From Candidatus Roizmanbacteria bacterium (GTDB taxonomy: Bacteria; Patescibacteriota; Microgenomatia; UBA1406; GWC2-37-13): a stretch of 64,000 nucleotides of DNA. The notes beneath the pieces are model-generated. The model was given only the letters and a program-made list of their open reading frames with translations. It searched no databases and was not told the origin of the DNA. Both the position numbers and the translations under genes were made by a program. This document shows, piece after piece, positions 1 to 64,000 of this stretch; position 1 is the stretch's first letter, and every line of letters begins with the position of its first letter. The stretch is from positions 124,001 to 188,000 of the forward strand of contig JAAZNM010000001.1 of the NCBI GenBank assembly GCA_012798265.1, in the 5' to 3' direction.

Positions 1-2079
1 ATGCCAATATCCTTTGGGCATCTTGTTGAACATCGATCTTGACAAGGGTAGGATACGCAGATCCGTCTCATCACTTCCCAAAATGGTGACATCGTATTCG
101 TCACCTTCAATATATTCCTCAACCAACGCCGGCCGGCCCAGTTTGGTGATTATTTTGTCCAGTTGGGCCATCAATTCCTTCTTGTTGGTAACCACCGACT
201 CATTGGTTATCCCGATTGAGTTGTCGGTATTGCCCGGTTTGACGATAAGGGGATACTTGAGTTCCTCACTTATCTCATCATCAATGGTGTAGGCATAATC
301 CCAACGCGGAGTCGGAATGTCGTGGTAAGCCAACAGTTTTTTTACCCTGATTTTATCTATACAAAGAGCCAGCGTAAAAGGATTGGATCCGGTATAGGGA
401 AGTTGCAGCGTATCCAGTATTGAGGCAGCATGCGGTTCAAGCAAACTCGAGTTGTTTATCCGTTCGCATACGTTAAAGACCAGGTCGACATCGCTGTGTT
501 CAAGTTCGCCAAAAGCCTTAGGCAGATTGTTGAAATCGTAAAAAGAAGTTCTGTATCCTCTTTTTGCCAGGGTAGACTCTATGTTTTTGCCGACCGACAT
601 CAGGTCTTTCTCGACCGTGTTACTGCCGCCGTTATAGACGTTACAGGCAATCCCTATATGCAGTTTGCGCAGATTATGGGAGGAAACATGTCTGATGCTT
701 TCAATCTTGGCGGCCCTCAATAAAGTATCTTTGCTCAAGGATGCGAAGGTGTGGCGATGTTTCCTTAAGGTTTTTCCAACCGAGGAAGCCGGATCAAATT
801 TGACGACCTTAAACTCGATGTAGTCCAAAGCATCTTTAAGATTATCCTGGGCATCAATCGGGTTTTCGCCGCTAACGGTCAGCCACCCCAGATAGTCAGA
901 TCCTTCCGGTTGTACCAATATCGGATCGCCGATCTTCTTGTGGATATGCAGCTCTTCAAGATATTTTTTTTCTTTCAAATCTTCGTCTATATCAAGTTGC
1001 ACCAAAACTCCGGAATTCTCCGGGTAAAGATCCCAACCAATAATATATTTCTTCGGAAGCTCTGGTTTTTTGATTTTCAGATAGTCACCCACGGCTATTT
1101 TGATGTTTTCTTCAATCATATCGACTCCCCAAGCGTCCTTGATATAAGAATAGACATAATCACCACCCAATCTCAGATTCACTTCAAGCGGCATCGGACC
1201 ATATCGGGTCGACTTGGCCTCGAAGTGAATGCAGCCGTGCTGTATCCCGAGTTTTTCCAAAGTTTCCTCGACCATTTCGATTAAAGGCGCTTGCTGTTTT
1301 TCCGGAAGACTTGACGGAATCGCTTGACCGCTGTCGTAAAAAAACAGACCTTTTGATTTATTGAAGTTGTCCGCAACAGAACAAAACTTTACCTTACCGT
1401 TTTGCAGTAACAAGTCGATATCAACCTCATCTCCGTCGATAAACTCTTCCACAAAAATATCAAGACCGTCAGACAAGGAAGATTGGATGTTGACGGAAAT
1501 ATTGTTTTTCACATATTGAAAAACTTCGGACAGATCTTCTTTATTCTCAACCTTAACGACAAAAGAACTTTCGCTACCGTAAGCCGGTTTGACCACCACC
1601 GGAAAACGGAAGTGCTTCAAAATATATCTTAGATCTTCTTGATTTTTCGCCAGTTTATATTTAGGAACCGGCAGATTGTTGTTTTGGCAAAACTCACGAA
1701 ACAGGTACTTGTTTCTCACCTGTTTGGCTACGTGATAGGGGATACCTATGAAGTTGAATTTATCTGAAATTTTTGAGGTCAACAAAACATCGTCTTCCCA
1801 GAAGGTAACCGCTCCGTTTATCTTTGGGTTGGTCGGGACGGACGAGTACTTTTCCAAAGCCGCTAAAGATTCTTTATGATTGGTCGTATCAGCCAAAATC
1901 CAATGATCAACATAAGGTTGGGCCCAGTTTTTTTCTTTATTAAGGACTACGATAGTAAGACCAAGTTTTTTTAACTTTTGGAAGATAAACCTTTTTTTGC
2001 TGAATCCGGTATTGACCACCAAAAGAGTTTTTTTCTTGAGACTGTTGGGAGGTTTGCCGTCATCTTCGTTGCTTATCAT
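1..2079 (-). CDS. Tandem ATP-grasp ligase (partial, C-terminus cut by window edge)
   Basis: The minus strand is open from an ATG at 2079 to base 1, giving 693 residues without a stop. Residues about 110-330 read as an ATP-grasp domain of the carnosine-synthase/carbamoyl-phosphate-synthase-like kind (FPVVVKPAYGSESS, FVEEFIDGDEVDID, EVNLRLGGD). Residues from about 466 read as a second, D-Ala-D-Ala-ligase-like unit (HIGIACNVYNGG, then YPLIVKPGNTDNSIGI and ALVEEYIEGDEYDV). ATP-grasp enzymes make amide or peptide bonds through an acyl phosphate, so this is probably a ligase joining amino acids or a peptide to a carboxylate. The substrate cannot be read from the sequence. It is divergent from the Clp-like gene and has its own promoter. 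The end of the second domain lies outside the window. Confidence 0.85.
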   Translation of the reverse strand, partial: MISNEDDGKPPNSLKKKTLLVVNTGFSKKRFIFQKLKKLGLTIVVLNKEKNWAQPYVDHWILADTTNHKESLAALEKYSSVPTNPKINGAVTFWEDDVLLTSKISDKFNFIGIPYHVAKQVRNKYLFREFCQNNNLPVPKYKLAKNQEDLRYILKHFRFPVVVKPAYGSESSFVVKVENKEDLSEVFQYVKNNISVNIQSSLSDGLDIFVEEFIDGDEVDIDLLLQNGKVKFCSVADNFNKSKGLFFYDSGQAIPSSLPEKQQAPLIEMVEETLEKLGIQHGCIHFEAKSTRYGPMPLEVNLRLGGDYVYSYIKDAWGVDMIEENIKIAVGDYLKIKKPELPKKYIIGWDLYPENSGVLVQLDIDEDLKEKKYLEELHIHKKIGDPILVQPEGSDYLGWLTVSGENPIDAQDNLKDALDYIEFKVVKFDPASSVGKTLRKHRHTFASLSKDTLLRAAKIESIRHVSSHNLRKLHIGIACNVYNGGSNTVEKDLMSVGKNIESTLAKRGYRTSFYDFNNLPKAFGELEHSDVDLVFNVCERINNSSLLEPHAASILDTLQLPYTGSNPFTLALCIDKIRVKKLLAYHDIPTPRWDYAYTIDDEISEELKYPLIVKPGNTDNSIGITNESVVTNKKELMAQLDKIITKLGRPALVEEYIEGDEYDVTILGSDETDLRILPLSRSMFNKMPKGYWH

Positions 2080-2098
2080 TTTTGTTTTGTAAATATAA

Positions 2099-2126
2099 AT
2101 ATTAGCCATCTTTCAAATAATGTCAA
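2099..2126 (-). promoter_or_regulatory. Promoter for the ATP-grasp gene
   Basis: On the minus strand TTGACA (2126-2121) is followed after 16 nt by TAATAT (2104-2099). The start codon is at 2079, so the leader is only about 12 nt. The element shares the 75-bp gap with the oppositely oriented -10 box of the Clp-like gene. Confidence 0.6.
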
Positions 2127-2141
2127 GGGGTAAAAATCTGC

Positions 2142-2147
2142 TATACT
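2142..2147 (+). promoter_or_regulatory. -10 box, leaderless start of Clp-like gene
   Basis: TATACT ends 7 nt before the ATG at 2155, which would put the transcription start on or next to the A of the start codon. No good -35 box is seen. Confidence 0.55.
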
Positions 2148-2154
2148 GAAATTT

Positions 2155-4374
2155 ATGAGAAAGAGTTTTTTTTCTTTTTTTAAGATCCGATTTGCGGATT
2201 TATTTGAAGCTCTTTTCAATCTGGTCATCTTCCTTCCTTATTTTTTTTCTGTCGGACATCTTTTTAAGACTCTTTTTCTGCCTTGGAAAAATCTCGTTTC
2301 CAAAAAAACCGTTCGGGGTTTTTCTTTTTCAGAGTGGTTCAATCGGATTTTTTTTAACGCAGTCTCTTCGGGTATCGGTTTTTTTATGAGACTGTCTATC
2401 ATAATTTTTTATTTTTTTGTTTTCTCCGCCTACATACTGCTTTTTCCGCTCACCATTATCGTTTCCGCAGTTTCCATGCCTTTTTTTTATCTGTTATATA
2501 TGCTGCAACCAACCGAAGAAGAAAAGAAAGTCGCGTTAAGGCAAAACTTTTTGGCTTCCCATTTGCTTAAACCGGAGAACCAAACCTATGTGGAAAAATG
2601 GTTCGAAGACTATTATCATACTTATCATCTTCATTCTTCCTGGTGGAAACTGAAAAATCTGTTTTCTCTGCCGCCTCTTGCCCGTGACTGGGCTTATGGA
2701 TACACTCCCGGTCTAGATGAATTTTGTCTTGATATGTCAAGCGGAGCGTACCAGGACAAAATAAAAACCGCTTTCGACCGGCAAAACGAGATCGGCCACA
2801 TAGAAAGAGTCCTGTCCAAAACCAACGAAGCCAATGTTTTGCTGGTCGGAGAAGAAGGAGTAGGTAAACATACCATTGTCGATGCCTTTGCCAAAAAGAT
2901 TTACGAAGGAAAAACCACCAGTCTGCTTGCCTACAAAAGGTTGTTGAAGCTTGATATGGCTAAAATTCTTTCCCGCTATACCGACCAAAAACAAAGGGAA
3001 AATTTTTTTGACGGTCTGTTAAAAGAAGCATGCGAAGCAAAAAATATTATTCTTATGATAGACGGTTTGGACAGATATGTCGACAAAAGCCGAAACGAAA
3101 CAGATCTTTCGTCCATTTTGGAAAAATATGCCAGGACCGACCAAATCCAGATCATCGGTATCACCGATCCTTTCGCTTACCAAAAATATGTTTTTGCCAA
3201 CGAAAAGGTTAATCGCATTTTTGAAAAGGTAGATGTATCGGAGATAGACAAACAAAACGCCAAAAATATACTCCTCAAAGCTGTTTTTGTTTTTGAGTCG
3301 AGATACTCCCTGAGTATCACCTATGAAGCCGTGGAAACGACCGTTGAAAAAAGTGATTATTATATTACCTATATACCGTTTCCGGAGAAAGCCATCGAAC
3401 TTTTAGACTTAACCTGCATTTACGCCAAAAAAAATAATATGAAGATTGTTTCTCCTGATATAGTTGACCAGATCCTTACCGAAAAGACGCATATTCCAAC
3501 TACCGTAACCGATTCCATGAGGAGCAAATTATTGAATCTTGAGAGTTTGTTGAAAGAAAAGATAGTCCAACAGGATACGGCGATTGACGAGCTCTCCCAA
3601 GCGTTAAGAAGATCCTTTCTGTTAATCGGCAAAAGGAAAAAACCGCTGGCCTGTTTTTTGTTTCTTGGCCCTACGGGAGTTGGTAAAACCGAAACAGCCA
3701 AAACTATCGCTTCGACTTTTTTCGGTTCTGACAAATACCTTATCCGTTTTGATATGTCACTTTACCAGTCGAAAAACGATATCCCCACCCTGATCGGATC
3801 GGCAGACAACAACAATCCCGGATTACTGTCAAAAGCTTTGAGGGAAAACCCTTACGGAGTCCTCCTTTTGGACGAAATAGAAAAGGCCGATAAAGACCTG
3901 CTTAACATTTTTTTGACCATGCTTGACGAAGGTTATTTTACCGACGCTTTCGGTAAAAGGGTCGACGGAAAAAATTTGGTGATCATTGCCACTTCAAACG
4001 CCGGAAGCGATATTATCTTTAAGGAAAACGTCGCCGGCCACAGTCTAATCAATCTTCTTGTGGAAAAGAGAGTTTTTTCCCCGGAGTTCCTAAACCGTTT
4101 TGACGGAATCATCAGTTTTTCGCCTCTTGAGTTTGCCGCCGTCGCCAAAATAGCCAAAAAGATGATAGACAGAATCAATATCGATATCGATAACCTATAT
4201 AAAGTCAAGCTGGAAGTCTCAGACGCCTTTTTGAACGAAATCCTTAAACAGGGATATGATTCCAAATTCGGCGCCCGCGACATCGAAAGGATAATCAGGA
4301 AAAGGATCGAAGACTCGGTAGCCAGATTAATACTCGAAAACAAAGTCAAGGAAGGCGATATCATTCGTCTTTAA
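2155..4374 (+). CDS. Membrane-anchored double-AAA+ Clp-like ATPase
   Basis: The 739-residue protein starts with about 120 residues dominated by hydrophobic stretches (roughly 18-35 and 67-120), so it should sit in the membrane with the ATPase part in the cytoplasm. The first AAA+ module has Walker A GEEGVGKHT (about 230-238), but its Walker B reads ILMIDGLD, with Gly where Glu is expected, so hydrolysis there may be weak. The second module is complete: GPTGVGKTE (about 505), LLLDEIEKA (about 570), sensor-1 ATSNAG, arginine finger in FLNRFD (about 646), and a C-terminal D2-small domain with the SKFGARD motif of ClpA/B/C proteins. It lacks the N-terminal Clp repeat domain. A role as a membrane-associated unfoldase is likely; a ClpP partner is not encoded here. 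Confidence 0.88.
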   Translation: MRKSFFSFFKIRFADLFEALFNLVIFLPYFFSVGHLFKTLFLPWKNLVSKKTVRGFSFSEWFNRIFFNAVSSGIGFFMRLSIIIFYFFVFSAYILLFPLTIIVSAVSMPFFYLLYMLQPTEEEKKVALRQNFLASHLLKPENQTYVEKWFEDYYHTYHLHSSWWKLKNLFSLPPLARDWAYGYTPGLDEFCLDMSSGAYQDKIKTAFDRQNEIGHIERVLSKTNEANVLLVGEEGVGKHTIVDAFAKKIYEGKTTSLLAYKRLLKLDMAKILSRYTDQKQRENFFDGLLKEACEAKNIILMIDGLDRYVDKSRNETDLSSILEKYARTDQIQIIGITDPFAYQKYVFANEKVNRIFEKVDVSEIDKQNAKNILLKAVFVFESRYSLSITYEAVETTVEKSDYYITYIPFPEKAIELLDLTCIYAKKNNMKIVSPDIVDQILTEKTHIPTTVTDSMRSKLLNLESLLKEKIVQQDTAIDELSQALRRSFLLIGKRKKPLACFLFLGPTGVGKTETAKTIASTFFGSDKYLIRFDMSLYQSKNDIPTLIGSADNNNPGLLSKALRENPYGVLLLDEIEKADKDLLNIFLTMLDEGYFTDAFGKRVDGKNLVIIATSNAGSDIIFKENVAGHSLINLLVEKRVFSPEFLNRFDGIISFSPLEFAAVAKIAKKMIDRINIDIDNLYKVKLEVSDAFLNEILKQGYDSKFGARDIERIIRKRIEDSVARLILENKVKEGDIIRL

Positions 4375-4395
4375 CTTTTTGTTTTTTTGGTATAT

Positions 4396-4401
4396 CATAA
4401 T
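4396..4401 (+). promoter_or_regulatory. -10 box before the tmk fusion gene
   Basis: CATAAT ends 8 nt before the ATG at 4410, again implying a leader of at most one or two bases. Confidence 0.45.
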
Positions 4402-4409
4402 GTCTTATT

Positions 4410-5534
4410 ATGTTCAAAGTTTATTTTACCGCCTCAACCTCGTTTAACGGCGATCTGGCCGACTTCTACAAAAACATTATCGACAATCTGAAAAGACAAG
4501 AGATTGGCCTTATCTCCGGCCAACAGATAATCGACAAACAGCTTTTGGAAAAAGACAAGCTACTGACCAAAGAAGAGATCTTTCGTCGGGAAACCGAACT
4601 TATCGGACAGGCTGATTTTATTGTTGCTGAAGTCTCCAGACCTTCGTTGGGAGTGGGAACGGAAATCGTCTACGCCTTAAACCACGGAAAACCCGTTTTG
4701 GCTTTGCTCTTGGAAAACTATGAGGATCAGATCTCTCCAATGATCGCCGGCAATCCTTCGGAGAACTTGTTTTTGGAGTACTACAACTTGGAAAAAATAC
4801 CGTATGTGCTGAAGGAATTTATCAACCACATTTCAACCGTCAAAAACCGAACCGGCGCCATGATCGTAATCGACGGCGGAGACGGGTCGGGAAAAACGAC
4901 ACAGGCCGACCTGCTGATAAAATACCTCTGCGAAAAAAAATATTCAGCCAGGTTGATAGACTTTCCCCAATATTACAGTTCCTTTCACGGGAAAACTGTC
5001 GCTAAGTTCTTAAGGGGCGAGTTTGGCAGTATCGATCAGGTTTCTCCCTATCTGGCTTCGCTTGCCTACGCTCTTGACCGGGCTTCAGTTAAACCTTCCA
5101 TGGAAGATTTTTTAAAAAAGGGGGGGATTATTGTCGCCAACCGATATGCCACGTCTAATATGGCTCACCAGGGAGCAAAATTTGACAATATGGAGGAACG
5201 GAACAAATTTTTGAAATGGATCTACGAACTCGAGTATAAAGTCCATAAAATCCCCAAAGAGAACATCGTCGTTTACCTGTATGTTCCCTGGCAGATAGGA
5301 ATGAAGCTCAGCAACAAAAAAGACTACCGCCGTTACCTTAAGGGAGGCAACAGCGATATCCACGAAACCAACATTCAACATCGAATAAACTCGGAAAAGA
5401 TGTACCTTTATCTTTCAGGCAAGTATCGCCATTGGGTAAAGATTGACTGTGTCGAAAATGAACGGCTCCTTGATCCAAAAACTATCCATTCGAAAATAAT
5501 CAAGGTACTGCAGGAAAAGAATATACTATCGTAA
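4410..5534 (+). CDS. tmk: DNPH1-like deoxynucleotide N-hydrolase fused to dTMP kinase
   Basis: The 374-residue protein has two enzymes in one chain. Residues 1-140 match the nucleoside 2-deoxyribosyltransferase superfamily. The run ADFIVAEVSRPSLGVGTEI is very close to human DNPH1 (Rcl), whose catalytic Glu lies in the equivalent GYEL position; here it is GTEI. DNPH1 cleaves the glycosidic bond of modified dNMPs such as 5-hydroxymethyl-dUMP. Residues about 150-374 are a thymidylate kinase: P-loop GGDGSGKTTQ, a DRY-like loop reading NRYATSNMAHQG, and a LID-region KDYRR. The kinase makes dTDP for DNA synthesis. The fusion would put a pool-cleaning enzyme and the kinase that could activate the same damaged nucleotide on one polypeptide; that link is inference. 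Confidence 0.87.
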   Translation: MFKVYFTASTSFNGDLADFYKNIIDNLKRQEIGLISGQQIIDKQLLEKDKLLTKEEIFRRETELIGQADFIVAEVSRPSLGVGTEIVYALNHGKPVLALLLENYEDQISPMIAGNPSENLFLEYYNLEKIPYVLKEFINHISTVKNRTGAMIVIDGGDGSGKTTQADLLIKYLCEKKYSARLIDFPQYYSSFHGKTVAKFLRGEFGSIDQVSPYLASLAYALDRASVKPSMEDFLKKGGIIVANRYATSNMAHQGAKFDNMEERNKFLKWIYELEYKVHKIPKENIVVYLYVPWQIGMKLSNKKDYRRYLKGGNSDIHETNIQHRINSEKMYLYLSGKYRHWVKIDCVENERLLDPKTIHSKIIKVLQEKNILS

Positions 5535-5550
5535 AACTCCAAACCTTAAT

Positions 5551-5579
5551 TTGACAAACCGACGAATAATTGATATTCT
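5551..5579 (+). promoter_or_regulatory. Sigma70-type promoter
   Basis: TTGACA (5551-5556), 17-nt spacer, TATTCT (5574-5579). The ATG at 5590 is 10 nt past the -10 box, so the leader is about 4 nt. Confidence 0.65.
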
Positions 5580-5589
5580 TTAAAAAGTT

Positions 5590-6000
5590 ATGGATAAGAA
5601 AATTATCGGCTTGATGTTGGTTTTTTTTCTTTCCTTCGGGATCTTCATGACCGTACTGGTTTTTAACAAACCCATCAATCAGCTCACCCGCGCCAAAGAA
5701 GAATCTGTTGTTTCAGAAAAAAACTCATTGGTTTTTGCCTGGCCACTCAATGCCCAAGCTGACGGAAAAAGCCAGAACAAAATTACCGTCTTTGTCAGAT
5801 CATATACCAATAAAGCCATTGCCGACAAACCTGTGGTTATCGAAACCACTCTTGGCGAAGTTCTTGAGAAGGAAGTTGTCAGCGGCAAAGACGGCAAAGC
5901 CGAATTTCACCTTACTTCAAACAGCAAAGGTGTGGCAGAAATCACCGCCAAAGTGGCCGGTATACCCATAACCCAGAAAGTGACAGTCAAGTTTGAATAA
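5590..6000 (+). CDS. Membrane-anchored Ig-like domain protein
   Basis: The 136-residue protein has an N-terminal hydrophobic segment (about residues 5-26) that could be an uncleaved signal anchor, then one domain of about 75 residues with the pattern of bacterial Ig-like (invasin Big_1-type) repeats: KPVVIETTLGEV, a Gly-Lys-Ala turn, and a closing VAEITAKVAGIPITQKVTV. It is likely an extracellular, structural or adhesive module tethered to the membrane. It has its own promoter and is followed 16 bases later by galU. The exact function is unknown. Confidence 0.7.
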   Translation: MDKKIIGLMLVFFLSFGIFMTVLVFNKPINQLTRAKEESVVSEKNSLVFAWPLNAQADGKSQNKITVFVRSYTNKAIADKPVVIETTLGEVLEKEVVSGKDGKAEFHLTSNSKGVAEITAKVAGIPITQKVTVKFE

Positions 6001-6016
6001 TAGTTCGCATAAATTT

Positions 6017-6898
6017 ATGAAAAAAATTACAAAGGTCATTATTCCTGCTGCTGGTTTCGGTACGCGTTTTTTACCCCAGACCAAAGCGATGCCTAAAGAA
6101 ATGCTTCCCATAGTCGACAAACCGGTAATCCAATACGTGGTCGAAGAGGCGGTCAACTCGGGCATCAAGAACATCATTATTATCACCGGAGCCAATAAAC
6201 GGGCGATTGAAGACCATTTTGACAGCCCCAACGAAGATCTGGTCAAAAACCTGAAGCAGGGAAACAAGGTTGATTTTCTAAACGAACTGGAAAAAATATC
6301 ATCAATGGCCAATTTTATATATATCAGACAAAAAGGTCCTTACGGAAACGGCACTCCCGTTCTTTCGGCCGAACCGGTAATCGAAGATGAGCCTTTTGCC
6401 GTCCTCTGGGGCGACGAGTTTATATACTCTAGTCCGCCGAGGCTGGCGCAGATGATCGGCGTCTATGAAAAATACGGAGGGGTAGTCATTTCCGGCGTCA
6501 GAATCGAAAAAAAAGAGGACCTTAAAAGATACGGAATTGCGGACTTGGAACTGATCGAAAAAAATATCTACAAAATCAAACAGATCGTTGAAAAGCCCGA
6601 TCCCGAAAAAGCCCCTTCGAATATCGCCACCCATGGCGGATATATTTTGCCGCCGGAGATTTTCAGCGCCCTCAAAAAAATAAAACCGGGAAAAGGAGGC
6701 GAGATCTGGTTGGTCGACGCCATCAACTATCTAAAAGAGCAGGGAATTCCTCTTTATACGGTCGTCATCGACAACGCCAAGTATTATGACACCGGAAACA
6801 AGCTTGAGTATATGAAGACCGTCATTGAGATGGCCATTCATCATCCGGATATTAACGGCGAGTTTAAGAAATTTATCAGTAGCCTTGATCTGTCTTAA
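6017..6898 (+). CDS. galU: UTP--glucose-1-phosphate uridylyltransferase
   Basis: The enzyme makes UDP-glucose from UTP and glucose-1-phosphate for surface polysaccharides. The nucleotidyltransferase signature AAGFGTRFLPQTKAMPKEML starts about residue 9, and VDKPVIQYVVEEA, WGDEFIY and QIVEKPDPEKAPSN follow in the family order. Length (293 residues) is normal. I start at the ATG at 6017; an in-frame ATG at 5993 lies inside the end of the preceding gene and adds eight residues before the family's usual start. The stop TAA is directly followed by the next start codon, so the two genes are probably cotranscribed. UDP-sugar supply also fits the glf gene at 58849. Confidence 0.95.
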   Translation: MKKITKVIIPAAGFGTRFLPQTKAMPKEMLPIVDKPVIQYVVEEAVNSGIKNIIIITGANKRAIEDHFDSPNEDLVKNLKQGNKVDFLNELEKISSMANFIYIRQKGPYGNGTPVLSAEPVIEDEPFAVLWGDEFIYSSPPRLAQMIGVYEKYGGVVISGVRIEKKEDLKRYGIADLELIEKNIYKIKQIVEKPDPEKAPSNIATHGGYILPPEIFSALKKIKPGKGGEIWLVDAINYLKEQGIPLYTVVIDNAKYYDTGNKLEYMKTVIEMAIHHPDINGEFKKFISSLDLS

Positions 6899-8704
6899 AT
6901 GAACAAGCTAAAAAAAGCGACTGTCTTTTTTTTCTTATTTGCCATATTTTGTTTTTTCCCTACACCTAGCCTTGCCTATACCAGTCAGAACTGGCAATGC
7001 CTGAAGCTGACTCATAAATTGGGAAGCACCGCCGGACCCGAAGTCGGCAGTCCGCAATACTGGATGTGGAACAAAATAGAAGGCAGTAATCTACCAACCG
7101 CCTCCAACTTCTATATCGTTTTTTGCACTCAGGCTACATCCGGTTATGAATGCACCACCGGAGACGCCAATCTTGATGCCTCGATTCCCGTACCAAACGC
7201 TTCGAAAACCCCTGGGATAATCTCCATAACGGGCGGCGCGATTCACCAAAGCAGCGACACTAACTTTGCAGGTTGGGTAAGATGGAATTATTTTACCGAG
7301 CCGAGCATGCAGTCACTTTATGCCAAATATATCCACGTTCCCCATACCGCTTTTGCCGTTACTTTGGAAGAAAACGCTCCTTCCGATTCCCAAGGCTATT
7401 CACAGCAACAAGGAAGTATACCGTTTAATACCGGTCCCAAATGCAGTACCGCTAACTCCCTTAGCGACGGCGGACCCGATTGCTGCGTGAGTATCATCTG
7501 GGATCCCGAAGGGCGAACGTTTGATGCGGTTAGTCTTGAACCTATCGCCAACGTCAATCTTACCGTTCTCGACGATAAAAGACAAAAGTTGAACCTGCCC
7601 CAGGTCCAAAATCCCGTCAACACCGACAAAGCCGGAGAGTACAGTTTTTTCGTACCCGAAGGCGATTATTTTTTGAAAACTTCCTTGCCGACCAACTACA
7701 GGTTAACCGTAAACAACAACGAAGTTAACCATAACTACTCCAAAGCCTACTACAATCTTTATCGCGAAGATGAAAAAATCACCGAGAAGATCGACTCGGA
7801 TAAAGAAAGAAATCAAGGGTTTCCCGATCCCGAACACCGGGACATCGCTCTTTACCCTCTTGGAGAACCTCTTAACCGACCTCTCGAAGTCCTGTCAAGT
7901 GGCGAATTCCGAATAGAAAACAAAATAAAATACTCAGGCAAACTTTCCCATCCATTAACCAAAGTGGCTATCAAACAAAACGGTTCCGTTATTAGGGAAA
8001 CGTATGCCGACAAATACGGTCACTACGATATCTTTGTCGAAGCGGAAAAACTTCACCCCGACTCTCCGGTGACAGTTGAGTTAAACAAGGTTGATCTTGT
8101 TACCGGTCAAAATACCTCGCTTAATAGATTTCGCCGCTTCTATCAGGTTGACGCCCAGGAGATAAAGATCGGGCCGACTGCCTACAAGATTCAATCAGAA
8201 CCGATCCTGTCTCATATAGAAGGTTACGTATACGACTCCCATGGCAAGGTCGCCGAAAACGCCACCGTCTTTGTAAAAACGCAGAGCAATAACGCCGTTT
8301 TTTACCAAACTAAAACCGACAGCAACGGCCTGTTGAGAATAAACTACTCAAATTTGCCAATTTTCCCTTTTTACCTTGAGATATCGTCTCCGGGACAAAC
8401 TTCTTACAAACAAACCACCTCGGCTTTTGCCAAAAACAACCAAGAATATGTCAAAAAAAATAACATTGATCTTATGAAAAAAGTTGTTCGCGACAGTCAT
8501 GAAACCTCGTCTCAGACTAAACCCATAGACCGGACGGGCGACCTTAAGAAAAATGCAAGTCCACAATCGGAAAAAAAAGCGTTTGGGTCAAATCTGCTTA
8601 TGTTGGTGGCCGTTACGGTTATCGTTTTGATTGCGGCAGTTTTGATCTATCTGTATCTGACCAAAAAAAAATCTTTCCCTGACAAAGGCGATTTCCCCAG
8701 ATAA
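6899..8704 (+). CDS. Large secreted, membrane-anchored surface protein with regulatory-like beta domains
   Basis: The 601-residue product has a signal peptide (KKATVFFFLFAIFCFF then a PSLA-YT cleavage-like site near residue 26) and a single C-terminal membrane helix (about 565-590, LLMLVAVTVIVLIAAVLIYL) followed by Lys residues. The body therefore faces outside. At least two to three segments resemble carboxypeptidase-regulatory-like/CNA-B beta sandwiches: about 200-275 (ANVNLTVLDDK with GEYSFFVPEGDYFLK), about 340-430 and about 437-515 (IEGYVYDSHGKVAENATVFV). The N-terminal 170 residues are not recognised. It abuts galU. A cell-surface structural or adhesion role is likely, no enzyme motif is seen. 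Confidence 0.75.
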   Translation: MNKLKKATVFFFLFAIFCFFPTPSLAYTSQNWQCLKLTHKLGSTAGPEVGSPQYWMWNKIEGSNLPTASNFYIVFCTQATSGYECTTGDANLDASIPVPNASKTPGIISITGGAIHQSSDTNFAGWVRWNYFTEPSMQSLYAKYIHVPHTAFAVTLEENAPSDSQGYSQQQGSIPFNTGPKCSTANSLSDGGPDCCVSIIWDPEGRTFDAVSLEPIANVNLTVLDDKRQKLNLPQVQNPVNTDKAGEYSFFVPEGDYFLKTSLPTNYRLTVNNNEVNHNYSKAYYNLYREDEKITEKIDSDKERNQGFPDPEHRDIALYPLGEPLNRPLEVLSSGEFRIENKIKYSGKLSHPLTKVAIKQNGSVIRETYADKYGHYDIFVEAEKLHPDSPVTVELNKVDLVTGQNTSLNRFRRFYQVDAQEIKIGPTAYKIQSEPILSHIEGYVYDSHGKVAENATVFVKTQSNNAVFYQTKTDSNGLLRINYSNLPIFPFYLEISSPGQTSYKQTTSAFAKNNQEYVKKNNIDLMKKVVRDSHETSSQTKPIDRTGDLKKNASPQSEKKAFGSNLLMLVAVTVIVLIAAVLIYLYLTKKKSFPDKGDFPR

Positions 8705-8708
8705 TCTA

Positions 8709-8737
8709 TTGCAAAAAAAACATCAAGCTGATAAAAT
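8709..8737 (+). promoter_or_regulatory. Promoter of the rpsB operon
   Basis: TTGCAA (8709-8714), 17-nt spacer, TAAAAT (8732-8737). The rpsB ATG at 8747 is 9 nt downstream, so the leader would be about 2 nt and there is no room for a ribosomal-protein leader structure. Confidence 0.6.
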
Positions 8738-8746
8738 TTAAAGATT

Positions 8747-9433
8747 ATGGAAAAAATTGATCCAAAGATCGAAGCTTTGTTTAAAGCCGGAGCCCATCTC
8801 GGACACCGGACGAGCAAAGTCCATCCCAAAGCCAAGAAATACATTTACGGCATTGAAAACGCCACCTCGATTATCGATCTGACAAAAACGGCAACGCTAC
8901 TTGATGTTGCCAAAGAGTTTATTACTAAACTGGCAAAGGAGAACAAAGTCCTGCTTATAGTTTCTACCAAAAAAAATACGGCCGCTTTTGCCAAAAAAAT
9001 CTGCCAAGACAACAAAATTCCCCACATTACCGTCAAATGGCCGGGAGGTTTCCTGACCAACTTCGATACCCTGATGAAAAACATAAAAAAGATGAAAACG
9101 ATGATGGAAGAAAAAGAAAACGGTACATGGCAAAAATATGTCAAACATGAGCAGGTTAAACTTTCCAAGGAACTTAACCGTCTGGAAAAATTCTACGGTG
9201 GTCTTATCGATATGGAGAAACTGCCTGATGCCCTGTTTGTGGTCGATATAAAAAAAGAAAAAAATGCCGTTTACGAGGCGAAAAACTGTCGGATACCGGT
9301 TGTCGCCGTTACCGATACCAACGTCAACCCTGATATGGTTGACTATCCTATCCCGGCCAATGATGATTCGGTCACCTCGATAGAATACTTGATTAATGAA
9401 GTGGTCGACGCATATAAAAAAGCTAAAAAATAA
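8747..9433 (+). CDS. rpsB: 30S ribosomal protein uS2
   Basis: A 228-residue small-subunit protein that starts with KIEALFKAGAHLGHRTSK and contains the family blocks WPGGFLTNFDTL (residue about 100) and PDALFVVDIKKEKNAVYEA. Length is close to the usual 230-260 with a trimmed C-terminal tail. It leads the conserved rpsB-tsf gene pair and the next start codon follows four bases after its stop. Confidence 0.97.
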   Translation: MEKIDPKIEALFKAGAHLGHRTSKVHPKAKKYIYGIENATSIIDLTKTATLLDVAKEFITKLAKENKVLLIVSTKKNTAAFAKKICQDNKIPHITVKWPGGFLTNFDTLMKNIKKMKTMMEEKENGTWQKYVKHEQVKLSKELNRLEKFYGGLIDMEKLPDALFVVDIKKEKNAVYEAKNCRIPVVAVTDTNVNPDMVDYPIPANDDSVTSIEYLINEVVDAYKKAKK

Positions 9434-9437
9434 TATT

Positions 9438-9899
9438 ATGGCCGATCTTGTCAAATTAAAAAAACTTCGTTCGGACACAGGAATTTCCTTTTCCCTATGC
9501 AAAAAAGCCCTTGAAGAATCTCAAGACAATATCGAAAAGGCAAAAAAACTCCTTAACCAATGGGGAATAGAGAAGGCTGAAGATAAAAAAAAACGGGAAA
9601 CTTCACAGGGAGCGATATTTAGTTACGTCCATCATAACCACAAGGTGGCTTCATTGATAGAACTGCTTTGTGAAACCGATTTCGTCGCCGACAACAAAGA
9701 CTTTCAGGCGTTGGGTCAAGAAATTGCCATGCAGGCCGCTTCTATGCCTGCCGACAACCTTGACCAGCTGATTGAACAGGAATATATTCGCGATCCGAGT
9801 AAAAAAATAGGCGATCTTATTCAAGAGGCGGTTATGAAATTTGGAGAAAACATAAAAATTAATCGTTATAATAGATGGGTATTGGGCATTGACCACTAA
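9438..9899 (+). CDS. tsf: Elongation factor Ts, short form
   Basis: EF-Ts is the nucleotide exchange factor of EF-Tu. The start at 9438 gives MADLVKLKKLRSDTGI and then the UBA-like N-terminal domain; an earlier in-frame start inside rpsB adds only non-homologous residues. The core motif SLIELLCETDFVADN is at about residues 70-85. At 153 residues it is about half the E. coli length and shorter than the 196-residue Thermus form, so it keeps one core subdomain and lacks the second subdomain and coiled coil. pyrH, which often follows tsf, is missing; frr follows after two bases. Confidence 0.93.
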   Translation: MADLVKLKKLRSDTGISFSLCKKALEESQDNIEKAKKLLNQWGIEKAEDKKKRETSQGAIFSYVHHNHKVASLIELLCETDFVADNKDFQALGQEIAMQAASMPADNLDQLIEQEYIRDPSKKIGDLIQEAVMKFGENIKINRYNRWVLGIDH

Positions 9900-9901
9900 C
9901 C

Positions 9902-10462
9902 ATGCATCCTATTATTGCCGATTTTAAGCAAAACTCGCAAAAAATTTTTTCTTCCCTGAAGGAAAATCTCAAAACTGTCCGTACCGGTCGCGCCAGTCCA
10001 TCTTTAGTGGAAAATCTCATGGTGGAAACCTACGGTGGACAGGCCAAACTCAGGTTGTTCGAACTTGCAAGTATTACTACCGACGGACCAACCGTTATAG
10101 CCATACTTCCTTTTGATCCATCCGTCATTTCCGACATCGAAAAAGCCATTCTCAAATCGCCACTTGGTTTATCTCCCCAAACCCAAGGCAACCGCATATT
10201 GTTAAGATTGCCACCTTTGTCCGAAGAACAAAGGGAAAAAATGACCAAACTGGTCGGACAGATGATTGAGGAGAAAAAAAACCATATCAGGAGTCTCCGT
10301 GACGACGCCAGGAAGAAAATCAAATTGATGTTTGAAAAAAAGGAGATCACCGAAGACGACAAATACCGTCTGGAAAAGGAAATAGATAACGAAAACCAAA
10401 TAAACACGGAGGAAATCCAAAAAATCAAGGAAAACAAGGACAAGGAGATTCACGAAGTTTAA
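9902..10462 (+). CDS. frr: Ribosome recycling factor
   Basis: With EF-G it splits post-termination ribosomes. The 186-residue length is normal and the three-helix-bundle motifs are intact: RTGRASPSLVENLMVETYGG near residue 30, LPPLSEEQREKMTKLVGQM near 110, and the helix 3 run RSLRDDARKKIK. It sits two bases after tsf and six before the site-2 protease gene, so it is part of one operon from rpsB. Confidence 0.97.
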   Translation: MHPIIADFKQNSQKIFSSLKENLKTVRTGRASPSLVENLMVETYGGQAKLRLFELASITTDGPTVIAILPFDPSVISDIEKAILKSPLGLSPQTQGNRILLRLPPLSEEQREKMTKLVGQMIEEKKNHIRSLRDDARKKIKLMFEKKEITEDDKYRLEKEIDNENQINTEEIQKIKENKDKEIHEV

Positions 10463-10468
10463 ACCCCA

Positions 10469-11734
10469 ATGCACATAATCATCTTTATTGCCATACTCGC
10501 CCTATTGATTTTGGTCCACGAACTCGGCCATTTTATCGCTGCCAAAAAAAACGGAATCTTTGTCGAAGAGTTCGGCTTTGGATTTCCACCTAGACTGTTT
10601 GGCCATAAATTCGGCGAAACCATCTATAGCATAAATCTTATTCCCCTCGGCGGATTTGTAAAGATGTATGGGGAAGAGTATCATGAACTCAACTCCCAAA
10701 CAAACGCAAAAGATTCCGATCGCGCTTTTTCCGGTAAACACCCTTTCAGAAAAGCCATCGTTGTTGTCGCCGGCGTCATCGGCAACTTCCTTCTTGGGTG
10801 GATAATTATCTCTTATCTTTTTACCAAAGGGGTACCTACCCTTACCAACCAAATCATCATCGACAGTGTCGTGCCCGGAACGCCGGCGGCTCAAGCCGGA
10901 TTAAAGCCGAACGACGTCATCGTCGGTCTCAATGACAAGGCCGCAAAAGAAGGTGAGTATTATAAGGTAAAAACCTCCGACTACCTTTGGAAAATTGCCC
11001 AGGAAAAATATCGTGACGGCTTTTACGCCTACAAAATAGCCAAGGTCAATAATATAAGTAATCCCAGTATCATCTATCCCGATCAAGTGATCTTCCTTCC
11101 CAGCGTTATTCCGCAACAAATCGAAGTCGGAACCATTAACAAGATCGTTTTTAAAACGGCTGAGGAGTTTGTTGATCTGACTGAAAAGCATGCCGGACAA
11201 TCCGTTTTCTTGATTGTCGAAAGAAATAATAGAAAAATCGAGATAGCCGTCACTCCGAGAAAAAAACCACCGGCTGGACAGGGGCCCTTGGGAATCACCG
11301 TCACTCCTTTCGTAGAAAAAAAATACCCCTGGTATCGGGCGCCTTTTTTCGGATTGGTCGAAGCCTTCAACACCACAAAAAAAATATCCGTCGAGATGGT
11401 CAAGATAATTATTTCGATTGCAACCTTTCAAAAAACCAAACTTGATGTCGCCGGGCCAATCGGTATTGCCCAGTATACCGGTCAGGCAATTAAGTTCGGG
11501 TATAAGGCGGTTTTTGAACTTATCGCCTTATTATCTCTCAATCTTGCCGTTGTCAACATACTGCCTTTTCCCGCTTTGGATGGCGGGAGACTGGTTTTTG
11601 TCGTTTATGAATGGATAACCAGAAAAAAATTCAACCAAAACTGGGAAAGAAACCTTAATTTCATAGGCTTTGCTTTGCTTATTGTCCTGGCAATCGCCAT
11701 ATCGGTACATGACATAATCAGGTTGTTTAAATAA
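10469..11734 (+). CDS. rseP: RseP-type site-2 metalloprotease with LysM inserted in the PDZ domain
   Basis: This 421-residue intramembrane protease has the zinc motif HELGH at residues 17-21 in the first membrane helix and the second motif in PFPALDGGRLVFV near 370. The PDZ domain begins at about residue 130 (VVPGTPAAQAGLKPNDVIVG). It is interrupted at about residues 162-212 by a segment that reads as a LysM domain (YKVKTSDYLWKIAQEKY, ending SIIYPDQVIFLPS). The PDZ then resumes (GTINKIVFKTAEEF). LysM binds N-acetylglucosamine-containing polymers, so the insert may let the protease sense the cell wall outside the membrane. Its place after frr is the usual one, but dxr, cdsA and uppS are absent. 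Confidence 0.93.
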   Translation: MHIIIFIAILALLILVHELGHFIAAKKNGIFVEEFGFGFPPRLFGHKFGETIYSINLIPLGGFVKMYGEEYHELNSQTNAKDSDRAFSGKHPFRKAIVVVAGVIGNFLLGWIIISYLFTKGVPTLTNQIIIDSVVPGTPAAQAGLKPNDVIVGLNDKAAKEGEYYKVKTSDYLWKIAQEKYRDGFYAYKIAKVNNISNPSIIYPDQVIFLPSVIPQQIEVGTINKIVFKTAEEFVDLTEKHAGQSVFLIVERNNRKIEIAVTPRKKPPAGQGPLGITVTPFVEKKYPWYRAPFFGLVEAFNTTKKISVEMVKIIISIATFQKTKLDVAGPIGIAQYTGQAIKFGYKAVFELIALLSLNLAVVNILPFPALDGGRLVFVVYEWITRKKFNQNWERNLNFIGFALLIVLAIAISVHDIIRLFK

Positions 11735-11780
11735 ACAGGCGATTATTTGAATTTTTAAACGGCATCGTTTAAACTATATT

Positions 11781-12350
11781 ATGGAAAACTTGAAGTACAA
11801 AGCCGTTACCGTCTCCGGAAAAATTGCCGTCGGCACCACCACTTTAGCCAAAAACCTGGCTCGCTTCTTAAAGTGGGAACATATAAACGCGGGAGCCATT
11901 CAGCGCGAATACGACCGTCTTCATCAAATTCACGAAAACAGGCAAGGGGCTTTGTCAAGATCGGATAAACACGAACAGGAGATTGACGCCATGACCAAAA
12001 GAATGCTTACCGACAGACAGAATCTGATCTACGAAGCTTGGCTGGCTGGTTTTATGGCCCAAAACATTGACGGAGTACTGAAAGTGCTGGTAGTTTGTTC
12101 TAATGATCAGATTAGGATTGACCGAGTCGTCAACCGGGAAAATATTTCGGTCGATGAAGCCAAACACTGGATAAAGCAAAGGGAGGAAGAAAACATAGTC
12201 AAATGGAAGAAACTCTACGGCGATCATGATTTTTGGGATAGAAAGTTTTATGATCTGGTTATCGATACTTATTCGTCAGGTCCGTTGGAAACCGTCGGAA
12301 AAGTTCTCGACAAACTGGGTTATAAAACCAACCTGCAGCATGGTATATAA
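11781..12350 (+). CDS. Cytidylate-kinase-like P-loop protein, copy 1
   Basis: A 189-residue P-loop kinase of the short archaeal-type CMP kinase kind. The P-loop reads SGKIAVGTTTLA: the usual Lys of GKT is Thr, a variant I recall in archaeal CMP kinases, so it need not be inactive. INAGAIQREYDRL matches the NMP-binding helix region and IYEAWLAGFMAQ the second strand. The next gene is a paralogue overlapping by 11 nt and keeping a classical GKST loop. A possible promoter is TTGAAT at 11748 with TAAACT at 11770. Substrate (CMP, dCMP or UMP) is unproven; no pyrH is present at its usual place near tsf. Confidence 0.75.
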   Translation: MENLKYKAVTVSGKIAVGTTTLAKNLARFLKWEHINAGAIQREYDRLHQIHENRQGALSRSDKHEQEIDAMTKRMLTDRQNLIYEAWLAGFMAQNIDGVLKVLVVCSNDQIRIDRVVNRENISVDEAKHWIKQREEENIVKWKKLYGDHDFWDRKFYDLVIDTYSSGPLETVGKVLDKLGYKTNLQHGI

Positions 12351-12870
12351 CAAAATTACTATTTCTGGAAAAATCTGCACCGGCAAATCGACCTTGGTAA
12401 AAAACCTTCGCGATAAGCTTTCCTGGAAGGTGATATCTATCGGACAATACTTCCGCGATTACGCAAAAACCCAGCGCCTTGCCCTCGATAAAGCCGAAGA
12501 ACAAAATGAAAAATTGACTAAAAAGATCGACTATCAGGTCAGAGACAGAATGGAAAATGAAGCTAACCTTATTGTCGACGGTTGGATGGCCGGACTTATG
12601 GCCAAAAAAATTCCCGACGTTTTAAGGATTCTACTTACCTGTAAAGACGATATCAGATATAAAAGGTTCGCCAAAAGAGAGTCGCTGACTTTTGCAGAAG
12701 CTAGAACAAGGATTGATGAAAGACAGGGAAGTTGGTTTGCCAAGATTAAAAAAATTTACAGGTTCGATCCGTCGAAACTGACCGATCCGAAAAACTACGA
12801 TCTGACCATCGACACATCCTATGTCACTCCCCAGGCGATTTTGCGCAAAGTCCTGAAGACTGTTTCGTAA
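12340..12870 (+). CDS. Cytidylate-kinase-like P-loop protein, copy 2
   Basis: A 176-residue paralogue of the preceding gene in the same order and frame neighbourhood. The P-loop is SGKICTGKSTLV with an intact Lys. ISIGQYFRDYAK and LIVDGWMAGLMAKKIPDVLRI align with the same blocks of copy 1. I start at 12340, inside the last codons of copy 1; the frame is open further upstream but that part overlaps the other gene and has no homology. Tandem duplication followed by divergence of the P-loop is the simplest history. Confidence 0.75.
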   Translation: MVYNKITISGKICTGKSTLVKNLRDKLSWKVISIGQYFRDYAKTQRLALDKAEEQNEKLTKKIDYQVRDRMENEANLIVDGWMAGLMAKKIPDVLRILLTCKDDIRYKRFAKRESLTFAEARTRIDERQGSWFAKIKKIYRFDPSKLTDPKNYDLTIDTSYVTPQAILRKVLKTVS

Positions 12871-12900
12871 AAAAATATTTTACTCCAAACCCTCTCCCTA

Positions 12901-12924
12901 TTACAATGTTTTAAAACATCGTAA
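12901..12924. promoter_or_regulatory. Palindromic site, possible operator of the TrpR-like regulator
   Basis: A 24-bp palindrome with a single mismatched pair. Its 14-bp core ATGTTTTAAAACAT is the same as the core of the perfect palindrome at 13367-13392, so the two sites bracket the regulator gene. It lies between two convergent genes and has no T-run, so it is not an obvious terminator. Confidence 0.5.
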
Positions 12925-12928
12925 TGGA

Positions 12929-13366
12929 TTAAATGCCCGTTGTTTTTTTTCGCTCAAACTTAAGACGATTAATTTTTGCCCGTGACCAATCAACCCCAGG
13001 AGTCCCTGGACCATACAAAGTCAAGATTATCTCTTCTAAAAATTCAGCTACTTTTTCATTTTTTATCATTCTAGAGATTATTGAAACTGTTTTGTTGTTT
13101 TCTTTAAGTAAAAACCGAAATTTGAACACGGTAGACGCGGAAACTTTCAATACGTCACAAATAATTTTGTAGTCAATTTTTTTAATCAAAAGATATATGA
13201 TAGCAATCCTTTTAGCGGTCATTATTCTTTCCGTTTCCGATAATATTTCGTTAATGATCTGTCTAAAGTCGTTCTGATTTTTTCTTTTTCCGACTACTTC
13301 AAAAAATAGATCGAACAGTTTTTTTAAGACTTCCTCGTCTAAGGGATTTTTTGAAATCATTGCCAT
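12929..13366 (-). CDS. TrpR/YerC-family DNA-binding regulator
   Basis: The 145-residue protein has the TrpR-superfamily core: LSETERIMTAKRIAIIYLL followed by a helix-turn-helix in KIICDVLKVSASTVFKFRF. YerC/YecD relatives are small helical repressors of unknown ligand. I start at the ATG at 13366; the frame continues up to an ATG at 13420, but those extra residues are encoded by a perfect 26-bp palindrome that looks like an operator. It is more AT-rich than its neighbours and sits on the opposite strand, separating rseP and the kinases from proS, so it may be a recent arrival. It could control itself or the aromatic genes; the site gives evidence only for the first. Confidence 0.7.
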   Translation of the reverse strand: MAMISKNPLDEEVLKKLFDLFFEVVGKRKNQNDFRQIINEILSETERIMTAKRIAIIYLLIKKIDYKIICDVLKVSASTVFKFRFLLKENNKTVSIISRMIKNEKVAEFLEEIILTLYGPGTPGVDWSRAKINRLKFERKKTTGI

Positions 13367-13392
13367 ATTCCAATGTTTTAAAACATTGGAAT
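13367..13392. promoter_or_regulatory. Perfect palindrome abutting the TrpR-like start codon (likely operator)
   Basis: A perfect 26-bp inverted repeat without spacer, core ATGTTTTAAAACAT, directly adjacent to the chosen start codon. Binding here would block transcription or initiation of the regulator gene. A TATAAT on the minus strand lies just upstream (13412-13407). The remaining gap to proS holds an ATTGTC-aa-GACAAT inverted repeat (13435-13448) and a weaker TATTTTAAAATA palindrome (13543-13554). Confidence 0.6.
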
Positions 13393-13564
13393 TAGTATGT
13401 CTATGGATTATAAACGACAAAAAGACAGAGATAGATTGTCAAGACAATTTTTTGTAGAACTTTATATCTTTTTTTAAATTCTGCGCCATCGTTTTCTTAT
13501 AGTTAAGGAACCTAGATATTCAATTTGTAAAAGATGCCGGAATATTTTAAAATAACTTCCATAT

Positions 13565-14803
13565 ATGCTTTATTCAAAGCTTTTTGGGAAAACCGTAAAA
13601 ACTGCGCCTAAGGACGCCGTCGCCGATTCATACAAGCTTCTTTATCAGGGCGGGTTCATAAGGGAATCAACCGCCGGACGCTATTTTTTCTTACCGCTTG
13701 GACAACTTGTCCAACAAAAAATTATGAAGATAATCAAGGAAGAGATGGATGCGGCCGGTGCCCAGGAAATGCTGTCACCCGTACTCCATCCGCTTTCCTT
13801 ATGGCAAGAGACCAATCGTACCAAAACCACCGGTTTTGAGCTGATGCGCGTCAAGGACAGAAACGAAGCGGAGTTTGCTCTTGGCGGAACCGCCGAAGAG
13901 ATGTTTGTAGATGTTGTGCGCAAATTCCAGCTAAGTTATAAGGATCTTCCCTTCAATATCTACCAATTCTCTACAAAATTCCGTGACGAACTGAGGGCAA
14001 GAGGAGGACTTTTACGGGTACGCGAATTTATGATGAAAGACTCTTATTCATTTGACACCGATGAAAAGAGTTTTAAAAAAATCTATGAGAAAATGCGCGA
14101 AACATATTCGAGGATATTCACGAGAATGGGCTTGGAAACAGTTGTTGTCGAATCCGATAATGGTTACATTGGGGGAGAGTATTGTCATGAATTTGTCGTC
14201 GAATCGCCCGTCGGCGAGAGCCGATTTTTGGTAAATCCGAACACCTCCCTGGCGATCCATACCGATATAGTCGACAAAAAAAAGATTACTCCGGACGAAA
14301 GAAGGAAAATGGTCGAAAAAAAAGGTATAGAAGTCGGTAATATTTTCCAACTCGGTTATTATTACTCAGAAAAAATGCGTGACGCCTTGTTTACCGATGT
14401 CGACGGCAAACGGAAGCCTTTTTATATGGGTTGTTACGGTATCGGAATCGGCCGAACCATGGCTACCGTGGTAGAAGTCCATCACGATAAAAGGGGTATT
14501 GTCTGGCCAAAGTCCATTGCCCCTTATCTTGTTAACCTGATCGGGTTGGACTTGACCGACGCCGGTGTAAAAAAACAGGCGGAGAAAATCTACCAGAAAC
14601 TTTCGGATAATAAACTGGAAACCCTCTACGACGACAGGGCAGACGTTTCCGCCGGCGAAAAGTTCGGGGACGCCGATCTTATCGGCACTCCTTATCGCGC
14701 TGTCGTTTCCAAAAGAACCGGTGACAAAGTCGAACTAAAAAAAAGAGCGTCATCCGAAACCAAACTTCTGTCAATTGAAGAATTATTAAGGATATCCTGT
14801 TAA
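13565..14803 (+). CDS. proS: Prolyl-tRNA synthetase, short form without editing domain
   Basis: A class II synthetase of 412 residues charging tRNA-Pro. Motif 2 region TKFRDELRARGGLLRVREF and motif 3 GCYGIGIGRTMATVVE are intact, and the C-terminal anticodon-binding domain follows (LYDDRADVSAGEKFGDADLIG). The roughly 180-residue editing insertion found in E. coli ProRS between motifs 2 and 3 is absent, so alanyl-tRNA-Pro would have to be cleared by another enzyme. rseP-proS synteny is widespread in bacteria; here three genes lie between them. Confidence 0.95.
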   Translation: MLYSKLFGKTVKTAPKDAVADSYKLLYQGGFIRESTAGRYFFLPLGQLVQQKIMKIIKEEMDAAGAQEMLSPVLHPLSLWQETNRTKTTGFELMRVKDRNEAEFALGGTAEEMFVDVVRKFQLSYKDLPFNIYQFSTKFRDELRARGGLLRVREFMMKDSYSFDTDEKSFKKIYEKMRETYSRIFTRMGLETVVVESDNGYIGGEYCHEFVVESPVGESRFLVNPNTSLAIHTDIVDKKKITPDERRKMVEKKGIEVGNIFQLGYYYSEKMRDALFTDVDGKRKPFYMGCYGIGIGRTMATVVEVHHDKRGIVWPKSIAPYLVNLIGLDLTDAGVKKQAEKIYQKLSDNKLETLYDDRADVSAGEKFGDADLIGTPYRAVVSKRTGDKVELKKRASSETKLLSIEELLRISC

Positions 14804-14804
14804 A

Positions 14805-15638
14805 ATGAAAACTTTGGTCTCCCATATATCCGTCGATCTCGACTCGATTGTCTCATGTTGGCTGATAAAAAAATTTTTACCGGGCTGGGATAAGGCTTGT
14901 CTGGTCTTTGTTTCGAGCGGATCGACCCTAAACAACCTGCCGCCCGACGACGATCCGGACGTGATTCACGTCGATACCGGTATGGGTAGGTTTGACCACC
15001 ATCAGATAAAACAAAGATTATCGGCGACCAGACGGGTCTTTGATTATCTTTCCGAAAAATCATACATTGAACCGAAAAACTCAGAAGCTCTCGACAGGAT
15101 GGTTGAATACGTCACCGCCGTCGACAATTTTCAGGAAGTATATTTTCCGGATCCGACAGCCGATTATCATGATTTTTCCATATATCAGACTATAGAAGGT
15201 TTGAAAATCAAGCTTCTTGATGATCTGAAGGTAATGGATTATGCATTCCCGCTCATCGACGGACTGCTTCTTGTCTTCAAAAACAAGATCAACGCCGAAA
15301 AAGAGATTAAGAAAGGTTATTCCTTTACCAGCCGATGGGGTAGATCAATCGCTTTGGAAACCGGTAACGAAGACGCGGTCCGTTTAGCTCAAAAAATGGG
15401 CTATACATTCGTCATAAGGAAAGACCCGAACAAAGGATATATAAGGATAAAAACCGTTCCCGATCCAAAGTATAATCTTGCAGGACTTTATGCCGAACTT
15501 GTCGCAATCGATCCCAAAGCCACTTGGTATCTCCATGTTTCAGGCAATATGCTCCTTAACGGGTCATCAACCAAACCAAACGCTGTTCCGAGCACGCTGA
15601 CCCTGCAAAAGGTAATTGAAATAGCTCGCAAAATGTAA
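14805..15638 (+). CDS. DHH-like predicted metal-dependent hydrolase, family not identified
   Basis: The 277-residue protein starts with SHISVDLDSIVSCWLIKKF, which resembles the first Asp motif of DHH phosphoesterases, and has HVDTGMGRFDHHQ at about residues 46-58, which resembles the DHH triad region. AVDNF at about 106 could supply a further metal ligand. No DHHA1 domain is recognised in the C-terminal half. It starts two bases after the proS stop, so it should be cotranscribed. A phosphoesterase or nuclease-like role is possible, but I do not recognise the exact family. Confidence 0.55.
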   Translation: MKTLVSHISVDLDSIVSCWLIKKFLPGWDKACLVFVSSGSTLNNLPPDDDPDVIHVDTGMGRFDHHQIKQRLSATRRVFDYLSEKSYIEPKNSEALDRMVEYVTAVDNFQEVYFPDPTADYHDFSIYQTIEGLKIKLLDDLKVMDYAFPLIDGLLLVFKNKINAEKEIKKGYSFTSRWGRSIALETGNEDAVRLAQKMGYTFVIRKDPNKGYIRIKTVPDPKYNLAGLYAELVAIDPKATWYLHVSGNMLLNGSSTKPNAVPSTLTLQKVIEIARKM

Positions 15639-15688
15639 TAAAATAAGTTGAATCTAATCTTTGTATCCTTATTCATTCGTATAAGATC

Positions 15689-15695
15689 GGAGGTG
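15689..15695 (+). promoter_or_regulatory. Strong Shine-Dalgarno of rpsU
   Basis: GGAGGTG lies 10 nt before the ATG at 15706. Most other genes in this window have no purine-rich element at this position, so this is an exception. Confidence 0.7.
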
Positions 15696-15705
15696 TTTCG
15701 TTTAT

Positions 15706-15888
15706 ATGGTTTTTATGATAAAAAAAAGGGGGGAGTCTAAAGATGCGCTTTTCCGCAAGTTTACGCGTATGTTTATCGACGAGGATGTCGTAACAGAAGT
15801 CAGGAAAAAACTGTTTTACAAAAAACCCTCTATTTTGAGAAAAGAGGAGGAAAAGGAAAGAGTGCAGCACAGACATAAAAAAATATGA
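15706..15888 (+). CDS. rpsU: 30S ribosomal protein bS21
   Basis: A 60-residue basic protein matching bS21: KRGESKDALFRKFTRMF, then EVRKKLFYKKPS and a tail rich in Arg, Lys and His. bS21 binds near the 3' end of 16S rRNA and the anti-Shine-Dalgarno. The start at 15706 is chosen for its spacing from GGAGGTG; an ATG at 15715 is possible. The gene overlaps the ybeY-like gene by four bases. Confidence 0.9.
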   Translation: MVFMIKKRGESKDALFRKFTRMFIDEDVVTEVRKKLFYKKPSILRKEEEKERVQHRHKKI

Positions 15889-16223
15889 TCAATATTGTCT
15901 GCCCTTCACGCTACCATATCGCCCGCAAAAAAATCAAAACAGACGTTGACGCTTTTTTTATTTCCCACGGTTTGACTGCCGAACAAAATCTTAATCTAGT
16001 TTTCGTCGGCAGAAACAAAATGAAAGCCATCGCTTCCCGGTATAAAAAAGAACCGGTTGCCCTACCGGTTTTGTCATTCCCTTACGCTAAAAACGACGGT
16101 CTTGTCGGGGAGATACTTATATGTTATCCCCAAGCCGTTTTGCTTGCCGCCGAAAGGAATAAAAAAGTTGATGCCATGCTTAAGGAACTGATCGAACATG
16201 GAATAAAAAACTTAATCCAGTAA
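15885..16223 (+). CDS. ybeY: YbeY-like protein lacking the zinc-binding histidines
   Basis: The 112-residue protein matches YbeY, the single-strand endoribonuclease for 16S rRNA maturation, in its central part: NLNLVFVGRNKMKAIASRYK, LPVLSFPY and GEILICYPQAVLLAAE. The enzyme needs three His ligands in HGxLHLxGxDH. Here the chain reads ELIEHGIKNLIQ and stops, so only the first His remains and the second is Asn. The following 20 bases in all frames offer no hidden continuation. It is either an inactive remnant or a non-catalytic ribosome-associated protein. It lies in the ribosomal context (rpsU upstream, dnaX downstream). Confidence 0.75.
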   Translation: MINIVCPSRYHIARKKIKTDVDAFFISHGLTAEQNLNLVFVGRNKMKAIASRYKKEPVALPVLSFPYAKNDGLVGEILICYPQAVLLAAERNKKVDAMLKELIEHGIKNLIQ

Positions 16224-16227
16224 AACT

Positions 16228-17283
16228 ATGTTTTATCTTAAATATCGTCCCAAAAACGTCAGAGACATCGACAATACTCAAGTTAAGGAAATGATCGGCA
16301 AGATCCTTGAGTCCGGACATCTTTCCCATGCCTTCCTTTTCGTAGGCCAAAAAGGGACCGGAAAAACCTCAACCGCCCGTATTTTCGCCAAAGCAATCAA
16401 CTGCCTGAACAATAAGTTTTCCGGGGAAAACCATGGCGATTTCGAACCTTGCAACAGTTGCGCCAACTGCGTAAGCATCGATAGTTTTTCTTCGGTCGAC
16501 ATCGTTGAAATGGACGCCGCCTCAAATAGGGGAATTGACGACATCAAAAATCTTATCCGTGAATCAAACTTTGTCCCGATGACGACCAAATACCGGGTAT
16601 TTATTATCGACGAGGCTCATATGATTACCACGGAAGCTTTCAACGCCCTTTTGAAAACGCTTGAAGAACCGTCTCCTTCGGTTATATTTATTTTGGCAAC
16701 CACCAATAAGGAAAAATTGCCGAAGACAATTATATCCAGGTGCAATCAAATCAACTTTGGCCGGGCGAAAAAAAACGATATTATTCATATGTTAAAAAGA
16801 ATTGCCGAAGGCGAAAAAATCAAGATCGATGAAAAAATATTTTCATTGGTCGCTAACGTCTCAGAACATTCGTTTCGGGACGGAGCCAAGGTATTCGAAG
16901 AACTGGTTATCCAAGACAAACTTAAGTTAGAAGATGCCGAAAAGTTTTTGGGTATCGCCCAGTACAGCCTAACCGACTTAATAGAATCAAAAGATGTCAA
17001 AACAGTTCTTGCCTGGATAGATGACTTTTCGCAAAACGGCGGCAGTATAAAAACCTTGATTGAGCAAACACTGGAAAGTTTGAGGATAATCCTTTTAAAC
17101 AAAAACGGCGTCGTCAACGCCGATGAACAACTTGATTCAAAGTTAACGAAAAGCGAGGTAGTCAGACTGATAAAACATCTTACCGAAGCTTATCAAAACC
17201 TAAGAGTCTCACCGATTGAATCTTTATCTCTTGAGATTGCCGTTGTCGAGTTCTATAATGGAAGAATTACAAATAAAAATTAA
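16228..17283 (+). CDS. dnaX: DNA polymerase III clamp-loader subunit (gamma/tau)
   Basis: The AAA+ clamp-loader ATPase has Walker A GQKGTGKTSTARIF (about residue 38), a zinc-binding CNSCANC cluster (about 75), Walker B VFIIDEAHMI (about 125) and sensor-1 ILATTNKEKLP. At 351 residues it has the collar domain but not the long tau-specific tail that binds DnaB and Pol III alpha, so it corresponds to a gamma-like form. It is followed by ybaB and, as in many bacteria, belongs to the dnaX-ybaB-recR neighbourhood, although recR is displaced here. Confidence 0.95.
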   Translation: MFYLKYRPKNVRDIDNTQVKEMIGKILESGHLSHAFLFVGQKGTGKTSTARIFAKAINCLNNKFSGENHGDFEPCNSCANCVSIDSFSSVDIVEMDAASNRGIDDIKNLIRESNFVPMTTKYRVFIIDEAHMITTEAFNALLKTLEEPSPSVIFILATTNKEKLPKTIISRCNQINFGRAKKNDIIHMLKRIAEGEKIKIDEKIFSLVANVSEHSFRDGAKVFEELVIQDKLKLEDAEKFLGIAQYSLTDLIESKDVKTVLAWIDDFSQNGGSIKTLIEQTLESLRIILLNKNGVVNADEQLDSKLTKSEVVRLIKHLTEAYQNLRVSPIESLSLEIAVVEFYNGRITNKN

Positions 17284-17294
17284 AAATCTAAAAT

Positions 17295-17558
17295 ATGTTT
17301 AATCCGTTAGGCGGTTTAGGAGATCTCCAGAAGTTACAACAACAAGCTCAACAGATGCAAAAAGCTCTTCAGCAGGAACAGGTGATCGTGGAAAAAAATG
17401 GCGTAAAAGTCTCCGTCAGAGGTGACCAAGTTATCCAAGAGATCGAAGTCGACGGCGTTATCGAAAACAGAATCGCCGAAGCCATTAACGAAGCCGTAAA
17501 AAAAACTCAAGAGCTGGCGGCGAGAAAGTTGATTGAAATTTCGTCCCAACAAAGATAA
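17295..17558 (+). CDS. ybaB: YbaB/EbfC nucleoid-associated protein
   Basis: A small 87-residue DNA-binding protein. The N-terminal Gln-rich helix (LQKLQQQAQQMQKALQQEQ) and the central strand VSVRGDQVIQEIEVD match the family. It starts 11 bases after dnaX, the usual partner, and ends four bases before prs. Confidence 0.9.
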   Translation: MFNPLGGLGDLQKLQQQAQQMQKALQQEQVIVEKNGVKVSVRGDQVIQEIEVDGVIENRIAEAINEAVKKTQELAARKLIEISSQQR

Positions 17559-17562
17559 TCTT

Positions 17563-18483
17563 ATGATCAAAGTGTTTTCAGGAACGGCCAATCCCGCCCT
17601 TTCCTCAGAAGTGTCCGGACTGCTTGGGATACCTTGCGCCAAATCAGAGGTCATCCGCTTTTCCAACTCCGAAGTCCGTGTCAGGATCGATGAAGATGTC
17701 AAAAACACCACCTGCATCGTTATTCAACCGACGGCCAACCCGACCGATACCAACTTGATAGAGTTGTTTTTCTTTTGTGACGCTTTGCGAAGAATGGAGG
17801 CCAAAAAAGTCATCGGTATCATTCCTTATTTCGGCTATGCCCGCCAAGATATCCAACACCGACCGGGAGAATGTGTCTCCGTAAACGTCATTATTAGATT
17901 TTTGGAATCAATCGGTTTCAGCAAAATATATGCGATAGATCTCCATGATGAGGCGACCGAAGGTGTTTTCTCGATTCCTTTTAAAAACCTTTCGGCTTTA
18001 CCGTTGTTGGCCAAACGCATCAAAAAATATGTCGGCGATGACAGCATCGCCCTGATTTCGCCTGATCAGGGTGGTATCGAACGAACAAGAAAGTTCGGGG
18101 AATATCTTTTCGGAAAAGCAGACTGTGATTTTGGGATTATCGAAAAAAAACGAGACCTTGACAATATTCATAAATCGGAAGCCATGGCTTTGTACGGCAA
18201 AGTCGAAGGCAAAACCGTTGTTTTGATCGACGATTTGACGACATCAGGCGGAACTTTAATAAACGCCGCAGAGTTTTGCATAAAAAACAGGGCAAAAAGA
18301 GTGGTGGCCGGGGTCGTTCACCACGATTTTTCACCCGACGCCCAAGAGAAACTTCAGGCATCAGTAATAGACAGGTTTTTTACCACCAATACCATCAGCC
18401 TAAGCGACAAACAGAAATTCGAAAAACTGGATGAAGTTTCCGTAGCCTCTCTTATAGCTGATGAAATAAAAAGCTTTCTCTAA
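17563..18483 (+). CDS. prs: Ribose-phosphate pyrophosphokinase
   Basis: Makes PRPP from ribose-5-phosphate and ATP, feeding pyrE in this window and nucleotide and amino acid synthesis in general. Motifs are SNSEVRVRIDEDV, YFGYARQDIQHRPGE (ATP-binding flexible loop), IDLHDEATEGVF, and the PRPP loop VVLIDDLTTSGGTL. The canonical DLHxxQxxGFF is slightly changed. The start at 17563 (MIKVFSGTANP) is preferred over an ATG 30 bases upstream that overlaps ybaB. Its 3' end overlaps the convergent recR by four bases. Confidence 0.95.
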   Translation: MIKVFSGTANPALSSEVSGLLGIPCAKSEVIRFSNSEVRVRIDEDVKNTTCIVIQPTANPTDTNLIELFFFCDALRRMEAKKVIGIIPYFGYARQDIQHRPGECVSVNVIIRFLESIGFSKIYAIDLHDEATEGVFSIPFKNLSALPLLAKRIKKYVGDDSIALISPDQGGIERTRKFGEYLFGKADCDFGIIEKKRDLDNIHKSEAMALYGKVEGKTVVLIDDLTTSGGTLINAAEFCIKNRAKRVVAGVVHHDFSPDAQEKLQASVIDRFFTTNTISLSDKQKFEKLDEVSVASLIADEIKSFL

Positions 18484-19100
18484 AAATTATTCCTGTTTTC
18501 CAGAGATTTGCGCAGCGTCATGTAGTCGGCATACTCCAAATTGGCTCCCATGGGCAAACCGTAACCCAATCTGGTTATTTTGAAATCGGTTTTTAGGCTT
18601 TTTTTAAGCTCTTCGAGTTGATTGCGGATATACATAGCCGTTGCCTCTCCTTCCATATCGGGATTGGTGGCGAGTATAACTTCCTTTAAACTTTTGCTTT
18701 TTTTTATACGGTTAAGCAGGGGTTTGATGTGTATGTCTTCCGGACCAACCCGATTAAGCGGATCTATCCTGCCGTGAAGTACGTGATATATCCCTTGATA
18801 GATATCGCCGTTTTCAAAAGAGATAAGGTCCAAAACCGATTCGACCACGGTAATCTGGTCATGATTTCTTTTTCGGTCTTCGCATATCTCGCATAAATCG
18901 TCTTCGGTGAAGTTGTAGCAGACTTGGCAGTACTTTGTCTTTGATTTGAGATCTACTATCGCCTGGGCAAACTCCTTCAGATCGGATTCGGACAGACGCA
19001 AAAGATGAAAGGCCAAACGGTTGGCGGTTTTTTCGCCTATGCCGGGAAGACGCTCCAAAAACATGGAGACCTGTTTTAAATTTGTTGGTAAAACGGCCAT
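18480..19100 (-). CDS. recR: Recombination mediator RecR
   Basis: The 206-residue protein has the helix-hairpin-helix LPGIGEKTANRLAFHLL, a four-Cys zinc cluster (CQVC and CEIC, about residues 57-72), and a Toprim domain (ITVVESVLDL, ATNPDMEGEATAMYI). With RecO/RecF it loads RecA on SSB-coated gaps. It is encoded opposite to its usual neighbours dnaX-ybaB, and is downstream of the RNase J gene with a partial palindromic repeat in between. Confidence 0.95.
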   Translation of the reverse strand: MAVLPTNLKQVSMFLERLPGIGEKTANRLAFHLLRLSESDLKEFAQAIVDLKSKTKYCQVCYNFTEDDLCEICEDRKRNHDQITVVESVLDLISFENGDIYQGIYHVLHGRIDPLNRVGPEDIHIKPLLNRIKKSKSLKEVILATNPDMEGEATAMYIRNQLEELKKSLKTDFKITRLGYGLPMGANLEYADYMTLRKSLENRNNF

Positions 19101-19130
19101 ATTCGTAAAAACAACCTCGCAGGTCGCCGA

Positions 19131-20804
19131 TTATATCTGGATAGCTTCAACCACTACCAGAGGTTTCCTTCCTTTTTCTTGATAAAAAATATCCTCAAGG
19201 TTTTTGATAACTTCTTTTTTTAGGTTATTGAGGTTTACTGCTTGAGATTGACCTTTTTGTTTAAGACTTTTTTCCATAGCCCGCACCGCTTTTTGGTAAA
19301 GATCCGACTCTTCTTTTTCAAAGACAAAACCTCGGGAGATAAGCCTTGGCCTGGATATTAGTTGTCCCTGGTTATTGACGATAACCAGAGCGACTACCAT
19401 ACCATCAGAGGCCAGCGTCTTTCGATCTCTGAGGACAACATTTCCGACATCCCCAACTCCGTAAGCGTCGACATAGATGTTTTTAGTTTCCACCGTCTTG
19501 TCTTTGTAGGCGTTATTTTTGACAAAAACAACCGTCTCTCCTTCAGCAAGCATCAACACCTTGTCTTTTTGATATCCCAGATCCGAAGTCAGCTTCTGAT
19601 AACGCTGTTGGTGACGGACCGTACCTCCTATCGGAATTATGTAACGGGGATTGGTAAATCGAACCAGGAATTTAAGGTCTTCCTGACTCCCGTGGCCTGA
19701 GGCGTGCAGCTGCTCCTGGATATCCGGATAAATCACCTCCACCCCTATCAGGGAAAGTTGTTCTATCAAGGCGTATATCTCCGTCTCGTTTCCGGGAATG
19801 GGATCCGACGAAAAAACAACCTTATCGCCGCTTACCAATTTGATAAACTGGTTCTTATTGTTGGCCATCTTGGAAAGAGCGGAGTCATATTGTCCTTGAG
19901 AACCGGCCGCGATAATGCATATTTTGTTGGCGGGCGACTTCGGAACTTCTTTATCCTCAATCAAAAAATTGTGGGGGATGGGCAAATAACCGATCTCCGA
20001 AGCCATCCGAGTGTTTTCCTTCATCGACCGTCCCAAAAACACTATCTTGCGATTGAATTTGATCGCCGCCTCAACACATTGGCGGATACGGGAGATGTTT
20101 GACGAAAAAGTCGTCATAATAAATTTGCCCTTAGTCTTTCTCATCTCATCCTCAAATGTCTGGCCAATAGCGTTTTCTGACAATGTCAGTCCTTCTCGCT
20201 CGGCTCCCAGACAGTCCGACAACAGACAAAGTATCCCCTGACTGCCGGCTTCCACTATCTTTTTAAAATCCGGCGGACTGCCAAACGGAGGAGTCAGATC
20301 AAGTTTGAAATCCGGACCATGATAAATATTGCCGACCGGAGTTTTAATAAAAAGATGCATCGTGTCCGGTATCGAATGGGTCAATCTTATGAAACTGACT
20401 GAAAAAGCACCCAACCGATACTCCTTATCGTAGTCGATCTGCGACAACCGTATGTTTAGCTTGAACTCCTTGAATTTATTTTCTATGAAAGCCGAAGTCA
20501 GTTTGCTCGTCAACACCTGAGGGCTACCCAAGTCCCGGTAATGGTAGGGAAGAGCTGAGATATGGTCCTCATGACCATGGGTCAAGATCACGCCTCTGAT
20601 CTTGTCTTTTTTGTCGGCAAGATAACTTATGTCGGGAATGATAAAGTCTACGCCAAGTTCTTTTTCCTGGGGAAAACCGATACCGCAGTCAACGATTAAA
20701 ATATCGGTCAGCCTGTCATCTTTATAAAGCTCATAAAGATACATGTTCTTTGTCACGCCGACGACTCCTCCCAATGGCACAAAACGAAGTTTATAGTTGT
20801 TCAT
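19131..20804 (-). CDS. rnj: Ribonuclease J
   Basis: A 557-residue metallo-beta-lactamase-fold RNase with endo- and 5'-3' exonuclease activity. The metal motif HGHEDH lies in GVILTHGHEDHISALPYHY (about residues 72-90). The beta-CASP domain is covered by TTFSSNISRIRQ and SQGQYDSALSKMA, and the late motif HASGHGSQEDLKFL is present at about 370. The C-terminal region has the RNase J dimerisation domain. Length is normal. It probably takes the main mRNA decay role, since no RNase E is seen. Confidence 0.96.
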   Translation of the reverse strand: MNNYKLRFVPLGGVVGVTKNMYLYELYKDDRLTDILIVDCGIGFPQEKELGVDFIIPDISYLADKKDKIRGVILTHGHEDHISALPYHYRDLGSPQVLTSKLTSAFIENKFKEFKLNIRLSQIDYDKEYRLGAFSVSFIRLTHSIPDTMHLFIKTPVGNIYHGPDFKLDLTPPFGSPPDFKKIVEAGSQGILCLLSDCLGAEREGLTLSENAIGQTFEDEMRKTKGKFIMTTFSSNISRIRQCVEAAIKFNRKIVFLGRSMKENTRMASEIGYLPIPHNFLIEDKEVPKSPANKICIIAAGSQGQYDSALSKMANNKNQFIKLVSGDKVVFSSDPIPGNETEIYALIEQLSLIGVEVIYPDIQEQLHASGHGSQEDLKFLVRFTNPRYIIPIGGTVRHQQRYQKLTSDLGYQKDKVLMLAEGETVVFVKNNAYKDKTVETKNIYVDAYGVGDVGNVVLRDRKTLASDGMVVALVIVNNQGQLISRPRLISRGFVFEKEESDLYQKAVRAMEKSLKQKGQSQAVNLNNLKKEVIKNLEDIFYQEKGRKPLVVVEAIQI

Positions 20805-20855
20805 ATAGATACATAAACTAATAAATTCAAAAGTTAAAAGTCAAAAGTCGAAAAT

Positions 20856-20925
20856 ACAAGTTAAAACTTTAAAATTTTTACTTTTGAGTTATTTTTTGCT
20901 TTTTAAATTTTGAGTTTTAAGTTTT
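20856..20925. repeat. AT-rich dispersed intergenic repeat, copy A
   Basis: The stretch aligns with 53689-53757: both start ACAAGTTAAAA, share TTTTGAGTT about 30 bases in, GCTTTT, and a second TTTTGAGTTTT near the end. Both lie in the gap before a plus-strand gene. The rest of this 160-bp gap (20805-20964) is of similar low-complexity T/A text. Confidence 0.6.
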
Positions 20926-20951
20926 ATTATGTCTTAATTATATCTTAATGT

Positions 20952-20957
20952 TATACT
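20952..20957 (+). promoter_or_regulatory. -10 box, leaderless start
   Basis: TATACT ends 7 nt before the ATG at 20965. Confidence 0.55.
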
Positions 20958-20964
20958 AAAAGAT

Positions 20965-21270
20965 ATGAAAAAAACAGATACTATAGCCATCGAAAAAAAA
21001 CTGTCTCAGGTATTTGATCCTGAGCTGAATATATCCATAGTCGATATGGGCTTAATCTACGGAATTGAAACCGAAAAAAACCGAGTTAAGATCGTTATGA
21101 CTTTGACTACTCCGGGATGCCCTTTATCATCGGTAATTGAAGCCCAGATTAAAGAAAAACTGACAGAGTTGGGTTTTAAAGCAAAAGATATCGAGATAAA
21201 TATCGTATTCGATCCCCCCTGGACGCTTGAAAAAATGTCAAAAAAAGCCAGGAAAAAACTTGGTATATGA
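20965..21270 (+). CDS. SufT/MIP18-family (DUF59) protein
   Basis: The 101-residue protein matches the DUF59 family used in iron-sulfur cluster maturation: QVFDPELNISIVDMGLIYGI, then LTTPGCPLSSVIEAQIKEKL with the conserved Cys, and FDPPWTLEKMS. Its partners (SufBCD or Mrp/ApbC) are not in the window. It ends in TGA 14 bases before the next gene and is likely cotranscribed with it. Confidence 0.88.
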   Translation: MKKTDTIAIEKKLSQVFDPELNISIVDMGLIYGIETEKNRVKIVMTLTTPGCPLSSVIEAQIKEKLTELGFKAKDIEINIVFDPPWTLEKMSKKARKKLGI

Positions 21271-21283
21271 GTTTATTAACTAT

Positions 21284-21790
21284 ATGCCCAAAGGCTCTTT
21301 CGTTTCTGACACGTTTGAACAACTGGCGGAAATGGGCCAGTCGACGGCCAAAAAATCAGTCAAGGCCGTCGGCCAGACCTTTAATCCTCTGAGGATGCTT
21401 GAGAAAACCATCTCTACCAACGGAGACAACTCGTTAAACGAAAAAACCAAAAACCTCGAAAAAAACAGCTCACCGCTGGACTTTGACAAACTGCAAAAAA
21501 AATACCAAGACCAAGACAAAATGAAGATGGAAAGTTTGCGCAACCGGCTTTTCCAGATGGTTAAAAACGAAGACGAAAAAACTTTGGAAAGGAAAAAAAA
21601 GGAAGAGGAGGAAAAGGAAAGAAAGAAGGTCTACGAAACTCGGGAAAAAAGAAGACTGGAACAACAAAGGAAAGAGCAGATGGAACTTGGCGAAGCTCCC
21701 CGCGGCAAACAAAGAAAAAGCCTGTTTTCCGCCAAAAAAGTCGCCAAGCGCGAACAGGCCGAAGTTAAACCGGCAACCGGAAAACAATAA
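21284..21790 (+). CDS. Charged coiled-coil protein of unknown function
   Basis: A 168-residue hydrophilic protein. The middle (about 70-140) is strongly charged and should form a helix or coiled coil (LERKKKEEEEKERKK). The C-terminal part ends GKQRKSLFSAKKVAK. It resembles a lineage-restricted family of Microgenomates proteins (possibly DUF5660), recalled from memory only. I start at the ATG at 21284; the frame extends upstream into the preceding gene without matching features. Confidence 0.6.
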   Translation: MPKGSFVSDTFEQLAEMGQSTAKKSVKAVGQTFNPLRMLEKTISTNGDNSLNEKTKNLEKNSSPLDFDKLQKKYQDQDKMKMESLRNRLFQMVKNEDEKTLERKKKEEEEKERKKVYETREKRRLEQQRKEQMELGEAPRGKQRKSLFSAKKVAKREQAEVKPATGKQ

Positions 21791-21798
21791 AAACTTGT

Positions 21799-21804
21799 TA
21801 TAAT
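21799..21804 (+). promoter_or_regulatory. -10 box of tRNA-Pro
   Basis: TATAAT ends 7 nt before the first base of the mature tRNA, so the primary transcript would begin at, or one to two bases before, the tRNA 5' end. Confidence 0.55.
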
Positions 21805-21811
21805 AACAGCA

Positions 21812-21885
21812 CGGGATGTAGTTCAGATGGCCAGAACACACGGTTCGGGACCGTGAGGTCGGCGGTTCAAGTCCGCCCATCCCGA
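21812..21885 (+). tRNA. tRNA-Pro (anticodon CGG)
   Basis: The cloverleaf folds fully: acceptor CGGGATG with CATCCCG including the C1-G72 pair typical of bacterial tRNA-Pro, anticodon stem CACGG/CCGTG with loop TTCGGGA giving anticodon CGG, and T-arm GGCGG-TTCAAGT-CCGCC. The discriminator is A73. The 3' CCA is not encoded (ACCC follows). A T-run (21891-21895) sits just downstream. Confidence 0.95.
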
Positions 21886-21909
21886 CCCGATTTTTGTTAA
21901 AATATAAAA

Positions 21910-22560
21910 ATGCTGTTTATACGAAAAGCCCTGGAAAATTGGGTCAAAAAAACAAAGGAATGGTATCGAAAACTGCCGGAAAAGAAAAAGTATGTTGAAT
22001 TTATCACCGCTCTTCTTTCTGTTCCGGTTATGGTTACAGTAATTATTATCAATTTAAATAATCTTAATCAGAACAAAAATCAGAATGCTTCAAAAACTAG
22101 CTCAACTGCAAGTCCTATACAAGTGGTCATTACCGGAAACGAAAAAAACCAGCCCAGCGGCCATCTGAGCCCTCCTCCCGGAAACATCAGTCAAATTACC
22201 GTATCTCCCAGCGCCACCCCCACCGTCAGTCAATGCAAAAAGCAGATTGGCCCGGTAGATATACTTACGCCTCAGGAGGGAGAAATTATTACCAAAGATA
22301 ACGTGTGTATCGACATATCGACTAAAAGCGAATATTGCCCGGTACTTTGGGCCTACCAACTCAATGGAGGAGACTGGTCTAACTTTACCGATAAGGATAT
22401 CTGCCTTTACAATCTTACTCCCGGAAAAAAGGAGCTGCAGATCAAGATAAAAAGTTCCGTATCTGACGAGATCGTTACGATAAAAAGAGAGTTTGTCTAT
22501 CAAAGCCTGACATCATCACCACAGCCGACAACCGCCACCTCTTCGGCTTCCGTCAACTAA
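21910..22560 (+). CDS. Membrane-anchored extracytoplasmic protein, unknown
   Basis: A 216-residue protein with a charged N-terminus (about 30 residues), one membrane helix at about 38-57 (LLSVPVMVTVIIINL), a Ser/Thr/Pro/Asn-rich linker (about 65-115) and a compact domain of about 90 residues with three Cys (CKKQIGP, NVCIDI, SEYCPV). That domain resembles a carbohydrate-binding or Ig-like beta fold (ILTPQEGEIITKDNVCI). It ends in a Thr/Ser/Pro tail. Orientation would place the domain outside. Confidence 0.6.
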   Translation: MLFIRKALENWVKKTKEWYRKLPEKKKYVEFITALLSVPVMVTVIIINLNNLNQNKNQNASKTSSTASPIQVVITGNEKNQPSGHLSPPPGNISQITVSPSATPTVSQCKKQIGPVDILTPQEGEIITKDNVCIDISTKSEYCPVLWAYQLNGGDWSNFTDKDICLYNLTPGKKELQIKIKSSVSDEIVTIKREFVYQSLTSSPQPTTATSSASVN

Positions 22561-22630
22561 ATTTAAGTTTTTTAGCCTTCATTTCCCAAAATACCCCAGG
22601 GGATAGTAAATCGATTGGAAAAAAATACTG

Positions 22631-22658
22631 TTGACATTTTTTATAAATTAAGTATTAT
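22631..22658 (+). promoter_or_regulatory. Promoter of the argG-pyr operon
   Basis: TTGACA (22631-22636), 16-nt spacer, TATTAT (22653-22658). The leader to the ATG at 22725 is about 60 nt, longer than for most genes here; it is nearly all A/T and has no leader ORF or hairpin I can see. Confidence 0.6.
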
Positions 22659-22724
22659 TTTTAATAAAAGTTAAAAAAAGATTTAAAAAAATTGTTCTGT
22701 TTTTAGAAAAAAAATAATAAAAGT

Positions 22725-24335
22725 ATGAAAATTGAAACTCCATACATTAAAGTTTCTTCCTACGAAGGTAAAAAAGGCGAAGTAAAAAAAGTGGTATTGC
22801 TCTATTCGGGAGGACTGGACACCTCCGTTATGATTAAATGGATTCAGGAACAATATAAAGCTAAAGTAATTGCTCTCGCTATTGACATAGGACAGCAAAC
22901 CGACGATATGGAACAGATAAGGAAAAAGGCTTTAAAGTTGGGAGCCGTCAAGGCTTATGTTGTTGACGCAAAAAACGAATTTGCCGAACAGTACATATCC
23001 AAAGGTATTAAAGCCAACGCTTCATACCAAGGAAACTACCATCTCTCCACTCCGATAGGTCGGCCTTTATTGGCCAAATGGGCCGTCAAAATCGCCGCTC
23101 AGGAAGGAGCTGATTGTATCGCTCACGGATGCACCGGCAAAGGCAATGACCAGGTTAGGATCGAGGGAACTGCCCTAGCCTTAAATCCCGACATAAAGAT
23201 AATTGCTCCTGTCAGGGAATGGTCTATGGGAAGAGATGAGGAAATGAAATATGCCAAAAAACACGGAATCGAGATTAAACAAACCAGCGATAAACCATAT
23301 TCCTACGATGACAATATGTGGGGAGTTACGGGAGAAGGCGGGGAGATTGAGAACCCGGCCCTGATTCCCCCTCTTGAAAAAATCCTTCTTGTCTGTGCGT
23401 TACCGGAAAAAGCACCGGCTCAGCCAGAGCTGGTAAAAATTGATTTTGTCAAAGGGCTGCCTGTCGCCGTAAACAACAATCACAAGAAATTGGCCGATAT
23501 AATTACGGATTTAAACGCAATTGGCGCCCGACACGGAGTCGGACTTACCCATCATATTGAAGATCGCGTAGTCGGCCTTAAGGTAAGAGGTATATACGAA
23601 GCGCCGGCCGCCGAAATTATCATAACCGCCCACCGCAATCTGGAAAAATACGTTTCAACCCGGTACGAAAACGAGTTCAAAACTATAATCGATACCAAAT
23701 GGGCCTACATGTGTTACGCCGGGCTTTGGTACGAACCACTTATGGATGATCTCAACGCTTATCTTGATAAAGTCAACCAAAAAGTGACAGGAACGGTTAC
23801 TTTAAGACTCTATAAGGGAGTGGTCGAACCGGTGGCCTTGGAGACTCCAAATACCATTTTCCAGGAAAAATTGGCTACGTTTATGGCTTCAAGCGCCTTC
23901 AATCAAAACGCCTCACCGGGTTTCATTGAACTTTTTACCCTCCAGATGCGTTTGGCTCAACGAAGCGAAAAAACTGTTTTGGTGACAATAGGCAAAAGAA
24001 AAAACAAGATTAAGCTTTTGCATGGTATAAAAAAACTCTTCCGTCTAAACTATAAAATTTACAGCACTTATAAAACTCACAAATATCTTAAAAAAAACGG
24101 AATAGAGTCCGTCCTTGTCAACAAAATTTCCCTGCCTAAGTTAAAACCAAATTTATTAGATTTGTTAATCCAGAACCGGTTCGACTTGATAATCAATATC
24201 CCCATGGGGGCAAAAACCAAGGGCAAAGCTAAAACCGATGGCCAGATCATAAGGGAATACGCCTTAAAAAACAATTCGCATCTGATAACCGATGTCGAAG
24301 TTGCCCAAAACTTGATCGATAAACTTGACCAATAA
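22725..24335 (+). CDS. argG: Argininosuccinate synthase fused to a C-terminal MGS-like domain
   Basis: Residues 1-410 are a complete argininosuccinate synthase, which joins citrulline and aspartate: PP-loop LLYSGGLDTSVMI (about 25-37), THHIEDRVVGLKVRG and CTGKGNDQVR. Residues about 415-536 are extra and read as a methylglyoxal-synthase-like domain: VLVTIGKRKNKIK, IYSTYKTHKYLKKNGI, LLIQNRFDLIINIPMG, TDGQIIREYALKNNSHLITD. This is the domain that closes CarB, where it binds allosteric effectors such as UMP and ornithine. The gene leads an operon with three late pyrimidine genes, so nucleotide control of the enzyme is plausible. argH is not in the window. Confidence 0.9.
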   Translation: MKIETPYIKVSSYEGKKGEVKKVVLLYSGGLDTSVMIKWIQEQYKAKVIALAIDIGQQTDDMEQIRKKALKLGAVKAYVVDAKNEFAEQYISKGIKANASYQGNYHLSTPIGRPLLAKWAVKIAAQEGADCIAHGCTGKGNDQVRIEGTALALNPDIKIIAPVREWSMGRDEEMKYAKKHGIEIKQTSDKPYSYDDNMWGVTGEGGEIENPALIPPLEKILLVCALPEKAPAQPELVKIDFVKGLPVAVNNNHKKLADIITDLNAIGARHGVGLTHHIEDRVVGLKVRGIYEAPAAEIIITAHRNLEKYVSTRYENEFKTIIDTKWAYMCYAGLWYEPLMDDLNAYLDKVNQKVTGTVTLRLYKGVVEPVALETPNTIFQEKLATFMASSAFNQNASPGFIELFTLQMRLAQRSEKTVLVTIGKRKNKIKLLHGIKKLFRLNYKIYSTYKTHKYLKKNGIESVLVNKISLPKLKPNLLDLLIQNRFDLIINIPMGAKTKGKAKTDGQIIREYALKNNSHLITDVEVAQNLIDKLDQ

Positions 24336-24345
24336 AATTGAAACA

Positions 24346-25329
24346 ATGGACTATTTGAATCTTAAATCCAAAATCTTGGATAACGTAAAAAAAAGGGGGG
24401 GATGGGTCAATGCTCATGCCCATATCGACAGAAGTTTCACTTTATCAAACGATAACCTAAAATACGTATACCGCCCGCTCCAGGAAAAATGGTTACTGAA
24501 CGACAAGCTTAAACGTGAATCGACAGTCGATCGGATTTATGATCGGATGGCTTTCACAACAGAAAAAATGATCAAACAGGGAGTAAGAGTTTTAGGCAGC
24601 TTTATCGATATTGATGAGGTGATTGAAGATAAAGCTATAAAAGCGGCTCAAAGGTTGAGAGATCATTATAAAAAAAGTATAAAAATCATTTTCATCAACC
24701 AAGTCCTACAGGGAGTCATTGACAAAAAAGCTTATAGTTGGTTTAAGATAGGTTCGGAGTTTGTCGATATAATCGGAGGTTTGCCCGGCAAAGACAAGGG
24801 AAAAGAAGAAAAACATCTTGAGATAATCCTCGCTGCCGGAAAAGAGATGAAAAAAATGGTGCACGTCCATGTAGATCAGTTGAATACCGCCGCCGAAAAA
24901 GAAAGCGAACTTTTGGCCAAAAAAACCATTGAGGCGAAGATGTGCGATCGGGTAGTGGCTATCCATGGCATATCGCTAGCCGCTCATAAAAAACAATACC
25001 GCAAAAGGATTTACCGACTTATGAAAAAAGCCGGTATAACTGTAATAGCTTGCCCCACAGCCTGGATAGACAGCCGAAGATCAGAGATCTCCTCAACCAC
25101 TCATAATGCGGTCACCCCGATAGACGAGATGATTCCCGAGGGAATAACTGTCGCCATCGGTACCGATAACATCGTCGATATTTATAAACCGTTTACTGAC
25201 GGTGACATGTGGACAGAGTTGCGTTTCATACTAGAAAGCTGTCACTATTATGAAATAAACAAGCTTGTAGATATGGCTACCGTTAACGGATTAAAAGTGC
25301 TTGGATTAAAAGATGGATATTCCAATTGA
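24346..25329 (+). CDS. Amidohydrolase, cytosine-deaminase-like
   Basis: A 327-residue TIM-barrel metal hydrolase. Metal ligands in order are HAH in VNAHAHIDRSF (about residue 23-28), His in VHVHVDQLNT (about 173), His in VAIHGISLA (about 208), and Asp in AIGTDNIVD (about 280). The pattern is that of cytosine deaminase relatives rather than classical dihydroorotase. In an operon with pyrD, pyrE and pyrF it could either salvage pyrimidine bases or stand in for pyrC; the sequence does not decide. I use the ATG at 24346; a TTG seven codons upstream is in frame. Its end overlaps the pyrD start by 17 bases. Confidence 0.8.
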   Translation: MDYLNLKSKILDNVKKRGGWVNAHAHIDRSFTLSNDNLKYVYRPLQEKWLLNDKLKRESTVDRIYDRMAFTTEKMIKQGVRVLGSFIDIDEVIEDKAIKAAQRLRDHYKKSIKIIFINQVLQGVIDKKAYSWFKIGSEFVDIIGGLPGKDKGKEEKHLEIILAAGKEMKKMVHVHVDQLNTAAEKESELLAKKTIEAKMCDRVVAIHGISLAAHKKQYRKRIYRLMKKAGITVIACPTAWIDSRRSEISSTTHNAVTPIDEMIPEGITVAIGTDNIVDIYKPFTDGDMWTELRFILESCHYYEINKLVDMATVNGLKVLGLKDGYSN

Positions 25330-26230
25330 TATTTTTGGGAAAAAATTAAAAAATCCTTTGTTTTTGCCTTCGGGAATAATAAACGATATTCCCAATCACA
25401 GTATGGCTGTAAAAGCCGGCGTTGGCTCTTTGGTCTTAAAATCTATAACGGTCGATCCTAGAGAGGGAAATCCTATACCCAGGATAGCCAAATATGACTC
25501 CGGTTTCATAAATTCGGTAGGATTAAGGAACCCGGGGTTGACGGAAGCAAAAAAGCAAATAAAACTTTTTTTGGAAAAAACCAATACTCCCGTGATTATC
25601 AGTGTTTTTGCGGTTAAAGCCGATGATTTCCAACGGTTGGTATATGAATTTAGCGAACTTTGTCCCTTGGCAATCGAGCTTAATCTTTCCTGCCCCAATG
25701 TATCTGACGAGTTCGGAGAAATACTGGCAAACAAAGCCGACTCTTCTTACAAAATTACCAAGTTAGCCAAAAAACAAGCAAAAAACATACCTGTCATAAG
25801 CAAACTGTCACCGAATACCGACAACATCGGCGAGATAGCCAAGGCATGTGAACAGGCCGGTGCCGATGCCGTTGCCGCCATAAACACCGTTTCTCAAGGA
25901 ATGATAATCGACATAAACAAAAAAAGGCCCGTTCTAGGAAACGGAAAAGGTGGGGTTTCCGGTACCGGGATAAAACCTATTGCCGTCGCCAAAGTTTATG
26001 AAATATACGAGGCGGTTAAAATTCCCATCTTAGGCATTGGCGGTATCTCAACCTGGCAAGATGCCGTCGAGATGATTATGGCCGGCGCCAGTTTAATAGG
26101 AATCGGATCGGCGGTTTACGAAAAAGGTTGGAACGTATACAAAGATATTCTTTTCGGAATCAAAACCTATATGGAAAAAACAAATATTTCCCAAATTAAA
26201 AATTTAATAGGAGCCGCTCATGAAAAATAA
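25313..26230 (+). CDS. pyrD: Dihydroorotate dehydrogenase, class 1
   Basis: The 305-residue flavoprotein oxidises dihydroorotate to orotate. NPLFLPSGIIND, INSVGLRNPG, IELNLSCPNVSDEFGE (active-site Cys of class 1), VISKLSPNTDN and GIGGISTWQDAVEMIMAGAS are in the expected order. It has no membrane N-terminus, so it is the soluble class 1 form; the PyrK subunit of class 1B is not seen nearby. It overlaps both neighbours, the preceding gene by 17 and pyrE by 11 bases. Confidence 0.94.
   Translation: MDIPIDIFGKKLKNPLFLPSGIINDIPNHSMAVKAGVGSLVLKSITVDPREGNPIPRIAKYDSGFINSVGLRNPGLTEAKKQIKLFLEKTNTPVIISVFAVKADDFQRLVYEFSELCPLAIELNLSCPNVSDEFGEILANKADSSYKITKLAKKQAKNIPVISKLSPNTDNIGEIAKACEQAGADAVAAINTVSQGMIIDINKKRPVLGNGKGGVSGTGIKPIAVAKVYEIYEAVKIPILGIGGISTWQDAVEMIMAGASLIGIGSAVYEKGWNVYKDILFGIKTYMEKTNISQIKNLIGAAHEK
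26209..26213 (+). promoter_or_regulatory. Shine-Dalgarno of pyrE
   Basis: AGGAG lies 6 nt before the pyrE ATG, inside the pyrD 3' end. It is one of the few good Shine-Dalgarno elements in the window and belongs to an internal operon gene, where a leaderless start is impossible. Confidence 0.6.
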
Positions 26231-26870
26231 CATTATAGATGTTCTCAAAAAAGTCGGGGCAATATTGATTAACGACCATTTCGTTTATACGTCGGGAAAA
26301 CACGGTGATCTGTATATCAATAAGGATTTCTTGTATCCTCACGCAAAGGAGACTTCTTATGTCGGGATGATGTTTGCCGAAAAGTTCAAAGGTAAAAAAA
26401 TCGAAGTAGTCGTAGCTCCGGCAGTCGGCGGAGCAATCCTTTGCACTTGGACCGCTCATCATCTTTCCCGGTTAGATGGGAAAGAAGTTTTAAGCGTCTA
26501 CACCGAGAAAGACAAAGGGACCACCGCCTCCGCCGCCGAAAGCGAACAGATATTCAGGCGCGGTTATGATAAGTACGTCAAGGGGAAAAAAGTGTTGGTG
26601 ATTGAAGACCTGACCACAACCGGAATATCCGTCAAAAAAACGGTTGAGGCTACAAAGAAAGCCGGAGGAATAATCGTTGCCGTTTGCGTCATGGTTAACC
26701 GAAATCCGCAAAACGTCAACTCAAAACTGTTCGGTGCTCCTTTTTACGCTTTGGGAGAGTTTCCTGCGAAAGCTTACGAGGAAAACGTCTGTCCGCTATG
26801 CAAAAGGGGGATACCGATCAACACGATTGTCGGCCACGGAAAAAAGTATTTGGAAAATAATAAAAAATAA
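26220..26870 (+). CDS. pyrE: Orotate phosphoribosyltransferase
   Basis: Joins orotate and PRPP to make OMP. The 216-residue protein has YTSGKHGDLYINKDFLYP near the N-terminus and the PRPP-binding loop VLVIEDLTTTGISVKKTVEA at about residue 123. A CPLCKRG segment near the C-terminus is an unusual two-Cys addition. The next gene starts one base after its stop. Confidence 0.95.
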   Translation: MKNNIIDVLKKVGAILINDHFVYTSGKHGDLYINKDFLYPHAKETSYVGMMFAEKFKGKKIEVVVAPAVGGAILCTWTAHHLSRLDGKEVLSVYTEKDKGTTASAAESEQIFRRGYDKYVKGKKVLVIEDLTTTGISVKKTVEATKKAGGIIVAVCVMVNRNPQNVNSKLFGAPFYALGEFPAKAYEENVCPLCKRGIPINTIVGHGKKYLENNKK

Positions 26871-26871
26871 T

Positions 26872-27690
26872 ATGGACTTCCAAAAAAAGCTAGAATATGC
26901 AGCCAATAAAAACAAGTCGTTTGTCTGCGTGGGATTAGATTCTAATTTGGATCTGATTCCGTCTTTTATAAATAAAGGCAAACTGCCTCAAGCGGTTTTT
27001 AACAAGAAGATCGTTGACGCCACCGCCGATTTGGTTTGTGCTTATAAACCAAACGCAGCCTTTTACGAACAAAACGGCAGCGATGGTATCGCCGCTTTAA
27101 AATCAACCTGCGATTATATAAGAAAAAGATATCCCGAAATACCGATAATATTGGACGCCAAACGCGCCGATATTGACAGCACCAATAACGGATACGCTGA
27201 ATTTGCTTTTGGTTATTTAAAAGTCGATGCGATAACGATCCATCCGTATCTAGGCAGGGAATCCGTCGAGTCATTTCTGAAATACAGAGAAAAGGGTATA
27301 TTCGTGCTTTGCCGAACTTCTAATCAGGGTGCGGGTGAATTTCAGGATTTAATAATAAATAAAAAGCCCCTATATCAGATAGTCGCCGAAAATGTCGCTA
27401 AAAGATGGAATAAGAACAATAACTGCATGTTGGTGGTGGGGGCAACTTATCCAGACGAACTAAGGGCGGTTAGGAAAATCGTCAAGGACATGATCCTGCT
27501 TATTCCCGGGATAGGGGCTCAGGGAGGAGATTTGAAAAAAACAATTTACTCCGGCTTAAACTCCAAAAAAAAGGGCATGATCATTAGCTCTTCCCGTTCG
27601 ATAATCTTTGCTTCCAAAAACAAAGACTTTGCGGAAAAAGCCAGGCTTGAAACTAAAAAATTAGCTGAGGCTATTAACGCCTTAATATAG
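26872..27690 (+). CDS. pyrF: Orotidine 5'-phosphate decarboxylase (type 2)
   Basis: Converts OMP to UMP, the last step of the pathway. FVCVGLDSNLDLIP near residue 17 and ILDAKRADIDSTNNGYAEF (catalytic Lys-Asp array, about residue 80) identify the longer type 2 family. PGIGAQGGDLK is the phosphate-binding loop. The 272-residue length fits. The start at 26872 follows pyrE by one base; a longer reading into pyrE has no homology. Its TAG stop directly touches the TGA stop of the convergent aromatic operon. Confidence 0.95.
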   Translation: MDFQKKLEYAANKNKSFVCVGLDSNLDLIPSFINKGKLPQAVFNKKIVDATADLVCAYKPNAAFYEQNGSDGIAALKSTCDYIRKRYPEIPIILDAKRADIDSTNNGYAEFAFGYLKVDAITIHPYLGRESVESFLKYREKGIFVLCRTSNQGAGEFQDLIINKKPLYQIVAENVAKRWNKNNNCMLVVGATYPDELRAVRKIVKDMILLIPGIGAQGGDLKKTIYSGLNSKKKGMIISSSRSIIFASKNKDFAEKARLETKKLAEAINALI

Positions 27691-29025
27691 TCAATCTCTC
27701 CCCGCAAGGAAAAACGTTGTGTTGTTGGTCTTGTCATCCTGCAAGTCTTGGTCGATTATTTCCAAACCATAAATCTCCGCCAAACGCTTCGGTCCCAGAA
27801 TCGCCGTTGTGGACGGTATTTTGTTTTTGGACAAGGCCCAGGCGGCTTTAGCCGTATCGATCAGATCGCCTTTGCCGCTGACCAGATTCTTTTTAGAATA
27901 CCTTATTGATAGATTATGGCGACATTGCCGGAAAACCTGAGGATGGGCCATGATAGCATCTATCTCCGACAAACCAACCCCTATCTTTTTCATCAAATAA
28001 TGCCTTATGGGAATGGCAAATTCGTCGATAATTTTGAATCGATAGCGGGCCATTGCGTAGGCAGACTCTTCAACCACACCGCCGACGGCGTTTTGGATTG
28101 CAAAAAGCCCGTAGTCAATACTGCCTTCATGCAGGCTCTTTAACACTTTTTCCGTCGTATATAAATATTTTATCTTAAATTTTTTAATGTTTTTTTTACC
28201 CGTATAAAATAGTACGGCTTCTTCATTGAAACTGCCCAATCCTCCCTGAATGCCATAAATGACCTTTTTTGGGTTGGCTTTTTTAGGAATCAAACGATCA
28301 TAAAGCTTGTCATATGCCTTACCAAGTCTTACTCTCATTGGTCCGGTGTAACGATTGTAATTCTGTAAGTTGGTAAATAACTGCCAGGTGTCGTTGCATG
28401 TCTGACTTTCGACTTCATGGAGTTTTTTGGTGCCGTACGTATCTATTTCGGTTGGTTTAAACCCAAACTCAGCCAATAGACGACCGATAAAATGAGTCAA
28501 TCCTTGGGAATTGGCTGCCAGCCTATCGTGTTCTTCGGGAGAAATTTCAATTATACTCAAACCCTTGTCGCTAAAATATTTCTTCCAAAAAGCATAATTA
28601 TTGCCGTCGCTTAAGAATTTATCCATGACCAACGGAAGATTGGAAAAACCAGACTGACTGCTGTCCGGACCGAACATCGGATGGGTGAGTATTGCCTGCG
28701 CTTCAGTTCCTTTTAGGTATTTCCTAAATATTTTGGCCGGATGTTCTTTGACTGACAAGACATCGACAAGCAGATGTTTTTTGAAATACCGACGGTGGCT
28801 ATTAATCACTGATTTAAAGACGGCAATCGGTACGCAGTAAAATATTACCTCGCTTCGATAAATATCGGCGATCTTTTCGGCAATTACGGTTTTTCCGTCA
28901 ACCTTAATTTTTTCAAAAACCTGGGGATGACGATTGTAAAGAGTTATCTGAAAATCATCCTTAAGCAATCGGTACAAAGTCTGGCCGAAACGGCCGAAAC
29001 CGACAATACTGACTTTTTTTTTCAT
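27691..29025 (-). CDS. Fused prephenate dehydrogenase (TyrA) and prephenate dehydratase (PheA)
   Basis: The 444-residue protein carries both branch enzymes after prephenate. Residues 1-255 are TyrA-like: Rossmann start KVSIVGFGRFGQTLYRLL, then LTHPMFGPDSSQ. Residues about 262-444 are a prephenate dehydratase: IYGIQGGLGSFNEEAV, GLFAIQNAVGGVVEES, MAHPQVFRQCRHNL and the terminal NNTTFFLAGRD, which corresponds to the TRF-type catalytic motif. No ACT domain follows, so feedback by Phe binding at the usual site is missing. Chorismate mutase is separate, two genes upstream. It is the last gene of the aromatic operon. Confidence 0.9.
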   Translation of the reverse strand: MKKKVSIVGFGRFGQTLYRLLKDDFQITLYNRHPQVFEKIKVDGKTVIAEKIADIYRSEVIFYCVPIAVFKSVINSHRRYFKKHLLVDVLSVKEHPAKIFRKYLKGTEAQAILTHPMFGPDSSQSGFSNLPLVMDKFLSDGNNYAFWKKYFSDKGLSIIEISPEEHDRLAANSQGLTHFIGRLLAEFGFKPTEIDTYGTKKLHEVESQTCNDTWQLFTNLQNYNRYTGPMRVRLGKAYDKLYDRLIPKKANPKKVIYGIQGGLGSFNEEAVLFYTGKKNIKKFKIKYLYTTEKVLKSLHEGSIDYGLFAIQNAVGGVVEESAYAMARYRFKIIDEFAIPIRHYLMKKIGVGLSEIDAIMAHPQVFRQCRHNLSIRYSKKNLVSGKGDLIDTAKAAWALSKNKIPSTTAILGPKRLAEIYGLEIIDQDLQDDKTNNTTFFLAGRD

Positions 29026-29027
29026 AT

Positions 29028-30170
29028 TTATAGATAAGAACTTATATCATCAATATTAGCGCAAATACTTGCCCGAATAAAACGATTGCCGTTTTTCCCA
29101 AAAACTGTTCCCGGAGTCAACAGAACTTGTTTAGACTTAAGGAGTTCTTCGCTGAACTGCTCCGAGTTTTTATAGCGACCGGGAATTTTTGCCCAGAGGT
29201 AAAGCCCGGCTTTCGGCAAATTAAAGCTTAAACCGATTTTTTTTAAGGATAGTGCCAAAATTTGCCGTCTCTCATAATAACTTTTGATCATCCGCTTGTG
29301 CCATGATCTGTCAAAGTTGTTCAAAGCATAAGCGCCTAGCTTAAGCAACGGCTTGCTCATGCCAGAATCAAGTTGCGACTTGACTTTGGATATGGCCGCT
29401 ATCACCTGGTGGTTACCGACTATCCAACCCATCCGATAACCGGCAAAGGAAAAAGTCTTGGAAAACGACCCCGTCTCAACCGCCACTTCTTTGGCTCCGT
29501 TTATCTGCAAGATACTGGGCGCTTTATAACCCTCAAAGGTGATCTCCGAATAAGCGTTGTCATAGACTATCCAAAACTGGTGTTTTTTCGCCAAACCCAC
29601 CAAAGACTCCAGTTTTGACAGACTGGTTATCTGCCCGGTCGGATTGGATGGGAAATTTACCCAAACAAGACGGGTATCTGCGGTTATTTTATTTTTTAAC
29701 TCGTTCAAGTCCGGTTCAAAACCGTTCTTTTCGGTCAGATTGTAATAAACCAATTTCGCCCCTAACATAGCCACCGGTCCTGAAAAAGCCGGATAACCCG
29801 GGTCGGGAACCAGAACCTCGCTCCCGGAATCAAGCAGAGCCAACGGCAGATGACCGATCCCGTCCTTGCTACCCAGCAGGGGATAGAGTTCATCACTTTC
29901 GACGGCAACGCCGAATCGGACTTTGTACCAATTTTGCAAAGCTTCGGCAAACTCTAAACTAGTCCCGTAAACACCATACATATGGGCATCGGGCTCGATT
30001 AAATACTCTTTCAGCTTGTCGATATATCTTTGGCTGGGTGGAAAATCTGGTGAGCCAACTCCCAAGTTCAGGACCTTGCGTCCGGATTTTTGCTCAGCCA
30101 GACTTATCTGTTTGGCAAGCCTGGCAAAAGCGTACTCGGAAAACAGATTCAATCTTTGAGAAACTTTCAT
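29028..30170 (-). CDS. Class I/II aminotransferase, probably aromatic
   Basis: A PLP enzyme of 380 residues with NFPSNPTGQITS (about 170), VYDNAYSEITFEG (about 205) and the Schiff-base Lys in GSFSKTFSFAGYRMGW (about 237). Sequence style is that of the fold-type I group containing LL-diaminopimelate and aspartate aminotransferases. Position between chorismate mutase and the TyrA-PheA fusion argues that it transaminates phenylpyruvate and hydroxyphenylpyruvate to Phe and Tyr. It is two bases from the next gene. Confidence 0.88.
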   Translation of the reverse strand: MKVSQRLNLFSEYAFARLAKQISLAEQKSGRKVLNLGVGSPDFPPSQRYIDKLKEYLIEPDAHMYGVYGTSLEFAEALQNWYKVRFGVAVESDELYPLLGSKDGIGHLPLALLDSGSEVLVPDPGYPAFSGPVAMLGAKLVYYNLTEKNGFEPDLNELKNKITADTRLVWVNFPSNPTGQITSLSKLESLVGLAKKHQFWIVYDNAYSEITFEGYKAPSILQINGAKEVAVETGSFSKTFSFAGYRMGWIVGNHQVIAAISKVKSQLDSGMSKPLLKLGAYALNNFDRSWHKRMIKSYYERRQILALSLKKIGLSFNLPKAGLYLWAKIPGRYKNSEQFSEELLKSKQVLLTPGTVFGKNGNRFIRASICANIDDISSYL

Positions 30171-30176
30171 AACGGT

Positions 30177-30443
30177 TTAAGCTTCGTTTTCAATTTTTAA
30201 CGCTTGATCGTGGATCAGGTTAAAGATATCGATAACAAAATTGTCCTCCAGGCTAAAAAGCTTTCCCTGCCTGACCCTTGAATCAATAACTTCCTGCCAC
30301 CTTTTTTGGTCAAACGGTCTCAGTTGATGTTTTTTTTTGCATAAGCCGATTTTTTTTACGACAACGAATCTTTTTGCCAACATCCCGATAATCTTTCCGT
30401 CAATTTCATCTATTTGTTTCCGCAAATCACCTAGTGAATCCAT
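30177..30443 (-). CDS. aroQ: Chorismate mutase, AroQ class
   Basis: The 88-residue all-helical enzyme turns chorismate into prephenate. LRKQIDEIDGKIIGMLAKR holds the first two catalytic Arg positions, followed by KKIGLCKKK with the active Lys and the DQKRWQEVIDSR segment. It is a free-standing monofunctional form. It lies six bases before the aminotransferase gene. Confidence 0.92.
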   Translation of the reverse strand: MDSLGDLRKQIDEIDGKIIGMLAKRFVVVKKIGLCKKKHQLRPFDQKRWQEVIDSRVRQGKLFSLEDNFVIDIFNLIHDQALKIENEA

Positions 30444-30456
30444 ATTACAAAGTAAT

Positions 30457-31542
30457 TTATAAATTTTGGGCTTTATGCCTTAAATAGTGGTCGATCACAA
30501 CTAAAGACGCCATCGCCTCAACGACCGGCACCGCTCTCGGCAAGACGCAAGGATCATGCCTGCCTGATGCCGCCAAAATTATTTTTTGTTTTTTTACGTT
30601 TAGGGTTGTTTGCTCTTTGCTTATCGTTGAAACCGGCTTAAAAGCCACTCGAAAAACAATCGGCTCACCGTTGCTTATCCCGCCCTGTATCCCTCCGGAA
30701 TTATTGGTAACCGTTCTGACTTTGCCGTCTCTGTCAAGATAAAACAAATCGTTGTGTCGGCTGCCTTTTAAAGTTGTTCCGTAAAAACCGGATCCGAGTT
30801 CAAAACCTTTGACTGCATTTATGCTTAACATCGCCTTTCCCAGATCGGCTGACAGTTTGTCAAAAACCGGTTCGCCTAAACCGGGAGGCACATTTCTTAT
30901 AACCCCCCTGATAACCCCTCCGACCGAATCACCGGCATTTTTTGCTTTTTCGATTAACTTGATCATTTTTCCGGCCGTTTTTTCTTCGGGACAACGAACA
31001 ATACTGCCTTCGATTTTTTTATAAGTCAGTTTGCTGTCGTCAACAACGGCCTTTACGGTGCCAACCGACTCCACATAGCTTAATATATCTATATTCAACT
31101 TTTCTTTCAGGTATTTTTTTGCAATCGCGCCTGAAGCCACTCTCGACAAAGTCTCCCGCGCCGAAGAACGGCCGCCACCCATCCAATCACGACGTCCATA
31201 CTTGGCCTCATAAGTATAGTCGGCATGAGACGGCCGATAAACATCTTTAAGATGATCGTAGTTTTCCGGACGGGCGTCTTTATTTTTTGCCAAAAGCATA
31301 ATCGGCGTTCCGGTCGTCCGACCCTCAAAAACTCCGGACAGAATCTTGATTTTGTCTTCTTCTTTTCGAGACGAAGTTATCTGACTCTGTCCCGGTCGGC
31401 GACGATCAAGCTCGACCTGAATATCTTCTTCCGAAAGCAAAAGACCAGGCGGACAGCCGTCGACCACGCAACCGACTCCGCCTCCGTGAGACTCGCCAAA
31501 AGTCGTCACTCTAAAAAGCGATCCAAACGTATTTCCTGCCAT
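30457..31542 (-). CDS. aroC: Chorismate synthase
   Basis: Flavin-dependent conversion of EPSP to chorismate. The 361-residue protein opens with [20 protein letters not shown] and has [39 protein letters not shown] (about 105) and [16 protein letters not shown] (about 280), all family hallmarks. Length is normal. It follows aroD by four bases. Confidence 0.97.
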
Positions 31543-31546
31543 ATGA

Positions 31547-32230
31547 TTATCGATTAAGTAATTTGTAAATTTTTTTCAGCTCTGAAAATTCCATCTGTCC
31601 CGGTGCGCTAAACCGACCCTTGTAACCGGCAAATGTCAGATAGGTTCCGAACAAAGGGCCGACCACCCTGGTTATAAGACCTTTCTCCCCCATACCGATG
31701 ATAATTTTATCTTTAATCCTCTTATCGACCATAAGCTGTATCAAACCAATAATATCCGCGTATCGGTTTACCTTCGTGGCTATCTTAATAATACTCGGAT
31801 CAAACTTAATCATTTTCTCAATTATTTTGTCCAAGGATCTTTTGTCCGGCGTTTTTTCAAAGTCGTGATATGAAACTATGAGCTTGTTTTTTCCAAGAAA
31901 CACGGATTTTTGATTTTCTAAAGTTTTAAGTTCTATATCAACGTATTCAAAACCCAAAATTTGGGCGTTTTGCAAAATCGTTACCCTCGTTTTTTCGTCT
32001 TTCGACCATTGACCGCCTTCGTCCCGGGACCGGCAAGTAAAAATAGATCTTCTAACTGTTTTTGTCCCGATTGTAAACAAATCTTTTTTTTTCAAATCCT
32101 CAATGCTATCTACACGCAACTCCACCCAATCGGCGACCGCTTGGATCTTTTTTAGATTGTCTAAAAACTCGTTTAAGTTTTTTCCCGTAACCGGCACGCA
32201 TATCCTTATTTTTGATTTTATGTTTTTCAT
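31547..32230 (-). CDS. aroD: 3-dehydroquinate dehydratase, type I
   Basis: The 227-residue class I enzyme forms a Schiff base with dehydroquinate. The catalytic His lies in [12 protein letters not shown] (about 121) and the Lys in [13 protein letters not shown] (about 147). [12 protein letters not shown] near residue 35 is the substrate-binding strand. It overlaps aroE by four bases. Confidence 0.94.
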
Positions 32231-33063
32231 AGTTTCACTCCCAAATTTTTCAGTAACACCTTTCTCATTACGTCAACCGGCGCCGGCTTACCTGTATAAA
32301 GCTCAAATTGCGCCGTACCCTGATGCAATAGCATCTCCGTTCCATGGATAACCGTTGCCCCTTTTTCCTTGGCCTTTTTCAGTAGTTTGGTTTCGTAAGG
32401 GATATAGACGGCATCAAAGACTATATGTCGGTTCGTAATCAACTGCGACGATATGGGCGATGCTTCGGTATTCGGTGCCATACCAACGGCGGTCGCATTG
32501 ACGATGATATCGTTATCGGATACCGCCGCTTCATCTTTCAGATCTCCGAAACCGCAATTAAAATCATTGGCGAGTTTAGCGGCGTTCCCAACGGTCCGGT
32601 TGAAAATCGTGACTTTGCTACCCTTGGCCAAAAGTCCGTAAACAACGGCCCGCGATGCTCCTCCGGCTCCCAAGACTGCCGCTTTTTTACCCTTAAGCGC
32701 CGTCACCTTTTCCAAGGGTTTGACCACCCCTATCCAGTCGGTATTGTATCCTTTCAAAATCCCTTTATCGTTTACAATTGAGTTGACGGCGCCGATTTTT
32801 GAGGCCGTTTTATCTATCTTATCCAGATACCTCATTACCTTAACTTTATGAGGAATCGTGCAGGTTAGCCCTCTTAGACTCATTGCCCTCATCGCACAAA
32901 CGACCGCTTTGATATCTTTTAAGTCAACTCGGGCTCCCAAATAAATAAATTTATCGTCAATATTCAAAGCTTCATAACCGGCGTTGTGCATGAGCGGCGA
33001 TAACGAATGTTCAACCGGATCGCCGATTATCAAACAGATTTTATTTTTCGCCGAGATTCTCAT
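32227..33063 (-). CDS. aroE: Shikimate dehydrogenase
   Basis: NADP-dependent reduction of dehydroshikimate. LIIGDPVEHSLSPLMHNAGY (substrate site), the catalytic Lys in TIPHKVKVMRYLD, GYNTDWIGVVK and the dinucleotide motif GAGGASRAVVYGL are present. I start at 33063 (278 residues), which overlaps aroK by 23 bases; an in-frame ATG at 33087 would add eight residues. Confidence 0.95.
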   Translation of the reverse strand: MRISAKNKICLIIGDPVEHSLSPLMHNAGYEALNIDDKFIYLGARVDLKDIKAVVCAMRAMSLRGLTCTIPHKVKVMRYLDKIDKTASKIGAVNSIVNDKGILKGYNTDWIGVVKPLEKVTALKGKKAAVLGAGGASRAVVYGLLAKGSKVTIFNRTVGNAAKLANDFNCGFGDLKDEAAVSDNDIIVNATAVGMAPNTEASPISSQLITNRHIVFDAVYIPYETKLLKKAKEKGATVIHGTEMLLHQGTAQFELYTGKPAPVDVMRKVLLKNLGVKL

Positions 33064-33553
33064 ATTTTTTAAGTAAATTGTTAACAATCATGTCGATGTT
33101 TTTGTCATCGGTGTTTATACTGAAATCAGCGTAAGCCTTGTATAAAGACTGACGCATCTCAAAGAGTTTTTTCGCCATACTTTTATTTTTGAATAAGGGG
33201 CGGATACAATCTCCTTTTAACCGACTCTTTATAACTCGAAACGATGTCTTCAAATAAAAAACCTTACCTTTTGTCTTCAAATAATCCAGATTAATTCTGT
33301 TGACGACCACTCCGCCGCCGGTTGAGACTATGGCCTTATCCATCCTTCGCCCGGTATCTTTGGCGACGGCGATCTCCAACTCCCTAAAAGTTATTTCTCC
33401 GTCTTTTTCAAATATCTCGCCCACGCTTCTTCTCCCTGATTTTTTTAAAATCAGCTCATCCATCTCGATCGCCGGCCAAGACAGCTTTTCGGAAAGCTGT
33501 TTTGCCACCGAGCTTTTTCCCGACCCCATAAAACCGATCAATATAATATTCAT
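33041..33553 (-). CDS. aroK: Shikimate kinase
   Basis: A 170-residue P-loop kinase: LIGFMGSGKSSVAKQLSEKL at the start, the shikimate-binding IEMDELILKKSGRR, and STGGGVVVNR. The LID Arg is in RLKGDCIRPLF. Bacterial type, normal size. It overlaps aroA by four bases and aroE by 23. Confidence 0.96.
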   Translation of the reverse strand: MNIILIGFMGSGKSSVAKQLSEKLSWPAIEMDELILKKSGRRSVGEIFEKDGEITFRELEIAVAKDTGRRMDKAIVSTGGGVVVNRINLDYLKTKGKVFYLKTSFRVIKSRLKGDCIRPLFKNKSMAKKLFEMRQSLYKAYADFSINTDDKNIDMIVNNLLKKYENLGEK

Positions 33554-34842
33554 AATAAAACCGGTTTAACTCCTAAATGGCTTAACCTCTGCCAAAAATC
33601 AGGAAACGACTTTCCAACTACGTCCGGATCTTCTATCTTCATTCCCTCTATTCTGCTCCCGGCGACCGCAAAAGCCATCGCCATCCGGTGGTCACCATAA
33701 GTATTGATCAGACAACTGCTCGGACAGCCGCCTTCTATAATGATTGAATCATTGGTCGTTTTGCTTTTTATTCCCATCTTTATAAGTTCGTTTTTTATTG
33801 CTTGTAACCTATCCGTTTCTTTTATCTTCAAGGTCGCCAATCCTGTAATCTTGGTTTTTCCTTTGGCAAAAGCCGCTACCACAGCCAGCGTCTGAGCCGT
33901 ATCCGGCATCAGACTCATATCCACCTCTATCCCTTTAAGTTTTGCCGTACCCTCAACCTCAATCCAACGCTCCGGGATGTTTTTCTTTATCCGACAACCC
34001 ATTCTTTTTAGAACATCGGCAAACCCGATATCGCCTTGAACGGAAAGGGGATTAATATTTTTGACTTTTATGCGACTTCGGGTAAGAGCCGCTACCGCCC
34101 AAAAGTACGAAGCACCGGAACTATCGGCTTCTACCTCATAACGGACAGGGGAATAGTATTGGTTTTTTTCGATCAAGTACTCTCGGTAATGATTGTTTTT
34201 TACCCTAACTCCGAAATCTTTTAATCCTCCGATTGTCATATCTATATAGGACCGGGAGATTGACCTACCCAAAACCTTAATCTTCAGTTTTTCTTTTAAA
34301 ACCGGCCCGATCATCAGCAAAGCGGTAAAGTACTGGCTACTGATATCTCCCTTTACGCAAACAGTCCCTCCTTTGATATTTTTCCCATGGACAACTACCG
34401 GCGGACAGCCGGTTTGCCCCAGATAAGATATCTTTGCCCCGAGTTTGATCAAAGCGTCGACCAACTCCCTGATCGGTCGGTTACGCATTCGCTCCGAGCC
34501 GTCAAGGACAATCCGACCCGGGACAAGACAGGCGACCGCCGTCAAAAAACGCATGGCGGTGCCGGCGTGATTTAAGTCAAGAACCAAGTCCTTTTTTTTG
34601 AAATAACCGCCATCGCCAATAACCTCTGCCTGATCTTTCATACGCCGAATCCTTATTCCCAGTTTTTTCAGGCAGTTGATCATTGTGATACTATCGTTAC
34701 TCTCCGATATTCCGGAAATAAGACTTTTACCATGAGCCAGTGAAGCCATGACTAAAGCCCGGTTGGTATAACTTTTTGAACCGGGGATAACTACGCTTTG
34801 TGTAACCGGTTTTGATAAAGGCCTCAACTCAATTATTTTCAT
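33550..34842 (-). CDS. aroA: EPSP synthase
   Basis: Joins shikimate-3-phosphate and PEP. PGSKSYTNRALVMASLAHG near the start and TYGDHRMAMAFAVAG near the end are classic. The PEP loop reads LNHAGTAMRFLTA where E. coli has LGNAGTAMRPL, so the Gly that interacts with glyphosate is replaced; insensitivity is possible but untested. The start at 34842 (430 residues) overlaps aroB by 14 bases; an upstream ATG at 34953 adds 37 residues without family similarity, within aroB. Confidence 0.95.
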   Translation of the reverse strand: MKIIELRPLSKPVTQSVVIPGSKSYTNRALVMASLAHGKSLISGISESNDSITMINCLKKLGIRIRRMKDQAEVIGDGGYFKKKDLVLDLNHAGTAMRFLTAVACLVPGRIVLDGSERMRNRPIRELVDALIKLGAKISYLGQTGCPPVVVHGKNIKGGTVCVKGDISSQYFTALLMIGPVLKEKLKIKVLGRSISRSYIDMTIGGLKDFGVRVKNNHYREYLIEKNQYYSPVRYEVEADSSGASYFWAVAALTRSRIKVKNINPLSVQGDIGFADVLKRMGCRIKKNIPERWIEVEGTAKLKGIEVDMSLMPDTAQTLAVVAAFAKGKTKITGLATLKIKETDRLQAIKNELIKMGIKSKTTNDSIIIEGGCPSSCLINTYGDHRMAMAFAVAGSRIEGMKIEDPDVVGKSFPDFWQRLSHLGVKPVLL

Positions 34843-35911
34843 AAGCGATTTTGACCATTTTATTAACTGATAATATTTCTTTATTGCACTCAACCTGACC
34901 GATCGCTGTCGGCAAACTCCACAAGACTCTTCCGGACTGATTTTTTTTGTCAACCAGTATTTTTTTAATGATTTTTTTTACCGGGATATGAGGCGTCGTT
35001 ATCGGCAGTCCGGCATTTTTTATCGCATCTTTTATCCGCAGATAGTCTTTTTCCTTCAATAACCCCGACAGACAAGCCAGTTTGCTTTCGATGACCATCC
35101 CGATACCGACCGCCTCTCCATGAAGTAGGGGTCTGTCGGTCGCTTGACTTAACGACTCGATCGCATGACCTACCGTATGACCGAAGTTCAATATCTTTCG
35201 CTTCCCCAGCATCTCTTTTTCATCCTTTTCCATAATGGCCGTTTTTATCAAACAGGATTTTTTTACGATCTCAATCAACTCTTTGCTGGAAAAATCAACT
35301 GGTTTTTTGCCGACGACCGACTCGAAATATTTTTTGTCGGCGACTATGCCGTGTTTAATGACCTCGGCCATACCGGAAATCAGCTCTCTTTCCGGAAGAG
35401 TTGACAAAAAGACGACATCGGTTAATACGGCTTTCGGTTGATTGAAAATACCTATATTGTTTTTTATCCCAAAAAAATTAAGTCCTGTTTTTCCGCCGAC
35501 ACCGGCATCCACCTGAGACAGCAAGGTTGTCGGAATATTTACGAAATCTATTCCTCTCATGTAGGTTCCGGCACAGAACCCGCCAAGGTCACAGACAACC
35601 CCACCGCCAAGATTGACGACAACCGACCGTCGATCAAGTTTGGACTGGACCATTTTTTTCCAGATCGTACGAACCGTATCGATATTTTTTTCCGCTTCGC
35701 CGTTTTTAATGACTGCGACAACAGCGTTTTTACCGACGGCCCTTGTGATTTTTTTTAGCCAAAAACCAGCCACGACGTTGTCGGTCAAAACCATAACCTG
35801 AGAATAACCATTGAGATTAATTAAACCGACTATATTCCCCAACAAATTCTTGCCAATATAAATTGGGTAGCTTAAACATTGTCTATCTAATTTGATCAGT
35901 ATTTTTTCCAT
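34829..35911 (-). CDS. aroB: 3-dehydroquinate synthase
   Basis: NAD- and metal-dependent cyclisation of DAHP. NLGGGVVCDLGGFCAGTYMR (about 100), NIPTTLLSQVDAGVGGKTGL (about 128) and LNFGHTVGHAIESL (about 242, metal-binding His) are intact. The 360-residue length is standard. It follows the DAHP synthase gene by six bases. Confidence 0.97.
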   Translation of the reverse strand: MEKILIKLDRQCLSYPIYIGKNLLGNIVGLINLNGYSQVMVLTDNVVAGFWLKKITRAVGKNAVVAVIKNGEAEKNIDTVRTIWKKMVQSKLDRRSVVVNLGGGVVCDLGGFCAGTYMRGIDFVNIPTTLLSQVDAGVGGKTGLNFFGIKNNIGIFNQPKAVLTDVVFLSTLPERELISGMAEVIKHGIVADKKYFESVVGKKPVDFSSKELIEIVKKSCLIKTAIMEKDEKEMLGKRKILNFGHTVGHAIESLSQATDRPLLHGEAVGIGMVIESKLACLSGLLKEKDYLRIKDAIKNAGLPITTPHIPVKKIIKKILVDKKNQSGRVLWSLPTAIGQVECNKEILSVNKMVKIAYENN

Positions 35912-35917
35912 ATGAGT

Positions 35918-36856
35918 TCAGATCTCCGGAGACACAAGATCCCGTATCTCTGATAACCGACAACACAGTTCGGCCAACTCTTTTACAGATATGTGTTGTT
36001 CCGTATCTGTCTTTGAACGGCCGGATTCGATCAATATTCCGTCGTACAAATAGGTATCGTCGTCTATCTTGACTCTCATCGCCTCAATTACCGCCCCCAC
36101 TATGGCACCCCGCAACTTCGGACCAAAAGTATGGCTCGGATCAAAAAATAATTTGCATTTCGTCGCCTGTTTGACTCGGCGGGCAATATGGTGAACCGGT
36201 AAACTCCGGTAATCTCCTTTATTGGCCACATCTACTCCCCGATGAATGAAGACCAGGTTTCCGTCAAAACCGGGTTCAATAAGACCGGTATATTTGGCAA
36301 GACCCATCCAGGTTTTTTCCATGGAAGTCTGACTGACCGAATCATCTCCCAACCATTTTCCGTTTTTTAAGCCAATTAACCATTGGTTGCGCTTTGCGTA
36401 AATACCCATTTTCAAAACCGGCCAGCCCAGCTGATTGACCGCCGGATTCCAGATCATGAGTTTTCCTTTAGGAATTAACCTTTCGAAAAGGGGTAGTTGA
36501 ACCAAAGGGCTCATTATTTCAGTCGCCACCAACATACCGGTTGCCCTTATGACTTTATCGGCCATCTTTATGCTGGGGAGCTGCTTCATACCCAATACTG
36601 ACTTTCCTGAGAGCAAAAGATCGAGATTTTTCATAAAAACCGGGAAGTCTATCCCCATATTTTTTCCTTCCCTGTTTAAGGCGGTCCTTGATTTCAGACC
36701 GACGATCCGGGTACCATAAACCGCCTTTTGCCTCCGTCCGAAACGATTGGTTATCTTTATCTCCGAAATATTGCCGATATCGTCAATATTGTCTTTATCA
36801 ACGGAACAAGGTCCGGCGATTATAATAAGTTTTTTATTTAAAACGTTTTTACCCAT
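35918..36856 (-). CDS. aroF: DAHP synthase, divergent
   Basis: Commits PEP and erythrose-4-phosphate to the shikimate pathway. KLIIIAGPCSVDKDN holds the metal-binding Cys, and DPSHTFGPKLRGAI and DTEQHISVKELAEL match the DAHP/KDO8P synthase fold. The phosphate-binding loop reads GLKSRTALNREGKNMG in place of the usual KPRTSPY or KPRTTVGW, and the central region is also unusual. No regulatory ACT or chorismate-mutase domain is attached. The start at 36856 leaves four bases after the kinase gene; an earlier ATG at 36913 overlaps it. Confidence 0.82.
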   Translation of the reverse strand: MGKNVLNKKLIIIAGPCSVDKDNIDDIGNISEIKITNRFGRRQKAVYGTRIVGLKSRTALNREGKNMGIDFPVFMKNLDLLLSGKSVLGMKQLPSIKMADKVIRATGMLVATEIMSPLVQLPLFERLIPKGKLMIWNPAVNQLGWPVLKMGIYAKRNQWLIGLKNGKWLGDDSVSQTSMEKTWMGLAKYTGLIEPGFDGNLVFIHRGVDVANKGDYRSLPVHHIARRVKQATKCKLFFDPSHTFGPKLRGAIVGAVIEAMRVKIDDDTYLYDGILIESGRSKTDTEQHISVKELAELCCRLSEIRDLVSPEI

Positions 36857-36860
36857 AGAT

Positions 36861-37775
36861 CTACAAAAAATTTTCAATTGATAAAGGTTGTTTCTGTTGA
36901 GCCGTCTTTTCAAACTTTTCTATCTCTTTTTTTGTCGGAATCGCCGATCCGTTGCCGATCTTGGTACACTGAAGTCCGGCGACCAAGTTGGCATATCGCA
37001 CCGATCTATCAAGCGACCAGTTTTTTAAAACCCCATATCCAAAAGCGGCCCTGAAAACATCACCGGCCCCAAGGACATCGACTGCGGCGATTTTATAAGC
37101 CGGAATGATTTTTATTTTTCCGTTCTGGCAGACAAGGCTGCCGAGCGGACCGGCGGTAATAATTATTGGTTTTCTGAATTTTTTATTCAGATATCTTAGC
37201 TTTTTCCCCAGATCGTCTTTTGGACAGATTTTTATCAAACTCTCTATCGGTAAAATTACAAACTCGACTTGGTGTAACATCTTCATCACTTTTTTTGACA
37301 CTTCGACCGAAGGATCGAAGATTATTTTTGAAGACGGCCTTTTTTTTCTGATAATTTTTTTAAAAATCAGCGGCTCATGCCTATCCAACACGATTAGATC
37401 AGCCTCTTGGATAATTTTGTCCGGAATATCCTTTATCGGATCCCGGGTGCTTTTGTCTTTGATTATCGTTCGTGAACCGTTATCGCCGTTGACCAAAACC
37501 ATATGGGTTTTTGTCTGAGACTGAAAACAAGGAACAAGGTCAATATTTTCTTTCATCAGTTTTTTCGCAATTTCCTTTCCCGACAGGTCTTTTCCGAGTG
37601 TCGTAATTAAAGTACATTGTCCTCCCAGCCTCGATAACAGAATCAAAGCCGGGCTGACAAAACCACCTAAAGAATACTCCGTCTTGACAACGTCTGTTTT
37701 TATCCCTTCGGACGGATAAGACTGCAATAGACAGATTCTGTCCAAAACCGTTTCTCCAACACCTAATATTTTCAT
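36861..37775 (-). CDS. PfkB-family carbohydrate kinase, first gene of the aromatic operon
   Basis: The 304-residue protein has the ribokinase/PfkB fold: MKILGVGETVLDRI at the N-terminus, a Gly-Gly substrate segment (SLGGFVSPALILLSRLGG), and the signature VDVLGAGDVFRAAFGYG with the catalytic Asp near residue 243. Substrate is unknown. Its position behind the attenuator and before DAHP synthase suggests a task in supplying or tuning precursor (for example sugar phosphate) for aromatic synthesis, but that is inference. An ATG 15 bases upstream at 37790 is an alternative start. Confidence 0.83.
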   Translation of the reverse strand: MKILGVGETVLDRICLLQSYPSEGIKTDVVKTEYSLGGFVSPALILLSRLGGQCTLITTLGKDLSGKEIAKKLMKENIDLVPCFQSQTKTHMVLVNGDNGSRTIIKDKSTRDPIKDIPDKIIQEADLIVLDRHEPLIFKKIIRKKRPSSKIIFDPSVEVSKKVMKMLHQVEFVILPIESLIKICPKDDLGKKLRYLNKKFRKPIIITAGPLGSLVCQNGKIKIIPAYKIAAVDVLGAGDVFRAAFGYGVLKNWSLDRSVRYANLVAGLQCTKIGNGSAIPTKKEIEKFEKTAQQKQPLSIENFL

Positions 37776-37795
37776 ATTATTTATTGCCATATACT

Positions 37796-37819
37796 AAAAA
37801 ACCCCGCGCTTGGCGGGGT
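37796..37819 (-). terminator. Attenuator terminator (segments 3:4)
   Basis: On the minus strand ACCCCGC (37819-37813), loop CAAGC, GCGGGGT (37807-37801): a perfect 7-bp stem, followed by six T ending at 37796. It lies directly before the first structural gene of the aromatic operon, so it must be bypassed for expression. Confidence 0.85.
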
Positions 37820-37842
37820 ATTGGGATTTTATAATTTAGCTA

Positions 37843-37917
37843 CTAAAAAATCTCCCCGCGCTTAGTGGGGTAAAAGTAAAAATAAAATTTTTTAGTGACT
37901 AAACCAAAATTACTCAT
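37843..37917 (-). CDS. Phe/Tyr leader peptide of the aromatic operon
   Basis: A 24-codon ORF starting with ATG 9 nt after the -10 box and ending with TAG. Residues 11-16 are FYFYFY; two further Phe are at 4 and 24, so 8 of 24 codons are Phe or Tyr. The run sits just upstream of hairpin segment 1, and codons 17-22 are encoded by segments 1 and 2. There is no Trp codon. The layout matches leader peptides such as PheL and TrpL: a ribosome stalled at Phe/Tyr codons would cover segment 1, freeing segment 2 to pair with 3. A ribosome that reaches the TAG would have its rear edge near 37861 and cover segment 2, allowing the 3:4 terminator. The ORF is too short for standard gene callers. Confidence 0.82.
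   Translation of the reverse strand: MSNFGLVTKKFYFYFYPTKRGEIF
37845..37871 (-). terminator. First attenuator hairpin (segments 1:2)
   Basis: ACCCCAC (37871-37865) can pair with GCGGGG (37859-37854) with one A-C mismatch, followed by T6 (37850-37845). It lies inside the leader ORF. Segment 2 can alternatively pair perfectly with segment 3 (CCCCGC, 37818-37813), which would prevent the downstream terminator. Confidence 0.65.
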
Positions 37918-37926
37918 CGCGTAACA

Positions 37927-37955
37927 AGTATATCAGGCAATAGTTTGAACGTCAA
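37927..37955 (-). promoter_or_regulatory. Promoter of the aromatic operon
   Basis: TTGACG (37955-37950), exactly 17 nt, TATACT (37932-37927). Predicted transcription start is about 37920, two or three bases before the leader-peptide ATG. Confidence 0.75.
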
Positions 37956-37987
37956 GAAGAAAGTAACTGTTGGTCGACAACTCAGGT

Positions 37988-37993
37988 TATAAT
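37988..37993 (+). promoter_or_regulatory. -10 box, leaderless start of GH39-like gene
   Basis: TATAAT ends 6 nt before the ATG at 38000. The -35 region is weak. It is divergent from the aromatic promoter. Confidence 0.55.
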
Positions 37994-37999
37994 AATATT

Positions 38000-39394
38000 A
38001 TGAGGAAAGTTTCCCTTGTTTTTTTTATCCGGATATTGGTTGTCGTCATCCTGACCGTCGTCTTATTTACGGGTTTCCGATATTTCTCAAAAGCCGCTCC
38101 CGTCAAAGCCGATATCGTCATCGATACCCGCCGCATTACCGGTATTATCCCGGCCAACTGGAAAGCTCTTGCCCAAGGAGGTGAAGAATCGGGCGTCAGG
38201 ATGATGAGCAACGTCATACCTCAAATAGCCGGCTTGTTTCCCCGTTACATCAGGATCGATCACGTCTACGATTTTTATGATGTCGTAAAAAGGGAGGACG
38301 GCCGACTTGTCTTTGACTGGAGAAGATTGGACGAGACCGTCTGCGATATCTATCATACCGGCGCTAAACCGTTTCTGTCTTTGGGATATATGCCCGAATC
38401 CCTATCCGGGGATAAATCATTGGTGTCAAAACCGCTAAACTGGGACGAATGGTCGCTTGCCGTACAAAAAACCATCGAAAGATACAGCGGCCGGCAAACA
38501 CGGATATGCGACCAGGTCTTTGGAGCACTTCTTGAAGACGTATATTATGAAGTATGGAACGAACCTGACCTTGAGACCTTCGGGAAGTGGAGCCTTTATC
38601 CCGGACAAAAAAGCTATCTGGATCTTTACCGTTATTCGGTGATCGGCGCCCAAAACGCCAAAGATGTAAATCATTTTTTAATCGGCGGTCCGGCAACTAC
38701 CGCCGCCTACAAAAATTGGTTTAGGCTTTTTGCAGACTTTATCATAGATAACAACTTGCGGATCGATTTTCTATCTTGGCATCATTATTCGAAAAAACCC
38801 GATGATTTTTACCAGGATATAGAAAATATCGATGAGTGGTTGTCGGAAGACAAATACGTCCGTTTCCGCCATCTGCAAAAAATTATCAGCGAATGGGGCT
38901 ATGATTCCCAGCCCAATCCGATTGCCGATACCAATCTTGGAGGCGCTTATACGGTGGCCTCCATCAGGAATTTGATTGAACAACAAGTTGAGATGGGTTT
39001 CAGTTTTGAAGTCAAGGACGGCCTTTCTCCCAGCTGGGGCATTCTTACCAGGGAAGGTAATAAAAAACCCAGATACTTTGCTTTGCAGATGCTCAACATA
39101 CTTGATCGGGCACGTTTGGACGTGAGCGGCGAAGGTACCTATATCAAAGCTATATCCAGCACCAGTCCCGGCCGGATTGCTTTGATTATGGTAAACTACG
39201 ACCCTGACGGAAAAAACTACGAACTTGTCCCCGTTACTTTCAAAAATATCGTTCCCGGGACGTACACGATAACCGAAACCAGTCTTGACGGAAAAAAAGT
39301 TGAAACCAAACTCATGATAGAAGATTCCGTTCTAAAAAAATCGATTTTGATGATTCCCAACTCGGTCGTAACCGTCGAGCTGGTTAAAGAATAA
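38000..39394 (+). CDS. Secreted or membrane-anchored GH39-like glycoside hydrolase
   Basis: The 464-residue protein has an N-terminal hydrophobic segment (about 8-27) and then a TIM-barrel matching glycoside hydrolase family 39 (beta-xylosidase/iduronidase-like). The acid/base Glu is in YYEVWNEPDLETF (about 183), and the nucleophile Glu in KIISEWGYDSQP (about 297). RYIRIDHVYDFYDV near 80 and FLSWHHYSKKP near 257 also fit. A beta-sandwich C-terminal part follows (GRIALIMVNYDPDGKNYELV). It may trim polysaccharides at the cell surface or of a host. I use the ATG at 38000 next to the -10 box, not the one at 37970. Confidence 0.85.
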   Translation: MRKVSLVFFIRILVVVILTVVLFTGFRYFSKAAPVKADIVIDTRRITGIIPANWKALAQGGEESGVRMMSNVIPQIAGLFPRYIRIDHVYDFYDVVKREDGRLVFDWRRLDETVCDIYHTGAKPFLSLGYMPESLSGDKSLVSKPLNWDEWSLAVQKTIERYSGRQTRICDQVFGALLEDVYYEVWNEPDLETFGKWSLYPGQKSYLDLYRYSVIGAQNAKDVNHFLIGGPATTAAYKNWFRLFADFIIDNNLRIDFLSWHHYSKKPDDFYQDIENIDEWLSEDKYVRFRHLQKIISEWGYDSQPNPIADTNLGGAYTVASIRNLIEQQVEMGFSFEVKDGLSPSWGILTREGNKKPRYFALQMLNILDRARLDVSGEGTYIKAISSTSPGRIALIMVNYDPDGKNYELVPVTFKNIVPGTYTITETSLDGKKVETKLMIEDSVLKKSILMIPNSVVTVELVKE

Positions 39395-39403
39395 GATACG
39401 TGT

Positions 39404-39409
39404 TAAAAT
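39404..39409 (+). promoter_or_regulatory. -10 box, leaderless start of cysS
   Basis: TAAAAT ends 6 nt before the cysS ATG at 39416, overlapping the end of the gap after the GH39-like gene. Confidence 0.5.
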
Positions 39410-39415
39410 GGATTC

Positions 39416-40825
39416 ATGAAACTTTATAACACCCTTTCCCGCTTAACTGAAGACTTCCGACCGCTCAATCCTCCATATGTCACTCTCTATTGTTGCGGCC
39501 CCACCGTATACGATTTTTCCCATATCGGTCACTATCGGACTTATGTCGGCAACGACGTCATCCGCAAAACCCTGACCTATCTCGGCTACAAAGTTAAACA
39601 CGTCATGAATATAACTGACGTCGGACACCTTTCCGACGACGCTGATGCCGGAGAAGACAAAATGGAAAAAGGGGCAAAAAAATACAAAAAAACCGTCTGG
39701 GACGTCGCTGAATTTTATACAGACTTCTTTTTTAAGGCTAACGATGCTTTTAATATAAACCGTCCCGATATCGTCTGTAAAGCGACCAAACATATCGGCG
39801 ACATTATCAATCTCATCAAAAAGATCGAAAAAAAAGGTTTTACTTATATGACCGATGAAGCCCTGTACTTCGACGTAACGAAATTCGACGGATACGATCG
39901 TTTGTCTGGCCAGAACACCGACGAAAAAAAACAGGCGGTTCGCGAAGAGGTCGTTGTCGACAAAAATAAAAAACATCCGGCCGACTTTGTCCTGTGGTTC
40001 AAAAGGACGGGTCGGTTCAAAAACCACACTATGCACTGGGACTCGCCTTGGGGCGACGGCTTTCCGGGTTGGCACATAGAGTGCTCGGCCATGAGCATGA
40101 AATACCTCGGAGACCAGATAGATATTCATACGGGCGGCGTCGATCATATCCCGCTGCACCATCCAAACGAGATAGCCCAGTCGGAAAGCGCTACCGGCAA
40201 ACATCCTTTTGTCAAATACTGGGTCCATCATAACTTTCTTCTTGTCGACAACCAAAAGATGAGCAAATCACTAAACAACTTTTTTACTATCGAAGACATC
40301 AAAAAAAATCGCATCCATCCTCTGGCTATCCGTCTTTTGTTTCTTCAGACCCACTACCGGAAAGAGATGAACTTCACATGGGAGTCGGCTAGAAGCGCTC
40401 AGGAAGCGTATTATAGACTCAAGGAATATGTTTCCGTTTTAAAAAACCAATCAGAAAGGGTCAATCTTTCCCAGGAAAAAATGGAGAAAATAGAAAAGTT
40501 CAAGCAGAATTTCGTCGCCGCCGTCAGCAGTGATTTTCAACTGCCCCAGGCTTTGGCGGTCGTCTGGCAGATGATTAAATCCAACATCCCGTCAGCCGAT
40601 AAGCTTGACCTGCTTTTTGATTTTGATAACATCTTAGGCCTCGGGCTTAACGAACTTGAGACCTATACCATTCCTCAAACCGTCAATCAGCTGGCCGAAA
40701 GGCGTCTCAAAGCTCGACTTGAAAAGGATTTTGGGAAATCCGATGAACTCAGGAAGAAAATCGAATCATTTGGCTACACGATCATCGATACTGAAAACGG
40801 CTTTGATTTAAAAAAACGCAATTGA
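39416..40825 (+). CDS. cysS: Cysteinyl-tRNA synthetase
   Basis: Class I synthetase of 469 residues. Zinc and HIGH region YCCGPTVYDFSHIGHYRTY (residues 27-45), ADFVLWFKRT, GWHIECSAMSMKYLG (zinc Cys/His) and KMSKSLNNFF (about 282) are all present. The HIGH motif is HIGH in FSHIGHYR. It is followed after three bases by the Mur ligase gene. Confidence 0.97.
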   Translation: MKLYNTLSRLTEDFRPLNPPYVTLYCCGPTVYDFSHIGHYRTYVGNDVIRKTLTYLGYKVKHVMNITDVGHLSDDADAGEDKMEKGAKKYKKTVWDVAEFYTDFFFKANDAFNINRPDIVCKATKHIGDIINLIKKIEKKGFTYMTDEALYFDVTKFDGYDRLSGQNTDEKKQAVREEVVVDKNKKHPADFVLWFKRTGRFKNHTMHWDSPWGDGFPGWHIECSAMSMKYLGDQIDIHTGGVDHIPLHHPNEIAQSESATGKHPFVKYWVHHNFLLVDNQKMSKSLNNFFTIEDIKKNRIHPLAIRLLFLQTHYRKEMNFTWESARSAQEAYYRLKEYVSVLKNQSERVNLSQEKMEKIEKFKQNFVAAVSSDFQLPQALAVVWQMIKSNIPSADKLDLLFDFDNILGLGLNELETYTIPQTVNQLAERRLKARLEKDFGKSDELRKKIESFGYTIIDTENGFDLKKRN

Positions 40826-40828
40826 GAG

Positions 40829-42064
40829 ATGTATCGACCCAACTTAATCAAACAGGCTTTTCATGATTCAAGGCGTTTTTTGGCAAAAAACTGGCTGTCT
40901 GTAATACCGGTTATCCAGATCGCCATAACCGGCAGCCAAGGAAAAACCAACACGACCCAGATCGTTTACCGCCTTCTGTCCAAGATACGACCGACCATAA
41001 GCACTGACATTGACCTTGATACCATATACAATGTCCCGATAACCGCATTAAAAATCATGCCTTGGACAAAGTATGCCGTCTTTGAACTCGGTATCGATCG
41101 CAAGGAAGAAATGGACCTCCATCTTCAGATCGTCAAACCGCGCGTGGCGATCGTTACCGGCATCTCGCCCGTCCATACCGATCAAGAACATCTTGGATCG
41201 CTAGCAAACCTTATCCGCGAAAAAAGAAAGCTCGTCGAGTCTATTCCCGGAAACGGCGTTACTATACTAAACGGCGACGACAGGATCGTTAGAGAGATGG
41301 CATCCGCCTCAAAAGCTCCGATCGTCTATTATGGACTGGGAAAAAACAACCATATACGGGCCGAAGATATAAAAAACGACCTGAAAGGAGTAGAGTTTTC
41401 CATTAAAATCGCGGGTGAAAATAGTTTTACAATAAAAACCCGCCTTATCGGCAGTCAGCACACCTTTAATATTATGGCCGCCTATGCCGTCTACCGCTAT
41501 CTGGGGTACACCGATCTCCAATATTTTAAGGAAACGGTCGAGGCGATTAAACCTTTGACCGGACGGATGAGCCTTGAAAAGGGACCGGATCAGACCAATA
41601 TCCTTGACGATTCGCTTAGGGCTAATCCCGCCTCGACCGCTTTCGGCCTGAAAACTTTGTCGGAGATTAAATATCCTGACGGACGAAAAATTGCCGTTTT
41701 ATGCGAGATGGGGGAGTTGGAAAAACCGGTTGACGAACACAAAAAAATCGGTCGGTTGATTGCCGGGTTGAACATCGACTACCTGATCTCCGTCGGTTCC
41801 CTCCAAAGATTTACCGCCGACCAGGCGATAAGAAGCGGAATGGATAAAAACCGTGTATATGCCGCCGCCAACGTCATCGAATGCGCCAAAATCCTAAAAA
41901 AAATCATTAAAAAAAATGATCTCCTTTACTTTAAAGGGTCACGTCTTAAACACATCGAAAGAGTTTTGATGATCTTAAGGGGAGACGAGGTCAGATGCCC
42001 CCTTACAAGCTGCCCCGCCTACATCCACTGTTCAAAATGTCCTCGGTTACGTATTGACAATTAA
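40829..42064 (+). CDS. Mur ligase family protein (MurF-like) with Cys-rich tail
   Basis: The 411-residue protein has the ATP loop ITGSQGKTNTTQIVYRLL (about 31-48), FELGIDRKEEMDLH and GISPVHTDQEHLGS of the central Mur ligase domain, and a C-terminal domain with ILDDSLRANPASTAFGL, like MurF. MurF adds D-Ala-D-Ala to the peptidoglycan precursor. The first UDP-binding domain is reduced to about 25 residues, so it may act on another peptide acceptor. The last 20 residues hold four Cys (CPLTSCPAYIHCSKCPRL), probably a zinc site and unusual for the family. Confidence 0.82.
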   Translation: MYRPNLIKQAFHDSRRFLAKNWLSVIPVIQIAITGSQGKTNTTQIVYRLLSKIRPTISTDIDLDTIYNVPITALKIMPWTKYAVFELGIDRKEEMDLHLQIVKPRVAIVTGISPVHTDQEHLGSLANLIREKRKLVESIPGNGVTILNGDDRIVREMASASKAPIVYYGLGKNNHIRAEDIKNDLKGVEFSIKIAGENSFTIKTRLIGSQHTFNIMAAYAVYRYLGYTDLQYFKETVEAIKPLTGRMSLEKGPDQTNILDDSLRANPASTAFGLKTLSEIKYPDGRKIAVLCEMGELEKPVDEHKKIGRLIAGLNIDYLISVGSLQRFTADQAIRSGMDKNRVYAAANVIECAKILKKIIKKNDLLYFKGSRLKHIERVLMILRGDEVRCPLTSCPAYIHCSKCPRLRIDN

Positions 42065-42069
42065 AGAAC

Positions 42070-42098
42070 TTGCAAATAACCGGCAGCTTATTTATAAT
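42070..42098 (+). promoter_or_regulatory. Promoter upstream of DUF2294-like gene
   Basis: TTGCAA (42070-42075), 17-nt spacer, TATAAT (42093-42098). A TATAAC at 42102-42107 is an alternative -10. Confidence 0.65.
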
Positions 42099-42110
42099 AG
42101 TTATAACTTC

Positions 42111-42179
42111 ATGTCGCAAAAGGTAGGCAGTAAAAAGATCTTGACAGATAGTTTTGCTGTACACCAGCCGAAAAATTAA
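42111..42179 (+). CDS. Possible leader peptide before a terminator
   Basis: A 22-codon ORF (ATG at 42111, TAA at 42177-42179) starting about 5 nt after the predicted transcription start. Its stop codon lies in the loop of the hairpin 42164-42188, whose 5' arm is encoded by codons 18-20. A second hairpin, CAGTAAAA (42128-42135) with TTTTGCTG (42152-42159), lies within the ORF. No amino acid run is obvious, so the signal is unclear. Confidence 0.4.
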   Translation: MSQKVGSKKILTDSFAVHQPKN

Positions 42180-42195
42180 TCAGGCTGGTTTTTTT
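42164..42195 (+). terminator. Intrinsic terminator before DUF2294-like gene
   Basis: CCAGCC (42164-42169) pairs with GGCTGG (42183-42188), followed by seven T. It lies between the promoter at 42070 and the start at 42205, so it must be read through for expression, suggesting a regulated leader. Confidence 0.7.
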
Positions 42196-42204
42196 ATTTT
42201 TAGT

Positions 42205-42585
42205 ATGGAAAAAAGAACACAAGGGCAGGTGGAAGACGCCATTACCAAAATGATCGTCCAGTTTTATGTAGACAATCTGAAGGTTGGGCCGAAAGAAGCC
42301 AAGACCTATATACTCGACGATATGGTCATCGTCAGACTTAAAGGCAATCTGCTGCCTATCGAAAAAAAACTCCTTGAGGGTAAAGACGGAATCGAACTGG
42401 TAAAAAACATCCGCCAGGCCCTTCACGAGATAACCACCAAACATATGATGGATATCGTTACCCAAATGACCGGCCATAAAGTAATAAGCGCCCACAGTGA
42501 CGTCAGCACCAAAACCGGTGAGATGGTTAAAATCTTTGTGCTAGACGAAAATCTGGAAAAAAAATTGACTGCCGGAAGTCTGTAG
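42205..42585 (+). CDS. DUF2294-like protein
   Basis: The 126-residue protein reads KRTQGQVEDAITKMIVQFYV, GPKEAKTYILDDMVIVRLKG and TGEMVKIFVLDENLEKK, the pattern I know as DUF2294. Its function is unknown. The start at 42205 follows the terminator T-run; a longer frame to 42154 would translate the terminator itself. Control through the leader is the most informative feature. An inverted repeat at 42610-42666 ends the transcript. Confidence 0.7.
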   Translation: MEKRTQGQVEDAITKMIVQFYVDNLKVGPKEAKTYILDDMVIVRLKGNLLPIEKKLLEGKDGIELVKNIRQALHEITTKHMMDIVTQMTGHKVISAHSDVSTKTGEMVKIFVLDENLEKKLTAGSL

Positions 42586-42609
42586 AAACAATCAACTTCG
42601 CAATAAAAG

Positions 42610-42666
42610 AGATTGGTTAGACAGAAATCCTTCGTGAGACTCTATTTGTTCTTAACCAATCTTTTT
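42610..42666. terminator. Probable bidirectional terminator
   Basis: GATTGGTTA (42611-42619) pairs perfectly with TAACCAATC (42653-42661), with T5 after it on the plus strand and TCTTTT after it on the minus strand. The 33-base loop is long. It could end the DUF2294 transcript and the convergent membrane-protein transcript. Confidence 0.5.
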
Positions 42667-42930
42667 ATGTCCGATAAATTATGGAAGTATTTTGCCTATG
42701 GCTGGTTTGCCGTCCAAACCGTCTGTATCTTTATTTTACTTGAGGTCATTTTGTTCCGCTTTCCCTATATATCTCTGTTTTTTTTGATATTGGGCGGAAC
42801 CGTTTACGTAAACTGCAGGATATTTGGGTTACCTTATCGTCAGATAATTCCCCTGATAAAGAAAAACAAAAAAAACTGCGGCGCTGAACAGGCACCCGAA
42901 AAGCAGCTGGTAAAAAGTGTGGCGACGTAA
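42667..42930 (+). CDS. Doubtful small membrane protein
   Basis: An 87-codon ORF starting at an ATG right after the terminator T-run. It predicts two hydrophobic segments (about 10-30 and 34-52) and a Lys-rich tail. Against it: no promoter or Shine-Dalgarno, and its last 100 bases overlap the 3' end of a better-supported gene on the other strand. It may be spurious. Confidence 0.3.
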   Translation: MSDKLWKYFAYGWFAVQTVCIFILLEVILFRFPYISLFFLILGGTVYVNCRIFGLPYRQIIPLIKKNKKNCGAEQAPEKQLVKSVAT

Positions 42931-43422
42931 ATAAAAACGTGACCAAAAAAGCAGGGGAACGATAAATATCATTAGGGAAAACTGCCAATAATAAAGATAG
43001 TTGATTATAAGTATCCCCAAAGTCGCAACCGCCATATGAAGGCTTATCTTCCAACGGAAAGTGATTATGGCATTGACGACAACGACGCTAAAAAGCATTA
43101 GGTACATATCGAAAAAAAACTTGTTGCCGGCGATTTTCGCCAAAATCATCGTCGGAATCATTAAACCCGTGAGCGTTAAAAGAGGAATGATTCTTTGTTT
43201 CCTTTCGGTGATGTCAAAGTCGGAAAATTTCTTTTTTTTCAAAGCGGCGAAAAATAGCAATAAAGGTACGGCTATCTGGAAAAACAACACCGCCGGAAAC
43301 ATGATCTGATATTGTTCATAGCTTAGTCTGGTCCTGTTGGCGATTACAACAAGCATCAGTGGCCAAAAAAGTAACGGTCCGAAAACCAGCGATACGACCT
43401 CGGCGATTTTTTTTGTTTTCAT
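42829..43422 (-). CDS. PAP2-like integral membrane protein
   Basis: A 197-residue protein with about six hydrophobic segments. SDFDITERKQRIIPLL, WKISLHMAVATLG and SRFYLRRHTFYQLLFG resemble the PAP2 phosphatase family's KxxxxxxRP, SGH-like and SRxxxxxHxxxD motifs. The last Asp is Gln here, so phosphatase activity is uncertain. Lipid phosphate handling is the usual job of the family. The start overlaps the preceding gene's stop by four bases, so both are cotranscribed. Confidence 0.7.
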   Translation of the reverse strand: MKTKKIAEVVSLVFGPLLFWPLMLVVIANRTRLSYEQYQIMFPAVLFFQIAVPLLLFFAALKKKKFSDFDITERKQRIIPLLTLTGLMIPTMILAKIAGNKFFFDMYLMLFSVVVVNAIITFRWKISLHMAVATLGILIINYLYYWQFSLMIFIVPLLFWSRFYLRRHTFYQLLFGCLFSAAVFFVFLYQGNYLTIR

Positions 43423-45068
43423 GTTCTTTTGTAAATTCTGACTACCGGATGATCAAAAACGCTCCAGGTCTCTTCGGCCCACTCATCGTTTATCTCCAGT
43501 AATTTTTTCCCGAAAAACATCACCCTGGGAAAAGAATCGAATCTTGCCACTTCCTTAAACCCAAGTTTACCACTAAAAAGATCCCTGTAGTAAGCGGCCG
43601 TCAAAGGATAGGCATTTGCCGGATGGTTGGCAAAAACCCGTCTTGAAGGTATGACTATGTACTCTGCCTTTTTGATATTGTCATCCAGACGCTCCTTATA
43701 GAAAGGATTGTCGTCAAGGGCATAAAAATCAAAATAGTCGACTTGAAAAGTTTTACCTACCGCCGTCTTGTCGACGGGAATCGGAAGACCGATGACCTCG
43801 CTCTCGGATAAGATAAATGTATTTCCCGGTATGTTTTTGTATATCCACTCTGAGGCGGTAAACCTGACGTCGGGATTTTGGTAGACAGACAGATAGGCGA
43901 TTCCCGGAACAATCATCATAATGGTTAAAATGAAAAAAACAAAAAGGTTGGTTTTAAAACGATCATAAATACCCAAAATGAATATAATGGAAATCGTCGC
44001 CATTAAAGGGAAAACCGGAGCCATAAACCTGGTCCACTTGGTGAAAACAAAGGCGCTCGGAAAAAAATAGATCAACCAGGCCAACCTTAACAGATTTAAT
44101 TCCGGTTTTTTTGGCAACAACAAAAATCCCATGACAAAAGCGGCAAAAGTCGGGACTCCCAAAGCATAAGGAAAAATTTTGACCGCTTGAAACAATATCG
44201 GTAGCGAGCCGACAAACTGTCTCGTATAGAAAACGGCGATACGACCAAGGGCAACATCGCTTTCATACCTCATCGACATCAAAAAATCTGTTAGCGAAAT
44301 ATAATTATGGGGAGAGAAGATAACGGCTACCGGTAGAGCCAAAAGCAGCATCCGGACAACCGCTACCATCCATCTTAAAAAACGGGCGGCACGGGTCTTT
44401 TCTTTTTGCCCATGAAAAATTACCAAAACCGGCAGGGCAAAAAAAATCATGGCCGACATCTTTGTGGCCAAAGCCAAACCGCAGGTTATTGCGGAAACCG
44501 TCAGAAAAAAATCAATGTCAACTGACTTTTTGATAAATAGGATGGACAGATAGATGATTGTCGTATAAAAAAACATTAGTAAAGATTCTGTCGTTCCGAA
44601 ATGGGAGTATTGAATCGCATAAGGGGAAAAGATTATTATCAATCCGGCAAAGATATTGCCGGCATACGAGTTTTTGACGGTTTTGGACATAAACAAACGG
44701 ATCGTTTTAATAAGGAAAAACGCGGTAAAGATCGAAGCCGCCGATGAGATCAGCCTCAGGCTAAAAGTCGCTTCTTCAAAACTTATGTAGGGAACGGTTT
44801 TTTTTGAGAGAATATGGAAAAGCCTGACAAGAAAATAACTCAGATACAGAGGCAGTTGACCATAGGCGAAAAAACGGGGATTAAGACAGTCTTTTATTCC
44901 TTGGGGAAAAAGATCTTTGACGCTGCAACCAAGTCCCGTCACGGCATTCGCCATATTTCTTTCATCGGGATGAAGGGCATAGGGCAGACCCCATCCCAGG
45001 TTAACTAGCCTGGTATAAAGCAGTAATACCAAAAGGCCCATTGCTAAAATCCACTTGATTTTTACCAT
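43419..45068 (-). CDS. GT39/PMT-like membrane glycosyltransferase
   Basis: The 549-residue protein has about ten or more hydrophobic helices. It begins with a membrane helix and then LGWGLPYALHPDERNMANAV, which includes the Asp-Glu (PDE) in the first luminal loop that is catalytic in polyprenyl-phosphate-mannose glycosyltransferases. A soluble C-terminal domain (about 410-549) includes WIYKNIPGNTFILSE. It probably transfers sugars from a lipid carrier to proteins or glycans outside the membrane. Confidence 0.8.
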   Translation of the reverse strand: MVKIKWILAMGLLVLLLYTRLVNLGWGLPYALHPDERNMANAVTGLGCSVKDLFPQGIKDCLNPRFFAYGQLPLYLSYFLVRLFHILSKKTVPYISFEEATFSLRLISSAASIFTAFFLIKTIRLFMSKTVKNSYAGNIFAGLIIIFSPYAIQYSHFGTTESLLMFFYTTIIYLSILFIKKSVDIDFFLTVSAITCGLALATKMSAMIFFALPVLVIFHGQKEKTRAARFLRWMVAVVRMLLLALPVAVIFSPHNYISLTDFLMSMRYESDVALGRIAVFYTRQFVGSLPILFQAVKIFPYALGVPTFAAFVMGFLLLPKKPELNLLRLAWLIYFFPSAFVFTKWTRFMAPVFPLMATISIIFILGIYDRFKTNLFVFFILTIMMIVPGIAYLSVYQNPDVRFTASEWIYKNIPGNTFILSESEVIGLPIPVDKTAVGKTFQVDYFDFYALDDNPFYKERLDDNIKKAEYIVIPSRRVFANHPANAYPLTAAYYRDLFSGKLGFKEVARFDSFPRVMFFGKKLLEINDEWAEETWSVFDHPVVRIYKRT

Positions 45069-45112
45069 ATCAAATATTATTATATTAAATCAATACTGAA
45101 AGAAATTATATT

Positions 45113-45379
45113 ATGACATACGAACTAACTTTCTTGCTCAACGAAGAGGAAGAACTTAAAAAAATAAGCGAGCTTATCACCTCTCTTTCCGGCAAAGTCA
45201 TAAAAGAAGACAAATGGGGAGAAAAAGCCTTGTTCTTTCCAATAAAAAAAGCGAACAAAGCCGTTTTCTACTGTTGGGCACTCGAGATGGAAACGAAAAA
45301 AATGGCTGAGTTTAAAAGAAAACTTAATTTTAACGAAAAAATTCTCCGCTATTTGTTATTAGAAAAAGCGGGGGAATAA
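45113..45379 (+). CDS. rpsF: 30S ribosomal protein bS6
   Basis: An 88-residue protein with MTYELTFLLNEEEELKKI and LFFPIKKANKAVFYCWALEM, corresponding to the bS6 beta-sheet and the YPI-K-GYY region, slightly modified. It binds bS18 in the 30S platform. It leads the conserved rpsF-ssb-rpsR cluster. A TATATT directly touches the ATG. Confidence 0.92.
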   Translation: MTYELTFLLNEEEELKKISELITSLSGKVIKEDKWGEKALFFPIKKANKAVFYCWALEMETKKMAEFKRKLNFNEKILRYLLLEKAGE

Positions 45380-45383
45380 AAAT

Positions 45384-45899
45384 ATGGCCAGTCGATCATT
45401 GAATCGAGTTACTTTGATCGGAAATTTGACGCGCGATCCGGAATTGAAATATACTCCGGCCGGTACGGCTGTCTGCACCTTTGGCGTAGCCACCAACAGA
45501 TCGTGGACGACCGCCGAAGGCCAGATCAAAGAAGAAGCCCAGTATCATCGGATAGTCGCTTGGCATAAACTGGCCGAACTTTGCGGTAAACTTTTGGTAA
45601 AAGGACGCAAGGTTTATCTTGAGGGAAGACTGACTTATCGAACCTTTACCGGACGCGACGGTCAGGAAAGAACTATCGCCGAAATCGTTCTCGACGATTT
45701 CATAGTCTTTGGCGATGGGAGAAAGGTTGTTAACGGATCAACAGAAACAGGAACCGCCCCTTCCAAGACAGAAGAGACCACCGCCCATGAAGAAGAGACT
45801 ATCGCGGTAGAGGAGTCGGTCCGCGAATCCAAAACGGAAAACGCTGAAAAAAAGGAAGACAAAAATGAGGACGTCAGTCCGGACGACATACCGTTTTAA
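45384..45899 (+). CDS. ssb: Single-stranded DNA-binding protein
   Basis: A 171-residue SSB with one OB fold: NRVTLIGNLTRDPELKYTPAG, FGVATNRSW, HRIVAWHKLAELCGKLLVKG and YLEGRLTYRTF. A Glu/Lys-rich linker follows from about residue 115, ending in the acidic tip DDIPF, which recruits partner proteins. It starts four bases after rpsF. Confidence 0.96.
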   Translation: MASRSLNRVTLIGNLTRDPELKYTPAGTAVCTFGVATNRSWTTAEGQIKEEAQYHRIVAWHKLAELCGKLLVKGRKVYLEGRLTYRTFTGRDGQERTIAEIVLDDFIVFGDGRKVVNGSTETGTAPSKTEETTAHEEETIAVEESVRESKTENAEKKEDKNEDVSPDDIPF

Positions 45900-45961
45900 G
45901 TTTGTCAAGAACCAAACAAACTTGACGAACTTGATAAACTTTATAACTTGATAAACTAAAT

Positions 45962-46168
45962 ATGAAATGTTTTTTTTGCCAATACAAAACCGAGCCCAAT
46001 TACAAGGATATCGACAATCTGCAGAAATTCCTGTCCGTCAGGAAAAAAATTTTGAGCCGTGAAAGAACCGGCGTCTGTGCCAATCACCAACGCAAACTTT
46101 CCAAACATATCAAATATGCACGCTACTTGAGCCTTATTCCTTTCGTTTCCTACCAGGGTATAAAATAA
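45962..46168 (+). CDS. rpsR: 30S ribosomal protein bS18, zinc-binding form
   Basis: A 68-residue protein: MKCFFCQ gives a CxxC pair, and CANHQRKL supplies a further Cys and His, so this is the zinc-ribbon version. NYKDIDNLQKFLSVRKKIL and HIKYARYLSLIPF match the family core. rplI, often next, is absent. A 60-base gap with an imperfect repeat of the text ACTTGA/AAACTT separates it from ssb. Confidence 0.93.
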   Translation: MKCFFCQYKTEPNYKDIDNLQKFLSVRKKILSRERTGVCANHQRKLSKHIKYARYLSLIPFVSYQGIK

Positions 46169-46238
46169 AAACCGGAGATTGATCTAAGATTTTAATCGAC
46201 AGTTATCTCTTTTGATGCTTTCTACATACAATCCCTGT

Positions 46239-46244
46239 TATAAT
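46239..46244 (+). promoter_or_regulatory. -10 box, leaderless start
   Basis: TATAAT overlaps an in-frame ATG at 46243 and ends 7 nt before the ATG at 46252. This decides the start: the first ATG would lie inside the promoter. Confidence 0.55.
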
Positions 46245-46251
46245 GGATTTT

Positions 46252-46971
46252 ATGTTGATTGACCTGAAGATTCCCCAGGACGCCAAATGTCTTTTGAAAC
46301 TGGGACAGGAGGTGGATCTTGACACTCCCTGTTACGAAACCGGCCAACAGGAAGAAGTCGATATTTTTATAGCCAAGGAGCTTGGCATCCCTCCAAACAA
46401 AATATTCCAGTATTTAAAAAAGCTCGTCGGCGACCCCATCCGTAAAAATGACCTTCTGGCAACCAAAAAAAATTTTCTTACCTCAAGCAAGTTTTTCAGC
46501 CCTGTTGACGGGGTTATAAAGGAGATAGACCATAATGAAGGAAAGCTCGTCGTCACCGCTGCCGGGACCGACAAACTGACCGTTAGAACAAAAATAAAAG
46601 GAACTGTTTCCAAAATAGACAAATACCGAGTCGGGATAGAGATTAAAAAAGCTTCGTCGTTCGCTTTAAAAAAAACCGATGCCGTTTTTGGAGGAAGGAT
46701 CGTTTTGGTAAGACAGGAAAACGACCCTAACCTTACCCTGGAAGAGGTTGCCAAGAAAATCGCCGTTATCAAATCGCCAAATGCCTACCTGCAGAGAAAA
46801 ATTGAGGCGCTTCAAACTACCGGCTTCGTCACTCTGATGCAGATTACGGAAAAAACCGATTTCCCTTCGTGTCAGATTAAAAATCCCCAGGACATGGATA
46901 AAATATTCGAAGACAAATTTACCTATTGTTTTGTCGATGCCGATTCCGGTAGAATTATTTTCTATCACTAA
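46252..46971 (+). CDS. Barrel-sandwich-hybrid (lipoyl-like) domain protein, unknown
   Basis: A 239-residue soluble protein. The part from about 60 to 110 reads VGDPIRKNDLLATKK then SPVDGVIKEIDHNEGKLVV, typical of the biotin/lipoyl-like barrel-sandwich hybrid fold found also in RnfC and efflux adaptor proteins. The biotinylated or lipoylated Lys is not present. The last 100 residues are not recognised. It lies three bases before the processing protease gene and is likely cotranscribed with it. Confidence 0.6.
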   Translation: MLIDLKIPQDAKCLLKLGQEVDLDTPCYETGQQEEVDIFIAKELGIPPNKIFQYLKKLVGDPIRKNDLLATKKNFLTSSKFFSPVDGVIKEIDHNEGKLVVTAAGTDKLTVRTKIKGTVSKIDKYRVGIEIKKASSFALKKTDAVFGGRIVLVRQENDPNLTLEEVAKKIAVIKSPNAYLQRKIEALQTTGFVTLMQITEKTDFPSCQIKNPQDMDKIFEDKFTYCFVDADSGRIIFYH

Positions 46972-46974
46972 CAG

Positions 46975-48210
46975 ATGAAAAACAAAATCACCAACTGGTT
47001 GCTGATTTTATCATTGGCGGTGTTCCTTTTCGGTTCCGGATACAAAATAGGGGAATATAAAGCCAACAACTCCAAAGTAGAAAAAAACGATTACAACATA
47101 ATCAATGCATCCGGAAGTTCCTCGGCCAAAAACGTCGACTTCTCATTGTTTTGGGAAACCTGGAACAAGGTCGAGGAAAAGTATATAGACAAAAAAAAAC
47201 TTGATTCGAAAAAGATGTTTTACGGAGCGATAAAGGGTATGGTCAACTCCCTTGAGGATCCCTACACTTATTTCTTGACTCCTGACGAAAATAAATCCTC
47301 CAAGGACGATCTGGAGGGTAAGTTTGACGGCATCGGTGCCCAGTTAGGCCTAAAAGACTACCGAATCGTCATCGTCGCTCCCCTAAAAGACTCGCCGGCG
47401 GAAAAAGCCGGACTTAAGTCCGGGGACTTCATCGTCAAAATTGACGGTCAACCGACAAAAGATCTCAATCTCAACCAGGCCGTCCTGAAAATTCGCGGCC
47501 AGAAAGGAACTAAGGTCAAGCTTACCCTGGAAAGGTCAGATAAGGAGTTTGATGCCGAGATCGTAAGAGATGTCATCAAAGTCCAGTCGGTCGAACTGAG
47601 CTACGAGAAAAAAAACAATAAAAAGATCGCTTACCTAAAATTAAATCAGTTTGGCGAAAACACCAAGGACGAATGGAATAAAAAGGCTGAGGAAATAAAG
47701 GGAAAGTATAAGAACAAGGAAGTATCCGGAATGGTTCTTGACCTTAGAGACAATCCCGGCGGTTATCTTGAAGGATCTGTGTATGTCGCCTCGGAGTTTC
47801 TGCCCTTTGGAAAAACCGTTGTCAAACAGGAATCGACCGTCATCGAGAATAAAAACTACCAAGTGTTAAGAAATGGGGCATTAACCGACATCCCTCTTGT
47901 CGTCCTTATCAATAAAGGATCGGCCTCCGCCTCGGAGATACTTTCGGGGGCGTTAAGAGATTATAAAAGAGCCAAACTTGTCGGAGAAAACACCTTTGGC
48001 AAAGGCTCTGTCCAGGAGCCGGTCGACTTAAGCGAAGGAGCCGGACTTCATGTCACGGTCGCCAAATGGATCTTGCCTAACGGCGATTGGATCAACGGAA
48101 AGGGTATCGCCCCCGACATCAAAGCGGAAAACCAAATCAAAGACGGCAACACCCTTACCAGGGAAAATGACAAACAACTTGACGTCGCCATAACCGAACT
48201 GCTTAAATAA
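46975..48210 (+). CDS. ctpA: Carboxy-terminal processing protease (S41)
   Basis: The 411-residue protein has an N-terminal signal or anchor helix (about 6-24), a PDZ domain (about 105-185; LKDSPAEKAGLKSGDFIVKI) and the S41 catalytic core: LDLRDNPGGYLEGS, the nucleophile Ser in NKGSASASEIL (about 320) and the Lys in GENTFGKGSVQEP (about 345). These proteases trim C-termini of extracytoplasmic proteins. Length and domain order are standard. Confidence 0.95.
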   Translation: MKNKITNWLLILSLAVFLFGSGYKIGEYKANNSKVEKNDYNIINASGSSSAKNVDFSLFWETWNKVEEKYIDKKKLDSKKMFYGAIKGMVNSLEDPYTYFLTPDENKSSKDDLEGKFDGIGAQLGLKDYRIVIVAPLKDSPAEKAGLKSGDFIVKIDGQPTKDLNLNQAVLKIRGQKGTKVKLTLERSDKEFDAEIVRDVIKVQSVELSYEKKNNKKIAYLKLNQFGENTKDEWNKKAEEIKGKYKNKEVSGMVLDLRDNPGGYLEGSVYVASEFLPFGKTVVKQESTVIENKNYQVLRNGALTDIPLVVLINKGSASASEILSGALRDYKRAKLVGENTFGKGSVQEPVDLSEGAGLHVTVAKWILPNGDWINGKGIAPDIKAENQIKDGNTLTRENDKQLDVAITELLK

Positions 48211-48240
48211 TAAGCGATACTATCCCGCAACCTTCCTTGC

Positions 48241-48246
48241 TATAAT
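48241..48246 (+). promoter_or_regulatory. -10 box, leaderless start of hisS
   Basis: TATAAT ends 7 nt before the ATG at 48254. An ATG at 48248 is only one base past the box. Confidence 0.55.
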
Positions 48247-48253
48247 AATGTTC

Positions 48254-49504
48254 ATGGTAAATTCAGATAACAAACCGCAAACCCTAAAAGGATTCCGCGA
48301 TTTCCTGCCTGAGGAAAAAAGGAAGAGAGATTATGTATTGGGAAAAATCATCCAGGCTTTTGAAATTTTCGGCTTCGAGCCATTGGAAACACCGACCCTC
48401 GAATACGCTTCGGTACTGCTCGGCAAATACGGAAAAGAGGCCGATAAACTTGTCTACACTTTTAAAGACCGCGGCAACCGCACTTTAGGCCTTCGTTACG
48501 ATCAAACCGTCCCAACGGCCCGCGTCCTTTGCCAATACCAAAACACGCTCCCTAAGTTTTTCCGACGTTACCAGGTGCAGAATGTTTTTCGGGCCGATAA
48601 ACCGCAGAGGGGTCGTTTCCGCGAATTTACCCAGTGCGATATCGACATTTTCGGATCAAGTTCGCCGATCACCGACGCCGAGATTATCGCCACCTCCTAC
48701 TATGCTTTTAAGAACATCGGTTTTAAAAAGATAAGGATCCTTGTCAACGACCGACAGATACTGTTTGAGTCGTTAAAACCGTATACCGACGAAAAAGTCA
48801 GTTTGTTTTCCGTTATCCAAACGGTTGATAAGGCTGACAAGATAGGACAAGACAAGGTAATCGAAGAGCTTATTGCCAAAGGTATGGACCAAAAAAAAGC
48901 CCAAAACGCCTGGAAGGCGATCTCACAAGCCAAAATATCCGATAACCTTACAGGGATAATAAGTTATGCCAAGGAGCTTGGAGTCCCTGATGACATGGTT
49001 GAGTTTTCACCTACTTTGGCGCGCGGCCTTGATTACTATACCGGGATGATTTTGGAGATCAAGATACCCGGCTATGACGAAGGAGCCTGCGGCGGAGGGG
49101 GACGATATGATGAACTTATCGGCCAACTAGGCGGCGGCGTTGCCGTACCGGCTGTCGGCGTCGCCTTCGGCCTGGACAGGACAATCGAGGCGGCTGATTT
49201 TTTTCGGCTCATACCCCAGGAGAATTTGGGGACCCAGATTCTGATAACCGTGTTTGACCAATCGACTCTCGTCGACTCCCTAAAAACAGCCTTTTCCCTG
49301 AGGAACAAAAAAATAAAGACCGAAGTTTATCCGGGACTTGACAAAATAGACAAGCAGCTGAAGTACGCCGACCGCAAAAAAATTCCCTATGTCATAATTA
49401 TTGGACCAGAAGAAGTGTCCAAAAATGTCATTAAGCTGAAGGATATGAAAACTGGGAAACAATCGGAACTTAACCTACGGCAACTTTTGGATATGTTTAT
49501 CTAA
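48254..49504 (+). CDS. hisS: Histidyl-tRNA synthetase
   Basis: Class II synthetase of 416 residues: KGFRDFLPEEKRKRDYV, motif 2 LRYDQTVPTARVLCQY and FRREFTQCDIDIFG, His-specific LARGLDYYTGMILEI, and CGGGGRYDELIGQLGG. The anticodon-binding domain closes the protein. The start is set by the -10 spacing. Confidence 0.96.
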   Translation: MVNSDNKPQTLKGFRDFLPEEKRKRDYVLGKIIQAFEIFGFEPLETPTLEYASVLLGKYGKEADKLVYTFKDRGNRTLGLRYDQTVPTARVLCQYQNTLPKFFRRYQVQNVFRADKPQRGRFREFTQCDIDIFGSSSPITDAEIIATSYYAFKNIGFKKIRILVNDRQILFESLKPYTDEKVSLFSVIQTVDKADKIGQDKVIEELIAKGMDQKKAQNAWKAISQAKISDNLTGIISYAKELGVPDDMVEFSPTLARGLDYYTGMILEIKIPGYDEGACGGGGRYDELIGQLGGGVAVPAVGVAFGLDRTIEAADFFRLIPQENLGTQILITVFDQSTLVDSLKTAFSLRNKKIKTEVYPGLDKIDKQLKYADRKKIPYVIIIGPEEVSKNVIKLKDMKTGKQSELNLRQLLDMFI

Positions 49505-49517
49505 GACGATCCAAGGC

Positions 49518-49535
49518 GCGACCTCGCAGGTCGAC
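49518..49535. repeat. Half copy of the GC-rich palindromic repeat
   Basis: GCGACCTCGCAGGTCGAC matches the left half of the full palindrome at 58804, 61882 and 63436. It lies in the gap before the RF1-like gene. Confidence 0.7.
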
Positions 49536-49567
49536 ATTTTCACCATTTTAGAATTAAAAAAATTATT

Positions 49568-50260
49568 ATGATCATTAATCCCAATATCGCCATTATCGAA
49601 GCTCTTCCGGGAGTCGGAGGAGACGAATCAAAGCTTTGGATGAAAACTTTGCTGCTTTCCTACATAAAATTCAGCCAGAAAAAAGGTTTTAAATTCATAT
49701 ATCTTGACGAGAATACCGTAAGGATCTCCGGCGAAAGCGCCTTTAGTTTTTTCAAAAAGGAAACCGGCGTCCATCGCGTGCAGAGAATACCGTCGACCGA
49801 AAGAAAAGGTCGTATCCACACCTCAACCTGCATTATCGTCGTTATTCCCCAGATTGTTCAGTCCGACATAAAACTGAATCAGAGCGATCTCCAATGGCAG
49901 TTCTTTCGGTCGGGTGGACACGGAGGACAAAATGTCAACAAGGTGTCAACTGCCGTCCGCCTCACCCACAGACCGACCGGCATTGTCGTCACCGCCAGTC
50001 GGGAGAGGTATCAGGAAGCCAACCGGAAGATCGCCCTTGAACTTTTGTTGGGAAAACTTTATCAGCTTGAGGAAGAAAGGAAAAAAGGAGCGGTCTATTC
50101 TTACGTGAAGGATGTCGGCAGCGCTGACCGTGCCGAAAAAATCCGTACTTACAATTTTCCCCAAAACCGCCTGACCGACCACCGGATCGGAAAAAGTTAT
50201 CATAATTTGGAAGACATCATCGAAGAGGGTAAGTGGGATAAGGTATTGGGACAAGGATAA
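49568..50260 (+). CDS. prfA: RF1-like class I release factor lacking domain 1
   Basis: The 230-residue protein begins inside what would be domain 2 of RF1 (ALPGVGGDESKLWMKTLL). The codon-recognition region RVQRIPSTERKGRIHTS has PST where RF1 has PAT, not the SPF of RF2, so UAA/UAG recognition is expected. Domain 3 has the peptidyl-hydrolysis motif in FRSGGHGGQNVNKVST. The N-terminal roughly 105 residues (domain 1) are missing and not found in any frame of the short upstream gap. rpmE directly downstream is the usual neighbour of prfA, which argues that this is the cell's RF1 gene. Confidence 0.85.
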   Translation: MIINPNIAIIEALPGVGGDESKLWMKTLLLSYIKFSQKKGFKFIYLDENTVRISGESAFSFFKKETGVHRVQRIPSTERKGRIHTSTCIIVVIPQIVQSDIKLNQSDLQWQFFRSGGHGGQNVNKVSTAVRLTHRPTGIVVTASRERYQEANRKIALELLLGKLYQLEEERKKGAVYSYVKDVGSADRAEKIRTYNFPQNRLTDHRIGKSYHNLEDIIEEGKWDKVLGQG

Positions 50261-50280
50261 TTTTTCAGTTAAATTAAAAA

Positions 50281-50308
50281 TTGAAAATTTTTTCGGGTAT
50301 GTTATAAT
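50281..50308 (+). promoter_or_regulatory. Promoter of rpmE
   Basis: TTGAAA (50281-50286), 16-nt spacer, TATAAT (50303-50308). The ATG at 50318 is 9 nt downstream. Confidence 0.6.
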
Positions 50309-50317
50309 GTTATTTCT

Positions 50318-50617
50318 ATGAAAAAATCGATCCATCCGGCTTATAATGAAGATACGCGAGTCGTCTGCGCCTGCGGCAACACCTTTACCACCGGATCGGT
50401 AAAAAAAACCATTACCGTCGAAGTTTGCTACAAATGTCATCCGTTTTATACAGGAGAACACCGCTATCTTGATATTAAAGGCCGCGTAGATCGTTTCCAA
50501 AAAAAACAGGAAGCGGCTAAGAAATATCAGGCGACCAGAGCCAACAAAAAGGCCAAAAACCAAGAAAAGTCAGAACTGAGACCAAAAAGTTTAAAAGAGT
50601 TGCTAGGAGAAACATAA
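50318..50617 (+). CDS. rpmE: 50S ribosomal protein bL31
   Basis: [21 protein letters not shown] and [19 protein letters not shown] match bL31 with zinc ligands CxC and CxxC. The 99-residue length includes a basic, Lys/Gln-rich C-terminal extension of about 35 residues. Confidence 0.95.
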
Positions 50618-50628
50618 TCTGATATAAT
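50600..50628 (+). promoter_or_regulatory. Promoter of rplJ-rplL
   Basis: TTGCTA (50600-50605), 17-nt spacer, TATAAT (50623-50628). It overlaps the 3' end of rpmE. Confidence 0.65.
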
Positions 50629-50634
50629 TTTTTA

Positions 50635-50726
50635 TTCCCAAGAGTTTAAGGTTAACCGCGTATCAAAACGTCGGTTATTAAAATTTCCTAAACAATCCAC
50701 CTATTACGGCGGAAGGGAAAAAACAT
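50635..50726 (+). promoter_or_regulatory. Probable L10 leader
   Basis: This roughly 92-nt leader is long compared with other genes here. It contains a hairpin TAACCGCG (50653-50660) with CG-bulge-CGGTTA (50669-50677). In many bacteria the L10(L12)4 complex binds a leader at this place and represses its own mRNA. I judge by position and a stem of the right kind; a covariance search was not possible. Confidence 0.45.
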
Positions 50727-51263
50727 ATGGCTAGTCAAAAAAAAATAGATCTGGTTGAAAAAATTACCAACAATCTTCAGGACAAACAAAATTTTATCCT
50801 ACTCAAGTTTGAAAAAACCAATCATCAGACGCTTGAAGGTCTGCGACGGAATCTTAAAAAAAACAGCTCCTCGCTTGACGTGCTGAAAAATAGTCTTTTT
50901 GAAAAGGCGATCAACAAATTATCGAGCGGCAACAAGACTTTTATCCAGCTTAGGAAGAAATTCTTTCCGTTGAAAAATTCCAGTGCCGTCATGTTTCTCG
51001 GAAAAGAATGGAACCAGGGCCTAAGCTCATTTTATCAATTTGCCCAGAAAGAAAAGACTCTCGGTTTCAAGTTCTCTTTTCTCGACGGTCAGCTTTATGA
51101 CCAGAACGAAACCGAAAGAATCGCCAAACTACCCGGCAAAGACCAGCTTATCGGAAAAATCATCGGCAGTTTCAAAAATCCGAGCCAAAGATTGGTTTAT
51201 TCAATGAAATACAACATGATGAAGATGGCGATGATATTGGATCAAAAATCTAAAAAACAATAA
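50727..51263 (+). CDS. rplJ: 50S ribosomal protein uL10
   Basis: A 178-residue protein forming the base of the L7/L12 stalk. NFILLKFEKTNHQTLEGLRR and LDVLKNSLFEKAINKL match the rRNA-binding domain; the C-terminal helix MKYNMMKMAMILDQ binds L12 dimers. Directly upstream of rplL. GGAAGGG lies 9 nt before the start and may act as a weak Shine-Dalgarno. Confidence 0.92.
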   Translation: MASQKKIDLVEKITNNLQDKQNFILLKFEKTNHQTLEGLRRNLKKNSSSLDVLKNSLFEKAINKLSSGNKTFIQLRKKFFPLKNSSAVMFLGKEWNQGLSSFYQFAQKEKTLGFKFSFLDGQLYDQNETERIAKLPGKDQLIGKIIGSFKNPSQRLVYSMKYNMMKMAMILDQKSKKQ

Positions 51264-51284
51264 TTTGTAATTTATTGCATGAGG

Positions 51285-51291
51285 GGAGGTG
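51285..51291 (+). promoter_or_regulatory. Strong Shine-Dalgarno of rplL
   Basis: GGAGGTG lies 6 nt before the ATG at 51298, as fits a protein made in four or more copies per L10 from the same mRNA. Confidence 0.75.
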
Positions 51292-51297
51292 ATACAC

Positions 51298-51693
51298 ATG
51301 TCAGAAATAAAACTATCAGAAAAACTGGAAAAAATCGCTAAAGATATCGAAGGATTGACCGTTATTGAAATGGCCGACCTGGCCAAATATCTTGAGGAAA
51401 AATTCGGAGTTTCCGCTATGCCGGCAGTCGCTGCCGCAGCCGCTCCTGTAGCAGGAGCCGCCGCTCCCGCCGAAGAAAAATCAACCTTTACGGTTGTACT
51501 GTCAAACGCCGGGGCTAACAAACTCAATGTTATCAAAGCGGTAAGGGAAATTCTTCCGAACCTAGGTCTTATGGAAGCTAAAAAATTAGTTGAATCGGCT
51601 CCAAAAGACATTTTGGTCGATGCCAAAAAAGAGGCAGCTGAAGAAGCCAAGAAAAAACTCGAAGGGGCTGGAGCCAAGGTTGAGATGAAATAA
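51298..51693 (+). CDS. rplL: 50S ribosomal protein bL12
   Basis: The 131-residue protein has the dimerisation N-terminus ([20 protein letters not shown]), an Ala-rich hinge (residues about 42-60) and the factor-binding domain [21 protein letters not shown] choose the ATG at 51298 because of the Shine-Dalgarno; a GTG three codons earlier overlaps it. Confidence 0.96.
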
Positions 51694-53634
<1,941 letters not shown>

Positions 53635-53688
53635 TCAAATCACAAACACTATGAAAAAGTTAAAAATTAGAATTTAAAAATCAAAATT

Positions 53689-53757
53689 ACAAGTTAAAAT
53701 TAAAAAGTTTTAACTTTTGAGTTGTGCTTTTGAACTTTGAATTTTGAGTTTTGAATT
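53689..53757. repeat. AT-rich dispersed intergenic repeat, copy B
   Basis: It aligns with copy A at 20856-20925. It contains a 9-bp perfect hairpin AAGTTAAAA (53691-53699) with TTTTAACTT (53708-53716), which may also end gyrB transcripts. The whole gap 53635-53809 has the same low-complexity text. Confidence 0.6.
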
Positions 53758-53809
53758 TCATTTGTTGTTTTGTTATTTGTAATTTGAATTTATAAATTAA
53801 TTCAAAAAT

Positions 53810-54322
53810 ATGGACACAAAAAAACTTTCCGCCGGCAAAAATCCGCCGGAAGAGATCAATGTTTTCGTCGAAATTCCCCAGGGTTCGTCTATAAAGTATG
53901 AGCTTGATAAGGAAAGCGGCGTCGTTATGGTCGACCGTTTTAATTTCACGGCCATGTTTTATCCTTTTAATTATGGCTTTATTCCGAAAACCCAATCACA
54001 AGACGGCGATCCGACCGATGTTCTGGTTATTTCCAGTTATTCTGTTGCCCCCGGTACCGTTATCCCGAGCCGTCCCATCGGCATGCTCGAGATGGAAGAT
54101 GAGGCCGGCATAGATACGAAAATCATTGCCGTACCGACCAAAAAGGTTGATCCTTTTTTCAAGAATATTGAAGATATCGCCGATCTTGACGGAACTACCA
54201 AAGATAAGATCAAACATTTTTTCGATCATTATAAAGAACTTGAACCGGGCAAATGGGTAAAAACAAAAAACTTTTTAGGCAAAGAACAAGCAATAAAAGA
54301 GATTGAAAAATCAATTAAATAA
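53810..54322 (+). CDS. ppa: Inorganic pyrophosphatase, family I
   Basis: The 170-residue Mg-dependent enzyme has [41 protein letters not shown] (metal Asp cluster near residue 65-70), and [15 protein letters not shown]. It pulls biosynthetic reactions forward by removing PPi. Standard size. Confidence 0.97.
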
Positions 54323-54447
54323 AATGTCGTTTATGGTTTGTTATCATATTTTTTAAGCTTCGTGGGACCCCACAAGCCCCCAAAGTCGCAAAAAATATTT
54401 AACCTCACCATAAATAAAATTATAAAAAATTAAAATGTTTTTTAGTT

Positions 54448-56961
54448 ATGGATGCAGCTGATTTAAGGAAAAACGTCCAATCTACCGAGATTACCGCCGA
54501 GATGAAGCGGGCTTATCTTGACTATGCCATGTCGGTTATCGTCTCCCGCGCCCTTCCTGACGTCAGGGACGGTCTTAAGCCGGTTCACCGCCGAATTCTG
54601 TATGCCATGTACAAAATGGGGTTGTCGGCCGGAGGCAGATTTTCCAAATCGGCCAAAGTCGTCGGCGAGGTCTTGGGTAAATACCATCCTCACGGAGATG
54701 CGGCGGTATACGATGCCCTGGCCCGTATGGCTCAGGAGTTCTCCATGCGATATCCGCTTATCAAGGGTCAGGGTAATTTTGGATCGGTTGACGGTGATCC
54801 GCCGGCTGCCATGCGTTATACCGAGGTAAAGCTTACCAGGGTAGCCGAAGAGATGCTTTTTGACATAGAAAAAGAAACGGTTCCCTGGATTGATAACTTT
54901 GACGCTTCGTTAAAAGAACCGGTCTATCTGCCGGCCAAGCTTCCCAACTTGCTTCTTATGGGAGCCGAAGGTATCGCCGTCGGTATGGCGACAAAAATTC
55001 CTCCCCACAATCTGACCGAGGTAATTGAGGCTTTGTTCCTTATGATCGATAAGGCAAAAATTGTCGACAATAAAGCTTTAAATACCTCTCCGACCGCCTT
55101 TTCCCAGAACCTGAACTTCGACATATCGATAGAGGAGTTACTTCCCGTCGTCAAAGGTCCGGACTTTCCGACAGGCGGCATCATCTACGGGGCAAACGAC
55201 ATCAAACTCGCCTATACCACCGGCCGGGGATCGATGATAGTCAGGGCCAAAATCGAAGACGAGGATATGGGTAAGGGTAAAACGGCCATTATCGTAAAGG
55301 AACTGCCTTACCAGGTCAATAAGGCGTCTCTTGTCGAAAAAATCGCCAAACTGGTCGCCGACAAAAAAATCGTCGGCATATCCGACCTGCGTGACGAGTC
55401 CGATCGCGACGGCATTAGGGTAGTCATCGAACTTAAACGCGACGCCTCCTACAAAAAAGTCTTGAACAACCTTTTCAAATACACCGAACTCCAGACTTCG
55501 TTCCCCATGAACATGGTGGCATTGGTTGACGGTGTCCCCCAGACGCTTTCCTTAAAATCGGTTCTTGAATACTACCTGAAACACCGTATCGAAGTTATTT
55601 ACAAAAGATCCGAATACGAACTGGCCCAGGCCAAACACCGGGCCCATATCCTTGAAGGATATCTTATTGCCTTGGACAACATAGATGAAGTAATCGAGAT
55701 TATCAAAAAATCAAAAGACGAGGCGGAAGCAAAGACAAAGTTAATGAAAAAGTTCGGTCTGTCCGATATCCAATCCCAAGCTATCCTTGACATGCAACTT
55801 AAACGATTGACCGGTCTGGAACGGGAGAAGATCGAAGACGATCTGGCTCTTCTTAAAGAAACCATCGCTTATCTTGAATCCCTTCTTAAAGACGTCATGA
55901 AAATCCTCAAGGTCGTTAAAGACGAACTGAAGTTCATCGTCGAAAAATACGGCGACAAAAGAAAAACCCAGGTCATAAAATCAAAACCCGGGGAAATCAC
56001 CGACGAACAGCTTATTGAAAACAAAGAAGTGATTGTCGTTCTTACCAAAGAAGGTTATATCAAACAAGTTCCCCGCGAAACATTCAGGGTCCAAAACCGC
56101 GGCGGCAAGGGCGTTTCCGGTATCGAAACCAAAGAAACGGATAACGTCTACTATATCACAACCGCCATGACCCACGATTACATGCTTTTTTTTAGCAACC
56201 AAGGTCGGGTCTTCCAGACACGCGTCTGGGATGTTCCTCAAGGCTCACGCACCTCCAAAGGCAAAGCCGTTATCAACCTGATTCCTCTTCGCCCCGAAGA
56301 AAAAATTACCTCGATCCTCACCTACCAGAAAGAGGAGGAGAATAAACTGTCGGGCTACTTCATCCTTATGTGTACTAAAAACGGCACCGTCAAAAAAACC
56401 CTTTTTACCGAATACGCCAACATCAGGACCAACGGCATCATTGCCATAAAACTAGAAACGGGCGATGAACTCCTTTGGGTCAAAATATCAGATGGCAAAA
56501 AAAACGTTATCCTTTCTTCGAAACTCGGTAAAGCGATCGTTTTCAAGGAAAAGGAAATAAGACCGACAGGTCGGTCTTCGATCGGCGTTCGGGGTATTGA
56601 TCTTGAAGAAAGCGATCACCTGGTGACGGCCGACGTCTTCGGCGACAACGAATTTTCAAAAAATATCCTTGTCATTACCGAAAGAGGTGTCGGTAAAAAA
56701 ACCAAACTTTCCTTTTTCCGGGGACAGCACCGGGCGGGAAAAGGCGTCAAGATAGGTACGGTCGACAAAAAAACCGGGCCGATCAGCTTTGCCCAGATCG
56801 TCAATGAAAACGATACCACGGTGATCATAACCAGCATCAAAGGCCAAGTGGTCAAAATCGATCTTAAATCGATCCCTTCCCGTTCAAGATCGGCTAAAGG
56901 CGTCATCCTGATGCGCTTTTCCCAGAAGGATGATCGGGTTGTTTCAGCGACCTTCGTGTGA
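54448..56961 (+). CDS. gyrA: DNA gyrase subunit A
   Basis: The 837-residue subunit has the breakage-reunion domain with the catalytic Tyr in [12 protein letters not shown] (about 127) and [20 protein letters not shown]. The residue at E. coli position 83 is Ala, not Ser, which tends to go with lower quinolone sensitivity. The C-terminal domain has six-blade beta-pinwheel repeats and the GyrA box-like [14 protein letters not shown]. The 125-base gap upstream holds a hairpin GCTT-c-GTGG/CCACAAGC (around 54357-54377) of unknown purpose. Confidence 0.97.
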
Positions 56962-56967
56962 TAAAAT
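56962..56967 (+). promoter_or_regulatory. -10 box, leaderless start of folD
   Basis: TAAAAT ends 7 nt before the ATG at 56975 and overlaps the end of gyrA. Confidence 0.5.
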
Positions 56968-56974
56968 ATAACCA

Positions 56975-57841
56975 ATGGAAATTTCGGGGAAAAAAATTGC
57001 CGAACTGATGCAAAAAGAACTCCGAAAAGAAGTAGTTAAGCTTAAAAAAAAGAAAAAAAACCTTCAGCTGACTACTTTTCTCATAGGTCAATCGACTGAC
57101 CAGCTTTCGTTTGTCAAAATCAAAGCTAAGGTTGCCAAAGAACTTGGCATATCCTTTCAACTTATACATTTGAAAGAAATTCCGCTTTTCGAAGAGTTTA
57201 TGCACAAACTGAAAAGCGCCTCCCAATCGGACCAAGTTACCGGCATCATTATCCAGCAACCGCTCCCGGCCCAGCTTTCGACCGAAAGCATCTATAACTA
57301 CATTCCGCTGGAAAAAGAGATTGAAGGCCACAAATACAAATCTCCTTTTTTTTCTCCGATAGGGCTTGCCGTAATGACTATCCTAAAAAACATTTATATT
57401 AAAGGCCGTTCGGGAAGCGATGTTTTTTTCAATCCGAAAAAGGATCGCCTGTTGTTCAAAAAAATTTTTCACAGCAAAAAAGTAGTCCTTATCGGACGGG
57501 GAATAACCGGCGGGGCTCCGGTCGGCCATACTTTGACAGAATTCAAAGTGAACTACATCGCCATCAACTCAAAAACGCCGGAACCGGAAACATATCTTAA
57601 AGAAGCCGATGTGATTATTTCCTGTGTCGGTAAAAAAGTCATCTTTCCTGAGATGCTAAAACCCCAGGTCGTTCTTATCAACGTCGGTCTCCGTCGGGAG
57701 AAAAACCGTCTGTTGGGCGACTACGACGAAAAAGAGATTAAGGACATCGCTTCTTTTTATACGCCGACACCGGGAGGAATCGGTCCGATCGACGTCCTGT
57801 ATCTTTACAATAATCTGATTGAGGCAGCCAAACTGCAATAA
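56975..57841 (+). CDS. folD: FolD, methylenetetrahydrofolate dehydrogenase/cyclohydrolase, divergent
   Basis: The 288-residue protein matches FolD in VTGIIIQQPLPAQL, KVVLIGRGITGGAPVGHTL (NADP site), ADVIISCVGKK and YTPTPGGIGPIDVLYL. The catalytic Lys is kept in SFVKIKAK, but the neighbouring Tyr is Phe, DVDG reads EIEG, and PCTP reads FFSP. It therefore has the fold but a changed active site; activity is likely but the balance of the two reactions may differ. Confidence 0.87.
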   Translation: MEISGKKIAELMQKELRKEVVKLKKKKKNLQLTTFLIGQSTDQLSFVKIKAKVAKELGISFQLIHLKEIPLFEEFMHKLKSASQSDQVTGIIIQQPLPAQLSTESIYNYIPLEKEIEGHKYKSPFFSPIGLAVMTILKNIYIKGRSGSDVFFNPKKDRLLFKKIFHSKKVVLIGRGITGGAPVGHTLTEFKVNYIAINSKTPEPETYLKEADVIISCVGKKVIFPEMLKPQVVLINVGLRREKNRLLGDYDEKEIKDIASFYTPTPGGIGPIDVLYLYNNLIEAAKLQ

Positions 57842-57848
57842 ACCCCGT

Positions 57849-58790
57849 ATGAAAATGATCATTATCACCGGTCAAACCGCCACCGGGAAAACCGATCTCG
57901 CCCGACAATACTGTCAAAAATACAATGGCGAAATCGTCAACTTCGACAGTCGTCAGATCTATAAAAACTTGGACATAATAACCGGTAAGGATATTTATGG
58001 CAAGTTTACTTCCGTCAAAAAGTCGGACGGTTTTGATATCGGCTATTATCCGACTGAATTAAAAAATTTAAACTTGAAACTTAATATTAACTCATGGCTT
58101 TACGACATCGTTGCTCCCAATCAGTATTTTTCTTCTTTTGATTATCAACGGATCGCCCTGCCCCTGATAAGGCATATCGTCGAATCCGGAAAAACACCGA
58201 TTTTGGTCGGCGGCACTTATTTTTATATCTATCATCTTCTTTACCATATCGAAACGGAGAATATCAAGCCCGACTGGGCTCTTAGGCAGAATCTTGTCAA
58301 AAAGTCGGTCAAGGATCTGCAGATGATCTTAAGCGGCTTTATCAACCAACCTCAGGCAGGCTTAAATAACAGCGACTTTCAGAATCCACAAAGGCTGATA
58401 CGCAAGATAGAGATCGCCAGATCCTCCGGATTAGAAAAAAAACCATCCCTTAGTTTTTCTTTGAAAGATTATTTCAAAAATATCGACATCGATTTTATCG
58501 GGATTAAGTTCAAAAACAAAAATAGGTTGACAAAGACCATTACCGAACGGGTAAAAAAAAGAATAGGGCAGGGTGCCTTCGACGAAGTCGAAAACCTGCT
58601 TAAAAAAGGATTTGAAAAAAACGACCCTGGTTTAAAAACCATCGGTTACCGGCAAATAATCCTTTATCTTGAAGGAAAGATATCGAAACGGGAAGCGATA
58701 GAACTTTGGATAACCAAGGAAATCCAGTATGCCAAAAGACAGTTGACTTTTATGAAAAGAGACGCGAATATTAAGTGGAGGGAAATATAA
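57849..58790 (+). CDS. miaA: tRNA dimethylallyltransferase
   Basis: Adds dimethylallyl to A37 of tRNAs reading UNN codons. IIITGQTATGKTDLAR (P-loop), VNFDSRQIYKNLDIITGKD, LVGGTYFYIY and TKEIQYAKRQLTFMKRD match the family. The start at 57849 is two codons before the conserved strand; an upstream TTG in folD is in frame. Dimethylallyl diphosphate synthesis genes are not in the window, and dxr is missing at its usual place near rseP. Confidence 0.93.
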   Translation: MKMIIITGQTATGKTDLARQYCQKYNGEIVNFDSRQIYKNLDIITGKDIYGKFTSVKKSDGFDIGYYPTELKNLNLKLNINSWLYDIVAPNQYFSSFDYQRIALPLIRHIVESGKTPILVGGTYFYIYHLLYHIETENIKPDWALRQNLVKKSVKDLQMILSGFINQPQAGLNNSDFQNPQRLIRKIEIARSSGLEKKPSLSFSLKDYFKNIDIDFIGIKFKNKNRLTKTITERVKKRIGQGAFDEVENLLKKGFEKNDPGLKTIGYRQIILYLEGKISKREAIELWITKEIQYAKRQLTFMKRDANIKWREI

Positions 58791-58803
58791 TTTTATAAAC
58801 CTC

Positions 58804-58832
58804 GGCGACCTCGCAGGTCGACCTGCGAGGTC
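58804..58832. repeat. GC-rich palindromic repeat
   Basis: A 29-bp copy: GGC then a perfect 26-bp palindrome centred on GTCGAC, made of GACCT-CGC-AGGTC and GACCT-GCG-AGGTC. Each half is also a small hairpin. It lies between miaA and glf. Confidence 0.75.
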
Positions 58833-58848
58833 ATCACTCTTAAAAATT

Positions 58849-59952
58849 ATGTTTAATGTTGTTATCATCGGAGCCGGTATAACCGGAGCTACCTTAGCCG
58901 AACGTCTCGCCGCAATTGGCAAAAAGGTTCTGATTATTGAAAAAAGAAATCATATTGGAGGTAACTGTTTCGATTATTATGACGGATCCGGTATTCTCGT
59001 CCCCAAATACGGACCCCATTTTTTTCATACCGATAATGAACGGGTTTGGAATTATGTTGGTCGCTTTACCGACTGGCATCCTTATGAACATAGGGTTTTG
59101 GCCTATGTTGACAAAAAATTTGTCCCCGTACCCGTCAATATAAACACCGTCAACCTTGTTTGCGGCGAAAACATAAAAAACGAACTCGAGATGAAGATCT
59201 GGCTTAAAAATAATGCCGAAAAGATTACTTCTCCGACAAACAGCGAAGAGTTGGCTCTAAGCCGGGTTGGAAAGAAGCTTTACGAAAAGATATTCAAAGG
59301 CTACACGGAAAAACAATGGGACAAAAAAGCCAAAGATCTTTCCCCATCGGTCATCGGACGCATACCGGTAAAGACCAATTTTGATGACCGGTATTTTTCC
59401 GACCGCTATCAAGCTATGCCTAAGGACGGATATACAACCATCTTTAAAAACATGCTCAAATCGAAAAATATCGTCGTCAGACTGAAAACCGATTTTCTCA
59501 AAATACGTAACCGGATAAAAAAACACCAACTGTTTATTTTCACCGGTCCGATCGATCGTTATTTTGGCTATCGTTTCGGACCTTTGGAATACCGGTCGCT
59601 AAAGTTTCGTTATCAGACCTTGGATAAAGAGTTTTATCAATCGAAAGCTCAGATCAACTATCCCAACGACAACAAATTCACCAGGATTACCGAACCGAAA
59701 CACTCGACCGGACAAAAAAGTCCGATTACAACCATAATCCGTGAATATCCTGTCTGGGGAAATACTCCCTACTATCCTGTCCCGTCAGAAAAAAACCACA
59801 AGATATACCGGGAATACGAAAAAGAAGCATTAAGACTAGAAGAAAAAGGCATTTATTTTGCCGGACGACTGGCCAACTATAAGTATTTCAATATGGATCA
59901 AGCTTTCAAAAACGCCCTGGATTTGTTTGACAAAATCAATAAAAAAATTTAA
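58849..59952 (+). CDS. glf: UDP-galactopyranose mutase
   Basis: A 367-residue flavoprotein making UDP-galactofuranose for surface glycans. FNVVIIGAGITGATLAERLA (FAD motif), EKRNHIGGNCFDYY, YGPHFFHTDNERVWNYV, GYTEKQWDKKAKDLSPSV and the C-terminal GIYFAGRLANYKYFNMDQA are classic. With galU it points to a galactofuranose-containing envelope polymer. Confidence 0.97.
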   Translation: MFNVVIIGAGITGATLAERLAAIGKKVLIIEKRNHIGGNCFDYYDGSGILVPKYGPHFFHTDNERVWNYVGRFTDWHPYEHRVLAYVDKKFVPVPVNINTVNLVCGENIKNELEMKIWLKNNAEKITSPTNSEELALSRVGKKLYEKIFKGYTEKQWDKKAKDLSPSVIGRIPVKTNFDDRYFSDRYQAMPKDGYTTIFKNMLKSKNIVVRLKTDFLKIRNRIKKHQLFIFTGPIDRYFGYRFGPLEYRSLKFRYQTLDKEFYQSKAQINYPNDNKFTRITEPKHSTGQKSPITTIIREYPVWGNTPYYPVPSEKNHKIYREYEKEALRLEEKGIYFAGRLANYKYFNMDQAFKNALDLFDKINKKI

Positions 59953-59972
59953 ATTTAAATTTTTAATCAACT

Positions 59973-61841
59973 TTAGTTCCTTTTGAAAAGTTGGAAAAAA
60001 GCTTCCTTCGGTATCTCTACTTTCCCTATCATCTTAAGCTTCTTTTTTCCTTCTTTTTGTTTTTCCAACAGTTTTCGTTTACGCCCGACGTCACCGGCGC
60101 CGATCACCTTACCGCTTTTGATAAGGACGTCTTTCCGGAAAGGAGCTATCCGTTCTGAGGCGATTATCTTTCCCTTGAACTGGGCTTGGATCTTGACTTC
60201 GTACTGCTGGCGGGGGATTATCTCTCTTAGTTTCTTGGTGATCATTATGGACTTTTCCGTGGCCCGACTCTTGACGACCGTCTCGGAAAACTCTTCGACC
60301 GGGTCACCGTTAAGCAGTATAACCAGTTTATCGGCTTCGGCCGCCTGGTAACGGAGAAACTCCCAGTCCAAAGAAGCGTACCCGGAACTGACGCTTTTTA
60401 ACGTATCGTAAAAATCCGAGACCATTTCCGACATCGGCATCTCATAAACAAGGGTAATTTGGCTTTTGTTATCCATCGTCAAAAATTTACCGCGGAAATT
60501 TTCGCAAAGCTGCATCACCGCCCCCAGATACTCGTTGGGAGTGACGATGAGGAGTTTGACATAAGGCTCGAAATACTGGCCGTTTTCCTGCCTGAACTCG
60601 ACCTGTGGCGGCGTCAAAACCAGGCTCAGATTAAACTCCCGTTCCAGTCGCTCGCGAACAACATCGGCATGGAGCAAACCGAGGAAACCCACTCTGAATC
60701 CGGCCCCGAGCGCTTGACTGTAAATCGATTTAAACTCAAGGGACGAATCGTTCAAATACAGCTTATCAAGCGCCTTTTTCAAGCTGAGATAGTCGTTAGT
60801 ATCGGTCGTGAACATCGACGCAAAGACCATCGGCTTTACTTTTTTGTACCCGGACAAAGGCGGTGACAACCCTTTTTCGTCGATGATCGTATCACCCACC
60901 TGTACCTGATGGATGTCCTTGAGGTTGGTGACCACATAGCCAATTTCACCGGAATCAAGACGATCCTTCGGCTGCAGTTCAGGTGAAAAAATACCCACCT
61001 CAATAATCTCAAAAACCTTATCCGTCTGCGCCAGTTTTACCTTCAAGCCTTTTTTCAACTGGCCGCAAAAATTGCGGACAAAGGCTATTACTCCCCGATG
61101 CTGATCGTAATACGAATCAAAGATCAAAGACTGCGTCAAAGCCGTTATTTGTTTCAAACTCCCTGAATCTTGATTTGAACTGTTATTTGCGTTTTGGGAT
61201 TTGTGATTTTGTAAAGGTGCCGGTATTTTCTCGATCACCGCCTGCAGGATTTCTTCCACTCCCTTGCCGGTTTTTGCCGATATCAGATGAACTTCTTTTT
61301 CGTCTATTCCCAAAAAATCGGTCAGCTGTTTTTTTGTTTTTTCGATCTCGGCTCCAGGCATATCGATCTTATTGACCGCCGGAATAATCACCAGGTTTTT
61401 GTCTATGGCTTTGTAGGCGTTGGCGATCGTCTGCGCCTGGACACCCTGAGTGGCGTCAACTAAAAGGATTGCACCCTCGACGCATGATAAAGTCCGGTCG
61501 ACCTCGTAGGAAAAATCCACATGCCCCGGAGTATCGATCAAATTCAGAGTATATTCCGGACTTAAAGTTTCAAGTCTCAAGTTGCAAGTTGCAAGTTGTT
61601 TTGAATTTTCTGGATTTGAACTGTTATTTTCAATTTGGGATTTGTGATTTACATACTGCATCCTTACCGGCGCCAACTTTATCGTTATTCCTCTTTCCCT
61701 TGAAATGGGGTTTCTGTCAAGATACTGGGTTTCATGGCTGCCGCTTTTTAAAATACCGGTTATCTCGAGCAGGCGGTCGGCCAAGGTCGACTTGCCGTGA
61801 TCGATGTGGGCAATGATGGCAAAGTTACGAATAAGATTCAT
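59973..61841 (-). CDS. lepA: Elongation factor 4 (LepA) with two repeat-derived insertions
   Basis: A translational GTPase with AHIDHGKSTLADRLL, DTPGHVDFSYEV, NKIDMPGAE and the LepA-specific C-terminus (SRKRKLLEKQKEGKK-like). At 622 residues it is about 25 longer than usual. The excess is in two Asn/Ser/Gln-rich stretches: residues about 63-95, between switch I and the DTPGH motif, and about 210-234, just before domain 2. Both contain NHKSQ..NNSSN and are encoded by related DNA repeats. The rest is well conserved, so the protein is probably functional with these loops. Confidence 0.95.
   Translation of the reverse strand: MNLIRNFAIIAHIDHGKSTLADRLLEITGILKSGSHETQYLDRNPISRERGITIKLAPVRMQYVNHKSQIENNSSNPENSKQLATCNLRLETLSPEYTLNLIDTPGHVDFSYEVDRTLSCVEGAILLVDATQGVQAQTIANAYKAIDKNLVIIPAVNKIDMPGAEIEKTKKQLTDFLGIDEKEVHLISAKTGKGVEEILQAVIEKIPAPLQNHKSQNANNSSNQDSGSLKQITALTQSLIFDSYYDQHRGVIAFVRNFCGQLKKGLKVKLAQTDKVFEIIEVGIFSPELQPKDRLDSGEIGYVVTNLKDIHQVQVGDTIIDEKGLSPPLSGYKKVKPMVFASMFTTDTNDYLSLKKALDKLYLNDSSLEFKSIYSQALGAGFRVGFLGLLHADVVRERLEREFNLSLVLTPPQVEFRQENGQYFEPYVKLLIVTPNEYLGAVMQLCENFRGKFLTMDNKSQITLVYEMPMSEMVSDFYDTLKSVSSGYASLDWEFLRYQAAEADKLVILLNGDPVEEFSETVVKSRATEKSIMITKKLREIIPRQQYEVKIQAQFKGKIIASERIAPFRKDVLIKSGKVIGAGDVGRKRKLLEKQKEGKKKLKMIGKVEIPKEAFFQLFKRN
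61171..61209. repeat. Repeat inside lepA, copy 1
   Basis: This 39-bp stretch matches 61612-61650 at 35 of 39 positions, including TTTGAACTGTTATTT and TTGGGATTTGTGATTT. It is translated in frame as part of the second LepA insertion. Confidence 0.85.
61612..61650. repeat. Repeat inside lepA, copy 2
   Basis: Partner of 61171-61209, in the same orientation and the same reading frame. Upstream on the plus strand (61571-61600) is a tandem CAAGT/GTTGCAA text of the type seen in intergenic AT-rich repeats. Confidence 0.85.
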
Positions 61842-61851
61842 AATGCAAAAT

Positions 61852-61954
61852 AATTTAGAGTTTTAAATTTTTAATCAACTTGGCGACCTCGTAGGTCGAC
61901 CTGCGAGGTCGCCGATAATAATTGGTTTAAAATTGAAAATTTGAAATTAAAATT
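61852..61954. repeat. 103-bp direct repeat, left of pyk
   Basis: It is identical to 63406-63508 over 103 bases. Inside it is the 32-bp GC-rich palindrome (61882-61913), flanked by AT-rich text that includes AAATTTTTAATCAACTT. That AT-rich motif also occurs alone at about 59957. Confidence 0.9.
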
Positions 61955-61956
61955 CT

Positions 61957-63393
61957 TTATACAGTCACCAACTTCAAAGTCGAGGTTCCTCCTTCTACTG
62001 TCCAATAATCTCCGTGAAGGACAATCAGCAGATCTCCTTTTTTGACCAAACCGCCGTCTTTGAGCGATTCGACCGCCTTGACTATCTGTTCCCTGGTAAC
62101 CTCTGATTTTTTGCCGATTTTCTGGTCGGCAATGGCCGTCACTCCATAGTTTATGATCAAACTTTTTCCTACCGACTCATGAGGAGTAAAGGCAAATATC
62201 GGCACAAGTGGCCGATACCGGGAAAGCAAGCGGGCCGTATTGCCGGTATGGGTAAATACCAAAAAACCGGACACCTGTTTCTGGCGCTGCCTGTAGAGAA
62301 AATACAGCTCATAGGCGGTATCGCAAAGGATCGAAGCCTGATCTTCCAGATTGAAATTGAATCGTTTCCGGCTGTCGACCAGGTTTTTTTTCTCGTTGAA
62401 GATAACCGTGTTTCTCATCACGTTTACCGTCTGAACCGGATACTGGCCCGTAGCCGTCTCTCCCGAAAGCATCACCGCATCGGTCAAATCATAGGTGGCA
62501 TTAGCCACGTCCGAGACCTCGGCTCGAGTGGGGTAGGGATTGCCGACCATCGACTGGAGCATTTGGGTTGCCGTGATTACCGGAGTCCCTTTCTCTATGC
62601 ATTTTTTTATGATGATTTTTTGGAAATAAGGGACCTTTTCATAAGGCAGCTCAACCCCCAGATCTCCCCGGGCAACCATGATTCCGTCGGTTTCCTTGAT
62701 TATTTCGTCAAGATGATTAAGGGCTTTTTCCGTTTCTATTTTGGCTATTACTTTGGCTTTTAACCTGTATTTGGCCATCTCGCGGCGAAGATTGACTATA
62801 TCTTTTTCCGTCCTGACGAAAGAAAGAGCCACATAATCGACTTCGTTCATATGAACAAGTTTGAGTCCTTCGAAATCTTTTTCGACCAGAGCCGGCAGGG
62901 AAAAATCGGCTCCGACGATATTTAAGTTTTTGTGATTTTTTAATACTCCGTCGTTCTGACAACGGACAAATGTTTGTCCGTCTTCCCTTTCTATATTAAA
63001 GGCAAGACTGCCGTCGTCGGCCAGTATCCTTTGGCCACTTTTAAGTTCGGGTATAATCTGGGGATGAGATATGGAAAAGCCCGGATCTTCGTTACCCTTG
63101 ATAAAAACCTCGCTGCCGAAGATAAGGCGCTGGTCTTTTTCGATCTTGATTGCCTCGACCGGCATATTGACCCGCAGCTCCGGTCCTTGAAGGTCGATTA
63201 AAGTTCCGATGTTACGATTCATGTTTTTGGCGATCTCATTTACCCGTCTTATCCGCTCGTCATGCCAGTCCACCGTATTGTGTTTGAAGTTGAAACGGAA
63301 TATGTCGACGCCGGAATCAATCAGTTTTTTAATCGTCTCAGGCGAGTCGCAAGCCGGTCCGATCGTCGCCACGATCTTTGTAAGTTTATTCAT
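61957..63393 (-). CDS. pyk: Pyruvate kinase
   Basis: Last step of glycolysis, PEP and ADP to pyruvate and ATP. The 478-residue protein has KIVATIGPACDSPETIKKLI, LIDLQGPELRVN, KAKVIAKIETEKAL (catalytic Lys and Glu), GIMVARGDLGVELPYEKVP and TATQMLQSMVGNPYPTRAEV. The usual RLNFSHG reads RFNFKHN. The whole gene sits between two identical 103-bp repeats, and it is next to a phosphoglycerate mutase gene. Confidence 0.96.
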   Translation of the reverse strand: MNKLTKIVATIGPACDSPETIKKLIDSGVDIFRFNFKHNTVDWHDERIRRVNEIAKNMNRNIGTLIDLQGPELRVNMPVEAIKIEKDQRLIFGSEVFIKGNEDPGFSISHPQIIPELKSGQRILADDGSLAFNIEREDGQTFVRCQNDGVLKNHKNLNIVGADFSLPALVEKDFEGLKLVHMNEVDYVALSFVRTEKDIVNLRREMAKYRLKAKVIAKIETEKALNHLDEIIKETDGIMVARGDLGVELPYEKVPYFQKIIIKKCIEKGTPVITATQMLQSMVGNPYPTRAEVSDVANATYDLTDAVMLSGETATGQYPVQTVNVMRNTVIFNEKKNLVDSRKRFNFNLEDQASILCDTAYELYFLYRQRQKQVSGFLVFTHTGNTARLLSRYRPLVPIFAFTPHESVGKSLIINYGVTAIADQKIGKKSEVTREQIVKAVESLKDGGLVKKGDLLIVLHGDYWTVEGGTSTLKLVTV

Positions 63394-63405
63394 AAATTAA
63401 TTTTA

Positions 63406-63508
63406 AATTTAGAGTTTTAAATTTTTAATCAACTTGGCGACCTCGTAGGTCGACCTGCGAGGTCGCCGATAATAATTGGTTTAAAATTGAAAATTTGAAA
63501 TTAAAATT
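63406..63508. repeat. 103-bp direct repeat, right of pyk
   Basis: Identical partner of 61852-61954; its palindrome is at 63436-63467. It fills the gap between the apgM stop and the pyk start. Confidence 0.9.
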
Positions 63509-64000
63509 AATTCCCGTACAGTTTTGTATCTCCCCTCAGGTTTATCAGCATATCCATCAAATCCTCAGCTCCTTCCATATGTCCGATGCCGCCGGACTGA
63601 CATGACCGTTCGCCGAAGCTTTTGACCCTGTCGGTCCTCACGCCGAAACCGGCGATCAGTATCGGCAGTTCGTCAGCGGTATGGATTTTAAGATCTGAGG
63701 CGGTGCTATGATCGCCGGTCACCGCCAGGATTATCTCCCTTTTTTCGACTAGGGGAATAAGGGGAAACAATGCCTTATCGGCGCGGGTGATAAAATCCCT
63801 TTTTTCCAAAGCTTTACCGTCTTCGGCCAAACTGTCGGTTGCTTTTATATGGACGAACACGAAGTCATAAACCTTGACCATCTCGATAGCCTTGTTTATC
63901 TTTCCAACGACATTGGTGTTGGCCTTACCGTTGGCTCCTTCGACATCGATTATCTCCATGCCGACGATCTTGGCGATCCCTTTATAAAGTCCGGCGCCGG
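63507..64000 (-). CDS. apgM: 2,3-bisphosphoglycerate-independent phosphoglycerate mutase, archaeal type (partial)
   Basis: The C-terminal 164 residues are in the window and the 5' part is cut by the right edge; the frame stays open above an internal ATG at 63959. FVFVHIKATDSLAEDGK, LAVTGDHSTASDLKIHT and SCQSGGIGHMEGAEDLMDML match the archaeal-type iPGM of the alkaline phosphatase superfamily, with metal-binding Asp/His residues. With pyk it covers two steps of lower glycolysis. Confidence 0.92.
   Translation of the reverse strand, partial: GAGLYKGIAKIVGMEIIDVEGANGKANTNVVGKINKAIEMVKVYDFVFVHIKATDSLAEDGKALEKRDFITRADKALFPLIPLVEKREIILAVTGDHSTASDLKIHTADELPILIAGFGVRTDRVKSFGERSCQSGGIGHMEGAEDLMDMLINLRGDTKLYGN

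Follow-up and report, generated by a model that had tools for sequence, protein, structure and literature searches.

What is a short open reading frame (ORF) with alternating phenylalanine and tyrosine codons doing between a promoter and the first gene of an aromatic amino acid operon in Candidatus Roizmanbacteria, an ultra-small and uncultured bacterium? Our analysis of the window (the whole 64,000-nt stretch of DNA studied here) indicated that this leader is very probably a ribosome-mediated transcription attenuator sensing charged tRNA-Phe and tRNA-Tyr. The original prediction had proposed a Phe/Tyr attenuator, and this interpretation was supported by the anatomy of the leader, by the codon run and spacing conserved in relatives, and by the complementarity of segments 2:3 and 3:4.

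The leader and its operon

The elements of the leader, all on the reverse strand, were as follows.

37927-37955 (-): strong promoter, with -35 TTGACG (37955-37950), a 17-nt spacer, -10 TATACT (37932-37927) and TG before the -10
37843-37917 (-): leader peptide ORF MSNFGLVTKKFYFYFYPTKRGEIF, 24 aa, with its ATG at 37917, 9 nt past the -10 box, and stop codon TAG at 37845-37843
37870-37887 (-): regulatory codons TTT TAT TTT TAC TTT TAC (FYFYFY, codons 11-16)
37832-37906 (-): long pause hairpin around the regulatory codons in the minimum-energy fold, 37906-37885 pairing with 37853-37832
37865-37871 (-): segment 1, ACCCCAC, the 5′ partner of segment 2
37854-37861 (-): segment 2, GCGCGGGG, within the 3′ end of the ORF, partner of segment 1 or 3
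37813-37819 (-): segment 3, ACCCCGC, which pairs with segment 2 or forms the 5′ arm of the terminator
37796-37807 (-): segment 4, GCGGGGT (37807-37801), and T-run, T6 at 37801-37796 (first T paired), the 3′ arm of the intrinsic terminator

The promoter, the ORF, and the coordinates and pairings of segments 1 to 4 had all been given correctly, base for base, in the original prediction. Three features of the attenuator class were present at the locus, namely an ORF rich in codons for the product, a terminator before the first gene, and a mutually exclusive 2:3 pairing. Segments 2 and 3 form six GC pairs (GCGGGG:CCCCGC), a duplex of -13.0 kcal/mol (z -3.1) that was matched by none of 200 shuffles, whereas segments 3 and 4 form 7 bp around a 5-nt loop, followed by T6, and this terminator alone reached -13.3 kcal/mol (z -3.2). 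The fold of the 122-nt leader amounted to -35.6 kcal/mol, compared with -22.1 kcal/mol in shuffles (z -3.8). Energies and promoter scores throughout the analysis came from simple home-made scans. Pairing between segments 1 and 2 (four GC pairs, one mismatch and one further pair) was present as predicted, but it constitutes merely the tip of a longer hairpin that had been overlooked and whose 5′ arm overlaps the first Phe codon in the fold. Because this arm reaches that codon, a ribosome on the codon run would have to open the long hairpin.

The leader lies directly 5′ of an operon of 11 genes on the same strand.

36861-37790 (-): PfkB-family kinase, the first structural gene (PF00294, 9e-33), for which homologues suggest a start at ATG 37775
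35918-36856 (-): DAHP synthase of a divergent type, with weak Pfam and NCBIfam matches
34829-35911 (-): aroB, 3-dehydroquinate synthase
33550-34842 (-): aroA, EPSP synthase
33041-33553 (-): aroK, shikimate kinase
32227-33063 (-): aroE, shikimate dehydrogenase
31547-32230 (-): aroD, type I dehydroquinate dehydratase
30457-31542 (-): aroC, chorismate synthase
30177-30443 (-): chorismate mutase
29028-30170 (-): PLP aminotransferase
27691-29025 (-): fused prephenate dehydrogenase/prephenate dehydratase, the Tyr and Phe branch (PF02153, PF00800)

The predicted product of this operon is phenylalanine and tyrosine. That the downstream genes serve Phe and Tyr and not Trp, as had been claimed, agreed with the presence of the fused PDH_N/PDT gene and with the lack of a TrpB above the family cut-off of 392 bits in this genome, whose sole TrpB-like match scored far below it, at 161.8 bits. 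The upstream neighbor is a divergent GH39-like gene at 37970-39394 (+).

The 954-kb genome (99% complete) was scanned on both strands in 20-kb tiles (988 kb, 313 strand-specific terminators) for short ATG-started ORFs that carry codon runs and are closely followed by a terminator of -9 kcal/mol or stronger. The window leader was the only match with at least six F/Y in eight residues. The leader DNA matched a second place in this genome (L002), near ribosomal-protein and nusG-like genes, which was dismissed as chance similarity.

Some records of Bacteroidota, Rickettsiales and Elusimicrobia share the divergent DAHP synthase (36856-35918). The PfkB-family kinase also directly follows a Phe/Tyr leader in distant Patescibacteria (L092, L117, L124, L126, L130 and L160), and a transaldolase/FSA-like gene takes its place after the leader in L033 and L241; both genes perhaps aid the supply of erythrose-4-phosphate.

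Phe/Tyr leaders in related genomes

Relatives were collected by AroB and DAHP synthase searches at the level of the family, the class and named genomes, followed by locus scans in which leaders were selected by codon run and terminator alone; pairing and promoter played no part. These scans revealed 48 leader ORFs with F/Y(/W) runs and terminators at ~45 loci in several Patescibacteria lineages, nearly all directly 5′ of the aromatic operon (in the named exception, L159, the leader follows the DAHP gene). Most of the aromatic operons checked in Microgenomatia had such leaders, which also occurred in other Patescibacteria; the records comprised Roizmanbacteria, Levyibacteriota, Woesebacteria, Dojkabacteria, Jacksonbacteria, bacterium HR35 and Peregrinibacteria, together with one Elusimicrobia label and one delta-proteobacterium label. 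No such leader was seen at some Patescibacteria loci with the same DAHP synthase (L118, L120, L121, L135, L151 and L097). Control loci with this DAHP synthase in Bacteroidota and Rickettsiales, two of the latter having <250 nt of upstream sequence, yielded no FY leader with terminator even under relaxed thresholds, and a weak Trp-rich candidate was present at a single control locus (L157).

The leader peptides were alike in little but the run, which itself varied in length and order (FYFYFY, FYFYFYF, FFFFYP, YFWFYF and FGFYFF), and the stop codon preceded the terminator by a median of 23 nt (range, 9-50 nt) in relatives. Across these diverging sequences, the Phe/Tyr run, the stop-terminator spacing and the 2:3 and 3:4 complementarity stayed. 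Relatives that keep the hairpins and lose the ORF or its Phe/Tyr codons would have spoken against the original prediction; the reverse was seen in the 48 leaders. Trp codons occurred in the leaders of 9 of 12 genomes with a true trpB, compared with 5 of 20 genomes without one (Fisher p 0.01, phylogeny ignored). In one genome (G016, locus L239), tandem FY leaders stand before a putative non-homologous aromatic operon of archaeal type, read from protein sequences as ADTH synthase, DHQ synthase II and aspartokinase, followed by aroA, aroK, aroE and aroD. The leader therefore appears to track the product and not the gene family.

Tandem Phe/Tyr attenuators before a single operon were observed at L028, L038, L141 and L239. 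The use of an FYFYF pattern as a census over 83 genomes was abandoned, the reversed control having matched at least as often; the search nonetheless pointed to L071/L240. At L240:8950-9021 (G019, in which no AroB was found), a cluster follows the FY leader MKNLNPNFYFYFTREGGGEGCDC, and judging from the encoded proteins its members include a PLP enzyme and a tyrosyl-tRNA synthetase-like gene.

A structured RNA of ~110 nt was also observed just past the terminator of first attenuators, and in the Roizmanbacteria genome itself, at the following positions.

L028:9305-9194 (-); L029:629-739; L239:854-1011; L241:6735-6841; L141 about 2729-2828; own genome G000:C7:6834-6950: ~110-nt structured RNA

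In four sequences, 14 of its 38 pairs change on both sides (0 of 500 shuffles). The RNA had no Rfam match, and a covariance model detected it in 45 of the 80 genomes in the order, in as many as 12 copies per genome and frequently next to tRNA genes, terminators or translation genes. It is possibly a mobile or processing element.

Alternative pairing across the leaders

Compared with dinucleotide shuffles, the 2:3 duplex was stronger than expected (mean z -3.4), with p < 0.05 in 40 of 47 leaders, and in 43 of the 47 the start of segment 2 lay 8-15 nt past the end of the codon run. When partners were permuted among leaders, own partners gave -16.6 kcal/mol for 2:3 compared with -11.6 kcal/mol (SD, 0.41), and -10.7 kcal/mol for 1:2 compared with -9.0 kcal/mol (SD, 0.30), values reached in none of 20,000 permutations in either case. 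Own partners are thus stronger than swapped ones for both pairings, which indicates co-variation. The parts of the leader, their spacing, their conservation and this co-variation are established by the sequences themselves. The four-segment logic of the original prediction was kept in relatives for 2:3 and 3:4, but 1:2 alone was weak at individual loci against shuffles (mean z -0.96; 10 of 47), and it appears better seen as part of the long hairpin around the codon run.

Promoter position and a probable leaderless start

A distance of 5-15 nt between the end of the best promoter's -10 and the ATG was seen in 43 of 48 leaders (~90%), compared with 24% of shuffles, and a strong promoter occupied that position in 75% of leaders but only 1.9% of shuffles. 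No excess of Shine-Dalgarno sequences was found before the ATGs of the 48 leaders. In tandem pairs, the downstream leader was without a promoter directly before its ATG, as expected. Transcription usually starts 6-8 nt after the -10; therefore, given the position of the -10, the messages would begin at or within a few nucleotides of the ATG. From the -10 position and the lack of a Shine-Dalgarno sequence, we infer that a leaderless or almost leaderless start is probable for these ORFs throughout the clade. The 9-nt distance between the -10 and the ATG in the window had been noted correctly in the original prediction, although its leaderless implication had not been drawn out.

Proposed mechanism and alternative readings

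Transcription start, leader translation, stalling and termination, as we infer them from these parts, would proceed as follows. RNA polymerase would start at or within a few nucleotides of the leader ATG, and with a start at the ATG a ribosome could load on the 5′ end once it emerges. When Phe- or Tyr-tRNA is scarce, the ribosome would stall on codons 11-16 and open the long 1:2 hairpin, and the freed segment 2 would pair with segment 3, allowing the operon to be transcribed. When both are ample, the ribosome would reach the TAG (37845-37843) with its body over segment 2, 3:4 would form, and transcription would end in the T-run. An untranslated leader would form 1:2 and 3:4, and transcription would end as well.

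Control could instead be translational, with the ribosome site of the first gene hidden by the T-run and the 3:4 hairpin and freed by 2:3. The ATG at 37790 does start 6 nt after the T-run with no other ribosome site visible, but a U-run right behind a 7-bp GC stem is a hallmark of terminators, and it is kept even where the gene starts up to ~250 nt downstream (L028, L029 and L042), which makes translational control very improbable. We consider it extremely unlikely that the locus holds a constitutive intrinsic terminator or promoter-proximal pause behind a small ORF that arose by chance and senses no amino acid. Intrinsic terminators are common, as the 313 strand-specific matches in the genome tiles illustrate, and F/Y codons come easily in AT-rich DNA; however, the genome's only FY run with a terminator this strong lies right in front of the Phe/Tyr operon, and the run, the spacing and the 2:3 pairing are conserved though the sequence is not. 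Furthermore, because the upstream gene is divergent, the terminator has only the leader to end, which leaves a constitutive terminator nothing to terminate. Aromatic motifs do recur among the peptides, as a TnaC-like arrest in which the nascent FYFYFY peptide within the exit tunnel responds to a free amino acid might produce, but no conservation was seen in the residues that flank the run, the runs differ in length and order, and W codons occur mainly where trpB is present, so that such arrest is scarcely credible. Riboswitch and plain-terminator readings of the leader were also rejected.

Leaders with codons for other amino acids

The layout recurred with other codons. At L176:18135-18085 (-) (G000:C5), the genome under study has a Met leader, MSKLIQTSMMMVMRAG (SMMMVM), before a gene for SAM hydroxide adenosyltransferase (SAM hydrolase; PF01887/PF20257), with the arms CAAACCTCC, CGGAGGTTTG, AAACCTCCG and GGAGGTTTT. 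A homologue with 42% identity in another genus (L242/L223, G054:C116) is likewise preceded by a Met leader, MKIDNSNITSKQMMMDNALRRGVIL (KQMMMDN). A Met-codon leader with antiterminator and terminator in two genera is a candidate methionine attenuator, and no description of a Met-codon attenuator was found in the literature searched. In two relatives, predicted leaderless leaders rich in Ile/Leu/Val, MKNLMSFVLIVLLINRA and MKTNISYILVLLITHV, with terminators, stand before ilvE-like genes (L037:15140-15193 (+) and L043:5204-5154 (-)), and a leader of the same kind, also with a terminator, in the genome under study (L205:10480-10412 (-)) precedes a gene without a Pfam match and then an M20-type peptidase.

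It is fairly probable, judging from these loci, that leaderless leader-peptide attenuators are a general means of amino acid sensing in Patescibacteria, with Phe/Tyr(/Trp) codons preceding aromatic operons that are not homologous to one another, Ile/Leu/Val codons preceding ilvE, and Met codons preceding the SAM hydrolase. If this is true, a message starting at the leader ATG would link ribosome and RNA polymerase from its first base onward, with neither a Shine-Dalgarno sequence nor a regulatory protein needed, an arrangement that suits reduced genomes. To our knowledge, how Patescibacteria regulate their genes has hardly been explored, and these loci offer dozens of switches that can be put to the test, the codon run giving a readable input to each and its output being readable as well. 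They suggest that a reduced lineage holds amino acid biosynthesis under feedback control via translation itself, and the codon runs could help to place unknown genes in amino acid pathways. If the 5′ ends are confirmed, the leaders would represent classical attenuation without a Shine-Dalgarno sequence or an upstream untranslated region in a deep bacterial branch.

Comparison with known systems

No Rfam family matched the leader over threshold. The best sub-threshold match was Phe_leader (RF01859), with 26.6 bits in the window and 37.1, 36.6, 34.0 and 31.2 bits in relatives (three of them at 34-37 bits), the curated gathering threshold being 55; the window leader lies outside the Phe_leader family as defined. 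T-box riboswitches respond to uncharged tRNA and are located upstream of amino acid genes; a T-box reading was rejected, as Rfam gave no T-box hit for the window and sensing here is predicted to be by leader codons. Among the open papers searched, none described an attenuator or a leader peptide from CPR/Patescibacteria. In Actinobacteria, candidate attenuators have been proposed for trp, ilvB and leuS (PMC1262725), which resemble the present leaders in placing leader peptides and terminators 5′ of amino acid genes outside Proteobacteria; they differ in belonging to an unrelated phylum, in including no Phe/Tyr leader in that study and in some cases lacking antiterminators. Ribosome-dependent attenuation by trpL of Sinorhizobium meliloti involves an RNA whose 5′ end coincides with the leader ORF's ATG and which is thus leaderless (PMC7298713). 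That system differs in its Trp codons, its trpE(G) operon and its alphaproteobacterial host, and the leaderless layout proposed here is deduced from the position of the -10 in dozens of loci. The pheL/pheM leaders of gamma-proteobacteria (RF01859) share a short ORF with a run of Phe (and some Tyr) codons, alternative hairpins and a terminator before Phe genes. Unlike them, the window leader has alternating Phe and Tyr codons and would control a whole shikimate-Phe-Tyr operon, and its promoter abuts the ATG, with no Shine-Dalgarno sequence, in another phylum. The proposed mechanism is the classical one of the pheL/pheM type; the predicted leaderless layout and the occurrence in Patescibacteria are what is new relative to the literature searched.
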